From NCBI GenBank assembly GCA_011620595.1, contig WOYX01000007.1, positions 4,989 through 68,236 of the forward strand: DNA of 63,248 nt, written 5' to 3'. Positions within the stretch are counted from its first letter, which is position 1. Every line of letters begins with the position of its first letter. The notes beneath the pieces are model-generated. The model was not told where the DNA came from, searched no databases, and saw only the letters and a list, made by a program, of their open reading frames with translations. The DNA comes from Bacteroidales bacterium (GTDB taxonomy: Bacteria; Bacteroidota; Bacteroidia; Bacteroidales; VadinHA17). This document shows positions 1 through 63,248 of this stretch, in pieces. The translations under genes and the position numbers were made by a program.

Positions 1-47
1 TTCGCTCGTGATCCTCAATTGGGGGGGCTTAACAAGTCAAAAGCCTC

Positions 48-77
48 GCCACGCTGCGCGTGGCTATGGTTTTTTTT
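48..77 (+). terminator. Rho-independent terminator of a plus-strand gene left of the window
   Basis: A perfect 7-bp stem (GCCACGC with GCGTGGC, loop TGC) at 48-64 is followed within a few bases by a run of eight T at 70-77. It would end a plus-strand transcript that starts before the window. The 17 bases before it (32-48) are the exact inverse of the tRNA trailer at 144-160. Confidence 0.6.
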
Positions 78-118
78 GTTTCTGTCCCTTCAGAAAGCAA
101 GCTTTCTTCGGGCCATCA

Positions 119-148
119 ACAAAAAACCCCGGTGCATTTGCACCGAGG
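119..148 (-). terminator. Terminator of the tRNA-fMet transcript
   Basis: On the minus strand, directly after the tRNA trailer, the stem CGGTGC/GCACCG (130-145), extended by two more G-C pairs, is followed by a run of T read from the A run at 121-126. This is a typical intrinsic terminator for a single tRNA transcript. Confidence 0.75.
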
Positions 149-159
149 CTTTTGACTTG

Positions 160-231
160 TAGCGGAGGGAGGATTCGAACCTCCGACCTTTGGGTTATGA
201 GCCCAACGAGCTGCCACTGCTCCACCCCGCA
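160..231 (-). tRNA. Initiator tRNA-fMet (anticodon CAT)
   Basis: Read on the minus strand, the segment folds as a 72-base tRNA with no encoded CCA. The T arm has the GGTTCGAATCC core and the anticodon loop is CTCATAA. Two hallmarks separate it from elongator tRNA-Met: three consecutive G-C pairs (GGG/CCC) flank the anticodon loop, and position 1 against 72 is a T-T mismatch instead of a Watson-Crick pair. The discriminator base is A. Confidence 0.93.
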
Positions 232-324
232 ATATCGGATACAAATATACAACTATTTTATTTAATTACCAAAAAGTTATTTGAGCAGGTAGGCTGAGCC
301 AGACTTAGAAGTGATAATTACCTC

Positions 325-354
325 TTTGACCTCGAAAATTTGAAATTAGATTTG
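325..354 (+). promoter_or_regulatory. Bacteroidetes-type promoter upstream of the aldo/keto reductase
   Basis: TTTG at 325-328 and TAGATTTG at 347-354 are separated by 18 bases, matching the -33/-7 pattern of the Bacteroidetes primary sigma factor. The predicted start near 361 would give a leader of about 110 bases before the gene at 473. Confidence 0.5.
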
Positions 355-472
355 CATCTTTACATAAATTCACGAAACTATGAGACCTACATGAGCAGCA
401 ACTCGCAATAGGCATGATTGTTATTTTCATGTAAGTTCCATTCGACCAATGAAATAATAATAAAACAATCGA

Positions 473-1432
473 ATGAAATACAAAAAACTGGGGACCAATG
501 GTCCTGTCATATCAACCGTCGGATTCGGAACATGGGGCATCAGCGGACGCGACTGGGGTGATACTGACGACGATAAATCACGCAAGGCCATTCATGCCGC
601 ACTCGATGCCGGGGTGACATTCATAGACACAGCCGATGTCTACGGCTTCGGCCACTCCGAGGAACTGATAAGGGAGGTGCTCGACCGGAGACCTGACAAA
701 GAGAAGATCATTATCGCCACCAAGGCAGGAAACAACTTCTATCCCTTCCGCGGACAGGAGCATAGAATCACTCCGGCAAACAGCGATTACTCGGTCAAAC
801 ACCTGGAATTTGCCGCTGAACAGAGCATAAAACGCCTCAACGTCGAGGCTCTCGATATACTCCAGCTGCACAGTCCCGACCTTGAAATCCTCGAACGCGA
901 CGAGCCGTGGCTCGCCCTCGAGCGACTGAAGAAAGCGGGTAAGATAAAACACGCGGGCTGGAGCGTGCAGTCGTTCATGGAGACCGAGCAGGCACACATC
1001 CTCGAAAGACACCATGAGCTACTCGATGTCATCCAGGTAAGGTATAACCTGCTCGAACGCAAGGCCGAGGAGGTGCTCCTCCCGATGGCCCTCAAATATG
1101 GCACCGGCGTGATAGTGCGCATACCTCTCCTCTTCGGTTTCCTCTCCGGGAAGTTCAGCAGCAAATCCACCTTCGGCGACAATGACCACCGCAGGTTCAA
1201 CCTCTCGCCGGAGAAGCTGGCTGATTACCTGAGGTCCCTCGAAGGATATCAGCCTCTGTTCAACAAATATGCCCCATATACCATGGCACAGCTGAGCCTC
1301 AGGTTCTGTATCTCTCACCCGGCATGCCATACCGTCATACCGGGAGGCAAGAACCCTGAACAGGTGCAGGAGAATGTCGTGGCGTCAGATCTCGATTTCA
1401 TTCCTTTTGAAGAGTTCAGCATGCAACATTGA
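473..1432 (+). CDS. Aldo/keto reductase
   Basis: This 319-residue protein has the length and full motif set of the aldo/keto reductase family, a (beta/alpha)8 barrel that reduces carbonyls with NADPH in the cytoplasm. The catalytic tetrad is visible as Asp52 and Tyr57 (DTADVYG), Lys84 (ATKAG) and His133 (LQLHSPD). The C-terminal cofactor-binding stretch has the expected 'VIPGGKNPEQVQEN' pattern. The ATG start has no Shine-Dalgarno site, as is normal here. The physiological substrate cannot be read from the sequence. It stands alone, with a consensus promoter about 110 bases upstream and a superoxide-reductase-like gene 73 bases downstream. Confidence 0.92.
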   Translation: MKYKKLGTNGPVISTVGFGTWGISGRDWGDTDDDKSRKAIHAALDAGVTFIDTADVYGFGHSEELIREVLDRRPDKEKIIIATKAGNNFYPFRGQEHRITPANSDYSVKHLEFAAEQSIKRLNVEALDILQLHSPDLEILERDEPWLALERLKKAGKIKHAGWSVQSFMETEQAHILERHHELLDVIQVRYNLLERKAEEVLLPMALKYGTGVIVRIPLLFGFLSGKFSSKSTFGDNDHRRFNLSPEKLADYLRSLEGYQPLFNKYAPYTMAQLSLRFCISHPACHTVIPGGKNPEQVQENVVASDLDFIPFEEFSMQH

Positions 1433-1505
1433 TATTAAATCTTCTTAAATTTAGCACAGCAAACGATCAATCTGAACAGTCTGGTTGTTACTAAAATAAA
1501 AAGCC

Positions 1506-1892
1506 ATGCCAAGAGTATTCAAAGCCATTGAGATAGAGAAGGAGGAGAAGGAGGTTATGCGCGACTATCTTGACCGTCACATGCCTCATGTCATCTGTCC
1601 TGACAGCGTAAAACGAGGAGAAAAATTCACGGTCAAGGTGCGCCTCGGAGATGAGTACCCCCATCCTGATGAGGACGACCACTACATAAGCCTAATCCAG
1701 CTCTGGAACCGTGAGACCCTGCTGGCAGAGACACGCTACTCGGCCGGTGCCAACGGTCACCTGCCGAATCATTTCGAGGTCGATTACTACATTGTTGCTC
1801 CGGAGGTCTCCATGAACCTCAGCGCCATGGCCGTATGTACCAAACACGGGCTATGGCAGAGTGAGGATAAACCAGTGAAGGTGACCGACTGA
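1506..1892 (+). CDS. Class II superoxide reductase-like (neelaredoxin/SORL) protein
   Basis: The 128-residue protein matches the neelaredoxin-type one-iron superoxide reductase family, which reduces superoxide to peroxide with electrons from rubredoxin-like donors. A complete four-His, one-Cys iron site can be traced: His28, His53 and His59 (in YPHPDEDDHYI), Cys111 and His114 (VCTKHGLW). There is no N-terminal desulforedoxin domain, so it is the short class II form. It is probably cytoplasmic, since no signal peptide is present. It fits the oxygen-sensitive iron-sulfur physiology implied by HydF and Suf elsewhere in the window. No rubredoxin gene is adjacent. The family assignment is firm; activity is inferred. 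Confidence 0.88.
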   Translation: MPRVFKAIEIEKEEKEVMRDYLDRHMPHVICPDSVKRGEKFTVKVRLGDEYPHPDEDDHYISLIQLWNRETLLAETRYSAGANGHLPNHFEVDYYIVAPEVSMNLSAMAVCTKHGLWQSEDKPVKVTD

Positions 1893-2013
1893 TCTGCGCC
1901 TGAAAAGCAGATGAACCCTCCACCGCGGTCATTTCAGCTGATTTTTTGACAATTAACTTATCCCCAATACAAATCAGACCATTGCAAAAAGCACTTAATA
2001 TCCGAATAAAATA

Positions 2014-2382
2014 ATGGGAAGCTATATCGACGGCCATCTCATCAAGGATGAGAACGTGGTCTATGAAACCAAATACCATTGGGTGATTTTCTTTTCACTG
2101 AAATCGATTTTTACCCTGACAATATACGCCTGGATGAAGCGGTGGCTCTCCGAGTTCGTCATTACAAACCGCCGTATAGTTATCAAGGAGGGATTCATTG
2201 CCCGCCGTACATTTGAGATGAACCTCTCGAAGATCGAAACTGTGAATGTTGACCAGACAGTCATGGGCCGGATACTCAACTTCGGATCCATAACCATCAT
2301 TGGCACCGGAGGAACCACGGAGACGTTCCATAACATAGCCCGCCCGCTGGTCTTCAGGCAGAGGTTCCAGGAACTCTGCTAG
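2014..2382 (+). CDS. PH-domain (bPH2/YdbS-like) membrane protein
   Basis: This 122-residue protein carries one hydrophobic stretch at about residues 22-40, followed by the bacterial PH2 domain pattern (FVITNRRIVIKEGFIARRT, then a conserved Gly-Thr-Gly-Gly near the end). Relatives such as YdbS usually have two membrane segments and about 150-160 residues, so this copy is compact. The role of these proteins is not well defined. It lies between the SOR-like gene and a repeat tract that precedes the aminopeptidase gene. Confidence 0.7.
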   Translation: MGSYIDGHLIKDENVVYETKYHWVIFFSLKSIFTLTIYAWMKRWLSEFVITNRRIVIKEGFIARRTFEMNLSKIETVNVDQTVMGRILNFGSITIIGTGGTTETFHNIARPLVFRQRFQELC

Positions 2383-2387
2383 CAGAG

Positions 2388-2448
2388 TCGAAAATCCCTA
2401 AAGTCTTTAAAGTCCATAGAGTCGAAAGTCAGTAAAGTCAGAGGCGTG
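2388..2448. repeat. Degenerate short tandem repeat (TAAAGTC-type units)
   Basis: About six imperfect 8-10 base units around the core AAAGTC or AGAGTC follow one another directly after the stop codon of the PH-domain gene. No coding sense is apparent. It resembles the other short tandem tracts of this window in sitting at a gene 3' end, but has its own unit. Confidence 0.6.
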
Positions 2449-2522
2449 AAGGTCAATAGATTTCTGTTTTGATTGGAGCTAACAGGCAAGTATCAGGATT
2501 TTTTCTTGTATCTTTCATCCTA

Positions 2523-5144
2523 ATGAAAAGAAAACTGAAACTCTACCTGCTGCCGGCATATTTGCTCAGAGTGGCAACCCCGGTGCTGGCCATTCTGGCC
2601 CTTTCGTCCTGCGGCCGCGTTGACAGGACGGAGTACACTGCCCCCGGTGTCTCGAAGCTACTGGCCACCTACAGGTATGAGACTCTGAAGGATGTAAGGT
2701 ACAACCTCTCTTTCAGGATTGATACGGGCAGAAGCAGTCCCGTGGAGGGAACCGCTGTGATTGAGTTCGGGCGCACTTCCGGCCGCGAGCCGCTGGTGAT
2801 CGATTTCAATGTTCCTGCAGATCACTTTAGGTCAGTTTCCGTCAACGGCAGACAGGCAGAGACCGGGCTGACCAACGGGCATATTGTGATTGACCGCAGC
2901 CTTCTCTCAAAAAGTTACAACCGCGTGGAGGTCGGCTTCCGCGCCGGGGATCTCTCGTTGAACAGGAACGATGAATACCTCTATACGTTGTTCGTCCCTG
3001 ACAGGGCCTCAACCGCATTCCCCTGCTTTGACCAGCCTGACATCAAGGGCCGGTTCACACTGGCACTGGATATCCCGGAATCATACCGTGCCATGTCAAA
3101 CAATCCCGTTGTCTCAGCTGACACCGCATCCGGCAGGGTCACCCTTCGCTTCAGCGAGACAAAACCCATCAGCACATACCTCTTCGCCTTCGCCGCAGGC
3201 AGGTTCGAATTAATTGAGAAAGAGATTGATGGCCTTAAGATGGAGATGCTTCACCGCGAAACCCGGCCAGGTTATGTTGAGAATAATGCTGAGGAGATAT
3301 TCCGCCTTCATTACAGCGCCCTGAGGTGGCTCGGGGAGTACACCCAGATATCCTACCCTTTTGACAAGTTTGGCTTTGTGCTTCTGCCGCCGTTTCAGTA
3401 CAGCGGGATGGAACACCCTGGGTCAATTTTTTACAGGGCCTCCTCTCTCCTCCTTGAGGCTTCCCCCACACTGAACGAGCAGCTGTCGCGGGCCTCGCTG
3501 ATTGCCCATGAGACCTCGCACATATGGTTCGGCGACCTGGTAACCATGAAATGGTTCGATGATGTATGGCTCAAGGAGGTCTTTGCCGGGTACATGTCAG
3601 ACAAGATAGTCACACCTGACTTCCCCTCCGTCAACCACGAGCTCCGTTTCCTGCTCTCGCGCTACCCTGCCGCCTATGCCGTTGACCGCACCCGTGGCAC
3701 CAACCCCGTGATACAGGAACTGGGCAACATGAAGAATGCGGGCTCACTCTACGGCGGCATCATATACAACAAGGCGCCAATAGTCATGCGGCAGCTCGAG
3801 CAGCTTGCAGGCGAAGAGGAGCTGCGTGAGGCACTGCAGATATACCTTAAGGAATACTCCTTTGGCAATGCCCGGTGGGATGACCTTATTACAATCATTG
3901 AAAAGGTGACCCGCAAGCCCCTGGAAGAGTGGAGCAGGATGTGGGTCCGGGAGGCAGGCATGCCGTTGATCACTCCCGTGGTGACCGGCAAGAAGGAAAA
4001 CACGGATGAGGGCTACAGGATCTCCTTCCGTGAAGATGACCCGGCAGGAGTGCTGAGACACTGGCCTCAGACACTGCAGACGATGGTCATCACGGCGTTG
4101 GATACCGTCACCGGGGAGGTCACCCCGGCAGATAAACGTTCGTTCCTGACTGCTTCCGGAGAACCCCTATGCATCATCCCCGACATCCCGGGAAGAGCCT
4201 ATGGCACCTTCCTTTTTGACAGCACCACAGCCTCATACCTCCCTGAACATATAAATGATTTTCAGGATCCCCTGCTGCGGGGGATACTCTGGATCAACAT
4301 GCACGAGAACCTTCTCAACGGAACCGTCAGCCCCACTGTATATTACAATGCCCTCTTCTCTGCACTGCAGACGGAGGAGGAGTTGCAACTGCGCAACTAT
4401 CTCGCCGGCAGACTGGGATATGTATACTGGCATCATCTCTCTGATAGTGCCCGTACCGCCAATGCACCTGATGCAGAGGCAATGATATGGCATAAGCTCA
4501 TCACCGCGGAGACGGCATCGGAGAAACGACAGTGGTTCGTGCTGTTTCGCAATGTGGCTGTCACTGAAAGGGGACTGGCACACCTCAGAGATTTGTGGAA
4601 GAGTGGCGAACTGCCCGGCGGTAAAGTGGCAAACAGGCCGGGATCCGGCCCCGTCAGTCTTGGCGAAGATGAACAGTCCGGACTGGCACTGACGCTGGCA
4701 CTCAGGAATCACCCCGATGCAACAGCCATCATATCTGCACAGCGCGAGCGTATCACCACAGACGACAGGCTGCAGAGGTTCGACTTCGTACTGCCATCGG
4801 TATCACCTGACCAGGCTGTGCGTGATGAATTCTTCAACAGCCTCCGCGATCCGGCCAACCGGGAACATGAACCGTGGGTGCTGGAGGCCCTGGGATACCT
4901 TCATCACCCATCGGTGGCGCACAGGTCGGAACACTACATCCTGCCCTCACTGGAGCTGCTGGAAGAGATAAAGAGCACCGGTGACATATTCTTCCCGGGA
5001 GGATGGATAACAACTACCCTCGCCGGCCACCACTCGGCTGAAGCCCGTGAGACCGTGGAGAAATTTCTGGAAGAGCGGCCCGACTACCCCGCTGACCTGA
5101 GGCTGAAGATCCTGCAGGCGGGGGATCATCTTTTCAGGCAGTAG
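2523..5144 (+). CDS. M1 family aminopeptidase, lipoprotein
   Basis: The protein is a gluzincin aminopeptidase of the M1 family that removes N-terminal residues from peptides. I choose the ATG at 2523 over an upstream TTG because it begins a lipoprotein signal peptide ending in LSSC; the mature 873-residue product is then anchored in the envelope. The zinc site is complete: His329-Glu330-x-x-His333 and Glu352 (WLKEVF). The substrate-recognition motif reads GMEH (Gly295 to His298), where most family members have GMEN. A long C-terminal alpha-helical region follows. It probably feeds on external or periplasmic peptides. Confidence 0.9.
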   Translation: MKRKLKLYLLPAYLLRVATPVLAILALSSCGRVDRTEYTAPGVSKLLATYRYETLKDVRYNLSFRIDTGRSSPVEGTAVIEFGRTSGREPLVIDFNVPADHFRSVSVNGRQAETGLTNGHIVIDRSLLSKSYNRVEVGFRAGDLSLNRNDEYLYTLFVPDRASTAFPCFDQPDIKGRFTLALDIPESYRAMSNNPVVSADTASGRVTLRFSETKPISTYLFAFAAGRFELIEKEIDGLKMEMLHRETRPGYVENNAEEIFRLHYSALRWLGEYTQISYPFDKFGFVLLPPFQYSGMEHPGSIFYRASSLLLEASPTLNEQLSRASLIAHETSHIWFGDLVTMKWFDDVWLKEVFAGYMSDKIVTPDFPSVNHELRFLLSRYPAAYAVDRTRGTNPVIQELGNMKNAGSLYGGIIYNKAPIVMRQLEQLAGEEELREALQIYLKEYSFGNARWDDLITIIEKVTRKPLEEWSRMWVREAGMPLITPVVTGKKENTDEGYRISFREDDPAGVLRHWPQTLQTMVITALDTVTGEVTPADKRSFLTASGEPLCIIPDIPGRAYGTFLFDSTTASYLPEHINDFQDPLLRGILWINMHENLLNGTVSPTVYYNALFSALQTEEELQLRNYLAGRLGYVYWHHLSDSARTANAPDAEAMIWHKLITAETASEKRQWFVLFRNVAVTERGLAHLRDLWKSGELPGGKVANRPGSGPVSLGEDEQSGLALTLALRNHPDATAIISAQRERITTDDRLQRFDFVLPSVSPDQAVRDEFFNSLRDPANREHEPWVLEALGYLHHPSVAHRSEHYILPSLELLEEIKSTGDIFFPGGWITTTLAGHHSAEARETVEKFLEERPDYPADLRLKILQAGDHLFRQ

Positions 5145-5148
5145 TATT

Positions 5149-5165
5149 CAGTCGGCCACCTTCGC
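5149..5165. repeat. Dispersed 17-base repeat, inverse copy of 25054-25070
   Basis: CAGTCGGCCACCTTCGC lies just after the aminopeptidase stop codon. The exact reverse complement lies at the 3' end of the tetraheme-SUMF1 gene, 20 kb away. Neither copy is flanked by mobile-element genes. Confidence 0.55.
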
Positions 5166-5341
5166 CACATCCTGCGTTAAAACTACTGACTTCGTCCACG
5201 TAGCAGACTTCGTCCGTCGGAGCCGGATGCCGAAGAGGGCTTCGTTGGCTGGCAGCGGCAAGCTTGCAAGAGATACAATTGTGAAATTTTATATTTTCGT
5301 AATCAAATTCGAAATTTGCAAATCGAAAATCGCACATTACT

Positions 5342-5494
5342 ATGGGTATTCTGAGAGTTCTGGTCTGCATCTTCTGCCCTCCCCTGGCAGTCCTTGACAA
5401 TGGCTGCGGCTCTGTACTGATCGTCTTCCTCCTTACACTTTGCGGATGGGTGCCGGGAGTCATCGGGGCTCTGGTCATTAATAATAGAAGGTAA
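5342..5494 (+). CDS. YqaE/Pmp3 family small membrane protein
   Basis: A 50-codon frame encodes a protein with the exact architecture of the YqaE/Pmp3 (UPF0057) family: a first membrane segment ending in 'CPPLAV', a short turn with a conserved Gly-Cys-Gly (residues 21-23), and a second segment with the 'LTLCGWVPGVIGAL' signature. Family members are small plasma-membrane proteins linked to membrane potential and salt or cold stress; the exact role is not settled. The frame lies in the 390-base gap between the aminopeptidase and the formyltransferase and is easily missed because of its size. Confidence 0.88.
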   Translation: MGILRVLVCIFCPPLAVLDNGCGSVLIVFLLTLCGWVPGVIGALVINNRR

Positions 5495-5534
5495 TCCTGG
5501 CCGCCCGTGTGATCTGCATAATGCTTTGATGAGC

Positions 5535-6359
5535 TTATGCCGGATCCTGTCCGGAGGGTATCATCAATATCCTTTTAAGTTTGTACTTATACTTTAACGT
5601 ATTGACATCACCATGTGCCTTAAAATTGTTTTTGCTTAGCTCCCGGTATTTCGACCAGTTCACCGAGGAGAAATAAAATGACTTAACTTCTGACTCGACA
5701 ATCGGGTACGATGATTGAACAATCCTAATCGCCTCGGGCAACAACTCAGCCCCCTGGATGGCTGTCTGGTATACCGCTTCAACATAATCGAAATGTTCAG
5801 GCAGCCTGGTTTTTCTCTGAATAATTACGATCCCGGTATCAAGGTTTTTGTCAATAAAATGAATGGTAGCCCCTATATATTCATACAGACCGTAATACAT
5901 GGCCCAGAACGTAGAAGAAATGCCACGGATCTCCGGGGCAATCCCATGATGAATGTTCAGCGTTCCCAGTGGAGGTATGGAAAAAATGTTTGCTTTCAAT
6001 ATTCCCGCACCACATTGAAATAGCAGATCGGGTTTGAGGTCCCAGATAATATTTTCTGTTTCCGCACCGTTAACGCTCTTCACAAATATCTTTCTGATGT
6101 GTTTATCAAACTCGCGGGGAATATGTCTGCCAATCTTCTTCTCCCCCAGCCTGCGGGCTGAATACCAACCGGGATTTTGAAGAAGAAGAGTGAGAATGAT
6201 TTCCTTGATCAGATTTCTGAGCTTACCGATAACAAAACTGTACCTGTTGTCAAAAAGCACATATGTGAACTCACAATCAGGGCAGGCATTAATCAGCCTG
6301 AAAATATTCAGCCTGTTTACGTTCCCGGGGAAACGACTCGAAAAAAGTACAATCTTCAT
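5535..6359 (-). CDS. Formyltransferase-family protein
   Basis: This 274-residue protein has the formyl_trans_N fold used by enzymes that move a formyl group from 10-formyltetrahydrofolate. The catalytic triad is present as Asn135 and His137 (NIHHG) and Asp174 (KNLDTG). It lacks the C-terminal tRNA-binding domain of methionyl-tRNA formyltransferase, so it probably formylates an amino sugar or another small amine. It begins one base after the stop of the polysaccharide deacetylase gene, so the two are co-transcribed. A role in modifying a surface glycan or sugar nucleotide is inferred from that pairing. Confidence 0.75.
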   Translation of the reverse strand: MKIVLFSSRFPGNVNRLNIFRLINACPDCEFTYVLFDNRYSFVIGKLRNLIKEIILTLLLQNPGWYSARRLGEKKIGRHIPREFDKHIRKIFVKSVNGAETENIIWDLKPDLLFQCGAGILKANIFSIPPLGTLNIHHGIAPEIRGISSTFWAMYYGLYEYIGATIHFIDKNLDTGIVIIQRKTRLPEHFDYVEAVYQTAIQGAELLPEAIRIVQSSYPIVESEVKSFYFSSVNWSKYRELSKNNFKAHGDVNTLKYKYKLKRILMIPSGQDPA

Positions 6360-6360
6360 C

Positions 6361-7371
6361 TCAGAAACCGTGATTAATGAACGCCTTGTTCAGAGTAAAG
6401 GCTATTGTTTCAAATGTAGTCGTGGCTGATACACCCCAACGGTTGAGAATATACTTATCATTTTTATCGCTTGCGCACCGGTAGTCTACTGCCAGAAGGC
6501 CTTTATAGCCGGATTCATATGCAATTTTCTTAATGTTCTCATTATAAGAGCCATCCGGAAATGAAAGGTATTCCATTTCCCTTTGTGTAATCTCTGATAA
6601 GATGCTCCGTGAGAGTTCCATCTCGTTTCTTGCCTCCTCTTCTGAAATATTGGCCAGATTATAGTGAAGATGTCCATGTGAGCCAATTGTTACCAGTTCG
6701 GACTCTGACAGTTTCCTGATTTGTTCTCTGTTCATCAGTTTCCAGTATTCAGCAGGCAAATCGCGTATCTTCGTCCCCATACCGGGCTTTGACAGCAATC
6801 CGTTCAGTATCTCATCCCTTTCAATGTACATCAGTCCTTTAACGAACTCGAATATGCTGAGATTGCTTTCAGGGTCTGTCATATCAAACTTCCCGCGTTT
6901 AACAAACTTCCGGCCTTTTAACTCAAGGGATTCTCCTTCGATAAAGTAGCGAACAAACGCAAGGATATCAGACCACATCATGTACTTGTCATCCCGGGCA
7001 CAGATTCCGGACACAAAAAAGGTGGTTGGGATTCTGTATTTTTCGATTATGGGCAGCGCGACCAATAGATTATTCAGATATCCGTCATCAAATGAAACAG
7101 TAAGGGTTTTCCTTTCAGGTCTCAGACCCTGCCTCTTTAGTTCGAAAGCTTCATCCAGGGATATTATGTCGAAATTCTTTCTGATATACCTCATGTGCTG
7201 ATCGAACTGCTCCCTGGTAATATGTCTTGGAAAAATCATGGTGGAGTCTTTCTCCACCACACCGTGATAAAAGATATTGAGAAGCTTCCTGCGCGTGGCC
7301 AGGTGATATACCTTCTCAGCCTGCAATTGCACCAGGGCAGGAAGCAGATATTTTTTAATTAATCCTCTCAT
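6361..7371 (-). CDS. Polysaccharide deacetylase (NodB/CE4-like)
   Basis: The 336-residue protein has the NodB homology domain of carbohydrate esterase family 4. The metal and base residues are in SFDDGY (Asp95, Asp96), and the two metal histidines lie in SHGHLH; a later FPDGSY motif completes the site. There is no clear signal peptide, only a weakly hydrophobic N-terminus, so it may act at the cytoplasmic face. It forms a two-gene unit with the formyltransferase downstream. A glycan N-deacetylase acting before formylation of the freed amine is an attractive but untested reading. Confidence 0.82.
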   Translation of the reverse strand: MRGLIKKYLLPALVQLQAEKVYHLATRRKLLNIFYHGVVEKDSTMIFPRHITREQFDQHMRYIRKNFDIISLDEAFELKRQGLRPERKTLTVSFDDGYLNNLLVALPIIEKYRIPTTFFVSGICARDDKYMMWSDILAFVRYFIEGESLELKGRKFVKRGKFDMTDPESNLSIFEFVKGLMYIERDEILNGLLSKPGMGTKIRDLPAEYWKLMNREQIRKLSESELVTIGSHGHLHYNLANISEEEARNEMELSRSILSEITQREMEYLSFPDGSYNENIKKIAYESGYKGLLAVDYRCASDKNDKYILNRWGVSATTTFETIAFTLNKAFINHGF

Positions 7372-7575
7372 TCTGAACTCACATCCGGAGTATCCAACTG
7401 TATATAATGGATGTAATATTTCTAATTATCTGACAGCAAATGTAACGTTAAACAGGCAAATTATAGTCATCCGGATTAGTAGATTACCAACCATACAGTT
7501 ATACATTCAAGAAAAGTTATGCAACTTTTTTTCTGTAAAATCATAAAGGCACGGTTAATTCTTTTCTCTTCATAG

Positions 7576-7816
7576 GGGGCAGTTCCTGATTCACCCGCTC
7601 CACCATATTGGTGGTTCGAATACGCTTGTGATGTGCAGGAGGAGCAACGTTTGTCGCATCCTGACCCGGATACCTTAATGGTTTTTGTTTTCGATGCCGC
7701 AGTGATTGAAACTGTGCCATGGAGTACTGTAGTGCATGACTATCTTGTGCTTAAACGCTATGAATTTAAGTCTCCGGGATCTGCAAAAAATGAACTGGAT
7801 TGTGACATACCCATAA
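7576..7816 (+). pseudogene. Frameshifted 3' remnant of an unrecognised gene
   Basis: A frame with no start codon runs from 7576 and reads as normal protein, including PYWWFEYACD and TVVHDYLVLKRYEFK. It then changes frame near 7777: one base later the sequence continues DLQKMNWIVTYP and stops at 7814-7816. The same ending is familiar to me from Bacteroidetes lipoprotein-like families, but I cannot name the family. The absence of a start and the frameshift mark it as a remnant. The rest of the 630-base interval (7372-8001) holds only an AT-rich hairpin at 7512-7529 and no other gene. Confidence 0.5.
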
Positions 7817-8001
7817 TTCTGAACTGATGAGCCCCATGCCTGCATATTGTACAGATACTAGTTCGAAGATGGATATGCGCTTCGCTCCGGAACGGATTTT
7901 TTCCGATCTTTACATAGTGATAAAGCAAATCCGGTCGTATATGAAACTGATAATGAATCATTATTTTGGTCTGAACGTTTAACCTGAATACACCCTTTGC
8001 C

Positions 8002-8943
8002 ATGAAATGTAGTCCTGCAATTTTCATCCTCATCTTAATGGTTCTGACTGCCTGCGAGGATAAACCAATCGAAACAAAGTCGGGCAGCCTCGTCCTCACC
8101 GGCATCAAATCTGCTAAAGGGAGTGAGATGGTTACTATCGATCTTGACTCCGGCTACGTGAATACCAATCCCGTCAATTGCCACATCCTGAGCTCAACGG
8201 TATATGACCCGAATACGGGTGGTTACGGATATGTAAGCTGTGATACGGTTTTTACCCTGGTCAATACCACTGACGGCAGGATAATAAAGTCATTCAGGCT
8301 TCCCGGCCTAATTTCCAGCGCTGTGACAGACCCGGAGAACAACCTTCTTATCGGCACCTACGGGGAGTATGAATATGTGCTTGACCCTGACAGCACCAAC
8401 GGCGCCACGATACCGGTATTTCACACCTACCTGCTTACAACAAACCTGGAAACAGGAGACATTGTACTGGACAAGGAAATTGATCTGGGCGAAGGAGTCT
8501 TTCTCTGCACCCACTTCTTTGACCCTGTCAATAAACTGTACATCCTGCAGAGAGCTGACAACAAACTCCTCCTCATCAACCCTGTTACAGGAACAACCAC
8601 CAAAACTGTAGATATCGGTAAGCACCTGATTAATGTGGTTTATAACTCCGATGACGGGAACCTGATATCCCTGTTACCCGCAAGTGAGCCGGGCATATGC
8701 ATGATCGAAGTCTATAAACCAACCACCGGTGAACTGATCAGTTCACAACAGGTGACAGGCATCGACAGCTATCACTACTGCATTTGTGCCTATGATCCCG
8801 GTACTAAATGCTACCTGGCAGTGAACACTGATAACGAGGTGATGTTCATTGAACCTGCTACAGGAACAATAGCCAAAACCGTCAAGCTGGACTACCAGCT
8901 GAATGACATCAGATTCCTCAGAAAACAGGCTGAATCTTTCTGA
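8002..8943 (+). CDS. Lipoprotein with beta-propeller-like repeats, function unknown
   Basis: The 313-residue protein starts with a lipoprotein signal peptide (lipobox LTAC, Cys18). The rest is built of repeating units that end in patterns like 'INPVTGTTTKTVDI' and 'IEPATGTIAKTVKL', as in YncE-like or PQQ-like beta-propellers, which typically bind ligands or proteins in the envelope. No catalytic residues are recognisable. It is a single gene followed by about 325 bases without a gene before sufB. Confidence 0.6.
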   Translation: MKCSPAIFILILMVLTACEDKPIETKSGSLVLTGIKSAKGSEMVTIDLDSGYVNTNPVNCHILSSTVYDPNTGGYGYVSCDTVFTLVNTTDGRIIKSFRLPGLISSAVTDPENNLLIGTYGEYEYVLDPDSTNGATIPVFHTYLLTTNLETGDIVLDKEIDLGEGVFLCTHFFDPVNKLYILQRADNKLLLINPVTGTTTKTVDIGKHLINVVYNSDDGNLISLLPASEPGICMIEVYKPTTGELISSQQVTGIDSYHYCICAYDPGTKCYLAVNTDNEVMFIEPATGTIAKTVKLDYQLNDIRFLRKQAESF

Positions 8944-9185
8944 GAAACAGGCATTTCAGAGATATTACTTCCAGATGACGAGGTTTATGGCCCACAGACG
9001 CCAGTTTGCCGGATTCAAGCCGGGACCCATTTACTGATATCCCATTAGCCGGATTTACGGGTTGCCGAAGAGTCGGGTTGCCTGGTTCTGACTGAACCAT
9101 TCTACCTTATTCCAATACTGGGAAAAGAGTCCCCTCCATTTTATTTCACACCCTTACCATCATCCTCCATCTCGCCATTTTTGAT
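8944..9185. other. Intergenic region with no recognised gene
   Basis: Between the propeller lipoprotein and the suf promoter region I see only stop-rich frames of at most 20-30 codons and a weak hairpin near 9080-9095. Nothing here supports a gene or RNA. Confidence 0.5.
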
Positions 9186-9193
9186 TAATTTTG
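9186..9193 (+). promoter_or_regulatory. -7 element (TAATTTTG) of the suf operon
   Basis: TAATTTTG matches the TAnnTTTG -7 box, and a start near 9200 would give a 70-base leader before sufB at 9269. No good TTTG element lies at the expected -33 spacing. An operator for an iron-sulfur-sensing repressor is not recognisable. Confidence 0.35.
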
Positions 9194-9268
9194 CACAATT
9201 CAAAAAGGTGTTTAGAACTTTAATCGGGCCCATTTGTTGAGTTTGTGTACCCATTGAAGGCAAAGGTT

Positions 9269-10717
9269 ATGGAAAACGATCAGGATAAGGTACTGAACGA
9301 GGTAACAACAGGGGAATACAAATACGGTTTTGTTACTGATATTGAGACTGATGTGATCCCCAAAGGACTTAGTGAGGATGTTGTCAGGCTCATTTCCGCC
9401 AAGAAGGAGGAGCCGGAATGGATGCTCGAGTTCCGCCTCAAGGCTTTCCGCCACTGGCTGACAATGAAGATGCCTGCATGGGCCAACCTGAAGATTCCTG
9501 AGATCAACTACCAGGATATTATCTTTTACGCCGCACCCAGACAGAAACCGGCACCGGGCAGCCTCAGCGAGGTCGATCCGCAGCTGATAAAGACATTCGA
9601 CAAACTCGGCATACCCCTCGAGGAGCAGAAACGCCTGACAGGCGTCGCCGTAGATGCGGTGATGGACTCAATTTCAGTGAAGACCACCTTCCGCGAGACG
9701 CTTGCAGAGCTGGGTATAATCTTCTGTTCATTTTCGGAAGCCGTCAGGGAACACCCGTCGCTTGTACAAAAGTACCTTGCCTCGGTTGTGCCCTACACTG
9801 ACAACTTTTTTGCCACGCTCAATTCGGCAGTATTCTCCGACGGCTCGTTCTGTTACATCCCCAAGGGTGTCAGATGCCCTATGGAGCTCTCAACATACTT
9901 CCGCATCAACACCTCCAACACCGGGCAGTTTGAACGCACCCTGCTCATAGCTGACGAAGAGTCATATGTCAGTTACCTCGAAGGGTGCACGGCACCCATG
10001 CGCGACGAGAACCAGCTGCATGCAGCAGTGGTGGAGATAGTCGCAGAACGGGGCGCAGAAGTCAAATACAGTACCGTGCAGAACTGGTACCCGGGCGACA
10101 GGGATGGCAAGGGCGGGATTTTAAATTTCGTTACCAAACGCGGCATGTGTAAGGGCGACGATTCCAAGATATCATGGACGCAGGTCGAGACCGGCTCTGC
10201 CATAACATGGAAATACCCCTCATGCATCCTGCGGGGCAACAACAGCACAGGCGAGTTTTATTCCGTCGCCGTGACAAATAATTACCAGCAGGCTGACACG
10301 GGTACCAAGATGATCCATATCGGGAAGAACACGAAAAGCACCATTGTCTCCAAGGGCATCTCCGCCGGCTTCGGACAGAACAGCTACCGCGGACTGGTGA
10401 AGGTGCTGGGCAAGGCCGAAGGAGCGCGTAACTTCTCGCAGTGCGACTCGCTGCTGCTGGGCGACAAGTGCGGGGCGCACACCTTCCCCTACATCGAGGT
10501 CGACAACCCCTCGGCGATAGTCGAACATGAGGCCACAACCTCACGCATAGGAGAAGACCAGATCTTCTACTGCAACCAGCGGGGGATCTCAACAGAAGAT
10601 GCAATAGGACTGATAGTCAATGGATATGCACGTGAGGTGATCAACAAGCTGCCGATGGAATTCGCGGTGGAAGCACAGAAGCTGCTGCAGATCAGCCTCG
10701 AAGGGAGCGTGGGTTAA
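9269..10717 (+). CDS. sufB: Fe-S cluster assembly scaffold protein SufB
   Basis: SufB is the scaffold subunit of the SufBC2D complex on which new iron-sulfur clusters are built in the cytoplasm. I choose the ATG at 9269 (482 residues, the usual family length) over a GTG 24 bases upstream. The family's beta-helix core is intact, with the conserved FYCNQRGIS motif carrying Cys435, the counterpart of the essential cysteine, near the C-terminus. It is the first gene of a tightly packed suf operon, with sufC starting 23 bases downstream. Confidence 0.96.
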
Positions 10718-10740
10718 TATTGTTTTACTACAGACAGAAT

Positions 10741-11541
10741 ATGAAAAGTGAATTTTTATTACAGATAAAGGACCTCAAAGCCTCAATAGACAACAAGTCA
10801 ATCATCAAGGGCCTCAGCCTCGAAGTCAAACCGGGGGAGATACATGCCATCATGGGACCCAACGGAAGTGGCAAGAGCACCCTGGCCAATGTCCTCACAG
10901 GTCGTGATCTGGTCACCGTCACTGACGGTTCCGTCACCTTCGAGGGACGCAACCTGCTTGACATGTCGCCGGAGGAGAGGGCACGCGAAGGTATCTTCCT
11001 CTCGTTCCAGTATCCTATTGAGATACCCGGTGTCAGCATGGTAAACTTCATGAAGACCGCTATCAATGAGCAACGCAAACACCGCGGGCTGGAGCCGCTC
11101 TCAGCCTCCGAGTTCCTTAGTCAGATGCGCGAGAAGAAGGAGCTTGTGGAGATTGATTCGGCCCTGACCAACAGGAGTGTCAACGAGGGTTTCTCCGGAG
11201 GAGAGAAAAAGAAGAATGAGATATTCCAGATGGCGATGCTTGAGCCGAGACTGGCACTCCTCGATGAGACAGACTCCGGTCTTGACATCGATGCCCTGCG
11301 CATCGTAGCCAACGGTGTGAACAAGATACGCAGTGCTGACACTTCAGTCATCGTCATCACACACTACCAGAGACTGCTTGACTATATAATACCTGACTTT
11401 GTGCACGTGATGTTTGACGGACGGATTGTAAAATCAGCCGGCCCTGAACTGGCTCTCGAACTGGAAAAGAGAGGATACGACTGGATAAGGAAGGAAGCAG
11501 ACATAGCAGAAGAATCATGGATTACCGACCGGAAGTTATAA
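10741..11541 (+). CDS. sufC: Fe-S cluster assembly ATPase SufC
   Basis: SufC is the ABC-type ATPase that drives conformational change in the SufBCD scaffold. The ATG at 10741 gives 266 residues. All ATPase motifs are present: Walker A GPNGSGKS (39-46), Q-loop Gln90, signature FSGGEKKKNE (151-160), Walker B LALLDE (171-176) and switch His208. Its last 25 bases overlap the start of sufD, which implies coupled translation. Confidence 0.96.
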   Translation: MKSEFLLQIKDLKASIDNKSIIKGLSLEVKPGEIHAIMGPNGSGKSTLANVLTGRDLVTVTDGSVTFEGRNLLDMSPEERAREGIFLSFQYPIEIPGVSMVNFMKTAINEQRKHRGLEPLSASEFLSQMREKKELVEIDSALTNRSVNEGFSGGEKKKNEIFQMAMLEPRLALLDETDSGLDIDALRIVANGVNKIRSADTSVIVITHYQRLLDYIIPDFVHVMFDGRIVKSAGPELALELEKRGYDWIRKEADIAEESWITDRKL

Positions 11542-12875
11542 GCAAGCTGTCTGCCATGTTTAATGCAGGCCACGGGACCTTCCTCAAAGACTCCCCCGAG
11601 CTGTTCAACAGGCATCGTGAGAAAGCATTTAATGACTTTCTCCGCCTTGGCATCCCTGACAGGAAAAATGAAGCATATAAATATACCAACCTGGAAAAAT
11701 TCCTCAATTATCAGTACCAGGATTATTTCTTCCCGCTTCCCTCGGATTTCAGAGAAGCCGAGAGGTTCCACTGCGAGGTGGAGGACCTTAATGTATGGAA
11801 CATGGTGCTTCTTAACGGGTTCTTCCCCCATGGCGAGGACGGGCTGGTGATGCTCCCCGGAGGGATATGGGTGGGAAGCATGAAGGCCGCAGTCAGACAG
11901 TTCCCTTCGCTTGTGGAAAAACATTACAACCGCTACGTGGAGGATGGAACCGACGGACTGATACCGCTCAATACCGCGCTGGCATCAGACGGGCTGTTTC
12001 TTTATGCACCAAAGAACACTGTCTATACCAAACCCATACAGATCGTTAACCTGTTGCACTCAGACAAGGATATCTTTGTTCAGGACCGTAACCTGATCAT
12101 AGTGGAAGAGGGGGCACAGCTGTCACTGCTGTCATGCGATCACTCCATTTCTCCCCGGCGTTTTCTCACCAACACCATAACGGAGGTGTATGTCGGCCGC
12201 AATGCCCGTTTTGATATTATCAGGGTACAGAACCAGCATGACAACTCAGGTAAGATAACACACACGTTCATCCACCAGGAGCGCGACAGCTATGCTTCGT
12301 CAAACAATATTTCGCTTCACGGCGGACTGGTACGAAATGCCACCTGGCACTACCTGGGGGGCGAAAACAGCGAGACCCACTCCTATGGCCTCTTCCTGGC
12401 CGACAAGGATCAGCACATAGCCAATTTTGTGAAGGTTGATCATGTGGCACCCAACTGTAACAGCACACAGCTCTTCAAGGGGGTGCTTGATGACAACTCC
12501 AGCGGGGCCTTCAACGGGCGCATCATGGTGCATAAGGATGCTCAGAAGACAAATGCCTACCAGAGCAACAACAACATTATCCTCTCGGACACCGCACGCA
12601 TGGATACCAAGCCACAGCTTGAGATATACGCCGATGATGTCAGGTGCAGCCACGGCGCTACCGTGGGCCAGCTTGACGAGAATGCGCTCTTCTACCTCCG
12701 TTCGCGAGGGATTGACGTGCACGAAGCCAGGCTAATGCTTATGTTCGGCTTTGCCCACGAGGTGATAAAGAAAATCTCCATCGAAGCATTGCGCGACCGC
12801 ATTGACGACCTGGTTCAAAAACGCCTCCGCGGCGAGCTGTCGCGATGCGCCTCATGTGCCGTACAGTGTAACTGA
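11517..12875 (+). CDS. sufD: Fe-S cluster assembly protein SufD
   Basis: SufD is the SufB paralogue that pairs with SufB and helps iron entry into the scaffold. The 452-residue product keeps the conserved SHGATVGQLDE region with His379, the counterpart of the functional histidine. The start overlaps sufC by 25 bases; an alternative ATG lies at 11553. The C-terminus ends in a short cysteine-rich tail (RCASCAVQCN) with three cysteines, which could touch a cluster but may be only a lineage feature. Confidence 0.94.
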   Translation: MDYRPEVISKLSAMFNAGHGTFLKDSPELFNRHREKAFNDFLRLGIPDRKNEAYKYTNLEKFLNYQYQDYFFPLPSDFREAERFHCEVEDLNVWNMVLLNGFFPHGEDGLVMLPGGIWVGSMKAAVRQFPSLVEKHYNRYVEDGTDGLIPLNTALASDGLFLYAPKNTVYTKPIQIVNLLHSDKDIFVQDRNLIIVEEGAQLSLLSCDHSISPRRFLTNTITEVYVGRNARFDIIRVQNQHDNSGKITHTFIHQERDSYASSNNISLHGGLVRNATWHYLGGENSETHSYGLFLADKDQHIANFVKVDHVAPNCNSTQLFKGVLDDNSSGAFNGRIMVHKDAQKTNAYQSNNNIILSDTARMDTKPQLEIYADDVRCSHGATVGQLDENALFYLRSRGIDVHEARLMLMFGFAHEVIKKISIEALRDRIDDLVQKRLRGELSRCASCAVQCN

Positions 12876-12883
12876 TCATCGCC

Positions 12884-14110
12884 ATGCCACTCTCAAGAAG
12901 CATAGAGGCAATACGCGCCGACTTCCCGATACTGGCCATCACGGTGCACGGCAAGCCATTGGTATATCTTGACAACGGAGCCACAACGCAGAAGCCGTTG
13001 CAGGTGATACAGACGATGGATGAGCTCTACCGAACAGCCAACGCCAACGTTCACAGGGGAGTACACTGCCTCTCTGACATGGTGTCGGAACGCTATGAAG
13101 CTGCCCGCGAAACAGTGAGAGCATTCATCAACGCCCCCAGGCGGGAAGAGGTGATCTTCACTGCCAACACCACCGCCTCCATCAATGCCGTGGCCTTTTC
13201 ATTCGGCGAGAGATTCGTTGGCGAGGGTGATGAGATAATCATCAGCGGCATGGAGCACCATGCCAATATTGTTCCCTGGCAGATGCTCTGCGAGAGGAAG
13301 GGATCAAAACTGAAGGTCATCCCCTTCTCTGACGAAGGCGTTCTTGACCTCGAAGCTTACCGCAACATGATCAGCGGACGTACTCGCATCGTCGCCGTCA
13401 CCCACGTCTCCAACGTGCTCGGGACCGTCAACCCGGTGAAGGAGATAGTGGCCGAGGCACACCGACACGGAATTCCCGTGCTGGTCGACGGCGCACAGGG
13501 CGTGCAGCACGGCACTGTAGACGTAACAGATATCGGATGTGACTTCTATGTCTTCTCGGGACATAAGGTCTACGGCCCCAATGGTATCGGGGTGCTCTAC
13601 GGCCGCACAGAGCTGCTCAATGAGATGCCCCCCTATCAGGGAGGCGGTGATATGGTCGCCAATGTCACATTCGAAAAGACAACCTATAACGAACTGCCAT
13701 TCAAATTTGAAGCAGGGACCACCAACTTCACAGGGGCCATAGGCATGGCCGCGGCACTGGACTACCTTACAGGGCTGGGACGCGAGGCGGTAGCGGAGAG
13801 GGAACAGGCGCTGCTGGCACAGGCCACGGCAGGACTGTCAACCATTGACGGAATGAGAATCTACGGCACAGCACCCCATAAGGTGTCAGTAGTCTCCTTC
13901 CTTACGGGGAAGATACATCAGTATGACGCCGGCATGATTCTTGACAAGATGGGTATCGCCGTAAGAACCGGAACGCATTGTGCCCAGCCACTTATGGAAC
14001 GCTACGGCATCAGCGGAAACATCAGGGCTTCAATCGCCTTCTACAACACTGAGGAGGAGATAGAGGCGCTGGTGAATGGCGTTAGAAAAGCTACTGAGAT
14101 GTTGGGTTGA
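12884..14110 (+). CDS. sufS: Cysteine desulfurase SufS
   Basis: SufS takes sulfur from L-cysteine with pyridoxal phosphate and hands it to SufE for cluster assembly. This 408-residue protein has the PLP lysine Lys228 (FSGHKVYGP), the cofactor-stacking His125, Asp202 (VDGAQ) and the persulfide-forming Cys366 (RTGTHCAQP) in the short group II loop, which is typical of SufE-dependent enzymes. It starts 8 bases after sufD and is followed directly by sufE. Confidence 0.96.
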   Translation: MPLSRSIEAIRADFPILAITVHGKPLVYLDNGATTQKPLQVIQTMDELYRTANANVHRGVHCLSDMVSERYEAARETVRAFINAPRREEVIFTANTTASINAVAFSFGERFVGEGDEIIISGMEHHANIVPWQMLCERKGSKLKVIPFSDEGVLDLEAYRNMISGRTRIVAVTHVSNVLGTVNPVKEIVAEAHRHGIPVLVDGAQGVQHGTVDVTDIGCDFYVFSGHKVYGPNGIGVLYGRTELLNEMPPYQGGGDMVANVTFEKTTYNELPFKFEAGTTNFTGAIGMAAALDYLTGLGREAVAEREQALLAQATAGLSTIDGMRIYGTAPHKVSVVSFLTGKIHQYDAGMILDKMGIAVRTGTHCAQPLMERYGISGNIRASIAFYNTEEEIEALVNGVRKATEMLG

Positions 14111-14120
14111 CTATAGTATT

Positions 14121-14549
14121 ATGACAATAGACGAATTGCAGGATCAGATTATTGAAGAGTTCGCCCAGTTTGGCGACTGGATGGAGAGGTATGAATATCT
14201 CATTGAGATGGGCAGGGAGCTGCCGCCCTTCGAGGAGACACACCGCAGGCCTGACTTCCTGATTGAGGGATGCCAGAGCAGGGTGTGGCTCTATCCCTCC
14301 TTTAACGACGGAGTGATAACCTTCGAGGCCGACAGTGATGCGCTGATAACCCGGGGCATCGTTGCCCTGCTGGTCAGGGTCCTCTCCGGCCGCACCCCCG
14401 ATGAGATTCTGGGTACTGACCTCTGGTTCATTGACCGCATCGGGCTGAAGGAGAATCTCTCACCGACGCGATCCAACGGGCTGCTGGCAATGATAAAACA
14501 GATGCGTCTCTACGCGCTGGCATACAAATCAAAAGCTGAACAGTCATGA
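14121..14549 (+). CDS. sufE: Cysteine desulfuration protein SufE
   Basis: SufE accepts the persulfide from SufS and passes sulfur to SufB. The 142-residue product has the conserved sulfur-accepting Cys51 in the IEGCQSRVW loop. I choose the ATG at 14121, ten bases after the sufS stop, because it begins the normal family N-terminus; the longer reading frame overlapping sufS adds unrelated residues. The stop overlaps the next start by four bases (ATGA). Confidence 0.95.
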   Translation: MTIDELQDQIIEEFAQFGDWMERYEYLIEMGRELPPFEETHRRPDFLIEGCQSRVWLYPSFNDGVITFEADSDALITRGIVALLVRVLSGRTPDEILGTDLWFIDRIGLKENLSPTRSNGLLAMIKQMRLYALAYKSKAEQS

Positions 14550-14866
14550 ACACACAGGAGATACAGGAGACAGAAGCACGGATAGCAGGTGTACTTAAAA
14601 GCATCTTTGACCCTGAGATACCGGTAAACATCTATGATCTTGGCCTTATCTACGAGGTCAGGGTTGACGAGGAGCAGGTGGCACACATCACGATGACGCT
14701 CACCGCCCCGAGCTGCTATATGGCTGAGGAGCTCGTTGAGGAGGTCAGATACAAGGTTGCCGGTATCAGAGGGGTTAAGGAGTGCGACCTCAAACTGACC
14801 TTTGACCCGCCGTGGGACCGCAGCATGCTCACCGACGAGGCAAAACTGGAGCTGGGATTACTCTAA
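14546..14866 (+). CDS. DUF59/MIP18-family Fe-S assembly factor (SufT-like)
   Basis: This 106-residue protein belongs to the MIP18/DUF59 family, whose members help mature iron-sulfur proteins. It shows the family motifs FDPEIPVNIYDLGLIY (residues 21-36) and TLTAPSCYMAEEL with the conserved Cys57. It is translationally coupled to sufE through an ATGA overlap and ends the suf operon. Placement at the end of suf operons is common in this family. The symbol sufT would be reasonable but is not certain. Confidence 0.9.
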   Translation: MNTQEIQETEARIAGVLKSIFDPEIPVNIYDLGLIYEVRVDEEQVAHITMTLTAPSCYMAEELVEEVRYKVAGIRGVKECDLKLTFDPPWDRSMLTDEAKLELGLL

Positions 14867-14924
14867 AAAAACGTATCTTGTACGATGCCCGCACCTGGCG
14901 AAGGCGGAGCCGGGACTAATCGGG

Positions 14925-15002
14925 AAAACCGCTCCATGACCGACGCCCGTAAATGAGACAGCTCTCAAAACCGTACAATGACCGATGCCCGCAAAATAGC
15001 AC
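14925..15002. repeat. Imperfect 42-base direct duplication at the queG start
   Basis: The sequence from 14925 is repeated from 14967 with about 85% identity over the first 33 bases. The upstream copy contains a mini-frame at 14936-14956 (Met-Thr-Asp-Ala-Arg-Lys-stop) that encodes the same first six residues as QueG. The upstream copy could act as a decoy start or leader peptide, or be a simple slippage duplication. Confidence 0.6.
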
Positions 15003-15931
15003 TTACCTGGAAGATCCGCGAAAGCATACGCCTCGAAGGCTTTGATATCTGCGGAATAACACAGGCTTCACCGCATCATGAAGACAGCCGCAATATCGGC
15101 GAGTGGATTGCCGCAGGGAAGAATGGCACAATGAGCTTCCTTGAGAAAAACCTCGACAAGCGTGGCGACATCACCTCGCTGGTCGAGGGAGCTAAATCAG
15201 TGATAGTTGTCGGCCTGCGATACTACAGCAATGAACCCTCCGCCGGCGAAAACAACTACTTCGTCAGCCGCTATGCGCGGGTAAAGGACTACCATACGGT
15301 AATAGAAGAAAAGCTGAACCGTATACAGAAGATCATCAAAAAGGAGGTGCCGGAGGCCGTAAGCCGTGGATTCTGTGATGCCGGACCCGTAACCGAAAAG
15401 GCATGGGCCATACGTGCCGGCCTGGGATGGCGCGGGCGCCACAGCATGGTCATCAACAAGGATATCGGCTCATTCTTCTTCCTCGGTGAGATCGTCACCA
15501 CGGCAGAGCTGCTCTATGATAATGCCTCTGCCCGCGACCGGTGCGGCGACTGTACCCTCTGCGTAGAGGCATGCCCCACCCAGGCCATCTGCAGCGACCG
15601 TACCATTGATGCACGCCGCTGTATCTCTTACCTCACAATCGAGCACGACGGTGATATCGCGGAAGAGTTCAGGGGGAAGACCGAAAAGATGATCTTCGGC
15701 TGCGACCGTTGCCAGGAGGTCTGCCCCTACAATAAAAAGGCAGTGCAGTATACAGATCAGGAGCTCGTTCCTGAGTTTCACATCACCTCCCTGAGCAGAA
15801 AAGATTGGCTCACCATGACGCCTGAGGAGTTCAAAAAGCTGTTCAGGTCGTCACCCCTGAAACGTACAGGCTTCAGCAAAATAAGAAGGAATATCGATTT
15901 CGTCGACTACCGGTCACCTGAAAAGAGTTAG
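14978..15931 (+). CDS. queG: Epoxyqueuosine reductase QueG
   Basis: QueG makes queuosine in tRNA by reducing epoxyqueuosine, using cobalamin and two [4Fe-4S] clusters. The 317-residue protein has the catalytic Asp134 (CDAGPVTEK) and the AGLGWRG motif. Two ferredoxin-like cysteine sets follow: Cys189, 192, 195, 199 and Cys242, 245, 249. It follows the suf operon by 111 bases, which suits an iron-sulfur enzyme, but the gap holds a duplication and no clear promoter. Both ends of the gene carry 42-base-spaced direct repeats. Confidence 0.94.
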   Translation: MTDARKIALTWKIRESIRLEGFDICGITQASPHHEDSRNIGEWIAAGKNGTMSFLEKNLDKRGDITSLVEGAKSVIVVGLRYYSNEPSAGENNYFVSRYARVKDYHTVIEEKLNRIQKIIKKEVPEAVSRGFCDAGPVTEKAWAIRAGLGWRGRHSMVINKDIGSFFFLGEIVTTAELLYDNASARDRCGDCTLCVEACPTQAICSDRTIDARRCISYLTIEHDGDIAEEFRGKTEKMIFGCDRCQEVCPYNKKAVQYTDQELVPEFHITSLSRKDWLTMTPEEFKKLFRSSPLKRTGFSKIRRNIDFVDYRSPEKS

Positions 15932-15969
15932 GACTCATACGCAGATCACCTCCGGTCACCTGAAAAGAG
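15910..15969. repeat. 18-base direct repeat, 42 bases apart, at the queG 3' end
   Basis: CCGGTCACCTGAAAAGAG occurs at 15910-15927, inside the queG stop region, and again at 15952-15969. The second copy supplies the stop and last codons of the phosphodiesterase gene on the other strand. Confidence 0.7.
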
Positions 15970-17173
15970 GTAAGATCCTCTCCCTGTTGCCATCGTTGGG
16001 TGCCGGTGTCAGCTCCAGTATATCCGTAACAATATTGTAGATATCCACATTGAAGAGCGTGTCTGTCACAAAACCCTTTTTGAAGGCAGGCCCCTCGGCA
16101 TAAAAGATCGAGTGCATGTCGCTGCACCGCCAGTCATATCCGTGGTCACCCCTGCTGTAGCGCGAAGGCTCCGGCCTCAGTCCCGCCGTCCAGCCCGGGT
16201 CAGCAATCAGTACCACCTCCGGAATGCGGAGATGGGTGCCGTAGTTCAGATGGGCCGGCATATCTTCCCTGGCATATGCCTTCATACCTCGCTGGATGTT
16301 CAGAAACTGCAACACACTATCCCTCTTCCCTTCGACAGGCTCCACAGCCCATACCGGGTTACCTCCGATGATCCTCTTTATCATTCTCTCAGGCAGGGTG
16401 TCGAGTATATAATTATAGCGTGACTCATCCACCTCCGTCATGCCGTGATCAGAGAGCACAATAAGATTGACCTTCTTCCCGTGGGGCAGCGCCGCTATGC
16501 CCGTGCGAAGCACCCCCAGCAGGCTGTCAAGGCTCCTGACCACAGCGCCGGTCTCTGATGACCTGGGCCCGTAATCATGACTAACGGCATCAGGCTCTTC
16601 AAAGTAGAGTGTCACAAAATGGGGCCTTCTGTCCGCCGGCAGCGACAGCCAGTGCAGAACTGTATCAACACGGTCGCCGATGGGAACCTCATCGTCAAAC
16701 GCCTTCCAGTAGTCGGGCTGCATACCCTGTATGGGTGCTTCCGACCCTACCCAGTAAAAGGAGGCCGACTTCATGCCCTGCTTCCGGGCGGTGACCCATA
16801 GAGGCTCGCCGCCGTAGAAATCGCCGTTGCCCACCATCGTCCTGTCGCCAATCCGGTAGACGAGGTCGAGGTCAGGAGCATAGAAGCTGTTGTTGACCAG
16901 ACCGTGATGATCAGGGTAGAGACCTGTTGCAATCGTATAATGGTTCGGAAAGGTTTTCGTCGGGAATGAGGGTATCAGTCTCTCCGCCATCACCCCGTTC
17001 CGGGCGATGTCATCAAGCACCGGAGTGCCATGAATCGAGTCATAATCCCAGCGGAAGGCATCGAGCGAAACCATTAGCACGTATGGTTTGTCTCTCCCGG
17101 GCTTAAGGTTGCTGCAGGATGAGAATGCAGTTGCGGCAAAAACCGCCAGGGCCAGGTATCTGAAAATCTTCAT
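15956..17173 (-). CDS. Nucleotide pyrophosphatase/phosphodiesterase-like lipoprotein
   Basis: The protein belongs to the alkaline-phosphatase superfamily, close to ectonucleotide pyrophosphatase/phosphodiesterases (ENPP, also called AP4A hydrolase-like). I choose the ATG at 17173 because it opens a lipoprotein signal peptide (FSSC, Cys20) that the longer frame would bury. Metal-binding Asp38 (VSLDAF), nucleophile Thr74 (FPTKTFPNH) and the SDHGM metal motif are present. The 405-residue product should sit on the envelope and split nucleotides or phosphodiesters. It is convergent with queG, with 24 bases between stop codons. Confidence 0.88.
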   Translation of the reverse strand: MKIFRYLALAVFAATAFSSCSNLKPGRDKPYVLMVSLDAFRWDYDSIHGTPVLDDIARNGVMAERLIPSFPTKTFPNHYTIATGLYPDHHGLVNNSFYAPDLDLVYRIGDRTMVGNGDFYGGEPLWVTARKQGMKSASFYWVGSEAPIQGMQPDYWKAFDDEVPIGDRVDTVLHWLSLPADRRPHFVTLYFEEPDAVSHDYGPRSSETGAVVRSLDSLLGVLRTGIAALPHGKKVNLIVLSDHGMTEVDESRYNYILDTLPERMIKRIIGGNPVWAVEPVEGKRDSVLQFLNIQRGMKAYAREDMPAHLNYGTHLRIPEVVLIADPGWTAGLRPEPSRYSRGDHGYDWRCSDMHSIFYAEGPAFKKGFVTDTLFNVDIYNIVTDILELTPAPNDGNRERILPLFR

Positions 17174-17285
17174 CAGGACTGAATGTTGTTTTTCGTTTCT
17201 GAAAAATAAACAATTTTTCACGGGCGATGTTCCGGCAGTTAGCGGAAATAACCTTTACTTTTAGGGAACCAATTGTTTTACTGCC

Positions 17286-17861
17286 ATGAAGCGACTCATC
17301 ATTGCCCTGATCATGTTTTCAGCAATCGCCCTTGCAGAAGGTCAAAAGAACTATGCATTGCTCGTAATAGATATTCAGGACTTTTATTTCCCCGGTGGGA
17401 GGTCTGAGCTTGTTGAGCCTGAAAAGGCAGCAGAAAAGGCCGTCATCGCTATACGGGCAGCCCGGGAGACGGGCAACCCCGTAATTTACATTCAGCATAA
17501 GTCGGCAACAGGCATGGAGATCAATGAGATGGTAAAACCGATGCTGGGTGAGAAGATATTCATAAAGGAGGAGGTAAACAGCTTCCTGGGCACAGGACTG
17601 AATGAGTATATCGATGATCTCGCGGTTGATTCCCTAGTGATCTGCGGGATGCAGACCCATATGTGCGTTGAGGCTGCGGTAAGGGCAGCACATGACTACG
17701 GATATGTTGTGGTCCTGCTTCATGATGCGTGCGCCACCCGCAACCTGAAATTCGGTAACCGCGAAGTGTCAGCCGCCGATGTCCATGCCTCCACCCTTGC
17801 AGCGATGAAAAGCTATGCTGCCGTACTATCTGTTGCTGAATGGCAGTCAGGAGAGAAATGA
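17286..17861 (+). CDS. Exported isochorismatase-family cysteine hydrolase
   Basis: This 191-residue protein has the catalytic triad of the isochorismatase/nicotinamidase family: Asp29 (VIDIQDF), Lys94 (FIKEE) and Cys127 (QTHMCVEA). Unusually it starts with a hydrophobic N-terminus that looks like a signal peptide (about residues 1-19, ending Ala-Glu-Gly), while most relatives are cytoplasmic. The substrate is not evident; amide hydrolysis in the periplasm is plausible. It is transcribed divergently from the phosphodiesterase lipoprotein. Confidence 0.82.
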   Translation: MKRLIIALIMFSAIALAEGQKNYALLVIDIQDFYFPGGRSELVEPEKAAEKAVIAIRAARETGNPVIYIQHKSATGMEINEMVKPMLGEKIFIKEEVNSFLGTGLNEYIDDLAVDSLVICGMQTHMCVEAAVRAAHDYGYVVVLLHDACATRNLKFGNREVSAADVHASTLAAMKSYAAVLSVAEWQSGEK

Positions 17862-17876
17862 CCGGACCTTTATAAC

Positions 17877-18578
17877 CTATTTTTCCATCGCTCTCTTACG
17901 GAGATCCTGCGGCATCTTCTCAATGGCATACCTGAGGGCAGTACGGGGCATGACGGCTTTATGTCTTATGACGAAATCAAATACCTCCTTTTGATAAGGC
18001 TTGCTGGCCTCCTTCAGCATCCAGCCGTAACCCTTCTGTACCATGTCATCCCTGTCCTGAAGAAGTATCTCCGCGATCTCAAAGATATCGGAAAGGAATT
18101 TTCCCCTGCGGGCTGGAATTATGAGTGAAACCGCCGCGGCCCTCTTTACCCACCGGTTATCCTCCCTGGCCCATCTCTTCAACTCTGAGATATACTCCGG
18201 ATACTTCTGAATGAAGTCGCCAATGGTATGATTGCACAGAGTATCACATGAGGCCCAGTTGCCAATATAATTTTGAACCCACCTCTCAAGCATGCTGAAA
18301 TCATCGGTGGTAAGCTTGCCGGCAAGTCTCTCAGACCACATGCAGGCAACGAAACTCTCCTCCATCATTCCCGACTGCCACAGAGAATCACACAGTTCCA
18401 GGATATCCTTCTTTGGTCGCATTTTGATGAGAGCATAGTTTTCCCGTGCAATCTGCTTTACAGTACTGGCACTGATACCATACAGGTTTACCTCCTCCCT
18501 GAAGTATCTCAATCCAGCCTGCCTCTTCCCTTCATCAGAGGCAGCTGACAGCTCGCGGCGGACTTTACTCAGTATCAT
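17877..18578 (-). CDS. DNA alkylation repair protein (AlkD-like)
   Basis: The 233-residue protein fits the AlkC/AlkD family of HEAT-repeat DNA glycosylases that remove bulky or positively charged alkylated purines. The family pattern is seen in its helices, such as 'IAEILLQDRDDMVQKGYGWMLKEA' split over residues 165-189 and the conserved 'MPRTALRYAIEKMP' near the end. It acts on DNA in the cytoplasm. It is convergent with the isochorismatase-like gene, with only 15 bases between stops. Confidence 0.85.
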   Translation of the reverse strand: MILSKVRRELSAASDEGKRQAGLRYFREEVNLYGISASTVKQIARENYALIKMRPKKDILELCDSLWQSGMMEESFVACMWSERLAGKLTTDDFSMLERWVQNYIGNWASCDTLCNHTIGDFIQKYPEYISELKRWAREDNRWVKRAAAVSLIIPARRGKFLSDIFEIAEILLQDRDDMVQKGYGWMLKEASKPYQKEVFDFVIRHKAVMPRTALRYAIEKMPQDLRKRAMEK

Positions 18579-18679
18579 GACAGCAATTTACGGAAGGAAA
18601 TATAGGAAAAATGTGTGTAGATTTATACAGTCGGCTCGTACATGGCTAACAAGCTGTTAATCTATTATATGCGATAATA

Positions 18680-20542
18680 ATGAATACAGAATTTGTGACC
18701 TTTCTGCAGAAAGTTGAGCTTTTCAGGAACCTTAGTGATGACGAATTCAATGAGCTTGCCAGGCGTCTCGTTAAAAAGTCATTTGGCAAGGGTGATTACC
18801 TATTCAGGGAAAACGGTCCCCGTGAAGGAATATTTATAATTTTTGACGGTGAGGTGGAGCTTTTTAAGACCAATCCGTACGGTGAGGAAGTCAGGCTCGC
18901 CATCTTCGGGGAGGGCGATTTCCTGGGCGAGGGACCATGGGTCGATGACTCACCCCATTCGACCTCGGCGCGGGCAGTGATTTCAACAACGGTACTCTCC
19001 GTGCACCTCGACTTTTTCAATGTCAGTGCAGCCACTACCCTGAAGGTCTTCTCCAATATTGCCAGGGTGATCTCCAGGAGGATGAGAAACGCCAACTCCC
19101 GGATGATCACTCCTGCAGCACAGTACGAATCGGGAAAGACGCGCCGCGAACATGACCTGCTGGGAGAGCGGGAGGTGCCCTTTGACAGCTACTACGGGGT
19201 CCAGACACTCAGGGCCATCGAGAACTTCGACATTTCGGAGGTCACACTAACCTCAGTACCCCATCTCATAGAAGCTCTGGCCATGGTCAAGGAGGCAGCC
19301 GCAGAAGCAAACTGCAGTCTCGGCCTGCTGGATGATAAGATCAGGGATGCCATTGTAAGAGCCTGTCATGAGATAAAAAACGGCATGCATCACAACCATT
19401 TTATGGTTGATATGATCCAGGGAGGGGCAGGCACCTCCACCAACATGAATGCCAACGAGGTGATAGCCAACCGGGCACTCGAGATCCTCGGCTATGACAA
19501 AGGCGACTATCAGCATTGCCATCCGAATAACCATGTCAACCTTTCACAGTCGACAAACGATGCCTACCCCACCGCCGTAAAAATAGCCCTGATTCATTCC
19601 AACAAAAAGCTGGTGGAGGTGCTTGAGACACTGATAACATCATTCAGCAACAAGGCAAAGGAGTTCTCACATGTGATCAAGATGGGCAGAACACAGTTGC
19701 AGGACGCCGTACCCATGACCCTCGGCCAGGAGTTCGAAGCCTATGCCGTAACACTGGGTGAAGAGGTGGAACGACTGAACCAGAACGCCTGCCTCTTCCT
19801 CGAGGTCAATATGGGTGCAACAGCTATCGGGACTGGTATCAACTCCGCTCCGGGTTACTCGGAGCTGGTAATAGAATATCTGAGGAAAATATCAGGACTG
19901 GACCTGGTTCTTGCCTCCAACCTTGTCGAAGCTACCCAGGATACCGGCGCCTTCGTCATGTACTCCTCGGCAGTGAAGCGGCTGGCTGTGAAACTCTCCA
20001 AGATATGCAATGACCTGAGGCTGCTCTCTTCCGGACCTCGCACGGGAATCAACGAGATCAACCTGCCTCCCATGCAGCCCGGATCCTCAATAATGCCTGG
20101 CAAGGTCAATCCCGTCATCCCCGAGGTGGTCAACCAGATAGCTTTCAAGGTGATCGGCAATGATCTGACAGTCACCCTGGCCGCCGAGGCGGGACAGCTG
20201 GAACTTAATGTCTTTGAACCTGTGATGGTGCAGAGTATCTTTGAGTCAATCGAGATATTGAGCAACGGGATGACCACCCTCAAAAACCGTTGCATAGAAG
20301 GCATAACAGCCAATGAAGAACGTTGCAGAACCATGGTATATGACAGCATAGGACTGATCACGGCGCTGGTTCCCTTCATAGGCTACGATGCCTCAAACCA
20401 ACTCGCCACCGAAGCCCTGACCAGCGACAGGAGCGTGTACGACCTGGTGCTCGAAAAGGGACTGCTGACAAGGGCGCAGGTCGATCAGATACTGGCACCG
20501 GAAAATATGATCAAGCCGCGAAAGATGAAACTTGACAGCTGA
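18680..20542 (+). CDS. Cyclic-nucleotide-binding domain fused to aspartate ammonia-lyase
   Basis: Residues 1-140 form a CAP_ED (cNMP-binding) domain and residues about 155-620 a full aspartase, which converts L-aspartate to fumarate and ammonia. The aspartase half has the fumarase/aspartase signature GSSIMPGKVNP near residue 470. The sensor half has the phosphate-binding-cassette pattern FLGEG...SPHSTSARA, but the arginine that normally holds the cyclic phosphate is replaced by His. The enzyme could be allosterically controlled by a small ligand, though perhaps not by classical cAMP. The gene stands alone, 101 bases after a divergent AlkD-like gene. Confidence 0.9.
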   Translation: MNTEFVTFLQKVELFRNLSDDEFNELARRLVKKSFGKGDYLFRENGPREGIFIIFDGEVELFKTNPYGEEVRLAIFGEGDFLGEGPWVDDSPHSTSARAVISTTVLSVHLDFFNVSAATTLKVFSNIARVISRRMRNANSRMITPAAQYESGKTRREHDLLGEREVPFDSYYGVQTLRAIENFDISEVTLTSVPHLIEALAMVKEAAAEANCSLGLLDDKIRDAIVRACHEIKNGMHHNHFMVDMIQGGAGTSTNMNANEVIANRALEILGYDKGDYQHCHPNNHVNLSQSTNDAYPTAVKIALIHSNKKLVEVLETLITSFSNKAKEFSHVIKMGRTQLQDAVPMTLGQEFEAYAVTLGEEVERLNQNACLFLEVNMGATAIGTGINSAPGYSELVIEYLRKISGLDLVLASNLVEATQDTGAFVMYSSAVKRLAVKLSKICNDLRLLSSGPRTGINEINLPPMQPGSSIMPGKVNPVIPEVVNQIAFKVIGNDLTVTLAAEAGQLELNVFEPVMVQSIFESIEILSNGMTTLKNRCIEGITANEERCRTMVYDSIGLITALVPFIGYDASNQLATEALTSDRSVYDLVLEKGLLTRAQVDQILAPENMIKPRKMKLDS

Positions 20543-20629
20543 GTCCCCGGTGATGCAGCCGGCGCAGGGAGGGAGATTAAGTACCGTTCACGGATCAGTT
20601 TTGGCCTTGACACCTGCATTCTGCAGTCT

Positions 20630-22375
20630 TCAGCCGGAAGTATCAGACAGGTCTTTTGGGTAGTCAGAGATAAGTTTCACCAGTTCATTAATCTTTTCGT
20701 CCCGGTTTTTGAACCCCACATCCACTACCACCGGACTGTCTATCTCAAACCTGGATATAACACTGTCAACGAGACTGTTGCGAACGGCAATGACAATCAC
20801 CGGCACAGATGCCTGCAGCAGTTCGGTGATCCTGGGGCTCCATCCCTCTCCTCTGAGCTCCAGCGGGCCCGCCTCATCAATAATGACCACGACGCTATTC
20901 ATGTTACGCTCGGGGTCAAGAGCGTCAAGTCCTGCCCGGTACCCCTCGTCACTCATGGAGAACCGATCCACGCCAACGGTTACGGGGCCTGTGAGCCGTA
21001 GGAAAGGTTTCCGTGCATCGGATGAGATGTCAAGTATGTCATACCCTGTGGTGGCTTCACCCTCAACGGCTCGCAGTGCCAGAATGCCGCCCACAGCTAC
21101 TCCCCGGCCCTTAAGTATCTCTGTCAGCTCACTCAGGAACGCGGTCTTGCCCTCAGCGATAGCTCCGGTGACAATTACCACTCTCTTCTTTATATCCCGG
21201 CCAGCCCTGACCTCTGCAAGCCGCTTCTCAACACGGGTTATCATACGGTTAAGAATATCGACAGGGTTCTTCATCGCACTCCTGAGATCAGGCATGTCAG
21301 CTATCATCGTAGGCAGGCTGGCAGCTGCCAGCTCCAGGGCTAGGGGCAGCTGCCTGAAGTGACTGCGGCTGAAGAAGTTGCGTATCTTCGGGTTGTAAAG
21401 CTCGGTACCCAGGGCCGAAAAACCGACGATGATTATCACTGCACGGAAGTTCATCTGTATGCCGATCAATATCGCCTCCGTCATGTTGTTCCCACCGGGC
21501 TGGAGAGCACTGAAGGCAAGGGCTGAAAGCATGGTAATAATAACAAAGGTGACCCAGAATCCCGGTTTCGACAGTTGTCTCATGGCCCGGTTGTAACGCA
21601 GCGCGAGAAGCGTGATGACCGGTATCACAGCGACAACCCACCAGTACCATTTCGTGATGCTGACCACAACCAGCAAACAGGCAATGAGCACTACATCCGC
21701 TGCCAGCCACCCCAGGGAGTAGTCGAATGACCGATCCTCCCGCTTAGATGATGAGTTGATGACAGCAGGCCCGGCATCAACCTCTGCCGGCGGCATGGAT
21801 ACCAGCCTCCGGCCGGTGATAATCCCCACCACTGCAGTGATAACGCCAAAGAGAACATATACCGACAGCAACAGCAACAGCGGCGCCCAGAAGGCATCGA
21901 ACTGCAGGTTCAGCTGCCGCGCTGCATAGTCGGTTATGCTCGCATAGATATCAACCAGCTTGCCGCCGTAAAAGATGATCATGTTAAACACTTTCTGGAA
22001 TAGGTTCCACGACATGGCCAGCATTGATCCGATGATAAACCCGAGATAGGTTCTCCCAAACAGCCTTACCGATGCCTCCAGGAACAGTGACTCCATGATT
22101 ATGGCAATCATCGGCCCGAAGATGATGGCGCTGGGAGACATCGTCTTCATGAGGGCACATATCACCCCTGCTCTCCAGAACAGACCCCGATCCCGCCACT
22201 TGTAACTCAACGAGATCAGTATCACCAGCGCTATGGCTGTGAGCAGGTTACCGCTGAAAGGGACACGCAGGTTATGCAGGAAACTGCCGACCACGATCTC
22301 GGCAGCAGCCCATATCGTTCCTATGATGGATGCCTTGATCCACTTTTCGCTGATGATAGCTGTGCCCTTATTCAA
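20630..22375 (-). CDS. Membrane ECF-transporter-like protein fused to a THEP1-type NTPase
   Basis: The 581-residue protein has three parts. Residues 1-190 contain five or six membrane segments and look like an ECF substrate-specificity (S) component. Residues 220-370 contain four more segments and an EcfT-like cytoplasmic stretch (QMNFRAVIIIVGFSALG, then LELAAASLPTMI). Residues 395-575 are a nucleoside-triphosphatase of the THEP1 family with P-loop GAIAEGKT (404-411) and Walker B VVVIIDEAGPLE (495-506). This joins uptake and NTPase functions in one chain without a standard ABC ATPase. The substrate is unknown; the S and T assignments are weaker than the NTPase assignment. Confidence 0.75.
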   Translation of the reverse strand: MNKGTAIISEKWIKASIIGTIWAAAEIVVGSFLHNLRVPFSGNLLTAIALVILISLSYKWRDRGLFWRAGVICALMKTMSPSAIIFGPMIAIIMESLFLEASVRLFGRTYLGFIIGSMLAMSWNLFQKVFNMIIFYGGKLVDIYASITDYAARQLNLQFDAFWAPLLLLLSVYVLFGVITAVVGIITGRRLVSMPPAEVDAGPAVINSSSKREDRSFDYSLGWLAADVVLIACLLVVVSITKWYWWVVAVIPVITLLALRYNRAMRQLSKPGFWVTFVIITMLSALAFSALQPGGNNMTEAILIGIQMNFRAVIIIVGFSALGTELYNPKIRNFFSRSHFRQLPLALELAAASLPTMIADMPDLRSAMKNPVDILNRMITRVEKRLAEVRAGRDIKKRVVIVTGAIAEGKTAFLSELTEILKGRGVAVGGILALRAVEGEATTGYDILDISSDARKPFLRLTGPVTVGVDRFSMSDEGYRAGLDALDPERNMNSVVVIIDEAGPLELRGEGWSPRITELLQASVPVIVIAVRNSLVDSVISRFEIDSPVVVDVGFKNRDEKINELVKLISDYPKDLSDTSG

Positions 22376-22403
22376 TGAACTGCAGTCTGTTTCAGGGTTT
22401 CAG

Positions 22404-23342
22404 TCAAAAGGGATCACACTCGCGGTAGGCTTCAATCACCCTTTTTGCTCCGTGCGGGCCTTTCAGGCTGCGGCCGTGCTCCATGCAGATCACCCCCCGG
22501 TAGTCTTTCTCAAGCAGGTGTTTAAAGATATTTTTATAGTTGATCTCCCCGGTGGTAGGCTCATTACGACCGGGGCTGTCCCCCACGTGGAAGGCGGCTA
22601 TCTCATCCCAGCAGGCATCGATGTTGGGTATCAGGTTGCCCTCGGTGATCTGCTGATGATAGAGGTCATCAACGATCTTCACGGCAGGACTGTTGACAGC
22701 CCTGCACACCTGGTAAGCCTGCGGCATCTGCGTGAGCCACAGGCCCGGGTGATCACGGAGGGTATTCAGCGGCTCGATGACGAGGGTCATCCCTTCAGGC
22801 TCGGTGAGCATGGCACAGTATCTCAGGTTCTCTATGACGTTTGCCAGCTGTATATCAGGGTGCAACCTCTCATCGTACCTCCCGGGAACCACCAGCGCCA
22901 TCTTGAACCCGGTCCTCTTCGCCACATCAATACCTTCCTCCATCTTCACGGTGAGAAAGTCGCGTACCTCCCTGTGGGGCAGGACAAACGAGCTCTTTGA
23001 GAAGTCGGCATGCAACACCCAGGGACCCATCATCAGTCCCAAACGCTGGATGGCGGTGGCGATGCGATCCTGCTCCGCCACCGGGCGCCCCGGCAGACCG
23101 TTGTCGAAGACAGCCCTGAAGCCCTTGTCCTGTATGAACTTGAGATTGTCAACCGGATCATCGCTGCCGCACAGCTCACGGAACATGCCCGGCGAAGGTG
23201 CGTAGGCCAGCCTGAAAGGCCTGTCAGCATCAGGTACCATGGCTGAACGGCTCCTGCCCCTGAGCAGGGCCGGGGCTGTAAACAGTGCTGCACCGGTGGC
23301 GGCAGCACCCCTGACAAAACTGCGTCTTGATCTCTCTTCCAT
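22404..23342 (-). CDS. Tat-exported sugar phosphate isomerase/epimerase-like TIM barrel
   Basis: The 312-residue protein is a member of the AP endonuclease 2/hydroxypyruvate isomerase-like TIM-barrel family. A twin-arginine signal (SRRSFVRG) leads residues 1-30. Metal-site glutamates are plausible in VIEPLN and at the C-terminal 'VICMEHG'. It precedes the ECF/THEP1 gene in the same direction and follows a Tat-exported Gfo/Idh oxidoreductase, a pairing common in Bacteroidetes sugar-oxidation modules. The sugar is unknown. Confidence 0.8.
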   Translation of the reverse strand: MEERSRRSFVRGAAATGAALFTAPALLRGRSRSAMVPDADRPFRLAYAPSPGMFRELCGSDDPVDNLKFIQDKGFRAVFDNGLPGRPVAEQDRIATAIQRLGLMMGPWVLHADFSKSSFVLPHREVRDFLTVKMEEGIDVAKRTGFKMALVVPGRYDERLHPDIQLANVIENLRYCAMLTEPEGMTLVIEPLNTLRDHPGLWLTQMPQAYQVCRAVNSPAVKIVDDLYHQQITEGNLIPNIDACWDEIAAFHVGDSPGRNEPTTGEINYKNIFKHLLEKDYRGVICMEHGRSLKGPHGAKRVIEAYRECDPF

Positions 23343-23440
23343 AATAATAAATCTAAGTGCTTGTTAATGATTGCCGGAATGGTGTATCCTTTATCTGAGG
23401 GCGCATCCTTAAAATGTACGCCCGCTGTTTTCCGGATTAT

Positions 23441-24769
23441 TTATTCACCCGGCACCGGGACACTCTTGCTTACGTCAACCGGACCCATCTCATATACCTT
23501 GGGCCCAAGCTTCAGATCGGAGTTCATCATCTCATCCCAGGTAACCTTCTTCCCGGTATAGGCCGAAATTCGGCCCATAATTCCTGCCATGGTCGAGACG
23601 GCAACGAATTCGGCCTCATTGAGTGGCTGGGCCGTGCGTATGGCAGTGACAAAATCGATGTGCTCCTGGTCATAGGGGCTCCTGATAAGCTGGTCAGTCA
23701 TCTGACCCTGCTCGTCAAGTTTGTAGCCGTCGTACTTCCAGAGTTCGTTCCCGGCAAGGTCCACGATGCTGTTCTGGCAGTTGCTGCTCCCCTCTGTGCC
23801 CTGTACCCATTCCGACACGTTGCCTTCGCACCCGTTTATCTGGCGGCACATGCTGTGAACATGGATGCCTCCGTCATAGATAAAGTCGGTGCTGAAGAAG
23901 TCGTACTGGTCTCCGGTGACACGACGGTGACGGGCACCGAAGCTGACGGCGGATACCGGTTTCTTGCCTGTAAACCAGTTGACAACATCTATGTTGTGCA
24001 CATGCTGCTCAACGATGTGATCGCCTGAGAGCCAGCACCAGTTAACCCAGTCGCGTATCATGTATTCCATCTCGGTCCATGACGGGTTGGGGTCACGGTA
24101 CCATAGCTGTCCCTGGTTCCAGTAGCAGTTTGCAGCCACGATATCGCCTATCATCCCCTCCTGCACCTTGCCCCAGGTGGCAACATAGTCATGCTGGTGA
24201 TGCCGCTGGGTTCCTGTCACGACACACAGCTCCATCCCCTTGGCCTTCTCCCCGGTTGCCATTATCTGCCTGACACCTGTGGGGTCAACGGCCACAGGCT
24301 TCTCCATGAAGACATGCTTGCCGGCAGTGACGGCAGCTTCGAAATGCAGAGGCCGGAAAAACGGTGGGGTGGCAAGAAGGATAATATCTACGCCGGAGTC
24401 GATCACCTTCTGGTAGGCGTCGAACCCGACAAAACAGTTCTCGTCAGCGATCTCCACCCCGTCATTCGCCAGGCGATTGCGACATGAAGTGACCCTGTCG
24501 GTAAAGACATCACCCAGTGCCGTGATGGTAAGGCTGGGCCCGGAATGAAGGAAGTTCAGGGCGGCACCCGTGCCCCTGCCGCCGCAGCCTATCAGCCCGG
24601 CCCTGAGGAGTGGCCCGTCAGGAGCAGCGTCAGGCATTACAGGAAGGATGACCTCCTTGCGCTTCCTTGAGGAGCATGAGGTGATGAGTGTCGGCACGAT
24701 TATCCCTGCTGCCCCGGCAGCGGCTGCCGTACCCAGGAAATTTCTTCTGGAAAGTGATGATTTTTTCAT
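23441..24769 (-). CDS. Tat-exported Gfo/Idh/MocA-family oxidoreductase
   Basis: The 442-residue protein opens with a twin-arginine signal (SRRNFLGTAAAAG), followed by a possible lipobox (ITSC), then a Rossmann fold with GLIGCGGRGTG (residues about 57-67). The FMEKPVAVDP motif (Lys as in the EKP signature) and the substrate-domain 'DGGIHVHSMCRQ' are present. Family members oxidise or reduce sugar rings with tightly bound NAD(H). Together with the downstream TIM-barrel protein it may interconvert 3-keto sugars in the periplasm. Confidence 0.9.
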   Translation of the reverse strand: MKKSSLSRRNFLGTAAAAGAAGIIVPTLITSCSSRKRKEVILPVMPDAAPDGPLLRAGLIGCGGRGTGAALNFLHSGPSLTITALGDVFTDRVTSCRNRLANDGVEIADENCFVGFDAYQKVIDSGVDIILLATPPFFRPLHFEAAVTAGKHVFMEKPVAVDPTGVRQIMATGEKAKGMELCVVTGTQRHHQHDYVATWGKVQEGMIGDIVAANCYWNQGQLWYRDPNPSWTEMEYMIRDWVNWCWLSGDHIVEQHVHNIDVVNWFTGKKPVSAVSFGARHRRVTGDQYDFFSTDFIYDGGIHVHSMCRQINGCEGNVSEWVQGTEGSSNCQNSIVDLAGNELWKYDGYKLDEQGQMTDQLIRSPYDQEHIDFVTAIRTAQPLNEAEFVAVSTMAGIMGRISAYTGKKVTWDEMMNSDLKLGPKVYEMGPVDVSKSVPVPGE

Positions 24770-24875
24770 GATGGTTTAAATGTCTATTTCAAAGTTATAA
24801 TAATTGTTGCCTGTACAATACGTAAACCCACACACTAATGCCTACTGCCATCCGTGCAATCTGGCACCTTTGCTG

Positions 24876-24899
24876 AAATGACCCACCGGGTCATTTTTT
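24876..24899 (+). terminator. Hairpin with T run in a same-strand intergenic gap
   Basis: The 9-bp stem AAATGACCC/GGGTCATTT has a 3-base loop and a short T run on the plus strand. No plus-strand gene lies before it, and read on the minus strand it has only three T. It may slow transcription between the tetraheme-SUMF1 gene and the Gfo/Idh gene, but this is weak. Confidence 0.3.
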
Positions 24900-24924
24900 C
24901 ACCCTCGGCCCTCTGCCGTCTGAC

Positions 24925-25059
24925 TGAAGACTATCAACTGCTTCCAGCCACCGAAGCCTTGGCGAAGACTGAAGACTGTCAACTGCTTCCAGCCACCGAA
25001 GCCTTGGCGAAGACTGAAGACTATCAACTGCTTCCAGCCACCGAAGTCTTAGCGAAGGT
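24925..25059. repeat. Three 45-base tandem repeats overlapping a gene end
   Basis: Copies lie at 24925-24969, 24970-25014 and 25015-25059; the first two differ at one position and the third diverges in its last 15 bases. The third copy runs into the tetraheme-SUMF1 gene and encodes its last residues (ATFAKTSVAGSS) and stop. Being 15 codons long, the unit keeps frame. The unit's last part relates to the 17-base repeat at 5149. Confidence 0.9.
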
Positions 25060-26505
25060 GGCCGACTGATTCCAATCCATCACCACCCTGAACCCCACAA
25101 AGAAACAGTCAGAGTACCACCATATGCTCTTAGGCATCTGAGGGTCGGTCTTCAGCCACTCTGCCGTACGTGTATAATCACGCGCAGCGCTCCTGACACC
25201 TCCTGCCCCGTCACGGTAGGAACCTCCCCTGATGACATGCTCATCTGTTCCATCATAGATATCAGAACAAAACTCCGCCACATTGCCGCTCATGTTCTTC
25301 AGTCCCCATGGGTTTGCCTTCACAAAAGAGGGCTCCTGTGTCTTGGACGGGCTGTTGCCCTGGTACACCACATATCTGCTGATCACGGCAGTGTCAGGTT
25401 TGCCTCCGAAGATACCACGTTTTTCAAACTTTCCCGGGTCACCCTCAAAGAAATAGGGCGTCACCGTCCCTGCCCGGCACGCATACTCCCACTCCGCCTC
25501 CGTGGGCAGGCGGTAGCCCTTGCCTGTGACCTGCGAGAGCCATCTGCAGTATGTCTCTGCGGCATGGTAACTCATTGAGATGGCCGGCCTCCTCCCCATA
25601 CCCCAGTTCTGATCAGGCTTGCCGTACGGAGGAGTGGCGCCGCTGACTGCATCCACATCTGCTGTCTTAAGCCGCGATCCCTCAGTATCTGTCGTTCTGC
25701 CCTCCGAGGCCGTCTGCCGGTAGAACTCCATGTACTCATCCCATGTCACCTCCACCTCGGCAATGAAGAAGGAGTCAACCGCCACCTCCCTGGTTGCCTC
25801 ATCAGCATCGCGCAACGGCTCATCATCGGGACTTCCCATTGTGAATGTGCCTCCGGAAATGGCGACCATCCTGAAGGTGACCCCTGATCCCGGTATCTGC
25901 TCTACAAAGTCATCAAAGGCTGTAACAGCCGCCGGGGAGGTGTAGAGAGTATCCTGTCCGCCCTGCGCCATGCCAAACCCTGTGTTGGTGCCGTGGAGAT
26001 AACCCTCGATATAATGTCCCGAATTAAGGTGGCAGCTTATGCACTGCAACGCCTCCCCCTTGTCGGTCATCTGCTTGTAGTAGAGATGCGCCTCGGAACC
26101 TTCGCGGGTCAGTGTTGCAGGGAAGAGATTCTCATGGCATCTGATGCATGATGAGTTATAAACATGCTCCGCAGCTCTCTCAAGGGTTGAAGCTGCCTCC
26201 CAGTTGAACTCGGTTGAGTCTTTGGTCCAGTGACTCCAGAGATCGCGCATTCCAGTCTTAGCCTTCTCAATAATATAACCCTCTCCCTTCGGCGGCAGAT
26301 GGCATTCTGCGCATCCTGTATGATAACCCGACTCCGTGGCATAGTGAACCCCCTGCTTCCAGCTGGCTGTAGCCTGCGGATGAACATGGCATATGGCACA
26401 GAAGTCGTTGGTCGATGTAGCTTCCACCGCCTTGCCCAGTCCTGCAAATACCAGTACACCCGCAACAAGACCGATGAAAAACCATATCCGGATTCTCTTC
26501 TTCAA
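25024..26505 (-). CDS. NapC/NrfH-like tetraheme cytochrome fused to a SUMF1 (FGE-like) domain
   Basis: The 493-residue protein has an N-terminal membrane anchor (residues 8-25) and four CxxCH heme sites at Cys36, Cys65, Cys120 and Cys155, in the pattern of quinol-oxidising NapC/NrfH cytochromes. From about residue 210 it continues as a formylglycine-generating-enzyme-like fold: FRMVAISGGTFTMGS, PTEAEWEYACRAGT, GNVAEFCSD and VIRGGSY. The redox cysteines expected after the RGGS motif in FGE are absent, so it should not make formylglycine. It may take electrons from quinol to a periplasmic reaction or partner at the SUMF1 fold. No nrfA is adjacent. Confidence 0.88.
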   Translation of the reverse strand: MKKRIRIWFFIGLVAGVLVFAGLGKAVEATSTNDFCAICHVHPQATASWKQGVHYATESGYHTGCAECHLPPKGEGYIIEKAKTGMRDLWSHWTKDSTEFNWEAASTLERAAEHVYNSSCIRCHENLFPATLTREGSEAHLYYKQMTDKGEALQCISCHLNSGHYIEGYLHGTNTGFGMAQGGQDTLYTSPAAVTAFDDFVEQIPGSGVTFRMVAISGGTFTMGSPDDEPLRDADEATREVAVDSFFIAEVEVTWDEYMEFYRQTASEGRTTDTEGSRLKTADVDAVSGATPPYGKPDQNWGMGRRPAISMSYHAAETYCRWLSQVTGKGYRLPTEAEWEYACRAGTVTPYFFEGDPGKFEKRGIFGGKPDTAVISRYVVYQGNSPSKTQEPSFVKANPWGLKNMSGNVAEFCSDIYDGTDEHVIRGGSYRDGAGGVRSAARDYTRTAEWLKTDPQMPKSIWWYSDCFFVGFRVVMDWNQSATFAKTSVAGSS

Positions 26506-26709
26506 ATAAGCAGTATTGGCGATGTCAAGATAGTAAAAAACATAATCCGGTCAATCGCAGGAGCCTCCGGCAAGGCAGGTAATAACCAATTAAGCCGGCA
26601 ACAGGAGTTAAATTATTGCATTCCCTCAATAAAGCCATACGACGATCCTGATTTTTATATGCATATGACAGATCGAGCGATTTTATGTAAGTTTGGAAAA
26701 ACGGTTAAA

Positions 26710-28047
26710 ATGAGACGGACTATACTTGCATTTCTGCTTCTGCTGTTGATTATCCCTGCCGGTGCCCACCCCTGGAAGCCCCGTCATTATGTGATCATCG
26801 ACAGTGACGGAGGCATTGACGACCTGAAGGCGATATGCCTGCTGATGGCATCCCCGGACGTGAGGATACTCGCCATAACCGCTTCAGACGGTTATCAGAA
26901 GGCTCCTGCAGCATATGAAAAGATCAGGTCGATGACTGACGGCCTGTGGCATGAGGGTTTGCCTGTAGCAGAAGGTGAAGATGCCGTCAGACTCATAGAA
27001 GAGGTCCTCGCGGAAGAGACGACACCGGTGACTTTTATTGCCCTGGGACCGCTGCAGACTGTGTGGAGAGCAATGCAGCATTCAGAGATCTTCGCTGAAA
27101 AGGTGAAAAAGGTGTTATGGACCAACAGCGGGCTGCCCGGCAGAGACGGATTTAACTACACGGCAGCACCTGATGCCGCGGAAAAGGTAATGGCCGGATC
27201 CATCCCCGTTACAGTGACCGGCAGTGGAGGAGAGAGGTTTTATGATGAGACGCTGCTTGATGAGATAGGAAATATCCACAATCCCTATGCCACAAAAGTG
27301 AAAGATCTCATCAGCTCAATGCCTTCTCATTCATTTGTGTTCACAGCATTTGACGAGATGGCTCCGCTGCTCCTTCATTACCCCGGTCTCTTTAACTCCG
27401 CCGAAGCGGGTAAAGGGCCTCTGTACTGCTCCCCGGCCGACATCGGGGCACTGCGTAAGGCAACACTGAAAATACTAAGGGGAGAGACGGTGGACAGAAT
27501 GCAGGTGATCAAAAGAATGCCATCGGATACCTCTTTTTATAATCCTGACCTTCAGCCGTTCGTTACTGAAATACGCAACAGGTACGGCGAAGATGAGTGG
27601 ACATCGGGAGTGATAGGCAATGAACTGCACCGGCATCTTGGAGTCTATGCAATCATTGGCGTTAAAATGGGCATCAGGGCACGGGAGTATTTCTGCACCG
27701 GCGTTGATGAGATGACGGTGACCACCCACCCGGGCTCCATGCCGCCCCTGAGCTGCATGAATGACGGCATCCAGGTCAGCACGGGGGCAACACCCGGACA
27801 CGGGTTGCTGACAGTAAGCAGTGAAAAACCCTTTTTCGCAGCTGCTGACTTCACCTGCAAAGGAAAAACAATACGCATCTCACTGAAAAAAGAACTCGAA
27901 GAAAAAGTCTCCGCGGAACTGAAAGAGATAAATTTCATCTATGGCCTCGACAGCGACATCTACTGGGAACTGGTGAGAAAAAACTCCATTAAGTACTGGC
28001 TGCAGTTTGACAGACATGAAATATTTGATATCGCTGTCATTGACTGA
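26710..28047 (+). CDS. Exported nucleoside hydrolase-like protein with C-terminal FmdE-like domain
   Basis: I choose the ATG at 26710, which opens a clear signal peptide (residues 1-19); the longer frame back to 26230 overlaps the cytochrome gene on the other strand. Residues 27-280 are an inosine-uridine nucleoside hydrolase-like domain with the calcium-site aspartates Asp31, Asp33, Asp37 and Asp38. Residues about 296-410 match FmdE-like domains: GNELHRHLG (305-311), then MNDGIQVSTGATPGHG (350-365) with Cys349. FmdE domains are metal-binding and found near molybdenum/tungsten enzymes or iron transport. The joint role is unknown. Confidence 0.8.
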   Translation: MRRTILAFLLLLLIIPAGAHPWKPRHYVIIDSDGGIDDLKAICLLMASPDVRILAITASDGYQKAPAAYEKIRSMTDGLWHEGLPVAEGEDAVRLIEEVLAEETTPVTFIALGPLQTVWRAMQHSEIFAEKVKKVLWTNSGLPGRDGFNYTAAPDAAEKVMAGSIPVTVTGSGGERFYDETLLDEIGNIHNPYATKVKDLISSMPSHSFVFTAFDEMAPLLLHYPGLFNSAEAGKGPLYCSPADIGALRKATLKILRGETVDRMQVIKRMPSDTSFYNPDLQPFVTEIRNRYGEDEWTSGVIGNELHRHLGVYAIIGVKMGIRAREYFCTGVDEMTVTTHPGSMPPLSCMNDGIQVSTGATPGHGLLTVSSEKPFFAAADFTCKGKTIRISLKKELEEKVSAELKEINFIYGLDSDIYWELVRKNSIKYWLQFDRHEIFDIAVID

Positions 28048-28130
28048 AGTGATTGTTTATTTTTAACTACATAAAACCCGGCCTCTTTAATTTGAACGTA
28101 ACGGCCAGGGATAACAAAAAAACAGAGCTT

Positions 28131-29750
28131 ATGAAGATCAGTTATTTACTTGTGATCATGACATTAAGTGCACTTTTATTCTCCTGCAAAACAGAGCATC
28201 CATCATTGCCCGCTGTTATACCGATGCCCGTAAGCATGGAGGTGGCGATAGGAGATTTTGTCCTTAAGCCTTCATCCCGGATAAGTTATACCGGCGGCGT
28301 GGAAGCCGCAGCCGTGGCAGAACAACTGGCCGCAATGCTGAGGCCTTCAACAGGGTTTGCACTGAATACATCAGAAGACAGTGACGGAGATATCAGGCTT
28401 GTCACAGACAACTCCGGTGAATGGAAGCCTGAGGAGTACAGACTCAGCGTGACAGGGAGAAGAGTGACCCTCACGGCAGCAACCCCGGAGGGGCTGTTCA
28501 GGGGCATACAGACAGTCCGCCAGCTTCTCCCTCCGCAGGCAGAGGGCAGCGCAATCGCAACAGACGTGGATTGGGTCATACCCTGCGTTGACATAACGGA
28601 CTATCCGCGGTTTGATTGGAGAGGTATGCACCTCGACGTGAGCCGCCATTTCTTTGACGTCGACTTCATCAAAAGGTATATTGACATCCTGGCGATGCAT
28701 AAGCTGAATGTCTTTCACTGGCACCTTGTTGATGACCAGGGGTGGCGCATAGAGATAAAGAAATACCCACGGCTGACTGAGACAGGTGCATGGCGCGTTG
28801 ACCGGGAAGATAAACCCTGGAATTCGAGAGAGCCGCAACAACCGGGCGAGAAGGCCACCTACGGAGGCTTCTACACCCGGGAACAGATAAAGGAGATAGT
28901 TGAATATGCAGCAGAGAGATATATAACCGTTGTTCCTGAGATAGAGATGCCGGCACATGTTGGCTCCGCCCTGGCAGCCTACCCTCAGTATTCCTGCACC
29001 GGAGGACCGTTTACAGTGCCTCCGGGCGGAGTGTGGCCAATAACTGACATCTACTGCGCCGGCAAGGAGGAGACATTCACCTTCCTCGAAGATGTACTGA
29101 CCGAGGTGATGGAGCTCTTCCCCTCCCCCTGGATACATGTCGGAGGAGATGAGGCCGACAAGACCGAATGGCGCAGATGCCCTGACTGCCAGGCAAGGAT
29201 CCGCAATGAGGGACTGAAGGATGAAGATGAACTGCAGAGTTATTTCATCAGGAGAATTGAGAAGTTCCTTAACTCAAACGGACGCGGGCTGATAGGATGG
29301 GATGAGATACTGCAGGGAGGACTGGCGCCGGAGGCGACGGTGATGTCATGGCAGGGCTTTGAGGGGGGTGTGGCCGCAGCAAAATCAGGACATCAGGCGG
29401 TCATGGCCCCGGTGTCATACTGTTACTTCAACGTTTACCAGGGAGACCCTGCAACAGAACCGGTGTCATTCAGCGGACTGCTGACACTGAAAAAGGTCTA
29501 TTCCTTTGAGCCTGTGCCACCCGAACTGACTCCTGACGAAAGCAAGTATATCATAGGTGCCCAGGGATGCCTCTGGACAGAGTACATAACCGACGGCAAA
29601 ACGGCTGAATACATGATCCTCCCCAGGCTTACAGCTCTCTCCGAAGTGGTTTGGTCAGCACCGGAAAACCGCGCATGGGAAGGATTCAGCGCACGTCTGC
29701 CGAAGATGATGGAGAGGTTTGATGCCATGGGACTGACATATTCAAAATGA
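28131..29750 (+). CDS. GH20 beta-N-acetylhexosaminidase, lipoprotein
   Basis: The ATG at 28131 opens a lipoprotein signal peptide (LLFSC, Cys19), giving 539 residues. The N-terminal GH20b domain precedes a TIM barrel with the catalytic pair Asp340-Glu341 in HVGGDEADK, which works by substrate-assisted catalysis through the N-acetyl group. The WHLVDDQGWRIEI substrate motif is also present. It should release N-acetylglucosamine or N-acetylgalactosamine from glycans or chitin fragments at the cell surface. It follows the nucleoside-hydrolase fusion by 83 bases and may be co-transcribed. Confidence 0.95.
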   Translation: MKISYLLVIMTLSALLFSCKTEHPSLPAVIPMPVSMEVAIGDFVLKPSSRISYTGGVEAAAVAEQLAAMLRPSTGFALNTSEDSDGDIRLVTDNSGEWKPEEYRLSVTGRRVTLTAATPEGLFRGIQTVRQLLPPQAEGSAIATDVDWVIPCVDITDYPRFDWRGMHLDVSRHFFDVDFIKRYIDILAMHKLNVFHWHLVDDQGWRIEIKKYPRLTETGAWRVDREDKPWNSREPQQPGEKATYGGFYTREQIKEIVEYAAERYITVVPEIEMPAHVGSALAAYPQYSCTGGPFTVPPGGVWPITDIYCAGKEETFTFLEDVLTEVMELFPSPWIHVGGDEADKTEWRRCPDCQARIRNEGLKDEDELQSYFIRRIEKFLNSNGRGLIGWDEILQGGLAPEATVMSWQGFEGGVAAAKSGHQAVMAPVSYCYFNVYQGDPATEPVSFSGLLTLKKVYSFEPVPPELTPDESKYIIGAQGCLWTEYITDGKTAEYMILPRLTALSEVVWSAPENRAWEGFSARLPKMMERFDAMGLTYSK

Positions 29751-29876
29751 TCATACCATGTTGAGATGACGGCTGAACCTGATGAGCAGATGAACAGCAT
29801 CACAATCACCATGACCAGCGGGCAGCCATCGTGCAGGAAGGTAATAGACAGTAGTGAGGAAGCAGGCGCTGGAATG

Positions 29877-30782
29877 TTAATTGAAATCGCCAAACAACCT
29901 TGACTTATTGTACCACTTGACGGCAATCCCATAGAGCAACGCCGTCCAGAACGAGAAGAGAGCATAGACCAGCGCGGGCTTGACCATCTCATTGCTCTGT
30001 ATCAGTGTACCTGCCACCAGCAGCGCCAGGGTGGTGTTCTGCAACGCCACCTCGACACCTATGGTCCACGAGGTCCTGATGCCTGTCTTGCCAAATAAAC
30101 CCATAGCCATCCCGGCAGCGAAACCTGCCAGGTTTATTATGACGGCATAGGGCAGGATGCTCCAGAGATCGGCGGAGGTAATGCCGGAACCGCCCTTTGA
30201 CTCATCGGCGAAAGCTATCAGTGTATAGACACCCGCAAAGAGAATGATCATCGCTGTTCGTACCGGCTTTTGTATCTTGTCGGCGATCTTCTCACGGTAA
30301 TACCTCAGCAGCACCCCGCTGAAAGCAGGCAGCAGTGTCACAAAAAAGATCTGAAGGAAAGTCTGGACCAGCGGCAGCTCGAAGGGTGAATGTCTGCCGG
30401 TAAAAACAGTAAGTGCAATATTGACCAACAGCGGTATTGTAACAAGGGTGATGAGACTGTTAACGGCTATAAGTGAGACGGATAGGGCAACGTTGCCACG
30501 GAAGAGGACGGTGACAAACCCCGAAGTTGTGCCACCGGGGCAGGCAGAAAGAATGATGAACCCGACCTTGATCACCGGAGGCAGATCGGTAAATCCTACG
30601 ATCAGAAATACCATAACTGGAAGCAGGATCATCTGAGAGATCAGCCCCAGGAAAAATGCCTTTGGCGACCGTGATATCTCCCTGAGATCACTGAAATTGA
30701 TTGAGAGCCCGACACCAAACATGATCGTGGCCAGCACCGCGCTGACAAGCAGGTCAATATATGTCAGGTTCATCGCTGACAC
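29877..30782 (-). CDS. Bile acid:sodium symporter (BASS) family transporter
   Basis: The 301-residue membrane protein has about nine hydrophobic segments and the BASS-family signature SACPGGTTS (about residues 78-86), where the crossed helices bind sodium and substrate. Family members carry organic anions such as bile acids or pantoate, so the substrate cannot be assigned. It is convergent with the GH20 gene and divergent from the nitronate monooxygenase gene. Confidence 0.88.
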   Translation of the reverse strand: MSAMNLTYIDLLVSAVLATIMFGVGLSINFSDLREISRSPKAFFLGLISQMILLPVMVFLIVGFTDLPPVIKVGFIILSACPGGTTSGFVTVLFRGNVALSVSLIAVNSLITLVTIPLLVNIALTVFTGRHSPFELPLVQTFLQIFFVTLLPAFSGVLLRYYREKIADKIQKPVRTAMIILFAGVYTLIAFADESKGGSGITSADLWSILPYAVIINLAGFAAGMAMGLFGKTGIRTSWTIGVEVALQNTTLALLVAGTLIQSNEMVKPALVYALFSFWTALLYGIAVKWYNKSRLFGDFN

Positions 30783-30955
30783 AGGATCTCATTTTTTATT
30801 TTTTTGCGAACAGGTGAGGAAGTCATAAATCTTTATCACGGAATGGAGGTAAAGTAAAGCCTTTTGAACGAGGTGGCAAAACATAAGAAAAGTTAATAAG
30901 TCATTGATGTTTATGTTAATTATCGCTTTTACCCATCATGGTATCAATTAAAGGG

Positions 30956-30963
30956 TACCTTTG
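30956..30963 (+). promoter_or_regulatory. -7 element (TACCTTTG) before the nitronate monooxygenase
   Basis: TACCTTTG is an exact TAnnTTTG box. The implied start near 30970 lies downstream of the ATG at 30938, which argues for translation from the GTG at 30986. No convincing TTTG lies at -33. Confidence 0.45.
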
Positions 30964-30985
30964 CGGTAATAAACATAATAATATC

Positions 30986-32062
30986 GTGAAAGCATTGAAA
31001 ATCGGGAACCTGGAGATCGCTGTGCCGGTCATACAGGGTGGTATGGGAGTGGGGATTTCACTTTCAGGACTCGCCTCAGCAGTTGCCAATGAAGGCGGTG
31101 CAGGCATAATATCAAGCGCAGGCCTCGGCCTGCTGTACAAAAACAGTGCGGCAGACTACCTCGGGGCAAGTATTGCAGGACTTAAGGAAGAGATACGGAA
31201 AGCACGCGAAAAGACCAAAGGAATAATCGGCGTCAACGTGATGGTGGCCATGACGAACTTTGCCGATATGGTAAAGACCGCCATTGCTGAAAAGATCGAT
31301 ATACTCATCGCGGGGGCGGGGCTGCCGCTTGATATGCCCTCCTTCCTCAACAAGGAGAGCCGGACAAAGCTCGTACCTATAGTATCATCCGCCAGAGCAG
31401 CAAAGATTATTTGCGAGAAATGGAAAGCCAATTATGACTACCTTCCTGATGCGGTTATTGTCGAGGGCCCAAAGGCCGGCGGACACCTGGGCTTCAAGGA
31501 GGAACAGATAAATGATGCTGATTACAAACTTGAGAAGCTCGTGCCGGGAATAGTGACCGAGCTAAAGATTTTTGAGGAGAGATACAATCAGAAAATCCCG
31601 CTGATAGCAGCAGGAGGGATATATACAGGCCAGGATATTCATGACATTCTTGAACTTGGGGCTTCCGGAGTACAGATGGGGACAAGATTTGTAACGACGG
31701 AGGAGTGTGACGCATCTGCGGAATTCAAACAGGCTTATATTAACTCTGAAGAAAAAGATATTGAGATCATCAAGAGCCCTGTGGGAATGCCGGGACGGGC
31801 TATCCTGAGCAACTTTATCGAAAAGGTGAAAGCCGGAAAGAGACAGCCGAAGAGATGCCCCTTCAAATGCATCAAAACATGCGATATCTCCAAAAGCCCC
31901 TACTGCATCATTGTGGCACTGATGAATGCCCTCAAAGGGAATTTTGAATCAGGCTATGCCTTTGCCGGATCAAACGCCTTCAGGGCAACCCGCATCTTCT
32001 CTGTAAAGGAGGTGTTCCAGTCGCTACTGATGGAATACAAAAGCAGCACCTCCGGAGAATAA
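30986..32062 (+). CDS. Nitronate monooxygenase (2-nitropropane dioxygenase-like)
   Basis: This FMN-dependent TIM-barrel protein oxidises alkyl nitronates; relatives include FabK-type enoyl-ACP reductases. The N-terminal PVIQGGMGVGIS and later IAAGGIYTG and GVQMGTRF motifs bind FMN. I prefer the GTG at 30986 (358 residues) because the best promoter box lies between it and the upstream ATG and because relatives begin here. A cysteine quartet, Cys291, 295, 299 and 307 (C-x3-C-x3-C-x7-C), sits near the C-terminus and could hold a metal or cluster. Confidence 0.85.
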   Translation: MKALKIGNLEIAVPVIQGGMGVGISLSGLASAVANEGGAGIISSAGLGLLYKNSAADYLGASIAGLKEEIRKAREKTKGIIGVNVMVAMTNFADMVKTAIAEKIDILIAGAGLPLDMPSFLNKESRTKLVPIVSSARAAKIICEKWKANYDYLPDAVIVEGPKAGGHLGFKEEQINDADYKLEKLVPGIVTELKIFEERYNQKIPLIAAGGIYTGQDIHDILELGASGVQMGTRFVTTEECDASAEFKQAYINSEEKDIEIIKSPVGMPGRAILSNFIEKVKAGKRQPKRCPFKCIKTCDISKSPYCIIVALMNALKGNFESGYAFAGSNAFRATRIFSVKEVFQSLLMEYKSSTSGE

Positions 32063-32104
32063 AATATTGCTCTGGTGCAATACCGGCTTTAAATCATCCT
32101 GCTC

Positions 32105-32170
32105 GCAAATCGCCATTCGCAAATCGCCATTCGCAAATCGCCATTCGCAAATCGCCATTCGCAAATCGCA
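32105..32170. repeat. 14-base tandem repeat, 4.7 copies
   Basis: The unit GCAAATCGCCATTC occurs four times in perfect tandem (32105-32160), followed by a partial copy that ends in GCAAATCGC. It lies between the nitronate monooxygenase stop and the serpin remnant. Confidence 0.95.
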
Positions 32171-32172
32171 AA

Positions 32173-32340
32173 TTACCTGGGATCAACCACCTGCCCCGTA
32201 AAGACAATGGTTCCGGTAGTGGACTTCCTTATGAAATACAGGAACGGATGGTTGATATTGACAATGGTATTCCGGGGCACTGATGTAAACTCAAACTCTA
32301 CCATAGTCGTGGCGGCAGCCTCTGCCAGTGACACGCCTTG
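32173..32340 (-). pseudogene. C-terminal remnant of a serpin gene
   Basis: Read on the minus strand, about 55 codons ending at the TAA at 32173-32175 give a classic serpin C-terminus. The hinge of the reactive loop (LAEAAATTMVEF) is followed by 'VPRNTIVNINHPFLYFIR' and 'TTGTIVFTGQVVDP'. The upstream frame breaks at a stop or frameshift near 32340, and the other roughly 300 residues of a serpin are missing. It is a relic of a protease inhibitor gene. The bases 32341-32520 hold no gene I can recognise. Confidence 0.75.
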
Positions 32341-32520
32341 TCAGGCATATCCTGGATCTTGTCGTGTGTCTCTTCATGACTCGGATAATTTACATTACTC
32401 CTGATACTTTCAAAAATCATACAATTTGGGCGTAATAAGTTTGATAATAAGCCCATATGATGGCCCGGGCAACAGAATTAGGTATATTTTTCATAAGTTA
32501 GCATCTATATCTATACGGCA

Positions 32521-33138
32521 GTGAAATTTGAAAACGAAATAGTTAAAACAGCCCGCAGAGTACAGGCTATAGCACAGGCAGGACTGCATTATGCTGAGAA
32601 CGAATTTGACAGGCAACGCTACGAGGAACTACGTGAACTTAGCGTTCAGCTTGCAGCTGCCGCAACTGACTGTGAAATAAACAAAATAAGGAATCTGTTT
32701 ACAAACGAGACCGGATTTCAGACTCCCAAGGTAGACATCAGATCCGTGGTAATGAAAGAGAATAAAATCCTTCTTGCGAGGGAACGAAGTGATGGAGGAT
32801 TCTCCATCCCGGGAGGCTTTGCCGATATTAACTATTCTCCTTCAGAAGTAGCGGTGAAGGAGGTCCGGGAGGAGACCGGGCTGGAAGTCAGGGTCAGCCG
32901 TGTGCTGGCAGTCATCGATACTGACAGACATAACTTTCCTCCCCTGGAGTATCACTTTTACAAGATCGTGCTTTTATGTGAGCTTACAGGAGGAGAGCTC
33001 TCTGACAGCCATGAGACCACCGATGCCGGATTCTATGACTTTGATAACCTGCCTGAACTTTCAGAGAAACGCAATACCCGCCAGCTTTTTGATCTTATCA
33101 GGAAGCAGCTGGCTACATCCATGACATATTATGATTGA
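32521..33138 (+). CDS. Nudix hydrolase with N-terminal Nudix_hydro_N domain
   Basis: The 205-residue protein starts at a GTG. An N-terminal helical domain (residues 5-60) of the type found in ADP-ribose or related pyrophosphatases precedes a Nudix domain. The full Nudix box is present at residues 99-121, with REETGLEV at its end. It should hydrolyse a nucleoside diphosphate derivative in the cytoplasm. The HesA/MoeB-like gene follows 24 bases later in the same direction. Confidence 0.88.
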   Translation: MKFENEIVKTARRVQAIAQAGLHYAENEFDRQRYEELRELSVQLAAAATDCEINKIRNLFTNETGFQTPKVDIRSVVMKENKILLARERSDGGFSIPGGFADINYSPSEVAVKEVREETGLEVRVSRVLAVIDTDRHNFPPLEYHFYKIVLLCELTGGELSDSHETTDAGFYDFDNLPELSEKRNTRQLFDLIRKQLATSMTYYD

Positions 33139-33162
33139 AGAAAACACCTTTTCAAAATAAAT

Positions 33163-33882
33163 ATGACTGGCTTGACAAAAGAAGAGAGCATCCGCTACAA
33201 CCGGCAGCTCATCATCCCGGAGATAGGGGAACACGGACAGGAGGAACTTCGCAATGCAGCAGTCGTGGTCATAGGCGCCGGCGGACTGGGATCGCCTGTT
33301 CTTATGTACCTTGCCGCTGCAGGAGTGGGCTTGCTTGGGATTGTTGACCCTGATGAGGTTCATATGAGCAACCTTCAGAGACAGATACTATATGTCACCG
33401 GAGATATCTCACGTCCCAAGGCCGAGACGGCAGCCAAAAGGATCTCCCATCTCAATCCCCTGATAACGGTGCGTACTTATCCCGTGAGATTCAGCCGGGA
33501 GAATGCGGCAGAGTTGCTGCTCGGCTATGACATTGCGGTCGACTGCACCGACAATTTCGCATCAAGATATATACTCAGTGACGCCACCCGCGATGCCGGT
33601 ATACCGATGGTCTACGGCGCTGTAAGCCAGTTTATGGGACAGGTTTCCGTTTTCAATTACAGGGGAGGGCCGCAATACAGGGATCTGTACCCCGAAGAAA
33701 CGCGTACGGCAGCAGATGCAACTCCTTCTGAGCAGGGTGTGATAGGAGCCCTTCCCGGCATCATAGGCTCATACCAGGCCTGCGAGGTAATCAAGATCAT
33801 CACCGGGGCAGGTGAAATTCTCTCCGGACGCCTGCTGCAGATAGATGCATTAAACCTGAGAACCGAGATAATATCACTCTGA
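33163..33882 (+). CDS. HesA/MoeB/ThiF-family adenylyltransferase
   Basis: The 239-residue protein has the E1-like Rossmann fold with IGAGGLGSP (residues 37-45), RYNRQ at 11-15 and the DCTDNF motif, so it should adenylate the C-terminal glycine of a ubiquitin-like sulfur carrier (MoaD or ThiS type). The zinc-binding cysteines usual in MoeB and ThiF are missing: the region reads PQYRDLYPEE and PSEQGVIGALPG instead of having CxxC pairs, and there is no rhodanese tail. No carrier protein gene lies nearby. A HesA-type role in molybdopterin or thiamine sulfur chemistry is possible. Confidence 0.82.
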   Translation: MTGLTKEESIRYNRQLIIPEIGEHGQEELRNAAVVVIGAGGLGSPVLMYLAAAGVGLLGIVDPDEVHMSNLQRQILYVTGDISRPKAETAAKRISHLNPLITVRTYPVRFSRENAAELLLGYDIAVDCTDNFASRYILSDATRDAGIPMVYGAVSQFMGQVSVFNYRGGPQYRDLYPEETRTAADATPSEQGVIGALPGIIGSYQACEVIKIITGAGEILSGRLLQIDALNLRTEIISL

Positions 33883-33946
33883 AGAATTTGAACAGAACCA
33901 TTTTTTGACGAAATTGGTACTTTGGTGAGAAACAGTTACTCCACCC

Positions 33947-34398
33947 ATGACTGCCAAGGCTTTCCGGTCATTGATTCTTCCCCTGCTGTTACTGATGACT
34001 GCGGAGTCGCCATTGTCATCCCGGAGCTGTCTGAAACCACAGCCATTAATAAACCTTCAACGTGATCCTACACCGTCGCTAGACGTGAACAGGATCTCGA
34101 CAAAGCCAGGGGTTATATTGAAAGGGCAATATCAACAGTCAGGGAGGTAAGTGTCACCCTGCCGCTGGCTGACGGCACCAACAGCCTCGGAAACATTTAT
34201 AAGGAGATGGCTCTCTTCAGCCAGGCCATCGATTCCTATTTTGAAGCCCTGAAACTTTGGTAGATCAAAGGTGACTCGGCTGGCATGTCGGTAGCCTACG
34301 GCAGTATCGGTCTGGCATACTTCTGCCAGAAAGACTATGCCAAGGCCCTCGAATACAGCAATAGGGTTGATTTGGCAGCAGGTCAGCAAGAAATGCAA
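33947..34398 (+). pseudogene. Decayed TPR-repeat gene
   Basis: A signal-peptide-like start (MTAKAFRSLILPLLLLM) at 33947 leads into a broken frame. From about 34085 a different frame encodes TPR helices such as 'LGNIYKEMALFSQAIDSYFEAL' (in two halves around 34190-34250) and 'IGLAYFCQKDYAKALEYSN'. An in-frame TAG lies at 34261-34263 and the frame ends at 34398. Such tandem TPRs usually lead a sensor kinase or regulator, whose rest is missing here. Confidence 0.75.
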
Positions 34399-34487
34399 TA
34401 AAGAAGTTATTCAGTTTTATTCCTGGGGACCAGAAGCTTTCATTAGCTGAAAGAGGTTATGTTTTCCAGTCCGCTGGCCTTTCGGCA

Positions 34488-34799
34488 TTGTTTCAGAAGA
34501 ACCTGCAGGCCGCTCAGTGGGCATGCGGAGATATTCTTGAATATATGGCCGGAATGTATGAACAGATGGGAATGTCAAAAAGAGGAACGGAAATGTTCCA
34601 GGGCAAGCAATGCACAGTCTTTAAGGGAGACATGGGCAAGGTGCTGATCTGGAAAGGTATAATGATGAAGATGGAAATGAATCTTGGCACTGTCGTTTCC
34701 CACCAGGAAGTGGTCTCCATTAAGACCAATGTCCCGGTCGACGGCAAATATTTCCGGATACCTTCCAACATGACCTTTAACGAAATACCAGGGTTTTGA
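34488..34799 (+). pseudogene. Probable 3' fragment of a secreted protein gene
   Basis: An open frame continues upstream to about 34395 without a convincing start and ends at 34799. Its last 70 residues (GKQCTVFKG, VLIWKGI, FRIPSNMTF) follow the layout of the C-terminal part of Bacteroidetes DUF4412-like secreted proteins, which I recognise only loosely. With no start or signal peptide, it is most likely the surviving 3' end of a decayed gene, next to the decayed TPR gene. Confidence 0.45.
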
Positions 34800-34826
34800 A
34801 CGGGCACAACTCAACATGCAAACTCC

Positions 34827-34934
34827 ATGAACCGCATAAAACACCTATAGGGGAGCCTGGCTGCCACAGTGCTCAATCTGGTTCTGTTCTTCCCAATCAC
34901 AGCCACTCCCCTTTTTTACATCCCTGATGGCTGA
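34827..34934 (+). pseudogene. Possible signal-peptide relic with internal stop
   Basis: A frame MNRIKHL-stop-GSLAATVLNLVLFF continues to 34934 and looks like a signal peptide interrupted by a TAG at codon 8. It extends the run of decayed material between 33947 and 34955. The support is weak because the piece is short. Confidence 0.25.
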
Positions 34935-34955
34935 AAACACATAGCCCGGGGAACC

Positions 34956-35750
34956 TTAGTCAACCCCCATGAACAGCCTGCCAAGAATAATCATCAGCAA
35001 CCGGTAGGGTAGCAGGGCTCCCACACCGTAGGCCATCCGGATCGTCCATCGGGGAATTATCACAGGCTGCCCCCTGAACATTTTATCAACGAGGTAAGCA
35101 GCAGCCTTTTCGGGTGTTAAGGCATTAGACCTGGAGATAAAACCCTGTTGAACCATTCGTTCCCTGACCTTGTTGTTGGTAATTATAGGACCGGGCATGG
35201 CCACACTTACACTCACTCCGGTGCCGCGAAGCTCCTCCCTGATTGCAAGAGAAAAATGATAAACGTACGACTTGGTTGCTGAATATATGCTCTTGTACGG
35301 TAAAGGGACAAAACCGCCAAAACTGCCAAGATTAAGAATATAAGCCCTCTCCCTTCTCTTAAGTTCATCGATGAAAAGGTTGGTCATCAGCGTCGCGCAC
35401 CTCATGTTCAGAAAAACGCTCTCCTCAATTGCATCATCACTGTACTCACCTATCTCCCCTCCGTGGCCGATACCGGCATTGTTTATCAATATGTCCACTT
35501 CAAGACCTTGCTCCCTGGCATAATTAGCTATCTCTTCCGGGGCCTCCCTACGCATAAGATCAGCCTCTATAAAATGCACCGACACATTATTCTGCCCTCT
35601 CAGATTGTCTGACAGCTCAGGCAGCCCTGTTCCGGGCAGGGAAACAAGCAGCAGGTTATGGCTGCGTCGTGCCAGCTCCTCCGCCAGCGCTTTGCCAAGG
35701 CCGGAGCTCGCGCCCGTGACAACAGCATAATGATCACTGCCTGCAGTCAT
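34956..35750 (-). CDS. Short-chain dehydrogenase/reductase
   Basis: The 264-residue protein is a classical SDR with the TGASSGLG cofactor motif (residues 13-20), NNAG (about 90-93) and the YSATK catalytic Tyr-Lys pair. The extra hydrophobic C-terminus (about residues 235-260) could attach it to the membrane, as in lipid-related SDRs. It overlaps the upstream epimerase gene by four bases, so the two are co-translated. Substrate unknown; a lipid or polyketide-like alcohol is possible. Confidence 0.88.
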   Translation of the reverse strand: MTAGSDHYAVVTGASSGLGKALAEELARRSHNLLLVSLPGTGLPELSDNLRGQNNVSVHFIEADLMRREAPEEIANYAREQGLEVDILINNAGIGHGGEIGEYSDDAIEESVFLNMRCATLMTNLFIDELKRRERAYILNLGSFGGFVPLPYKSIYSATKSYVYHFSLAIREELRGTGVSVSVAMPGPIITNNKVRERMVQQGFISRSNALTPEKAAAYLVDKMFRGQPVIIPRWTIRMAYGVGALLPYRLLMIILGRLFMGVD

Positions 35751-36745
35751 TTCAGCTCTCCTTCCTTTTTAAGCCAGTCAAGGGTGATCTGTGCCCCTTC
35801 ACGAAATGGTATAATGCTGTAACCCAGCTCCGTCATTGCTTTATTACTGCTCAGGCTCCAGTGATTGAGATATTTCTTCACCCACGCCGACGTTATCAGC
35901 GGAGGCCATCCGGTCAGCGCCGCCTGCCACTCCATCACCCTGGCAATGGCGACCATAAGCCATACCGGAAAAGGAATGAGCAGCCTCCTCTTGCCTGTCA
36001 CCTCTGCAAGTGTATTGAAGAACTGACTGAAGGTCAGGTTCTCACCGCCCAGGGCATAACGTTCACCCGGTCGTCCATGCTTCGCGGCAAGTATGATGCC
36101 GCTTACCACATCATCAACCAGCACATAGCTCCCCACACAACTCCCGTCGCCTGGCAGGATACGCCATCGCCCCCGGCTGTAGAGCTTTATCATCTTCGTC
36201 AGGGAATTGCTTTCATTGACCGGACCCGGACCGTAAACACGTGACGGATTGACAATCACAGTCTCAAGGCCGTCCCTGTTGTACGACCTGACAAGCTCTT
36301 CAGCTTCAGCTTTGGTCTCCTCGTAATCATTGTAATATGGCACGCTCCTCGGGAAAGACTCATCTATGGGATCAACACCCGGGGAAGGGCCGATGACCGC
36401 GGCTGAAGAGGTAAAGACAAACCTCTTTACCCCATTCTGCAAGGCAGCTCTGAGCAGGTTTTCAGTCCCTGTCACATTTATCCGGTAAGGCAGCCTCTTA
36501 TCCCTTGACCACGGCTTGGCATAGGCTGCAAGGTGAAATACCGTATCACACCCACTGACTCCTTCAGCAAGAGCATTAACCTCGTCAAGATCTCCAAGGC
36601 AAGAAGTCACGCCGGGAAGGCGACTTAAGGCATTGAATTTTTCGGGAGCGCGTACAAGGCACTTGACATTGTGACCTTCGGCAGAGAGCCGCTCCGCAAG
36701 CCTCTGCCCGATAAATCCGTTGGCACCGGTAAGAAAAACCTTCAT
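35747..36745 (-). CDS. NAD-dependent epimerase/dehydratase (extended SDR)
   Basis: The 332-residue protein has the GANGFIGQ cofactor motif at the N-terminus, the FTSSAAV strand carrying the catalytic Ser, and YEETK carrying the Tyr-Lys pair. It resembles dihydroflavonol reductase or hydroxysteroid dehydrogenase-like extended SDRs as much as sugar epimerases. It is the first gene of a two-gene unit with the SDR, with an ATGA overlap. Joint reduction of a lipid or terpenoid substrate is a reasonable guess. Confidence 0.85.
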   Translation of the reverse strand: MKVFLTGANGFIGQRLAERLSAEGHNVKCLVRAPEKFNALSRLPGVTSCLGDLDEVNALAEGVSGCDTVFHLAAYAKPWSRDKRLPYRINVTGTENLLRAALQNGVKRFVFTSSAAVIGPSPGVDPIDESFPRSVPYYNDYEETKAEAEELVRSYNRDGLETVIVNPSRVYGPGPVNESNSLTKMIKLYSRGRWRILPGDGSCVGSYVLVDDVVSGIILAAKHGRPGERYALGGENLTFSQFFNTLAEVTGKRRLLIPFPVWLMVAIARVMEWQAALTGWPPLITSAWVKKYLNHWSLSSNKAMTELGYSIIPFREGAQITLDWLKKEGELK

Positions 36746-36834
36746 AATAGTATAAGTGACAGTATCAAATATACTGAATAAAATCCTTTGGAGTATCCTC
36801 AGCTATTATATGTCCGATGCCGGCCAGACTGATA

Positions 36835-38778
36835 CTACAAACTCACTTTAACCTTTGCCTCTGACTTTCTGGCGACATCACTTTCAGATACAACGGCAAG
36901 AGACAATTCAGCCTTTCTGCTGCAACCCTCAGATGCACTGACATATACGGGCACCATTACGTCATTTCCTTCTGCAGGAGCAGCTATCTCAGTGTAAAGC
37001 CGGGCTTCCCAGCCTTGGCCAGTAATGGCAGCCTTCAGACGGCATATATCGTCTCCTGAAACAACGAACTCGACAATTCCTTCGTCTGATATTTTTTTAG
37101 TTGCAACGGCTGCGGAGACCGTGGCCGCCTTCCTGACGACCCTGGAATCGAGCGATCTCACCCCGACTGTATACGAGAGAATCCCCTGCTCATTTCTGTG
37201 AATATCCAGTACATAGAAATGGAGGCGGTTATGACTGTCAACATATTCGAACTCGCTCCCGGAATTGAGGCCTGCATGGAAGAGTGCGTCATTGAGTTGC
37301 CGGTAGTCGGCCACGGTACGCATTACTTTCTCCCCGTTGGGCTTTACATAATCAACCATGTTTATATCCTCCGGGTGGGCATCAATGACCCAGTTGAAAC
37401 AGTTGAACTGGTTCGGACCGCCGTTTCTCCCTTCCCCATCGGTATTCATTGCCAGCAGCACCCCATTGTCAGGGCAGAAGGAGTCATAGCCGATACGCTG
37501 CACCACCTCAAGAGAGTAATAGTCAAACCTCGGCGTGCCGGGTGAGAGCGGGTCTGCTGCCGGGTCGGTCACAGGAGTGCGGTCATGAGGCTCAGCGCCG
37601 TCGAGACGCACTATCATGCCGGCGTATTCGCCCGGCAGCGGCTCAACGGCACGCGCGGTTATACGTGCTGTCACCGGTGCCGAGGAGGCCAGTTGATCCC
37701 TGCTGACGGTAATAAGGTCATCCTCTGTTATGAACTCATTGACCAGCCTGTTGCGAACCATCAGTCCGGCCGGCATGCTTGCCCCTGCTATCGGGGGTAC
37801 CACCCATCTCATATGCGGACCGCCCGGACCGTTGAATGACCCGCGGTCCATCATGTCCCAGGGCCCCGACCCGGCCCGCCGGTAAGGCTGAACGTAGGGG
37901 TTATTGTTGTTGTCACCTATGCGGAAGGCGAAGTGACCCAGTTCATGGGTTATGGTACCGGAGTTCTCTCCCTGCCTGATTGAGGAGAGTCCCCACATCA
38001 TCTGCCCTGCCTTCCATGAGGTCCACTCCACATAACGCGTAGGGACCCACCGCGGCATATCCGGATCAGGATTGCCCCATTCGGGAGGTATCTCATCCCT
38101 GCTGTTGAACTTCATCTCGCCGAACTCCTGCCAGACTCCGGTCTCGTCATATCCGGCATAAATGCGCAGTATGGCATCGTAGTTTTTCTTAAGGTCACCC
38201 GCGTCTGCTTTCCAAAGTGAGTCTATATCACGCTCCATGCGGTAGCGGGCTGTGCTGCCGTCAGGAGTCGACTGGTTCTGCCGGTGCTCATTAAGCCCGT
38301 ACGCCCATAGCGGACGGGGCATACGGTAAGGCCCGAAAGCTTCCAGAAGAGTGATGCCAAAGCGGCCCCTCGACTGCTCCATCCAGTACCCGTTGATGGT
38401 CTGTCCGTGATTGACAGCAGAAGGCTTTAACCAGAAGTCAGAATAAAACTGCGGTATCGCCTCACGGGAAACAGGGTCAATCTGCGGATTACCGAACATA
38501 TCTGATCCCTTGGGCAGTGTCATCACAAAGGGCTGATCAGTAAAGTCAACAGCCACCAGGGCCATTCGAAACTCACGCTCAGGCTTAAGAGAAGGATCAG
38601 CCCAGCTTTTCCCCGGTATAGGTCTATAGTCGTCCCATGTCATCGCATCCTGATCCTGAACCTTCTGCGGATCGATTGGAACATAAGGCACCTGCCTGTT
38701 GCTGTTGACCTGGCCCGAGGTGACAGATACTGCAAAGAGCAGGGCAAGAGCAGCAGATATAAATTCCGGTCTCGTCAT
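36835..38778 (-). CDS. Secreted M6-like metalloprotease
   Basis: The 647-residue protein has a signal peptide (residues 1-22) and a zinc motif HELGH (His278, Glu279, His282). The likely third ligand, Asp289, is one residue further on than in standard M6 peptidases (HExxHxxGxxD), so the site is slightly unusual. A 'PWDMMDRGSFNGPGG' region with the met-turn follows, as in immune inhibitor A-like enzymes. The C-terminal region looks like a beta-sandwich. It is paired with an M28 aminopeptidase gene 18 bases upstream, suggesting extracellular protein use. Confidence 0.75.
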   Translation of the reverse strand: MTRPEFISAALALLFAVSVTSGQVNSNRQVPYVPIDPQKVQDQDAMTWDDYRPIPGKSWADPSLKPEREFRMALVAVDFTDQPFVMTLPKGSDMFGNPQIDPVSREAIPQFYSDFWLKPSAVNHGQTINGYWMEQSRGRFGITLLEAFGPYRMPRPLWAYGLNEHRQNQSTPDGSTARYRMERDIDSLWKADAGDLKKNYDAILRIYAGYDETGVWQEFGEMKFNSRDEIPPEWGNPDPDMPRWVPTRYVEWTSWKAGQMMWGLSSIRQGENSGTITHELGHFAFRIGDNNNNPYVQPYRRAGSGPWDMMDRGSFNGPGGPHMRWVVPPIAGASMPAGLMVRNRLVNEFITEDDLITVSRDQLASSAPVTARITARAVEPLPGEYAGMIVRLDGAEPHDRTPVTDPAADPLSPGTPRFDYYSLEVVQRIGYDSFCPDNGVLLAMNTDGEGRNGGPNQFNCFNWVIDAHPEDINMVDYVKPNGEKVMRTVADYRQLNDALFHAGLNSGSEFEYVDSHNRLHFYVLDIHRNEQGILSYTVGVRSLDSRVVRKAATVSAAVATKKISDEGIVEFVVSGDDICRLKAAITGQGWEARLYTEIAAPAEGNDVMVPVYVSASEGCSRKAELSLAVVSESDVARKSEAKVKVSL

Positions 38779-38796
38779 CCTGATTTTTTTTACTGT

Positions 38797-40353
38797 TTAT
38801 TTTTCATCATTGTACAACCCCTCGCGTGATAGCAGATGATCAAGATTGGCAAGTCCGTAAACGACCACTGCGGTAACAACAGCCGTGTGCTCCTGGTATT
38901 CAGATATGCTCTTGTCATAGGTATCACGCTCAGTGTGCCAAATCTCACCGTAATTAAAGTTATAGCCCTTGCTGTCGGGACAGTCAAATGACAGTGCAGG
39001 CACGCCGTTCATGGCGAAATAAGCATGGTCCGAGCCACCTGCTGTCGTCGGCTTCGGGCGGGGTGGCTGCGTACGCTTCGTCAACGTGAACGGAAAATCC
39101 GGGTTAATACTGTTCAGGGGCTTGCACACCTTCTCGAAGTCATTATACATGGCATCCGGCACTGTCAGTCCTGAAGCCACGGTTGGCCCGCCGTCGCGAT
39201 TGAAATAGTTGGATATTTTTGGCAGCTTCTCCGTGTTGCTCTCAACCCAGTGTTTTGACCCCAGCAGCCCGAACTCCTCACCTGCCCACAGGCATACCAG
39301 GATGGTGCGTTCGGGTTTACCCCCGGCAGCCATGATAAGCCGTGCAGCCTCCATGGCAGGGGTCACTCCCGATCCGTCATCAACACCTCCTGTGGCTACA
39401 TCAAATGCATCAAGGTGTCCTCCCATCATTACGTACTGATCAGGGTACTTCCTTCCCCGTATGACACCTATCACATTATGATATTTCACCGGTCCGGGCT
39501 TGAAATGATTGCGGATGTCAAACTCAAGGAGGAAGTATCTTCGCTCTTTAGCCATCTGTTCAATGATCTTATACTGACTCTCATCAAGCTTGATATCGCA
39601 TACTGTCGGCAGGTTTTCAAATGTCATACTGTCAAGGTTCTTCCTGTCATAAAGAACCCTGATGGGTACCTCCGCAGACTGGATGACGCCAAGGATACCG
39701 GCCTCACGCATCTCCCTGTAGAACAGGGCAGGCTCCTCCTTCAGGGGAAGCATCGGCTTCGGTTCACTGCCACGGTTGGAGTAATTTTCACGCATTATCT
39801 CCCGGTTGATCTTTGAGATGGAGTCATTGTACAGTTTGATCACCTCCCTCGCCGAATCAGCCTTGAGTGAGTAGTCAATGGGCCAGCCTGTGCTCTTCCC
39901 TCCTATCAGCACCCATGCTCCCTTCAGGGCACCCTTCATCCGTTCAAACTCCTCCTTGCTCTTCGGCTCAATAAGGACATGCCCCCGCTGGACACCCTTT
40001 GTGCCTGAAGTATATGAGGGTGTGGCAAAATGAAGATCCATGCCGTTATCCGACAGCATCCTGCCGAACCACGGTCCGCGGTTAAACCCTACCGGAACCG
40101 TCCCCGCCTCATCCATGATCACCTCCATGCCCCATTTCCTGAACTCAGAGGCACACCATTCAGCAGCATTCTCATATGCATCCGATCCGATAAGCCTTCC
40201 GCCAAAACAGTTAGTGATGACATCAAGATGGTGCATGGCCTGGTTATCGGTGGTGCCAATCTCAATGATCCGGTCAATGACTTTGTTATGCTGTGCTTCA
40301 GTGCCGCCGGCAAAGATTAATACTGTCACCAGGGTGAGGAGGATCTTTTTCAT
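38797..40353 (-). CDS. M28 family zinc aminopeptidase with PA-type insert
   Basis: The 518-residue protein has a signal peptide (cleavage near Ala20, GTEA|QHN). A protease-associated-like region (residues about 110-240) precedes the co-catalytic zinc site: GGHLDAFDV (His and Asp), DDGSG (bridging Asp), WAGEEFGL (Glu-Glu), an Asp in NRDGG and a late His in GGSDHA. It should release N-terminal residues from peptides outside the inner membrane. It is likely transcribed together with the M6-like protease. Confidence 0.92.
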   Translation of the reverse strand: MKKILLTLVTVLIFAGGTEAQHNKVIDRIIEIGTTDNQAMHHLDVITNCFGGRLIGSDAYENAAEWCASEFRKWGMEVIMDEAGTVPVGFNRGPWFGRMLSDNGMDLHFATPSYTSGTKGVQRGHVLIEPKSKEEFERMKGALKGAWVLIGGKSTGWPIDYSLKADSAREVIKLYNDSISKINREIMRENYSNRGSEPKPMLPLKEEPALFYREMREAGILGVIQSAEVPIRVLYDRKNLDSMTFENLPTVCDIKLDESQYKIIEQMAKERRYFLLEFDIRNHFKPGPVKYHNVIGVIRGRKYPDQYVMMGGHLDAFDVATGGVDDGSGVTPAMEAARLIMAAGGKPERTILVCLWAGEEFGLLGSKHWVESNTEKLPKISNYFNRDGGPTVASGLTVPDAMYNDFEKVCKPLNSINPDFPFTLTKRTQPPRPKPTTAGGSDHAYFAMNGVPALSFDCPDSKGYNFNYGEIWHTERDTYDKSISEYQEHTAVVTAVVVYGLANLDHLLSREGLYNDEK

Positions 40354-40505
40354 TTTTTATGTTTTCAGATTACGACCGGGAATTTAGGCATAATAGCAAA
40401 ACGAAGCCCACGGCCGGTACGCCTTTAGCATAAATTAACAGTTACACACCACCGGCGCGACCAGTATCTTCTATCTATCCTTTAACCCCATACTATATAT
40501 TTTAA

Positions 40506-40547
40506 CCTTTTGCCTTTCCCCTTTTGCCTTTCCCCTTTTGCCTTTCC
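40506..40547. repeat. 14-base tandem repeat, three copies
   Basis: CCTTTTGCCTTTCC occurs three times in perfect tandem, with related GCCTTTC pieces continuing to about 40620. It lies in the upstream region shared by the M28 gene and the small unknown gene at 40640. Confidence 0.95.
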
Positions 40548-40639
40548 CCCAGGCCTGACCGTTGCCCCTGGTCTATATGCTCTTGCCTTTCAGCAGCGAT
40601 AGCTGTTGCCTTTCGCCTGCTTCTTTGTAACTTGGCACC

Positions 40640-41062
40640 ATGTACCAGAAAGATTACATCCTACGTATGATCGAGATGCTCGGCGACCTGATCGCAGCCA
40701 TACTCGGACTGGTGAGGAAGGGTGATTTTCACGGGGCAACAGAAAAGCTGGAGCGGGTTTATTATGACATCCTGAAGGAAGATGCCGCTTTCTTCAGATC
40801 AATACCTAAGGAAGATCTGACACGAAGACTCATCCACGAGCACAACTATACCAACGGCCACCTGGAGATACTCGCTGAACTGTTCAACGCGGAAGCAGAG
40901 GTTGAGTTGGCTCAGGACAACAGGTCGGAGTCTCTTGAATATTCGGAAAAGTCTTTGCTGCTGTTCGAGTACATTGACTTGCAGCAGAAGACTCTCTCAC
41001 TGGAACGACTCGATAAGATGAGAGCCATCAGTGAACGCATAGAAGCGCTCAGAGACGGCTGA
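40640..41062 (+). CDS. Small helical protein, DUF6483-like, function unknown
   Basis: The 140-residue product is all-helical in appearance and starts with MYQKDYILRMIEMLGDLIAAIL, a pattern I associate with the DUF6483 family. A TPR-like helix pair may be present in the second half (residues 75-135). There is no signal peptide or membrane segment. No function is known for these proteins. It is a single gene, convergent with the sirtuin gene, and the real gene status is supported by consistent codon use. Confidence 0.6.
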   Translation: MYQKDYILRMIEMLGDLIAAILGLVRKGDFHGATEKLERVYYDILKEDAAFFRSIPKEDLTRRLIHEHNYTNGHLEILAELFNAEAEVELAQDNRSESLEYSEKSLLLFEYIDLQQKTLSLERLDKMRAISERIEALRDG

Positions 41063-41164
41063 ATGTACTCTTCAGGCTGCTCTGCGATAGGATGCAATTT
41101 TCGTGCAACAACCAGGCATACTCTTCAGGAAACTTCGTAAGGTGATACAACCTGCGGTCAACAA

Positions 41165-41854
41165 TTAAACGTACTCTGCAAGCAACCCTGCAAGCTGAGC
41201 AACCCCCTTCCCTGCGCCCTCGTTGATATATACCACCTTGTGGCCCGAGTAGACCCGCACCGGCTTCGGGTCTATTATGAAGATCCTCGTTGATTCCGGG
41301 ACGTAATGCACCAGTCCTGCCGCCGGGTATACAACCAGTGAGGTTCCGATCACTGCAAAGATATCGGCATAGGATGCAATGTCCGCTGCCTCCTCCATTG
41401 CCGGGACAGCCTCGCCGAACCATACGATGTTCGGACGGAGTGGGGAACCGTCGGCGGCCTTCTCTTCGGGAAGTATATCGCGATAGCCGATGTCAGTTAT
41501 GCCGTACGGGTTGTTGCTGCTCCGCGCCTGTGTCAGGAGCCCGTGGAGGTGGAGTACCTTTGTGCTGCCGGCCCGTTCATGAAGGTTATCGACATTCTGG
41601 GTTATAATATGGACATCAAAATTCTTCTCCAGTGCAGCAAGTCCTTTGTGCCCCTCATTGGGTTCGGCCGTTGCCAGCTGCCTGCGGCGTTCATTGTAAA
41701 AACGCTGAACAAGGTCAGGATTGCGATGCCATGCATCAATTGATGCTACGTCTTCTACCCTGTACTGCTCCCACAGCCCGCCGCTGTCGCGAAACGTCTT
41801 TATTCCGCTCTCGGCACTCATGCCGGCGCCCGTCAGTATTACCAGTTTCTTCAT
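41165..41854 (-). CDS. Sir2-family NAD-dependent deacylase lacking zinc cysteines
   Basis: The 229-residue sirtuin has the NAD motifs GAGMSAESGI (9-18) and TQNVDN (85-90) and the catalytic His104 (LHLHG). Tyr53 and Arg56 (YNERR) match the pair that marks SIRT5-type enzymes that prefer succinyl or malonyl lysine. The four zinc-binding cysteines usual between residues 110 and 140 are all missing; this stretch has no cysteine at all. Such zinc-less sirtuins are common in Bacteroidetes. The symbol cobB is often used, but the missing zinc site makes me leave it open. Confidence 0.9.
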   Translation of the reverse strand: MKKLVILTGAGMSAESGIKTFRDSGGLWEQYRVEDVASIDAWHRNPDLVQRFYNERRRQLATAEPNEGHKGLAALEKNFDVHIITQNVDNLHERAGSTKVLHLHGLLTQARSSNNPYGITDIGYRDILPEEKAADGSPLRPNIVWFGEAVPAMEEAADIASYADIFAVIGTSLVVYPAAGLVHYVPESTRIFIIDPKPVRVYSGHKVVYINEGAGKGVAQLAGLLAEYV

Positions 41855-41960
41855 GCTATGAAGATATAAAAAACAGGAATAAGGTCTTCACCAGGCAACA
41901 GTCTCCCGAGATGATCTGAGGACTTCAATATTCAGACCGCATGACATGGCGCAGCGCCAG

Positions 41961-42132
41961 ACCTTCAGACCCGTGACCTTCAGACCTGAGACCTTCCGAC
42001 CTGAGACCTTCCGACCTGAGACCTTCCGACCTGAGACCTTCAGACCTCAGACCTCAGACCTTCAGACCTCAGACCTCAGACCTTCAGACCCGTGACCTTC
42101 AGACCTGAGACCTTCCGACCTGAGACCTTCAG
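41961..42132. repeat. Octanucleotide-type repeat tract (AGACCTTC units)
   Basis: About 20 units of 7-9 bases built on AGACCTTC, GACCTGAG and ACCTTCCG run through this stretch. An 8-base copy CAGCGCCA flanks it on each side (41952-41959 and 42139-42146). The reverse complement of the core (GAAGGTCT) forms the tract at the right end of the window. It sits between the divergent sirtuin and pcm genes. The rest of the 331-base interval holds nothing else I can recognise. Confidence 0.92.
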
Positions 42133-42185
42133 AATGCACAGCGCCATGCCAGTTTTTTTTGTAACTTGTAATCAGATTGCATCTG

Positions 42186-42884
42186 ATGAAGCTGCTGATT
42201 GTCATATTGATCGCCCTCGGTGGCAGCTCCCTGTGCCAGGATAAGGACCGGTATGCACAGGAACGAAACCGGATGGTTGAGAGCCAGATCGCCGCCAGGG
42301 GAATAAGCCACCAGCCTACACTGCAGGCCATGAGAAAAGTCCCGAGACATCTCTTCGTGCCATCTGTCCTTGCCGGCGAGGCATACACCGACAGACCGCT
42401 GCCGATAGGATATAACCAGACCATCTCCCAGCCTTTCGTTGTCGCATACATGACAGAGCTCTCCAGACCCGCAAGGGGCAAGAAGGCGCTGGAGATAGGT
42501 ACAGGGTCAGGGTACCAGGCCGCAGTGCTCGCTGAAATTGTTGATACGGTCTATACCATTGAAATAGTGCCGGAGCTTGCCAGGGAGGCTGCTGCACGAC
42601 TGAAGATCCTGGGTTATTCGAATATAGTGGCAAAGTACGGCGACGGGTACAAGGGCTGGCCCGAACATGCACCCTTCGATGTTATAATGGTTACTGCTGC
42701 TGCTGATCATATACCTCAGCCTCTTAAAGATCAGCTCGCCGAGGGAGGGAGACTGGTCATGCCGGTGGGTGACCCGGCCACTGTTCAGCAACTGATCGTA
42801 CTGACAAAGCGCAAGGGCAGGATCACCGAACAGCGCCTGGCACCGGTACGTTTCGTCCCGCTGAAAAGACTGAACATGAAATAA
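42186..42884 (+). CDS. pcm: Exported protein-L-isoaspartate O-methyltransferase
   Basis: Pcm repairs isoaspartyl damage in ageing proteins with S-adenosylmethionine. The ATG at 42186 gives 232 residues with a signal-peptide-like start (MKLLIVILIALGG), so this copy may act outside the cytoplasm. The methyltransferase core has the ALEIGTGSGYQAAVL SAM loop (about residues 92-106) and the 'GYNQTISQPFVVAYM' substrate loop. The tail is slightly short of some relatives. Since SAM is cytoplasmic, export would be puzzling; an uncleaved anchor is the alternative. Confidence 0.9.
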   Translation: MKLLIVILIALGGSSLCQDKDRYAQERNRMVESQIAARGISHQPTLQAMRKVPRHLFVPSVLAGEAYTDRPLPIGYNQTISQPFVVAYMTELSRPARGKKALEIGTGSGYQAAVLAEIVDTVYTIEIVPELAREAAARLKILGYSNIVAKYGDGYKGWPEHAPFDVIMVTAAADHIPQPLKDQLAEGGRLVMPVGDPATVQQLIVLTKRKGRITEQRLAPVRFVPLKRLNMK

Positions 42885-42977
42885 TTTTGCTCTACGGAGC
42901 CTGCCCCGGGTCAACGAATAAACGGCGTGGTGCTGTATGTAAAGTACAGATATTAATATCTATAATAGATTTATAAA

Positions 42978-43130
42978 ATGCTGTTTTCAACCACCCCGAC
43001 GAAGATTCGCATATTGATGTCAACTCTCCTTCTGTTAATCCCCATAACTATTATATGCACGCAGGGGCTCATCCCTGTATTCGTTGAAAAAACACCTTTA
43101 ATCCTGATCTCACGCAAATGGACCGGGTAA
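42978..43130 (+). CDS. Possible small hydrophobic protein (50 codons)
   Basis: The frame starts MLFSTTPTKIRILMSTLLLL, has a hydrophobic stretch of about 20 residues and ends at 43130. It matches no family I know and could be chance. It lies in the 295-base gap between pcm and the coiled-coil gene, which otherwise shows nothing. Confidence 0.25.
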   Translation: MLFSTTPTKIRILMSTLLLLIPITIICTQGLIPVFVEKTPLILISRKWTG

Positions 43131-43179
43131 ATAATTCGACAGGTCACCGGACCTTGACAGAATTGTTAACTTTGTCTCC

Positions 43180-44382
43180 ATGGAAAAACTGAACCTCTTC
43201 TTTGCCCAGATAAAGGATATCAACTGGTGGCAGAGGCTCTTCAGATGGAGAAGGATCCGAAACCTGAGCTTCGACGCCTACGAGGAGTTCCGAAGCCTGG
43301 CCCGCGACCTCGACAGGGGACGCAGGGAGATGGATGAACTGCGTAACCGTATGACGGAGATATCAGCCCGCAATGAAAGCCTGACGCAGAAGATCCGTGA
43401 CGTGGAGATGCATTCAGTACGCAAGGACACACAGATTGAAGAGCTCAATGGTCGCCTCCGCGAACACACCGGCACCATCAATGAACTGACACGGAAAGTG
43501 GCCGCTTTCGAAGCATCAAAAGAAGAAAACTTCAAAAATTATAACGAAAGTATCGCCCGCCTTAACCAAACCAAGGAGAGCCTCGAGGCTGAGCGCCGAA
43601 GGCTCGACGATGAGAGGGTGAGGGCCATCAAGGAACATAACGAGCGGATGAAACGGCTCTGGGCCGAACATGAGGCCGATGTCAAAAACACCATCATACG
43701 CATCTGCGACCTCAATCATGTGAACTACGTCGAGAAGGTCCCCTTCAGGGGTAACCCCGACAACACCATCGAGATCAGCGGCGAATATATCATCTTTGAT
43801 GCCAAGAGCCCGGCAAACGACGATCTCACTAACTTTCCCCTTTACATCAAGTCACAGGCGGAAAACCTGAAAAAATATGCAAGCCAGGACAGCGTGAAGA
43901 AATCGATGTTTCTGGTTGTGCCTACAAACACCATAGACAAGCTGAAGCAGCTTACCTACCACCTTGGTGATTATGACGTGTTTGTGATAACCCGTGACTC
44001 ACTCGAGCCGGTCATCCTCTCCCTGAAAAAGATTGAGGAGTATGACCTCGCCGAGAAACTCAGTCCCGAGGACCGCGACAGTATCTGCCGCATTATCGGC
44101 AAGTTCGCACATACCACAAAACGAAGAATACAGATCGACCAGTTCTTCCAGAAGGAGTTTATCGATATCGTGCTGAAGAGCGAAAAGGACTTGCCGGAGG
44201 AGATCCAGAAACAGGTCATCGAGTTCGAGAAGTCGGAGAAGCTCAACCCTCCCACCGAGAAGAGGGCAAAGATCATCTCTATTGACGAGCTGCAGAAGAA
44301 GAGCGAGGAGATAGATGCCGAGGCCCAGGCCCGCAAACTGTCCCTGCCGGACGCGGTTGATGATTTACAGAACGGACAGTGA
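43180..44382 (+). CDS. Coiled-coil protein with RmuC-like nuclease-type domain
   Basis: The 400-residue protein has a long coiled coil at residues 35-165, then a globular domain. In it, EISGEYIIFDAKSP (residues about 198-211) looks like the Glu/Asp-x-Lys core of a PD-(D/E)xK nuclease, as in RmuC, the DNA recombination limiter. A linker and charged C-terminus follow. Catalysis is not certain. It is cytoplasmic. HydF begins 7 bases after its stop, so the two are probably co-transcribed, which is an unexpected pairing. Confidence 0.65.
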   Translation: MEKLNLFFAQIKDINWWQRLFRWRRIRNLSFDAYEEFRSLARDLDRGRREMDELRNRMTEISARNESLTQKIRDVEMHSVRKDTQIEELNGRLREHTGTINELTRKVAAFEASKEENFKNYNESIARLNQTKESLEAERRRLDDERVRAIKEHNERMKRLWAEHEADVKNTIIRICDLNHVNYVEKVPFRGNPDNTIEISGEYIIFDAKSPANDDLTNFPLYIKSQAENLKKYASQDSVKKSMFLVVPTNTIDKLKQLTYHLGDYDVFVITRDSLEPVILSLKKIEEYDLAEKLSPEDRDSICRIIGKFAHTTKRRIQIDQFFQKEFIDIVLKSEKDLPEEIQKQVIEFEKSEKLNPPTEKRAKIISIDELQKKSEEIDAEAQARKLSLPDAVDDLQNGQ

Positions 44383-44389
44383 CTACAGC

Positions 44390-45625
44390 ATGACATCCAG
44401 GGGAAGAGATACCAAACCACACGTGGGGATATTCGGCAGGCGGAACGTCGGCAAGAGCTCGCTCATCAATGCATTGGTGGGACAGGATATTGCAATCGTC
44501 TCAGATACAGCCGGAACCACTACCGATCCGGTGAAAAAGAGCATTGAGATTCACGGTATTGGCCCGCTCATATTCATCGATACAGCAGGTATCGATGACA
44601 CCGGTGACCTTGGACGGCTACGTATCAGAAAATCTATGGCGACACTTAAACTTATTGACCTTGCTATCCTGGTACTGTCGGATAACAGGTTCGACAGTTA
44701 TGAGGCAGAGCTGGCGCAGGAGTTCAGCAAACTTGAGATTCCTTATGTGCTTGTACATAACAAAAACGATTTAACGCCGCTTACAGACGACTTTCGCAAG
44801 GAGGTCAGAACCCGTACCGGCAAGGAATTAACCGGATATTCCGCTCTGCAGTCTGAAGAATACAATCCTGAACTACTCAGAGTGCTTAAGGAAGCCATGC
44901 CTCCCTCAGCTCTGAAAAGCAGAGGGCTTATCGGCGATCTTGTCAGCCCGGGAGACATAATCCTTCTTGTGACTCCCATCGATATCGAGGCCCCGGAAGG
45001 AAGGATGATACTCCCGCAGGTGCAGGTCATAAGAGATACGCTTGACAACGACTGTACTGCCATAATTCTGAAAGAGAATGAAATTGAATCCTTCCTTGGC
45101 AAGACCGGAATAAAACCCCGGCTGGTCGTAACTGACAGCCAGGCATTCGGGAAAGTTAATGCAGCAATACCACGTGACATACCGCTGACTGGCTTCAGTA
45201 TCGTGCTGGCCCGACAGAAGGGCGACTTTGAGGAGTACCTGAGAGGGACACCCAAAATAGGAGAGTTGAAGGATGGCGACCGTATCCTGATGCTGGAGTC
45301 ATGTACGCACAACGTCTCGTGTGATGATATCGGAAGGGTGAAGATACCCCGCTGGATTTCCAACTTCACGGGAAAGAAGCTCCACTTTGACACTGTGGCA
45401 GGACTTGACGGCTTCCCCCGTCCCATTGAAGACTACGCCCTGGTGATACAGTGCGGCGGCTGCATGGTGACCCACCGCCAGCTCACGAATCGCCTGCGCG
45501 AGCCCGAAAAGCATCATATACCCGTTACCAACTACGGTATGGCAATAGCATACGTGCATGGCATCTTTAACCGCGCCACCGAACCGTTTACGGGCAAAAC
45601 GGAAAAGGCCGGCGATCTTCTCTGA
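44390..45625 (+). CDS. hydF: [FeFe]-hydrogenase maturation GTPase HydF
   Basis: HydF is the scaffold on which HydE and HydG build the 2Fe subcluster of [FeFe]-hydrogenase. The ATG at 44390 gives 411 residues. The GTPase half shows GRRNVGKSS (16-24), TAGTTTDPV and NKND. The cluster half has Cys305-x-His307 and Cys355-GG-Cys358, which fits the known C-x-H...HC-x2-C pattern except that Gln354 replaces the second His. No hydE, hydG or hydrogenase gene is in the window, so those lie elsewhere. A short convergent hairpin (45606-45635) overlaps the stop. Confidence 0.95.
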   Translation: MTSRGRDTKPHVGIFGRRNVGKSSLINALVGQDIAIVSDTAGTTTDPVKKSIEIHGIGPLIFIDTAGIDDTGDLGRLRIRKSMATLKLIDLAILVLSDNRFDSYEAELAQEFSKLEIPYVLVHNKNDLTPLTDDFRKEVRTRTGKELTGYSALQSEEYNPELLRVLKEAMPPSALKSRGLIGDLVSPGDIILLVTPIDIEAPEGRMILPQVQVIRDTLDNDCTAIILKENEIESFLGKTGIKPRLVVTDSQAFGKVNAAIPRDIPLTGFSIVLARQKGDFEEYLRGTPKIGELKDGDRILMLESCTHNVSCDDIGRVKIPRWISNFTGKKLHFDTVAGLDGFPRPIEDYALVIQCGGCMVTHRQLTNRLREPEKHHIPVTNYGMAIAYVHGIFNRATEPFTGKTEKAGDLL

Positions 45626-45655
45626 CCACCGGCCTCAAATAGAATTACGCTTCTG

Positions 45656-46855
45656 TCAGAATGCCGATACGAATCCGGCACTGAGCTTGGCGTAGGGATC
45701 ACCAGAGAAGATGTATGTCCCTTCAACCGCCAGCCTCACGTTGCGGCGCAACAGGTATCCCAGGTTCATTGTGGCTGACTGATAGTCAAATGCATCAACC
45801 TGCGATTGCACAAGGTTTACCAGTCCGGTCAGAAACACTTTGCTCATATCTCCCTTAGGCGCATAGATAATTTCTGCAAACCCGCCGTGGGTTTTGACGT
45901 CAGTCATCATTATTTCACCTTCCGGAATAAGAAGCTCTGAATCGGTGCGCCACAGGTACTGCAGAGTGATCATCAGCCTGCCATCGATATCAATTGCAAG
46001 ATCGGGCCCGTACATCTTTATCTCACTGGTGTACTGATCAATGCCATTTTGTATGACCTCCTTTCCCGTATACCCGAAAACACCCAGGGAAACGCTCTTT
46101 CCGAGATCCTGGTTTATCCTCAGCATAAAATTCTTGTACTTATCCTTGTCAAAAAGGAATTCACCCCATGCCGGATCGAGGCCGCTGCCGTTTACTATCT
46201 CCCCCGCAATCGTCGTCCCCGTTTTGAATGATTTGTCAAACATTACACCACGGTCATACTTGAGATCGACGGATGAGTTTTCAGGCCTGAAAGCATAGAT
46301 CTTGTATGGTTCAAGCGTGAGCCGCAGTTCGTTCTTGTAAAGAGGGTCTGATACCGAGAATTGTCCTAGAAATAAATTGATGCCGGCATCAAGGAAATCA
46401 TTATATATAATGAAGGCATCCTCAAAACCGACCACAGATCCTCGTTCACTCATCAGGAAATAAAAGTAGTATGAAACCTTATCAGAAAGCTCGCCGCCTG
46501 AAAGTATCTTTGCCACAAAAGGGGAAGCGAAGTCAAATGTTCCCTCGTTCTCGAAATTCAGTGTTGCATATCCTTCCAGCCTGATTGCCAGGGGCAGCTC
46601 CCTGAAGAGCGAGAGCTTGTCATCACCCGTATTGATAAAATACCTGGGTGATTCATATTCAGTCATCCGGAAGCCGTTGCCGGCATATTCGTCGCCGAAG
46701 GCCTTGAGCCTGGGCGCCGATGGCGAGTGGCACACCTGGCAACTGATCTGGTACTTGCGGGCGAAGGCAGGAATGGCGTCTGCCTTCCTTGCCGGCATAA
46801 TCAGCAAAAACATGACAGCCAGGCTGATGACCCCGGTAAATGTTGACTTTTTCAT
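45656..46855 (-). CDS. Outer-membrane beta-barrel with an N-terminal CxxCH heme site
   Basis: The 399-residue protein has a signal peptide (cleavage near Ala27), one heme-binding motif CQVCH (Cys39-His43), and then a long run of alternating beta-strands ending in a terminal Phe, as in outer-membrane porins. A barrel with its own heme could carry electrons or bind a cytochrome across the outer membrane. It is followed upstream (same strand) by a pentaheme cytochrome gene, which makes an electron-transfer pair likely. It is not similar enough to MtrB or Omb proteins to name. Confidence 0.78.
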   Translation of the reverse strand: MKKSTFTGVISLAVMFLLIMPARKADAIPAFARKYQISCQVCHSPSAPRLKAFGDEYAGNGFRMTEYESPRYFINTGDDKLSLFRELPLAIRLEGYATLNFENEGTFDFASPFVAKILSGGELSDKVSYYFYFLMSERGSVVGFEDAFIIYNDFLDAGINLFLGQFSVSDPLYKNELRLTLEPYKIYAFRPENSSVDLKYDRGVMFDKSFKTGTTIAGEIVNGSGLDPAWGEFLFDKDKYKNFMLRINQDLGKSVSLGVFGYTGKEVIQNGIDQYTSEIKMYGPDLAIDIDGRLMITLQYLWRTDSELLIPEGEIMMTDVKTHGGFAEIIYAPKGDMSKVFLTGLVNLVQSQVDAFDYQSATMNLGYLLRRNVRLAVEGTYIFSGDPYAKLSAGFVSAF

Positions 46856-46969
46856 ATTGCTTGTTTTAGGTATCAGGTCTTTATCATTGAATGAATTATT
46901 TTACTTGTATGACATAACCTCCTGGTATCACATTATTTTGTGAGTCCTTGATGACAGCACATGGAGGTT

Positions 46970-48346
46970 TCAGGGAAGAATTTCAACTTTTGTTGAATGG
47001 TCATTTACCACCAGTATCGCCGACTCATCTGAGGGAACCTTCAGATAATCGGCCACAGGCTTGACAAGCAGCTGGTAATTCAGTACGGCATGCACCGTCA
47101 TCTCCCCTGGGGCAGCCTCGTAAGGAATTCTGAATGTAAACTTTTCAACCTTTGTCTCCCTAGGTCCTATCCGGTAGTCGACTCCCTGCGAAAATGTGTT
47201 CCACTGCATTATCGTCATGTTTCCCTGCTCATCAAAGTAAGGCATGCGGAATATCCTGTTCCCAAAAGGAATACCGTCACGCTGAACACCCTTGAAGTCC
47301 TTGATTTTAAGAGGTATGCCCATATCCTGATAGGCAAGGTAATCACCTGAAATGGTGTATTCCTCCCCTTCAAATCCCTTCTTGTCGACGTTCAGATGAT
47401 ACTTGTTTCCCTTTGCATCGGTGGCCTCCACATCAAGCCATGCAATACGGTCCTCAACTGAACCCGTCGGGAATTTATGCCCGGTCTTCTGGTTGAACAA
47501 AGCCACCGTGAATACGATTGACTCTCCTGGCTCAGCAAGGCGTATGTCTGGTTCGATCCTGACCTCTATCGTGCCCCTTACCTTTCCCGGGTCATGGGCA
47601 CCGTGAAAGAGATGAAGACGGGCATCATCAACGGTTTTGCCCATGAGCGCCAGCTGATACGGGCCACCCTTCGGCATGTGGCAGTCCTGACAGCGCACAC
47701 CCTCCGCGGCATAGGGGCCCTCTTTCCACTCCATCTGGGTGCTCTTAACCCATATTCCATAAGGATTCTGTTCATTGTGACAGTTTCCGCAGAACTCGGT
47801 GGTCCGGTGGAAATCACTCTGTACAATTTTGTGCGCAGGTGACTCTATCTCAGGCAGACGTCCGCTGTACTTGGTCTGTCCGGGAACAATATAATAACTG
47901 AAGTTAAAGGGCGGATCAGTCTGGGCCCTCTGTGTCAGGTGACACACCTCGCAGGAGACCGACTCATTTGCCATGCTCTTTTCCTCAGGACGAGGCGGGG
48001 GAAGTGTGCCTCCCATGAAGGCAAGGGGAGCATGACAGCCGTTGCAACCGTCAACGGGACCCTTGAGTGAAGGATTGACCTCTGCATGTGGAACGGCAAG
48101 TTCAAAATACTCGATCTCGTCCCAGTGATGAGTGTAGGCCTGTGACATCATGGCCTGCGACCATTGTTCATAGATACCCGGATGACATGAACGGCACTTG
48201 AGCGCCGTCTCAAAATCCTTGTACGTGTACTTGCCCTTCAGGTCCTCCTGAGGAAGGGTTCTTATCAGTGTAAATGCTGTCAGTGCCAGCAATATTGCGG
48301 CCGGAACAACAGCCAGCAAAAAAAACGGAGTGATTTTAGGTCTCAT
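46970..48346 (-). CDS. Pentaheme cytochrome c, membrane-anchored
   Basis: The 458-residue protein has an N-terminal membrane segment (residues 8-28) and five CxxCH sites: Cys51, 101, 132, 186 and 219. The spacing resembles cytochrome c-554-type multiheme proteins. From about residue 240 a beta-sandwich-like region (TGHKFPTGSVEDRIAW) follows, as seen in large periplasmic cytochromes. It likely passes electrons from the inner membrane to a periplasmic or outer-membrane partner, such as the heme-tagged barrel downstream. Its natural electron acceptor is unknown. Confidence 0.88.
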   Translation of the reverse strand: MRPKITPFFLLAVVPAAILLALTAFTLIRTLPQEDLKGKYTYKDFETALKCRSCHPGIYEQWSQAMMSQAYTHHWDEIEYFELAVPHAEVNPSLKGPVDGCNGCHAPLAFMGGTLPPPRPEEKSMANESVSCEVCHLTQRAQTDPPFNFSYYIVPGQTKYSGRLPEIESPAHKIVQSDFHRTTEFCGNCHNEQNPYGIWVKSTQMEWKEGPYAAEGVRCQDCHMPKGGPYQLALMGKTVDDARLHLFHGAHDPGKVRGTIEVRIEPDIRLAEPGESIVFTVALFNQKTGHKFPTGSVEDRIAWLDVEATDAKGNKYHLNVDKKGFEGEEYTISGDYLAYQDMGIPLKIKDFKGVQRDGIPFGNRIFRMPYFDEQGNMTIMQWNTFSQGVDYRIGPRETKVEKFTFRIPYEAAPGEMTVHAVLNYQLLVKPVADYLKVPSDESAILVVNDHSTKVEILP

Positions 48347-48456
48347 AGTCTTGCATATTTATCCCAAAATATACGAAAAAAATTTTAAACCCATTCGAAA
48401 TAATGACATATATAATTTTTCTTTAGCCGTACATCGACCAATCGCTTAAGGGTATA

Positions 48457-48492
48457 CAGAGTCCTCCCGGCCTGTCGGGAGGGCTCTGTTTT
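48457..48492 (+). terminator. Strong hairpin with T run in a divergent intergenic region
   Basis: A 13-bp stem (48457-48469 with 48476-48488, one G-T pair) and a 6-base loop are followed by TTTT. It is a good plus-strand terminator, yet no plus-strand gene precedes it, since the gene to the left is divergent. It may end an unseen small RNA. Confidence 0.55.
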
Positions 48493-48557
48493 CGGCCCCG
48501 GGTAAATTTCCCGATACCGCGAAGAGCCTGCCCCGGCTGGCCGGTCAACAAGTTACA

Positions 48558-48591
48558 TTTGATGGCAGTTATATAATTATTTGTACATTTG
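48558..48591 (+). promoter_or_regulatory. Promoter of the histidine ammonia-lyase gene
   Basis: TTTG at 48558-48561 and TACATTTG at 48584-48591 are 22 bases apart. The implied start near 48598 gives a leader of almost 200 bases. A second TACATTTG lies at 48554-48561. Confidence 0.5.
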
Positions 48592-48670
48592 TGTGTTAAT
48601 CATCTTGTCATGGCCCGAAACTGGACACTGGAATACAAGATCAAAATCAACAGGTCAGGATTGTATTGAT

Positions 48671-48742
48671 GGCCCCTGCGCTGGCGGCCGGCTTCTGTGA
48701 CGTATCGCCTATGGAGTAACTCTATCCCCGGCCGGCAGAGTG
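48671..48742 (+). promoter_or_regulatory. Structured leader upstream of the ammonia-lyase
   Basis: The arms 48681-48691 and 48728-48738 can pair over 11 positions with one mismatch, around a 36-base loop. A short T run follows near 48750. A 19-codon mini-frame (48610-48669) lies just before. Attenuation or a riboswitch is possible, but no known class is recognised. Confidence 0.35.
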
Positions 48743-48792
48743 CCCCTCATTATTTTTAAAAACTTCCGGTTTCATCTAAAATAACTTTCATT

Positions 48793-50325
48793 ATGGATAC
48801 ATTAATTATTACTGGTTCAGGACTTACCGTCAACGACGTGGTCAACGTAGCACGCCACGGACAGAAGATTGAGTTGCACCCAGATGCCCGCAAAAGGATC
48901 CTCGAATGCCGTGCCATGCTCGAGAAGAAGATAACGGCACATGAGATCATGTACGGTGTCAACACGGGTATCGGCGAGTTCTCCGAGATAGTTCTCAATG
49001 ATGACCAGATCAAGGATTTTCAGAAATATCTTGTCTACAACCATGCCGCAGGCATAGGTGATCCTGCATCAATAGAGACTGTCAGGGGTGCCATGCTGGG
49101 ACGCATCAACGTTCATGCTCACGGCAACTCCGGCTGCCGCCTCGAGATTACCGAGGCCTATGTGGAGATGCTCAACAGGGGTGTCACCCCCTTCGCATGC
49201 CAGAAAGGCTCAGTGGGTGCCTGCGGCGACCTGGCCCCTATGTCGCAGATAGCTCTCCTGCTCATGGGAGAAGGGAAAGCTTATTACCAGGGTGAGCTCC
49301 TCGACGGCGCAGAGGCAATGAAGAGGGCTGGCATCAAGGTACCAGGACTGCTCGCGCGCGACGGGCTGGCAGCAATCAACGGCTCCAACATGCTCACTGC
49401 CATGAGCGCCATCTGGCTCGTTGATGCCAACAACTGGCTCAAGCAGGCCGAGATTGCCGCGGCTATGTCGCTCGAGGCCCTTAAGGCAAATATGAAACCC
49501 TACACTCCCCTCCTGCATGAGGCAAGGGGCTTTAAAGGCGCTATCCGCAGCGCCAACGCCATCAACAAATGTGTCGCCGGCGGCGACCTGAAGGAGGGAC
49601 GTGTGAAATCGAAGGTGCAGGATGCCTATTCCATGAGGTCGACCCCGCAGGTAATCGGTTCCGCCCATGACATGCTGGCTTATGCCCGCAGCCAGGTGGA
49701 GATAGAACTAAACGGAGTGGGTGACAATCCCATCTTCTTTCCCGATAAAAATCTTCAGCTCTCCGGGGCCAATTTCCAGGGTTCTCCGGTGGCAGTGCCG
49801 ATGGATATGGCAGGCGCCTGCATCACCATGGTTAGCGTCATGTCAGAGAGGAGGATGAACAGACTCAACAACCCCGCCCTGAGCGTCGGACTGCCGGCCT
49901 TCCTCACAAAAGGTGCAGGTATGTTCTCCGGATTGATGCTCAGCCAGTATACTGCTGACATGATGATTGTCGAACAACGCATACTTTCAGCTCCGGCATC
50001 TATACAGTCGATACCTGCAGCCGCCGATCAGGAGGACTTTGTCTCAATGGGCATGAACACTGCCATCAAGAACAACCAGATACTTGACAATGCATATGGC
50101 ATACTGGGTATCGAGTTCATGGCAGCAGCACAGGCACTCGATTTCAGGAAAGAGGAATACAGCTTCGGCACGGGCGTTCAGAAAGCCAGGGATGTCATCC
50201 GCAAACATGTTGAATTCCTCGACATAGACCGCCCCCTCTACAATGATCACACCACCATGAAGGAACTGGTAAAATCATGCGAGATACTGCATGCTGTTGA
50301 GAGCGAGGTGGGCAGCCTGGACTAG
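48793..50325 (+). CDS. Histidine ammonia-lyase-like enzyme with Ala-Cys-Gly MIO tripeptide
   Basis: The 510-residue protein is a full-length aromatic amino acid lyase, which removes ammonia from histidine (to urocanate) or a related substrate. The MIO cofactor normally forms from Ala-Ser-Gly; here the codons read Ala143-Cys144-Gly145 (GSVGACGDLAP). Active-site Tyr54 (MYGVNTG), the HAL-type His84 (NHAAG) and QEDFVSM are present, favouring histidine. No hutU, hutI or other histidine-use gene is near, so a side role is possible. The gene has its own promoter and long leader. Confidence 0.88.
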   Translation: MDTLIITGSGLTVNDVVNVARHGQKIELHPDARKRILECRAMLEKKITAHEIMYGVNTGIGEFSEIVLNDDQIKDFQKYLVYNHAAGIGDPASIETVRGAMLGRINVHAHGNSGCRLEITEAYVEMLNRGVTPFACQKGSVGACGDLAPMSQIALLLMGEGKAYYQGELLDGAEAMKRAGIKVPGLLARDGLAAINGSNMLTAMSAIWLVDANNWLKQAEIAAAMSLEALKANMKPYTPLLHEARGFKGAIRSANAINKCVAGGDLKEGRVKSKVQDAYSMRSTPQVIGSAHDMLAYARSQVEIELNGVGDNPIFFPDKNLQLSGANFQGSPVAVPMDMAGACITMVSVMSERRMNRLNNPALSVGLPAFLTKGAGMFSGLMLSQYTADMMIVEQRILSAPASIQSIPAAADQEDFVSMGMNTAIKNNQILDNAYGILGIEFMAAAQALDFRKEEYSFGTGVQKARDVIRKHVEFLDIDRPLYNDHTTMKELVKSCEILHAVESEVGSLD

Positions 50326-50362
50326 GAAGTCTGCAGTCAGCAGTTGAGGGGCGAGCGTTAAT

Positions 50363-50380
50363 CCCGATACATGTGTCGGG
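50363..50380 (+). terminator. Hairpin after the ammonia-lyase gene
   Basis: CCCGATACATGTGTCGGG forms a 7-bp stem about 38 bases after the stop codon. There is no T run, so it is at best a weak terminator. Confidence 0.3.
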
Positions 50381-50448
50381 AAGCGAAACAGCCAGCCTGC
50401 AGGGAGGGCCCAGGCAGTGGTGAGGTTAATCTGGTAACGATGCAATAA

Positions 50449-50477
50449 TTTGCTTCCCGGGCAAGTTTTTACATTTG
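50449..50477 (+). promoter_or_regulatory. Promoter of the DUF6340-like lipoprotein gene
   Basis: TTTG (50449-50452) and TACATTTG (50470-50477) are 17 bases apart and lie 22 bases before the ATG at 50499. Confidence 0.55.
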
Positions 50478-50498
50478 AAGAACCAAACAGTATCCCTG

Positions 50499-51533
50499 AT
50501 GAAAAAGTACCTCATCCTGCCGCTCATTGCCCTTGCCTTCTCCTCCTGCGCCACCAGGGAGCTTTTCCTGAGCATCACCCGCCCGGCGCCGGTGACCATA
50601 GCGCCTGAGATAAAAAGTGTTGGCATTATAGACCGATCCAAACCAACCGACCGGACTAAAACTCTTGACGCACTCGACAAGGTGCTGTCGCTCGAGGGAG
50701 CTGACCTTGACTCTATCGGCACACTGGAGGCCATAAAGGGTATCACTGCAGAGCTGGAGGGCAACGACAGGTTCAATGAGGTGAAGCTGCTCAACAAGCT
50801 TGAGTTTCAGGCCAGCAGCCTGGGCGGACTGCCCGCGCCGCTGACATGGGACCAGGTGGAGGGTATCTGCCGCGATAACGGCACACAGGCCCTGTTTGCA
50901 CTTGAGCTATATGACACGGATACCAGGATAAACTATTCAACCGGGAAGACGAGTATCAAAACACCTCTGGGAGATATTCCGGCACTGGAGCACAACGCCT
51001 CAATGGAAACCCTGGTAAAGACCGGATGGAGAATCTATTCACCGTCTGACAGGGCAATCCTTGATGAATATATCGTGGCAGAATCAGTAGTATTTGCAGG
51101 CAAAGGCATAAATCCGATGGCTGCAGCGGCCGGTATGATCCACCGGAAAGACGCCGTTAAGGAGGTTAGCAGCAAAGCAGGCCATATCTACGCTCTCAGG
51201 CTTATACCATACAGGCTCAGGGTGACGCGCGACTACTTTGTGAAAGGAACTGACAACTTCAGGGTGGCAAAGCGGCGCGCCCAGCTGGGACAGTGGGATG
51301 AGGCATCCGAACTGTGGGCAAAGGAAACGGAAAATCCGAAGAGGAAAATAGCGGGAAGAGCCCATTACAACATGGCAATTATCAGCGAGATCAACGGTAA
51401 CCTTGACGATGCTGTCGCCTGGGCGCAGAAAGCTTATTCTGATTATAGGATTAAACCCGGTCTGAGCTATGTGCGTATCCTCGAGAACAGGAAATATAAC
51501 GAGGAGGTTCTGAGGTACCAGGATCAGAGATAA
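50499..51533 (+). CDS. DUF6340-like lipoprotein
   Basis: The ATG at 50499 starts a lipoprotein signal peptide (FSSC, Cys17) and a 344-residue product. The N-terminal 'LSITRPAPVTIAPEIKSVGI' pattern matches the DUF6340 family of Bacteroidetes lipoproteins, whose function is unknown. Two TPR-like helices close the protein (about residues 255-320: ELWAKET, AHYNMAIISEINGNLDDAVAWA). The GH92 gene follows 33 bases later in the same direction and may be co-transcribed. Confidence 0.7.
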   Translation: MKKYLILPLIALAFSSCATRELFLSITRPAPVTIAPEIKSVGIIDRSKPTDRTKTLDALDKVLSLEGADLDSIGTLEAIKGITAELEGNDRFNEVKLLNKLEFQASSLGGLPAPLTWDQVEGICRDNGTQALFALELYDTDTRINYSTGKTSIKTPLGDIPALEHNASMETLVKTGWRIYSPSDRAILDEYIVAESVVFAGKGINPMAAAAGMIHRKDAVKEVSSKAGHIYALRLIPYRLRVTRDYFVKGTDNFRVAKRRAQLGQWDEASELWAKETENPKRKIAGRAHYNMAIISEINGNLDDAVAWAQKAYSDYRIKPGLSYVRILENRKYNEEVLRYQDQR

Positions 51534-51566
51534 TATTTGTTTATTTTGTCAGGAATTCCTGACATC

Positions 51567-53927
51567 ATGAAAAAATACCTCTTCTGCCTGATCCTTCTGA
51601 TTTCTGCTGCAGCCTACCCGCAAAACCTGGACATCCTCAACTATGTCAACCCCCTGATCGGCGCCGACCGCATGGGCCATACCTACCCGGGAGCAACGGT
51701 ACCCTTCGGGATGGTTCAGCTTTCGCCTGACACCGACACCCTGCCCTATGAGGTCAACGGACGCTATAACAGCGATGTCTATAAATACTGTGCCGGCTAC
51801 CAGTATGCCGACAGCACCATCGTCGGCTTCTCCCACACCCACTTCAGCGGCACCGGGCACTCCGACCTGGGTGACATTCTCCTGATGCCGACCACCGGAC
51901 CGCTGCAGCTTAACCCCGGAACGGCAGATGCGCCTGAGAAAGGCTATCGATCGCGCTTCTCACACGAGACCGAGAAGGCCTCGCCCGGTTATTATGCCGT
52001 AACCCTCGACGACCATGACATACTGGCTGAAATGACGGCCACAACCCGTACCGGGGTCCATCGCTATACCTTCAACATTGGGGGCGAAACCCATATCATA
52101 CTCGATATGGTCCACGGGATCTATAATTATGACGGCAAGAACGTCCGGACTTTCATCAGGGTGGAGAATGACACCCTGGTGACAGGGTTCAGGCAGACCA
52201 GCGGATGGGCCAGGACGAGGACCCTCTATTTTGCTGTTGCCTTTTCCAGGCCAATCGAATCATACGGCTTTGTAAATGAAGAGCCCGCGCAGGCCTATAA
52301 AGGCTTCTGGCGCCGCTTTGACCAGCGCCGTAATTTCCCGGAAGCCGCGGGACGAAAGATAAAGGGCCATTTTGATTTTAATACCTCACCCGGAGAACAG
52401 ATCACACTGAGGGTGGCCCTCTCTCCGGTGAGCACCGCGGGCGCGGTGGCAAACATGATCGCCGAGGCGCCGCAGACTGATTTTGATGCCGTAAGGCTGG
52501 CGGCGGAGAGAATGTGGGAAGATGAGTTGGGCAGGGTGAAGGTGAAGATGATGAATGAGGAGCAGATGGTCAGCTTCTATACTGCTCTCTATCATGCCTT
52601 TCTCTCTCCCACCGTCTACATGGACACTGACAGTCAGTACAAAGGTCTGGACCAGAATATTCACACTGCAGACGACTTTGACAACTACACCACCTTCTCG
52701 CTGTGGGATACCTACCGTGCACTCCATCCGCTGTTCACCATCGTGCAGCAGGCACGTACCTCTGACATGATAAACTCGATGCTGGCACATTATGACCAGA
52801 GCGTACATCATATGCTGCCTGTCTGGTCTCACCATGCCAATGAAAACTGGTGCATGATAGGGTACCATGCAGTGCCGGTGATAGCCGATGCCATTGTAAA
52901 AGGCATCGGTGGCTTTGACTACACCAGGGCGACAGAGGCCTGCGTAACCACGGCACACAACGGCTGGTATGACGGCCTCGATGATTACATGCGACTCGGG
53001 TATGTGCCTGACGAACGAACAGCCTCCTCTGTATCGGTCACCCTCGAATATGCATATGACGACTGGTGCATCGCACAGGCTATCAGCAAATTGCCGGAAG
53101 GAAAGCAGCCTGCATCGCCACCTGACCCTGCCACGGACACCTTTGGTGAAGCCCCGGGTCGTTCAGGCAACCATCCGGGTAATAATGATCTTTACAATGA
53201 GTTCCTGCACAGATCACGTAACTTCCTGAATGTCTGGGATCCGTCAACCGGGTTCATGCGGCCACGAAAAACAGACGGCAGCTTCAGGGCGAATTTTGAC
53301 GTGCTCAGCACCCACGGCCAGGGCTTCATAGAGGGTAACGCATGGAACTACAGCCTCTATGTGCCTCATGACCCGGCACAGCTGATATCGCTTGTAGGTG
53401 GCAAAAAGAGGTTCATTCAGCACCTCGACTCACTCTTCACCATGCACCTGCCTGATGAGTTCTTCGCAGAGACCGAGGATATAACCCGCGAGGGTATCAT
53501 AGGCAATTACGTCCACGGTAATGAGCCGTCGCACCATGTACCTTACCTTTACAACTACGCCGGAGCACCACGGAAGACTCAATATTGGGTAAGGCATATA
53601 ATGGACACAAAATACCTGCCGGCGCCGGATGGATTGAGCGGCAACGACGACTGCGGACAGATGAGTGCATGGTATATCTTCTCGGCTCTGGGCTTCTACC
53701 CTGTCGCTCCCGGATCCGACAGGTATGACCTCGGCAGCCCGCTGGTGAAGGAGGCAACCATAAGCCTGGAAAACGGCAGGACTTTCACTGTATCAGCCAT
53801 CAACCAGGGACCACTCAATGTGTACGTAAAGAAGGTCGAGCTCAACGGACGCAGGCTTGACCGGCTCTATATCACCCATGATGAGATCATGCAGGGAGGC
53901 AGCCTGGTCTTTTATATGTGCAGATAA
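51567..53927 (+). CDS. GH92 family alpha-mannosidase
   Basis: GH92 enzymes are calcium-dependent exo-alpha-mannosidases used to trim N-glycans and yeast mannan. The ATG at 51567 gives 786 residues with a signal peptide (residues 1-18). The N-terminal beta-sandwich has GYQYAD...FSHTHFSGTGHSDLGDI. The (alpha/alpha)6 barrel carries FSLWDTYRALHPL, GNEPSHHVPYLYNYAG and GNDDCGQMSAWYIFSALGFYP, all typical of the family. No SusC/SusD pair lies near, so this is not a full polysaccharide-utilisation locus. Confidence 0.95.
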   Translation: MKKYLFCLILLISAAAYPQNLDILNYVNPLIGADRMGHTYPGATVPFGMVQLSPDTDTLPYEVNGRYNSDVYKYCAGYQYADSTIVGFSHTHFSGTGHSDLGDILLMPTTGPLQLNPGTADAPEKGYRSRFSHETEKASPGYYAVTLDDHDILAEMTATTRTGVHRYTFNIGGETHIILDMVHGIYNYDGKNVRTFIRVENDTLVTGFRQTSGWARTRTLYFAVAFSRPIESYGFVNEEPAQAYKGFWRRFDQRRNFPEAAGRKIKGHFDFNTSPGEQITLRVALSPVSTAGAVANMIAEAPQTDFDAVRLAAERMWEDELGRVKVKMMNEEQMVSFYTALYHAFLSPTVYMDTDSQYKGLDQNIHTADDFDNYTTFSLWDTYRALHPLFTIVQQARTSDMINSMLAHYDQSVHHMLPVWSHHANENWCMIGYHAVPVIADAIVKGIGGFDYTRATEACVTTAHNGWYDGLDDYMRLGYVPDERTASSVSVTLEYAYDDWCIAQAISKLPEGKQPASPPDPATDTFGEAPGRSGNHPGNNDLYNEFLHRSRNFLNVWDPSTGFMRPRKTDGSFRANFDVLSTHGQGFIEGNAWNYSLYVPHDPAQLISLVGGKKRFIQHLDSLFTMHLPDEFFAETEDITREGIIGNYVHGNEPSHHVPYLYNYAGAPRKTQYWVRHIMDTKYLPAPDGLSGNDDCGQMSAWYIFSALGFYPVAPGSDRYDLGSPLVKEATISLENGRTFTVSAINQGPLNVYVKKVELNGRRLDRLYITHDEIMQGGSLVFYMCR

Positions 53928-53936
53928 CCTGTCACG

Positions 53937-53960
53937 GCACTTCATGGTTTCCTGAAGTGC
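53937..53960. terminator. Hairpin between convergent GH92 and alpha-galactosidase genes
   Basis: GCACTTCA pairs with TGAAGTGC around an 8-base loop, ten bases after the GH92 stop. It has no T run, so termination would be weak. Confidence 0.35.
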
Positions 53961-53978
53961 TGATCCTCACCTGAGAGT

Positions 53979-54017
53979 CCTGCAGGGTTGATCCTGCAGG
54001 GTTGATTCTGCAGGGTT
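53979..54017. repeat. 14-base tandem repeat, 2.7 copies
   Basis: CCTGCAGGGTTGAT occurs at 53979-53992 and 53993-54006, with a third, imperfect copy that reaches the stop codon of the alpha-galactosidase gene. Confidence 0.9.
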
Positions 54018-56554
54018 TACTTCTTCAGCACCGGTTTTATCCAGTCAGCAGGCAAGCCTCCGGACCGCGATGACACTTCACCGCTCTCAACGGCAAGCTC
54101 AAGGCTGCTGACACCTGTAACAGGTATATCAAAGCTCACAGCGGGATCATCCGGACCGACAGGCTCACTCCGCCAGAGCTCCCTGCCGTCGCCCCTGATG
54201 ATAAACACCACTGTCTGACCGGGCCTTTGTCTCCTGATATTGTCATCAACAGCTACAGTCGCACTCAGAGAATTGAAAATCCCTCCGATCTGATAATTCC
54301 TCACTGATCCGGCCGTCATGCCAAAACTGCCGGTGTGCCTTGTTCCGTCAACGGTTACCGGCCATTCAAACCATGACCTTGAACCCGTCCACTCCATCTC
54401 TGAAAGATACATCTCTCCCGGAAGGAGCTGTGATAAGACAAAGGATACATCGTATCGTCTGGTATCATTCTGATTCCTCTGGTTTACCGTTCCGTCATCC
54501 CATACTGTACGTACATCAACCGAGTATTCCTTCAGCGGATCAAGATTATTTATCTCATAGAATGAATTTGGCGTATAGCCCAGGAGCTTTTCGTCAAGAT
54601 AAACCTGGTAACCGGCATTCAGATAATATTGCGAACGCCAGGAGACACGAGCGGCATCAATGCCGTCAGGTGTGACACTTATGCCGTCGGGCTGTCTGAC
54701 AGCATAACTGAATGCATAGTCAGGCTCGAAGCTGACCGTCCATTCAATATCCCCTGTTGCCGGGGCCGTAAAGGCAACTTCTGACCATCCCTGGTGAGAG
54801 ATGGTGGAGACCGTCAGCCTCTTTTTTTCCATAACGGCCGTGGCGCTCCTGATCCTGTAATATTTGCCCCTGGGGCAGACAAAATACAGCTTGTAATCAT
54901 TGCCGGAAGGAAGAGTGCTCACCCCGCTGATAACTGTTTCCTGCTCATCGGACCTCAGCTCCCTGAGGTCAACCCATCCCTGAGTGATATGCCTGCTGGT
55001 GCTGACAAGCTGTATCTTCCCGTTGTCAGGCACGAGGGTCAGCACCCGCACGCTTGCAGGCATTATTTCAAGACCTATGCCAGCTTCCCATGCTCCCATA
55101 TACTCACCGTTCCAGTAATCGAAGACATGTACCGGACCATCGGTCTCAATGCCAAGCTCTTTCCAGTTGAGATTGAGGGTGACGGGCTTTGAGGCATTGA
55201 AATTGAAGAGGCCGGTAACGTCGTACTGCCTCCCCAGATGGTTGATCTTCAGATCCCATATTCTCTTCCTGCCTTGCGAGGGGAAAAGATCCAGGGGCCT
55301 GATATCCACTGCCGGATAAACCTTTCTCATTATTTCAACCCTCTCAGCCGGGAGATCGGGAAGCCTGTCGGATGACATCAGCGCCTGACCGGTCAGTCCC
55401 TGCAACGTTGCCCATACCCTAGCCTGTTCTACTGTAAGCGGCGGTCTCAGAAGCATGACGTCAGGATCAGTGTACCATACTATGTTATGCTGCCAGTAAC
55501 TCCTCATCGTAGGGTCAAGGGCAGTGAAAAAGCCATCCCATCCGAGGACGACGTCACCACCGGTGCGGCTGCCGTCCATTATGCCTGCCCCCTCAATGGG
55601 GAGACCCCAGCAGCCGAGAAGATAACTCTTCTCACCTATTGCGCCCCGGATAATGTCAAGCGTCGACCTGTACAATGAGTCGGCCGCCCCGCCCGGCACT
55701 GCCATGAATTCGGAGTGCTTCGCGTATTCGTCAACCACTATGGGCTGACCGTCAATCTTGAAATACTCATATCCCCAGCCGGCCATCCTCGCAAAGAGGT
55801 CATGAAAGTACTTTTTCCCTGCCTCTGAGGTCGGATCAAGAAGCCAGTCGCCCTCCCAGGTCTTCGAAGGAGAGGTGCCGTCAGGCTTAAGGATGAAAAC
55901 GCCGGGATTGTTTTTAACCATCTCAGCGTTAGACTGACCGTGAGGTGCAATCCATATACCGGGAACAAGCTCTTTTGATTTAATATAATCAGCCAGCGGA
56001 GCCATCCCGCCTGAGAAGTTCGGATCAAACCCGGTCCAGTCGCGTGAACCCTTCCTCCCTGAAGATGAGAGGGCCTGCCATCCGTCATCTATCTGAACAT
56101 ATTTTGCACCGTAGGATTTCAGGTTCTCAGCGATCCAGTCAGCGTTCAGCCTGACCTCCCGGTCGGTTATATGCTGGTAATAGTAGTACCATGTGCATAG
56201 TCCTGACGGAGGCAACCGGAAAATCTCCTTGGAAATGGGCTTATAGAATTTTACCCCGAGTGAGTCCCGGTAATAGTCTCTTATGATTGTCCCGTCATTC
56301 AGTGTCACCTGATCATTCACCGGGTTAAAAGTACCCTGGGCCAAAGGTGTTGTGACCACACCGAGGGTCATGACAAAAAGATCCCTGTTTTCACCGTCTC
56401 TGATCCGGGCGGGTATTTCCCGGGGCCATTCAGTAACCTGCCCTGACCATACGTTGCTCTGTGGCTGTTGTTTTTTCTGCGCGGAGAGCTCTACCGGTAA
56501 AATAACCTGAGATAACGTGGCCGACAATAAAAAGAGGATAGTAGTCTTTTTCAT
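54017..56554 (-). CDS. Alpha-galactosidase-like glycosidase (GH27/GH36 clan) with NPCBM-type domain
   Basis: The 845-residue protein has a signal peptide (residues 1-25) and a clan GH-D barrel that hydrolyses alpha-galactosides. The nucleophile Asp268 is in YFKIDGQP and the acid/base Asp334 in DGSRTGGDV. Residues about 635-710 look like a fibronectin type III domain. The last 130 residues (SEMEWTGSRSWFEWPVTVDG..., then SLELAVESG) fit an NPCBM carbohydrate-binding domain. It is convergent with the GH92 gene; together they target exposed sugar residues outside the cell. Confidence 0.9.
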   Translation of the reverse strand: MKKTTILFLLSATLSQVILPVELSAQKKQQPQSNVWSGQVTEWPREIPARIRDGENRDLFVMTLGVVTTPLAQGTFNPVNDQVTLNDGTIIRDYYRDSLGVKFYKPISKEIFRLPPSGLCTWYYYYQHITDREVRLNADWIAENLKSYGAKYVQIDDGWQALSSSGRKGSRDWTGFDPNFSGGMAPLADYIKSKELVPGIWIAPHGQSNAEMVKNNPGVFILKPDGTSPSKTWEGDWLLDPTSEAGKKYFHDLFARMAGWGYEYFKIDGQPIVVDEYAKHSEFMAVPGGAADSLYRSTLDIIRGAIGEKSYLLGCWGLPIEGAGIMDGSRTGGDVVLGWDGFFTALDPTMRSYWQHNIVWYTDPDVMLLRPPLTVEQARVWATLQGLTGQALMSSDRLPDLPAERVEIMRKVYPAVDIRPLDLFPSQGRKRIWDLKINHLGRQYDVTGLFNFNASKPVTLNLNWKELGIETDGPVHVFDYWNGEYMGAWEAGIGLEIMPASVRVLTLVPDNGKIQLVSTSRHITQGWVDLRELRSDEQETVISGVSTLPSGNDYKLYFVCPRGKYYRIRSATAVMEKKRLTVSTISHQGWSEVAFTAPATGDIEWTVSFEPDYAFSYAVRQPDGISVTPDGIDAARVSWRSQYYLNAGYQVYLDEKLLGYTPNSFYEINNLDPLKEYSVDVRTVWDDGTVNQRNQNDTRRYDVSFVLSQLLPGEMYLSEMEWTGSRSWFEWPVTVDGTRHTGSFGMTAGSVRNYQIGGIFNSLSATVAVDDNIRRQRPGQTVVFIIRGDGRELWRSEPVGPDDPAVSFDIPVTGVSSLELAVESGEVSSRSGGLPADWIKPVLKK

Positions 56555-56688
56555 AAACTTTAAATGTATCTCTTACACTTTAAAACTTAAGGTAAATGTA
56601 CATCTTTCCGGATAAAATAGCACGGTTTATTTTTAATAATAACTATTTGATAAAACGACGGCATCAAATTGATGGCACAGTCCGGACA

Positions 56689-56734
56689 GCATAAGAACAG
56701 CCGGATCCTTTAACGGGTCCGGCTGTTCTTATGC
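56689..56734 (-). terminator. Long hairpin after the DsbD gene
   Basis: A nearly perfect 20-bp stem joins 56689-56708 and 56715-56734 with a 6-base loop, 12 bases past the dsbD stop. No T run follows on either strand, but the long stem suggests a termination or mRNA-protecting role. Confidence 0.55.
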
Positions 56735-56745
56735 CCTGTCTAAGT

Positions 56746-58953
56746 CTACCTGTTTTGGAATGTGTCTGCTCCCCGGTCAAGCCAGTCGATATAGGCCTGT
56801 ATGTCAAAGTCGGTGCCGCGGGTCTCGATCAGCGGTTTGCCCGAAGGGTCAACAATGGCATAAAGGGGAAGGGTGTTGGTGTTGAACATTGAGATCTCAA
56901 TGTCCTCATTCTTTTTACCCATGGTTTTCTTCTCCTTGCCATCAACCTTTGAGACAAACACTTCATTATCGGGCAGCTTTGTGCGGTCATCAACATAAAG
57001 ACCCACCAGCACAAAGTTTTCTCTTATGCGTCTCTGCACCTCCGGGTCAGACCATACACGGGCATCCATCTCCTTACAGTTGGCGCAGGCGTGACCCTTG
57101 AAGTCGATCAGCACAGGCTTGTTAAGCTGCTTTGCACATGCAAGTCCCTCCTCAAGGTCAAAATAGCCCTGCAGGCCGTATTCAAAGTGAAGGAAATCGG
57201 AATATTTTGGTGTTCCGCAGATGGCTGCCCCTGCTGTGCCCATGGCACCCGGCGCAATTGCACCGGGAGCAGTAGCTCCCCTGTTTTCACTGATGGCTTT
57301 GATCAGGTTGAAACCGGATGTCTCGCGAGGAGGCAGCAATGCAGATATTCGTGTCAGCGGAGCTCCGAAGAGTCCGGGTACAAGATAGAGGGCAAAGGTG
57401 AATGATGCTATGATGAGCACCAGTCTGAACACTCCTATGTGAGGTACGTCGCTGTCGTGTGAGAACTTGATTTTGCCCATGAGATAGATGCCCAGCAGAA
57501 CGAACAGTACAATCCATATTGCCAGGTAAATATCCCTTGATAGTATTCCGAGGTTATAGACGGTATCAATCGTCGAAGCAAACTTCAGGCTGAATGCCAG
57601 TATGATAAAGCCAAGCACCACCTTGACCGAGTTGAGCCATCCTCCCGACTTCGGCATTTTGTTCATCCATGAGGGGAAGAGTGCGAAGAGCGTGAAGGGA
57701 AGGGCAAAGGCAAGCCCGAAGCCGAACATGCCTATGGTCGGACGCAGTACATCGCCCGAGGCAGCCTCAACCAGCAGGGCGCCAACGATGGGCCCGGTGC
57801 ATGAGAAGGAGACCAGCACGGTGGTGACCCCAAGGAAAAATGTTGCCAGTGCTCCGCCCCTGTCAACCTTTGAGTCGGATGAGCTGACCCACTTTGCGGG
57901 AAGCACTATCTCGAAGGCTCCGAAGAACGATGCGGCAAAGACCAGAAACAACAGGAAGAATATCACGTTGGGTATCCAGTGGGTGCTCAGAGTGTTGGCA
58001 AAGCCGGCTCCGGCGCTGGTGAGGGATACGATGATGCCGAGCAGCGAATACAGTATCACGATTGTCAATCCGAAAAAGAGCGCCTTGCCCACAGCAGAGC
58101 CCTTCTTCCCCGATCCCTGGCTGAAGAAGGCCACCGTCATGGGTATCATCGGGAAGACGCAGGGCGTCAGAATGCCGGCCAGCCCTGCAAGCATGGAGAG
58201 CAGGAAGAACTTCAGAAACCCCTTGCCCTGCTTACCGGAAGTGGTATCTGTCGCAGTCACTGGCTCCGTCTGACCCTCTGCAAATGAGATATCGTCAGCA
58301 CTCTCAGCTGTTTTAAGCTCTGCCACCGTGGACGAGGCCTCGGCGTCTGTCTCAACACCCGTTGCGGTGCCTGTTGTGGCTTCAGTCCCGGCAGTCGTCG
58401 CAGCATCGGTACCGGCAGTCGTCGCATCATCGGTACCGGCATCCGCTTCCTGTGTGGCAGTGATTTTCTCATCCGCCGGTTTTGCAGCTGCAGCCACCCC
58501 TCCCCTGAGTTCAAATGCAAATTCAACATCCCTGGGCGGGAGGCACTGCTTGTCATCGCACGACATAAACGTAACGTATCCCTTCACGGTTACGGGCGAC
58601 CCTGTTACCGTCACCTTCTGACGAAACTCGGCTGTGCCGCTGTGCATGCCGATATTCATACCGAAACTGTTGTCGAACTTCACCTCAGGCTTCGTGACCT
58701 CAACCGTCTTGCCCGAGAGCATATAACCGTTACCAGGTTCAAATGTAAAGCTGGTAGCTATCGGACCACCCTCCTCAATATCCATGGCATAGAGATGCCA
58801 GTTATCCTCAAGATCGGCTGTCATGACCAGATCAAAAGTATTGTCGCCGGTCTTCTCGCTCCTGAAACTCCAGGTCACCGGCTCAAGAACCTGCGCATCA
58901 AGAGCAACTGCCGAAAAAAACAGAAAAAGGATTGTAAATGTTCTTCTCATCAT
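56746..58953 (-). CDS. dsbD: Thiol:disulfide interchange protein DsbD
   Basis: DsbD carries electrons from cytoplasmic thioredoxin across the inner membrane to periplasmic thiol proteins and cytochrome c assembly. The 735-residue protein has a signal peptide, an alpha domain with Cys132 and Cys137, a membrane domain (about 245-530) with Cys265 (TPCVFP) and Cys385 (SCTGP), and a C-terminal thioredoxin domain with the CANC site (Cys623, Cys626). A long Ala/Thr-rich linker lies at 155-240; part of it comes from a 24-base DNA repeat at 58390-58437. It suits the multiheme cytochromes in the window. Confidence 0.94.
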   Translation of the reverse strand: MMRRTFTILFLFFSAVALDAQVLEPVTWSFRSEKTGDNTFDLVMTADLEDNWHLYAMDIEEGGPIATSFTFEPGNGYMLSGKTVEVTKPEVKFDNSFGMNIGMHSGTAEFRQKVTVTGSPVTVKGYVTFMSCDDKQCLPPRDVEFAFELRGGVAAAAKPADEKITATQEADAGTDDATTAGTDAATTAGTEATTGTATGVETDAEASSTVAELKTAESADDISFAEGQTEPVTATDTTSGKQGKGFLKFFLLSMLAGLAGILTPCVFPMIPMTVAFFSQGSGKKGSAVGKALFFGLTIVILYSLLGIIVSLTSAGAGFANTLSTHWIPNVIFFLLFLVFAASFFGAFEIVLPAKWVSSSDSKVDRGGALATFFLGVTTVLVSFSCTGPIVGALLVEAASGDVLRPTIGMFGFGLAFALPFTLFALFPSWMNKMPKSGGWLNSVKVVLGFIILAFSLKFASTIDTVYNLGILSRDIYLAIWIVLFVLLGIYLMGKIKFSHDSDVPHIGVFRLVLIIASFTFALYLVPGLFGAPLTRISALLPPRETSGFNLIKAISENRGATAPGAIAPGAMGTAGAAICGTPKYSDFLHFEYGLQGYFDLEEGLACAKQLNKPVLIDFKGHACANCKEMDARVWSDPEVQRRIRENFVLVGLYVDDRTKLPDNEVFVSKVDGKEKKTMGKKNEDIEISMFNTNTLPLYAIVDPSGKPLIETRGTDFDIQAYIDWLDRGADTFQNR
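58390..58437. repeat. 24-base tandem duplication inside dsbD
   Basis: Two copies, 58390-58413 and 58414-58437, differ at one base and encode an 8-residue Ala/Thr-rich repeat in the DsbD linker. The unit keeps frame. Confidence 0.85.
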
Positions 58954-59100
58954 CTTTTATTTCCTATAAAGACACCTCAATGTCTTTTTGGTACTACCTG
59001 TAACCAATAATCTCTGTTTAAAGTTTAATCAAGCCACAAAGAAAGGAAGTTTTTTGAAAAAACGCTCTGTTTTTTTCTCCCCGGACCGGGAACATAAATA

Positions 59101-59132
59101 TTTGACATTGAGTTTCCTGTGGCGCAACTTTG
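59101..59132 (+). promoter_or_regulatory. Possible promoter of a small gene
   Basis: TTTG (59101-59104) and CAACTTTG (59125-59132, one mismatch to TAnnTTTG) are 20 bases apart and lie about 30 bases before the ATG at 59164. Confidence 0.4.
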
Positions 59133-59163
59133 ATATAACCAAAGGGAATCATAAAAGTCGGAT

Positions 59164-59307
59164 ATGAGCAGGCTGGATATCATATTCCCTGAAAAACGCG
59201 CGATTCCCACCGGGGCCGACGCCTACGGCATGATGGTGGCAATTGACAACCGCAAAAACGTCGACGAGATAATGCCTGACGGTCACAATAAGCATTACAC
59301 AGTTTAG
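59164..59307 (+). CDS. Possible small protein of 47 residues, function unknown
   Basis: The frame starts MSRLDIIFPEKRAI, includes ADAYGMMVAIDNR and ends at 59307. Codon use is like that of neighbouring genes and a promoter-like pair lies upstream, so it may be real or the N-terminal relic of a larger gene. I do not recognise a family. The remaining 474-base interval (58954-59427) contains no other gene. Confidence 0.4.
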   Translation: MSRLDIIFPEKRAIPTGADAYGMMVAIDNRKNVDEIMPDGHNKHYTV

Positions 59308-59365
59308 CTCTGCCGAGAAATACTGCATAAATGCAGATATCTAAACCAAATAAAACGTTAAATAT

Positions 59366-59396
59366 TTTGATTTGGATATTTTTTATCTTATCTTTG
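59366..59396 (+). promoter_or_regulatory. Consensus promoter of the perR gene
   Basis: TTTG (59366-59369) and TATCTTTG (59389-59396) with a 19-base spacer exactly match the Bacteroidetes consensus. The implied start is near 59403, just before the palindromic operator. Confidence 0.7.
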
Positions 59397-59408
59397 TTAA
59401 TTCCTTAT

Positions 59409-59423
59409 TAAGAATCATTCTTA
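59409..59423 (+). promoter_or_regulatory. PerR/Fur-type operator palindrome
   Basis: TAAGAATCATTCTTA is a perfect 7-1-7 inverted repeat, the layout of Fur/PerR boxes. It begins six bases after the predicted transcription start and ends four bases before the start codon of the Fur-family gene, so autoregulation is the simplest reading. Confidence 0.7.
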
Positions 59424-59427
59424 TCTG

Positions 59428-59889
59428 ATGAATCTGGAAGATTACAGAACAGCACTCAGGGAGCGGGGGCTCAAGATCACACTCCAGCGTCTTGCAGTTT
59501 ATGAGGCAGTGGATCTGCTGCATAATCATCCCACTGCCGAGGAGGTCATCCGGTTCATCAGGAAAAACCACCCTGACATAGCCACGGGCACTGTCTATAA
59601 AACCCTTGAGACTCTGGTTGAAAGGGATATACTCAATAGGGTGAAAACTAACAGCGGACTGCTCAGGTATGATGCCGTAAAGGATGACCACCACCATATA
59701 TACTGCACCCACTGTGACCGCATCGAGGACTACTGTGACAGCGAGCTGACAAAAATGATATATGATTATTTTGACAAGAAGAGCATCCCCGGTTTCAAAA
59801 TAGAGGATATCAAGCTGCAGATAATGGGTAAATTCACTGATAAACGGGAATCGGTAAATAAAGACAAACCAACAAATAACATTACCTAA
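59428..59889 (+). CDS. Fur-family transcriptional regulator, PerR-like
   Basis: The 153-residue protein has a winged-helix DNA-binding half (residues 10-75, with GLKITLQRLAVYEAV and TGTVYKTLETL) and a metal-binding half with DDHHHIYC (87-93). His34 and the His cluster match the regulatory iron site. Only one structural CxxC (Cys93, Cys96) is present; the second pair typical of PerR is missing, so the zinc site may be different. Location next to a DPS-like ferritin and a peroxiredoxin favours a peroxide sensor over an iron sensor. Confidence 0.88.
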   Translation: MNLEDYRTALRERGLKITLQRLAVYEAVDLLHNHPTAEEVIRFIRKNHPDIATGTVYKTLETLVERDILNRVKTNSGLLRYDAVKDDHHHIYCTHCDRIEDYCDSELTKMIYDYFDKKSIPGFKIEDIKLQIMGKFTDKRESVNKDKPTNNIT

Positions 59890-59907
59890 TCAAAAATTTA
59901 AATTACT

Positions 59908-60408
59908 ATGGCACAAATTGGAAGATCAATTGTGAAAATGGACGTTGATAAACTTATCAATCTCCTGAACAAGTCACTGGCAGATGAGTGGCTGGCCTAC
60001 TATCAGTACTGGATCGGCGCAAAAGTAGTTAAGGGACCTATGAAGGATGCAGTGATCGCCGAACTCGAACTGCATGCAACGGAAGAACTGACACACGCGC
60101 AACTGCTCGTTACCAGAATCATCCAGCTGGGTGGTACACCGGTACTTTCTCCGGATGAATGGACAAAGATCACCAATTGCGGCTATGCCGCTCCTGAAGA
60201 TCCGTTCGTGTCAGTAATACTCGATCAGAATATAAAGGGCGAACAGTGCGCAATCCAAGTCTACAGCAAACTTCTTGATATTACCAGGGAAGCCGATCCC
60301 GTCACATATGATCTGGTAATTCAGATACTTAAAGATGAAGTGGAACATGAAGAGGATCTGGCCGCACTTAAGGAGGACTTTAATCTGATGATCGAAAGGA
60401 GAAAATAG
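59908..60408 (+). CDS. Ferritin-like DPSL (Dps-like) protein
   Basis: The 166-residue protein is a four-helix ferritin-like protein. Diiron ligands can be placed at Glu27, Glu60 and His63 (TEELTH), Glu112 (KGEQC) and Glu144/His147 (DEVEHEED). Cysteines 91 and 114 lie close to the metal site in a way that fits the DPSL class, where a cysteine pair sits near the diiron centre. It would store iron and use up peroxide, protecting DNA. It starts 18 bases after the perR gene and is likely co-transcribed and PerR-controlled. Confidence 0.85.
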   Translation: MAQIGRSIVKMDVDKLINLLNKSLADEWLAYYQYWIGAKVVKGPMKDAVIAELELHATEELTHAQLLVTRIIQLGGTPVLSPDEWTKITNCGYAAPEDPFVSVILDQNIKGEQCAIQVYSKLLDITREADPVTYDLVIQILKDEVEHEEDLAALKEDFNLMIERRK

Positions 60409-60423
60409 CGGGGGATTGAGGCC

Positions 60424-60527
60424 TGGGTTCGCAGGGGTTACCCGCATAACTGAGATGGAGCCGGTTACTGCGGTCTGGATTCGCAGTGGTGACCCTCCTC
60501 ACTGAAACAGAGCCGTGACCTGCAGCT
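60424..60527. repeat. Degenerate 52-base tandem duplication
   Basis: A segment with a TTCGCAG core, beginning near 60424, recurs near 60476 with about 70% identity. It lies between the DPSL gene and the peroxiredoxin gene, a 221-base interval with no coding frame of note. Confidence 0.5.
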
Positions 60528-60629
60528 ATGACCCGGAGCGTTAACCTGCAGAAGCCACCAATCGAGATACTCGTTGATATTGTAAGCTGAAAATATTCTA
60601 TTAAATAGTAACAATAAAAGTAAATCATT

Positions 60630-61334
60630 ATGGAAGAAAAAACTTATTCTATGCCACGAATCGGCGACAAAGCACCGGAATTCAAGGCAGTAACAACACA
60701 GGGCGAAATCAACTTCCCGGCCGATTACTCAGGTAGTTGGGTGATCCTCTTCAGTCATCCGGCTGACTTCACCCCGGTATGTACATCGGAGTTCATGACC
60801 TTTGCCACTATGGCTGAGAAATTTGAAAAAGCCAACACGAAACTTGTGGGTCTTTCAGTTGACGGACTCTACAGTCATATCGCATGGCTGCGTACCATCA
60901 GAGAGAAGATAGAGTACAAGGGAATGAAGGATGTGGAAGTGAAGTTCCCGCTCATAGAGGATATCACAATGGAAGTAGCCCGCAAATACGGTATGATAAT
61001 GCCGGGTGAGGCCACAACCAAAGCTGTGAGAGCAGTCTTCTTCATTGACCCGAAGGGTATAATCCGTACCATCATTTATTATCCTCTCAACCTCGGCCGT
61101 AACTTCGAAGAGCTGTACAGGGTAGCCATCGGCCTTCAGACAGCTGATGCTTTCTCGGTTTCTCTTCCGGCCGACTGGCAGCCGGGCGACGATGTGATCG
61201 TTCCCACTGCCGGATCATGCGGTGTGGCCAGGGAGCGTATGGAGAGCAAGGATGAGATGACCTGCTACGACTGGTTCTTCTGCACCAAGAAGCTGGACAA
61301 GGAAAAGGTTCTCAGCACTATCCTGAAGAAATAA
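60630..61334 (+). CDS. Peroxiredoxin of the Prx6 type
   Basis: The 234-residue protein reduces hydrogen peroxide and alkyl peroxides. The peroxidatic Cys51 is in PADFTPVCTSEF, and the tail carries Cys197, Cys212 and Cys218 (CYDWFFC), as in the archaeal Prx6-type thioredoxin peroxidases where the C-terminal cysteines act in resolution. Such proteins form rings. It lies in the PerR cluster, but with a 221-base gap before it and its own likely promoter; a weak 11-base palindrome lies at 60597-60607. Confidence 0.93.
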   Translation: MEEKTYSMPRIGDKAPEFKAVTTQGEINFPADYSGSWVILFSHPADFTPVCTSEFMTFATMAEKFEKANTKLVGLSVDGLYSHIAWLRTIREKIEYKGMKDVEVKFPLIEDITMEVARKYGMIMPGEATTKAVRAVFFIDPKGIIRTIIYYPLNLGRNFEELYRVAIGLQTADAFSVSLPADWQPGDDVIVPTAGSCGVARERMESKDEMTCYDWFFCTKKLDKEKVLSTILKK

Positions 61335-61359
61335 TCAGCGCAGTGTAACTTTTGTAATG

Positions 61360-61393
61360 CAGCGACGCCCCGTCCGGGTGTCGCTGTTTTTTT
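61360..61393 (+). terminator. Rho-independent terminator after the peroxiredoxin gene
   Basis: A stem of 10-11 bp (61360-61370 with 61376-61386) and a 5-base loop are followed by TTTTTTT at 61387-61393. It ends the peroxiredoxin transcript and abuts the stop codon of the convergent asnB gene. Confidence 0.88.
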
Positions 61394-63057
61394 CAGTATG
61401 ACTGTTTATGAACACTCCTTACTGCACGTCCTGACGGTTCATTCTGGTTGCGGAAGGCCTCATCCCAGGCCAGCGCCTCTGCACTGCTGCAGGCCACCGA
61501 AGGGACCGAAGGGACCGTCCGGGCAGCGGCCTCGGAAGGAAAATGATCAGCAAAGATTGACCTGTAGTAATACTCCTCCTTTGTCAGCGGTGTGTTAAAG
61601 GGAAACCGGTATCCGGCAGTGGCCATCATCTCATCAGTCACCAGTTGTGACGTGAGTTCCCTCAGAGTGTCAATCCAGTTATATCCCACACCGTCGGAGA
61701 ACTGCTCCTTCTGTCTCCATACCACCTCCTGCGGCAGGTAATCCTCAAAGGCCTTGCGGATGATCCACTTCTCCATCCTGCCATTACCCGTCATCTTATC
61801 TGCAGGGTTCATGCGCATCGCTACATCCAGAAACTCCTTGTCGAGGAAGGGTACACGGCACTCCACGCCCCAGGCAGCCAGTGACTTGTTAGCCCTGAGA
61901 CAGTCGTACAGGTGCAGCCTGCTTATCTTGCGCACCGTCTCTTCGTGCAGCTCACGAGGTCCCGGCGCCCTGTGGAAATACAGATATCCGCCAAAAACCT
62001 CGTCGGCACCCTCGCCCGATAACACCATCTTCACGCCCATAGACTTTATCACCCTTGCCATCAGGTACATCGGTGTAGAGGCCCGGACAGTGGTGACATC
62101 ATATGTCTCGAGATAATAGATCACATCACGGACGGCATCCAGACCCTCCTGCACCGTTATGCTTATCTCATGATGCACCGTTCCGATATGATCAGCAACC
62201 TTACGCGCAGCAGCCAGATCCGGTGACCCATCCAGCCCGATGGCAAATGAGTGAAGCTGCGGCCACCATGCCTCCGCCTGATCATCCGTTTCAATACGAC
62301 GGGCTGCATACTTCCTGGCGATTGCTGAAATGACTGAGCTGTCGAGACCCCCGGATAGCAATACTCCGTATGGGACATCAGACATCAGCTGGCGGTGAAC
62401 GGCAGCCTCGAGTGAAGTGCGCAGGGCCGTAATATCAGTAACGCAACCCTCAACATTCTCCCATGAGGTCCAGTCGCGATGATACCAACGGATGGGCGAA
62501 CCATCGAGGCTGTAGAGGTAATGCCCGGGAGGAAAAAGCTCTATCTTCTTGCATATGCCCTCCAGAGCCTTAAGCTCTGAAGAGAAGTAGAAGTTGCCAT
62601 GTATATCCCACCCCATGTAAAGCGGGATGATACCGATATGGTCACGCGCCGCCAGGTAGCAGTCGTTAACCTCATCATACAATATGAAGGCGAAGATGCC
62701 ATTCAGATCATCAAGAAACCCGACACCCTTATCGGCATAAAGCGCCAGAATTACTTCGCAATCAGACTGGGTCATGAAATCATATTTTCCCCTGTAACGC
62801 TCCCTTATTTCGCGGTGATTGTAAATCTCTCCGTTGACACCAAGGATTAGCCTGCGGTCTCGGCTGTAGAGCGGCTGGCCGCCCGACTGAGGGTCAACGA
62901 TTGACAGCCTCTCATGGGCAATGATGGCCCTCTCGCCGCAGTAGATCCCTGACCAGTCGGGACCGCGATGCCGCAGCTTCTTAGACATCTCCAAAACCTT
63001 CGGCCGCAGCTCCTCAGCCTGCACCTTCAAATCAAAAACACCAATAATCCCGCACAT
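61393..63057 (-). CDS. asnB: Asparagine synthetase B, glutamine-hydrolysing
   Basis: AsnB makes asparagine from aspartate, glutamine and ATP. The 554-residue protein begins Met-Cys-Gly-Ile, so Cys2 is the glutaminase nucleophile, and residues 2-190 form the Ntn-type domain (RHRGPDWSG, GEIYNHRE). The synthetase half has the PP-loop LLSGGLDSS (about residues 231-239), SGEGADE and the C-terminal conserved lobe. Its last codons overlap the peroxiredoxin terminator by one base. The upstream region has a possible minus-strand -7 box at 63090-63097. Confidence 0.96.
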   Translation of the reverse strand: MCGIIGVFDLKVQAEELRPKVLEMSKKLRHRGPDWSGIYCGERAIIAHERLSIVDPQSGGQPLYSRDRRLILGVNGEIYNHREIRERYRGKYDFMTQSDCEVILALYADKGVGFLDDLNGIFAFILYDEVNDCYLAARDHIGIIPLYMGWDIHGNFYFSSELKALEGICKKIELFPPGHYLYSLDGSPIRWYHRDWTSWENVEGCVTDITALRTSLEAAVHRQLMSDVPYGVLLSGGLDSSVISAIARKYAARRIETDDQAEAWWPQLHSFAIGLDGSPDLAAARKVADHIGTVHHEISITVQEGLDAVRDVIYYLETYDVTTVRASTPMYLMARVIKSMGVKMVLSGEGADEVFGGYLYFHRAPGPRELHEETVRKISRLHLYDCLRANKSLAAWGVECRVPFLDKEFLDVAMRMNPADKMTGNGRMEKWIIRKAFEDYLPQEVVWRQKEQFSDGVGYNWIDTLRELTSQLVTDEMMATAGYRFPFNTPLTKEEYYYRSIFADHFPSEAAARTVPSVPSVACSSAEALAWDEAFRNQNEPSGRAVRSVHKQSY

Positions 63058-63193
63058 ATAACAAATAATGATTTGTGAATTTTAGGGAGCAAAAATATCA
63101 ATATTTATTATGTGATGATTATTTTATAGATATATTTTACATTTTTTATTTTTTTGGTTAATGTTTTATATTATCCCCGGGTTACAAGTCCAT

Positions 63194-63248
63194 AAGGTCT
63201 GAAGGTCTGAAGGTCTGAAGGTCTGAAGGTCTGAAGGTCTGAAGGTCT
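63194..63248. repeat. Octanucleotide repeat GAAGGTCT, about seven copies, running off the window end
   Basis: Six exact copies of GAAGGTCT (63201-63248) and a partial first one lie about 137 bases upstream of the asnB start. The reverse complement is AGACCTTC, the core of the tract at 41961. The array may continue beyond the window. Confidence 0.97.

Follow-up and report, generated by a model that had tools for sequence, protein, structure and literature searches.

The genome of a Bacteroidales bacterium (VadinHA17) encodes, within the window analysed here (63,248 nucleotides of contig WOYX01000007.1), a protein in which a tetraheme cytochrome of the NapC/NrfH type and a domain of the SUMF1 family are joined in one polypeptide chain. 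This cytochrome-SUMF1 fusion is real and conserved as a single open reading frame (ORF), and it is part of a larger redox module consisting of a SUMF1 domain and an oxidoreductase of the Gfo/Idh/MocA family (hereinafter Gfo), of which we found no earlier description. In the reading that we consider best supported, at a probability of about 0.52, the fused protein would form the membrane terminus of a chain that oxidises sugars in the periplasm and runs through a flavin bound to the SUMF1 domain. The relevant features of the window are as follows.

25024..26505, minus strand: fused gene, tetraheme NapC/NrfH-type cytochrome and SUMF1-type domain (ORF, Pfam, hydropathy)
26437..26493, minus strand: predicted N-terminal membrane helix, residues 5-23 (hydropathy)
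26011..26493, minus strand: NapC/NirT-type cytochrome domain, residues 5-165 (Pfam)
26386..26400, minus strand: heme site 1, CAICH followed by VH (CxxCH sequence motif)
26299..26313, minus strand: heme site 2, CAECH (CxxCH sequence motif)
26134..26148, minus strand: heme site 3, CIRCH (CxxCH sequence motif)
26029..26043, minus strand: heme site 4, CISCH (CxxCH sequence motif)
25168..25872, minus strand: SUMF1/FGE-type domain, residues 212-446, lacking the catalytic cysteine pair (Pfam, alignment)
25633..25653, minus strand: DAVSGAT, residues 285-291, an exact ApbE consensus with Thr291 as the candidate FMN site (motif)
25117..25158, minus strand: WLKTDPQMPKSIWW, residues 450-463, signature of the SUMF1 clade (conservation)
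24922..25057, no strand: 45-bp repeat in three tandem copies, overlapping the fused gene at its 3' end
23441..24769, minus strand: conserved partner gene, encoding a Gfo/Idh/MocA oxidoreductase with a Tat signal and a lipobox-like Cys (PF01408, neighbour clustering)
22404..23342, minus strand: xylose-isomerase-type TIM barrel, PF01261 (Pfam)

The fused gene codes for 493 amino acids from a TTG start, without an internal stop, and its last codons in the window are covered by the 45-bp repeat. A preliminary description of this DNA had proposed a membrane-anchored cytochrome with four heme sites continuing into an FGE-like fold that is devoid of the catalytic cysteines, so that electron supply would be joined to a fold normally used for the oxidation of thiols; the architecture stands, whereas electron supply to a thiol-oxidising fold is not supported. 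Pfam places PF03264 (Cytochrom_NNT) at residues 5-165 (E = 2.5e-26), ahead of PF03781 (FGE-sulfatase) at residues 212-446 (E = 2.2e-36), in the order originally described; the four CxxCH sites are found at residues 36, 65, 120 and 155; and the anchor corresponds to residues 5-23, the sole strong membrane helix predicted from hydropathy (mean 2.26, the best stretch beyond residue 40 reaching 0.81). Exactly four CxxCH motifs are present in each of the 73 fused proteins counted, and a frameshift or an artefactual joining of two genes is rejected because the fused frame is uninterrupted in every one of the 73; in the relatives collected across genomes, the two parts form one ORF and not separate proteins.

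These 73 loci come from 78 that were fetched, 76 of which gave a match of the fused type; the duplicates L035 and L040 were left out, as was L071, which encodes a PSCyt1 protein. Two further loci (L198 and L275), in which gene calling missed the fused gene, stand outside every count; in both, the fused frame is open and a frame with the Tat and EKP motifs follows directly on the same strand. At E<=1e-60, the fused gene had a match in 53 of the 393 genomes searched from the order, the source genome included, and in 3 of 394 genomes across the phylum (the source genome and two others); it is also present in a candidate KSB1 genome (L043). Substantial matches were obtained in 18 of the 21 other genomes of the genus (15 full length and 3 split over contigs), the remainder being one genome with a trace match and two, 71% and 68% complete, with none. 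Phylogenetic analysis of 141 SUMF1 domains placed the 73 fused forms on one side of a single branch (SH-aLRT 100), with SUMF1 domains lacking NapC as the sister group of this clade, and set the fused forms together with 60 relatives apart from eight control SUMF1 domains (98). A viral origin was considered and rejected: the best 79 of 161 relatives from viral contigs match only from query residue 187, that is, on the SUMF1 side.

Judging by its heme part, the fused protein is a member of PF03264, albeit not a typical one, given that heme site 1 reads CxxCHxH in 73/73 fused proteins and CxxCHxM in seven canonical NrfH-like paralogs, one of them from the same genome (L002). Against the model of NrfH sensu stricto (TIGR03153), the fused protein scores 67.1 bits, below the curated cut-off of 134.2. 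Nevertheless, K81 and D88, each at least 95% conserved among the fused proteins, align, in a weak match (E = 0.016), with a lysine and an aspartate of Desulfovibrio vulgaris NrfH (2j7a) that we take to be its quinol-binding site. Another multiheme cytochrome, with five CxxCH motifs and weak similarity to ExtKL (43.4 bits, cut-off 250), is encoded elsewhere in the window (46970-48346, minus strand), adjoining an ORF with a single CxxCH (45656-46855).

The SUMF1 domain, by contrast with FGE, carries no cysteine pair. As the preliminary description had noted for the one protein, the catalytic cysteines are missing: the FGE pattern GG[SA].{1,8}C....C is absent from 73/73 fused proteins and 60/60 relatives, and no cysteine occupies the catalytic positions in a profile alignment with a solved FGE. 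Furthermore, no histidine from the SUMF1 part appears among the invariant or near-invariant residues, many of which, in their invariant set, are aromatic or acidic, and all 73 fused proteins contain the signature DP[QN].P.S. With both the cysteine pair and a conserved histidine gone, FGE-like or EgtB-like catalysis is disfavoured, and the idea of a thiol-oxidising fold supplied with electrons is further at odds with the identity of the partner protein, a Gfo/Idh/MocA oxidoreductase.

This partner emerged from the clustering of neighbouring genes, a check that the preliminary description had proposed: position +1 is occupied by one family, Gfo/Idh/MocA, encoded on the strand of the fused gene in 68 of the 73 fused loci. 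The intergenic gap has a median of 39 bp and is at most 60 bp in 48 of the 68, as compared to 254 bp in the window, where the 45-bp repeat array is located. Among the other loci, L268 has Gfo at +1 in the opposite orientation, Gfo is cut by the contig end in L043 (55-62% identity among the matches listed), the contig ends at that point in L042, and L207 and L265 have other genes at +1, although the genome of L207 holds a second fused locus with Gfo (L208). At E<=1e-5, no Gfo was found in 20 control SUMF1 loci outside the clade, which come from relatives of the same order, some on contigs of only 4.3 kb. The source genome yields only 8 matches to PF01408 (7 above the cut-off), so the probability of chance adjacency is small. 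The mirror-tree correlation between SUMF1 and Gfo is 0.36 for all 68 pairs and 0.64 once the outlier Gfo of L269 is removed; when paralogs were swapped, the actual pairing was better in three of six comparisons, about equal in two and worse in one.

The Gfo partners contain the twin-arginine motif RR.F in 68 of 68 cases and, by a simple pattern, a lipobox in 57 of 68, with C32 at least 90% conserved; G61, E156, K157, P158 and H251 are invariant and G63 and G66 nearly so. The protein in the window, a PF01408 match, accordingly retains the Rossmann glycines and the EKP motif (156-158). Similarity to characterised families lies far under the curated cut-offs; in particular, we do not assign this protein to the glycoside 3-dehydrogenase family of BT_2158 because its score of 31.9 bits falls far short of the cut-off, 750. 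The Gfo partners of NapC-fused and of solitary SUMF1 domains differ at fixed sites, for example, M237, N243, F292 and Q310, possibly a reflection of the substrate or the partner.

Within four genes of the fused gene, a TIM barrel is encoded in 39 of the 73 loci, ThuA in 13 and a 3-keto-disaccharide hydrolase in 3, with at least one of these families, identified from a scan of one representative for each cluster, in 51 loci; at E<=1e-8, none of the three had a match in the 20 control loci. All three families are tied to 3-keto-sugar routes. Other genes of the window include a divergently oriented one for a nucleoside-hydrolase-like protein with an FmdE domain (26719-28047, plus strand), the cluster of which is represented in 18 of the 78 collected loci; one for a 581-residue protein that is hydrophobic in its N-terminal part and has NTPase_1 as its C-terminal domain (20630-22375, minus strand); and a single ORF in which a cyclic-nucleotide-binding domain precedes an aspartate ammonia-lyase (18680-20542, plus strand).

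The association of SUMF1 with Gfo extends beyond the fused proteins. A contig search found at least 585 relatives, of which the best 80 were kept; 70 loci (L045-L114) lack NapC, and a SUMF1 ORF was called in 60 of these, the other 10 being dropped because the ORF caller picked other frames. Gfo follows at +1 on the same strand in 36 of the 60 and lies within two genes in 6 more; 16 have no Gfo, and in 2 the contig ends at that point. CxxCH motifs are found in ten of these SUMF1 proteins, all of which carry PSCyt1 domains (L058, L059, L062, L071, L079, L089, L090, L098, L106 and L113), in two stretches in eight of them and in one in L089 and L098; these proteins are mostly from Verrucomicrobiota, and Gfo is adjacent in three of the ten. 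Another protein with CxxCH is encoded within four genes in only 6 of the 60 solitary SUMF1 loci, hence the module does not universally include hemes. To judge from the gene content of these loci, the SUMF1-Gfo pair is widespread and its hemes are optional, and cytochromes of unrelated types (NapC and PSCyt1) have been added to SUMF1 in at least two ways.

A possible role for the SUMF1 domain is suggested by a short motif. According to PMC12052999, ApbE targets contain D-x-x-[S/T]-G-A-[S/T], with FMN attached to the last residue, and replacement of the Gly by Ala or of the Ala by Val roughly halves flavinylation, an effect relevant to the proline variant of the motif described below. Residues 285-291 of the fused protein, DAVSGAT, match this consensus exactly, as do the corresponding motifs of 27 of the 73 fused proteins and 8 of the 60 relatives, against a background of 2 exact matches in 1352 proteins of at least 200 amino acids. 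Across the 73 fused proteins, the Asp, Gly and Thr are invariant; place 4 is Ser or Thr in 69 and another residue in 4; and place 6 is occupied by Ala in 31 proteins and by Pro in the other 42. Among the 60 relatives, the commonest non-exact form is D-A-V-[ST]-[RK]-P-[TS]. In the profile alignment, the equivalent segment of FGE (DAVVPEAPWW) also starts with D-A-V, and the motif may thus be partly inherited.

The distribution of ApbE is less straightforward. A gene for ApbE (PF02424, one representative scanned) is present in 22 of the 60 relative loci and in 4 relative loci without a called SUMF1 ORF; eight ApbE queries gave no match in either the fused or the control loci. In the 22 ApbE-adjacent loci, the SUMF1 motif reads [STI][RKHS]P[TS] rather than GA[TS] and is never exact, and none of the eight solitary loci with an exact motif has an adjacent ApbE (Fisher test for adjacency against motif, p = 0.076 for the loose and 0.022 for the exact motif); the ApbE of the locus could serve a protein other than SUMF1. 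The source genome encodes one ApbE (C25), beside an ORF that looks NqrF-like by eye, and ApbE was found in 48 of 49 fused-gene genomes searched, the exception being G003 (92% complete). For the solitary relatives, 25 of the 60 genomes, those of Bacteroidota and Rhodothermota, were chosen for whole-genome searches, which detected ApbE in 25, FMN_bind in 11 and DUF2271 in 5; searching for the flavinylation motif itself with a DNA pattern proved too noisy at this scale. FMN_bind is present in all eight genomes in which the motif ends in AT (six exact) and absent from 14 of the 17 with other motifs (Fisher p = 1.5e-4, uncorrected for kinship, with both motif type and FMN_bind following taxonomy); 10 of these 14 also lack DUF2271.

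A tree of ApbE (72 rows) was built from the 26 neighbouring ApbEs, the one from the source genome, 20 from the 49 fused-gene genomes and, from the 25 solitary-SUMF1 genomes, the 30 of 45 matches for which a locus was given. Of the neighbouring ApbEs, 24 form one clade with a single unlinked row (100/99), and the other two, from Pedobacter, group with four unlinked rows in a small clade (100/99), all six rows being from genomes with the motif DA[VL]TRPT. A larger clade unites the ApbE of the source genome, those of 5 of the 6 exact-motif genomes and of 21 of 21 fused-gene genomes, the small Pedobacter-containing clade and two ApbEs from genomes with R/K-P motifs; the split is not a clean one, for these last two ApbEs and the small clade fall within the larger clade, and the ApbE of the exact-motif genome G826 belongs to another clade, the third, with 11 members. 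Two genomes, Adhaeribacter (G817) and G823, have no ApbE other than that of the SUMF1-Gfo locus, and in neither was FMN_bind or DUF2271 found. Our reading of these patterns is that the SUMF1 loop would keep the standard motif where the ApbE also serves Nqr-type substrates and that loop and ApbE would have drifted together where the ApbE need not do so.

The proposed chain builds on what can be read from sequences, namely, the fusion, the heme sites, the NrfH-like Lys/Asp pair, the loss of the FGE cysteines, the Gfo partner with its Tat signal and the exact flavinylation motif; from these, we infer the attachment of the flavin, the direction of electron flow, the retention of NAD(P), the type of quinone and the involvement of a sugar. 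The adjoining Gfo, exported via Tat and probably lipid-anchored, would oxidise a sugar or glycoside, perhaps at C3, using NAD(P) tightly bound to the enzyme. The hydride would then pass to FMN, attached covalently by ApbE to Thr291 of the SUMF1 domain, which, having lost the FGE chemistry, would have become a flavin carrier and docking surface. Finally, single electrons would travel through the four hemes and, at the NapC/NrfH quinone site, to menaquinone. Under this scheme, the electrons may flow opposite to the direction given in the preliminary description, resulting in quinone reduction. We found no precedent for hydride transfer from a Gfo protein to a flavin on a partner.

The flow may instead be outward because proteins of the NapC/NrfH type usually oxidise quinol: menaquinol would be oxidised by the NapC part, and the SUMF1 domain would pass the electrons to Gfo for the reduction of a keto-sugar or a similar compound. 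This is unlikely in our estimate, despite the architecture and the NrfH-like Lys/Asp pair that are compatible with the usual direction of the family; the 3-keto-sugar-type neighbours suggest oxidation, and sugar oxidation should be downhill with menaquinone and uphill with free NAD, although neither argument is decisive. SUMF1 and C-type-lectin folds commonly bind ligands, and the SUMF1 domain could be a docking or carbohydrate-binding module without a cofactor, the hemes being reached directly or via a free carrier. The many invariant aromatic and acidic residues and the non-canonical motif in numerous members fit such a module, but an exact or near-exact flavinylation motif at one fixed column, the ApbE neighbours, the correspondence of motif type with FMN_bind and the unusual nature of hydride transfer to heme without a flavin make it rather doubtful.

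Far less probable are the readings that give the SUMF1 domain a modifying activity or no role. PvdO and FGE are the closest solved structures by sequence, and an active FGE-, EgtB- or PvdO-like domain could act on Gfo or some other protein of the periplasm, the hemes accepting the electrons; since none of the 133 proteins has the FGE cysteine pair and no histidine is conserved for non-heme iron, we deem this very improbable. That the protein is simply a quinol dehydrogenase of the NrfH type serving a nitrite reductase, its tail being irrelevant, has in its favour the match to PF03264 and is the least credible of the alternatives: separate CxxCHxM NrfH-like genes exist in the source genome and its relatives, six others of these canonical genes adjoin a four-CxxCH ORF that is NrfA-like by eye, and clustering of neighbours in the collected loci revealed no NrfA-like gene recurring beside the fused gene, so that a role as the partner of NrfA is probably not to be expected.

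Each component of the proposed chain, in which the fused protein would deliver electrons from sugar oxidation to the quinone pool, resembles a known system and departs from it. The fused protein shares with NrfH, NapC and CymA (PF03264) a single N-terminal helix, four CxxCH sites and the Lys and Asp aligned with D. vulgaris NrfH, and differs from them in the CxxCHxH at heme 1, the SUMF1 domain and the Gfo partner. With FGE and PvdO (PF03781) it has in common the domain family and, in FGE, the DAV-type loop, but it lacks the cysteine pair and carries the DPQ.P.S signature and the flavinylation-type motif. The exact motif, the predicted extracytosolic location and the presence of ApbE in sister loci recall ApbE-flavinylated carriers (FMN_bind, DUF2271, DUF3570), in which, unlike here, the site is not in a SUMF1 domain. 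The Gfo partner resembles glycoside 3-dehydrogenases (the BT_2158 family, DgpA) in fold, in weak matches and in some neighbours of the 3-keto-sugar type. The PSCyt1-SUMF1 proteins of Verrucomicrobiota and Planctomycetota (for example, L071 and L079) belong to the same SUMF1 clade, with an N-terminal cytochrome and Gfo adjacent in some cases, but their cytochrome domains are unrelated to NapC and point to a separate fusion event. In the main text of a survey of flavinylation (PMC8238504, eLife 2021), a word search did not find Gfo, FGE, formylglycine, sulfatase, Planctomycet or NapC, and our searches of open-licence papers yielded no description of a NapC-SUMF1 fusion or a SUMF1-Gfo pair. With odds that we put somewhat above even, this clade of SUMF1 folds, spread over several phyla, would be a new class of ApbE-flavinylated carriers for exported Gfo/Idh/MocA dehydrogenases, to which two unrelated kinds of cytochromes have been fused so as to wire sugar oxidation into respiration, often with an ApbE of its own and a shifted motif.

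Exported oxidoreductases of the Gfo/Idh/MocA family are a common feature of Bacteroidota, Planctomycetota and Verrucomicrobiota, and, to our knowledge, the route by which their bound NAD(P) is re-oxidised outside the cytoplasm is not clear. If the reading favoured here is true, the fused gene and its Gfo partner offer a concrete, testable route for this re-oxidation, some ApbE genes without a known substrate would acquire one, and SUMF1, a cysteine-oxidising fold, would have been converted to an electron carrier. Conceivably, the cytochrome-SUMF1 protein may be the missing wire that takes electrons from extracytoplasmic sugars to the respiratory chain.
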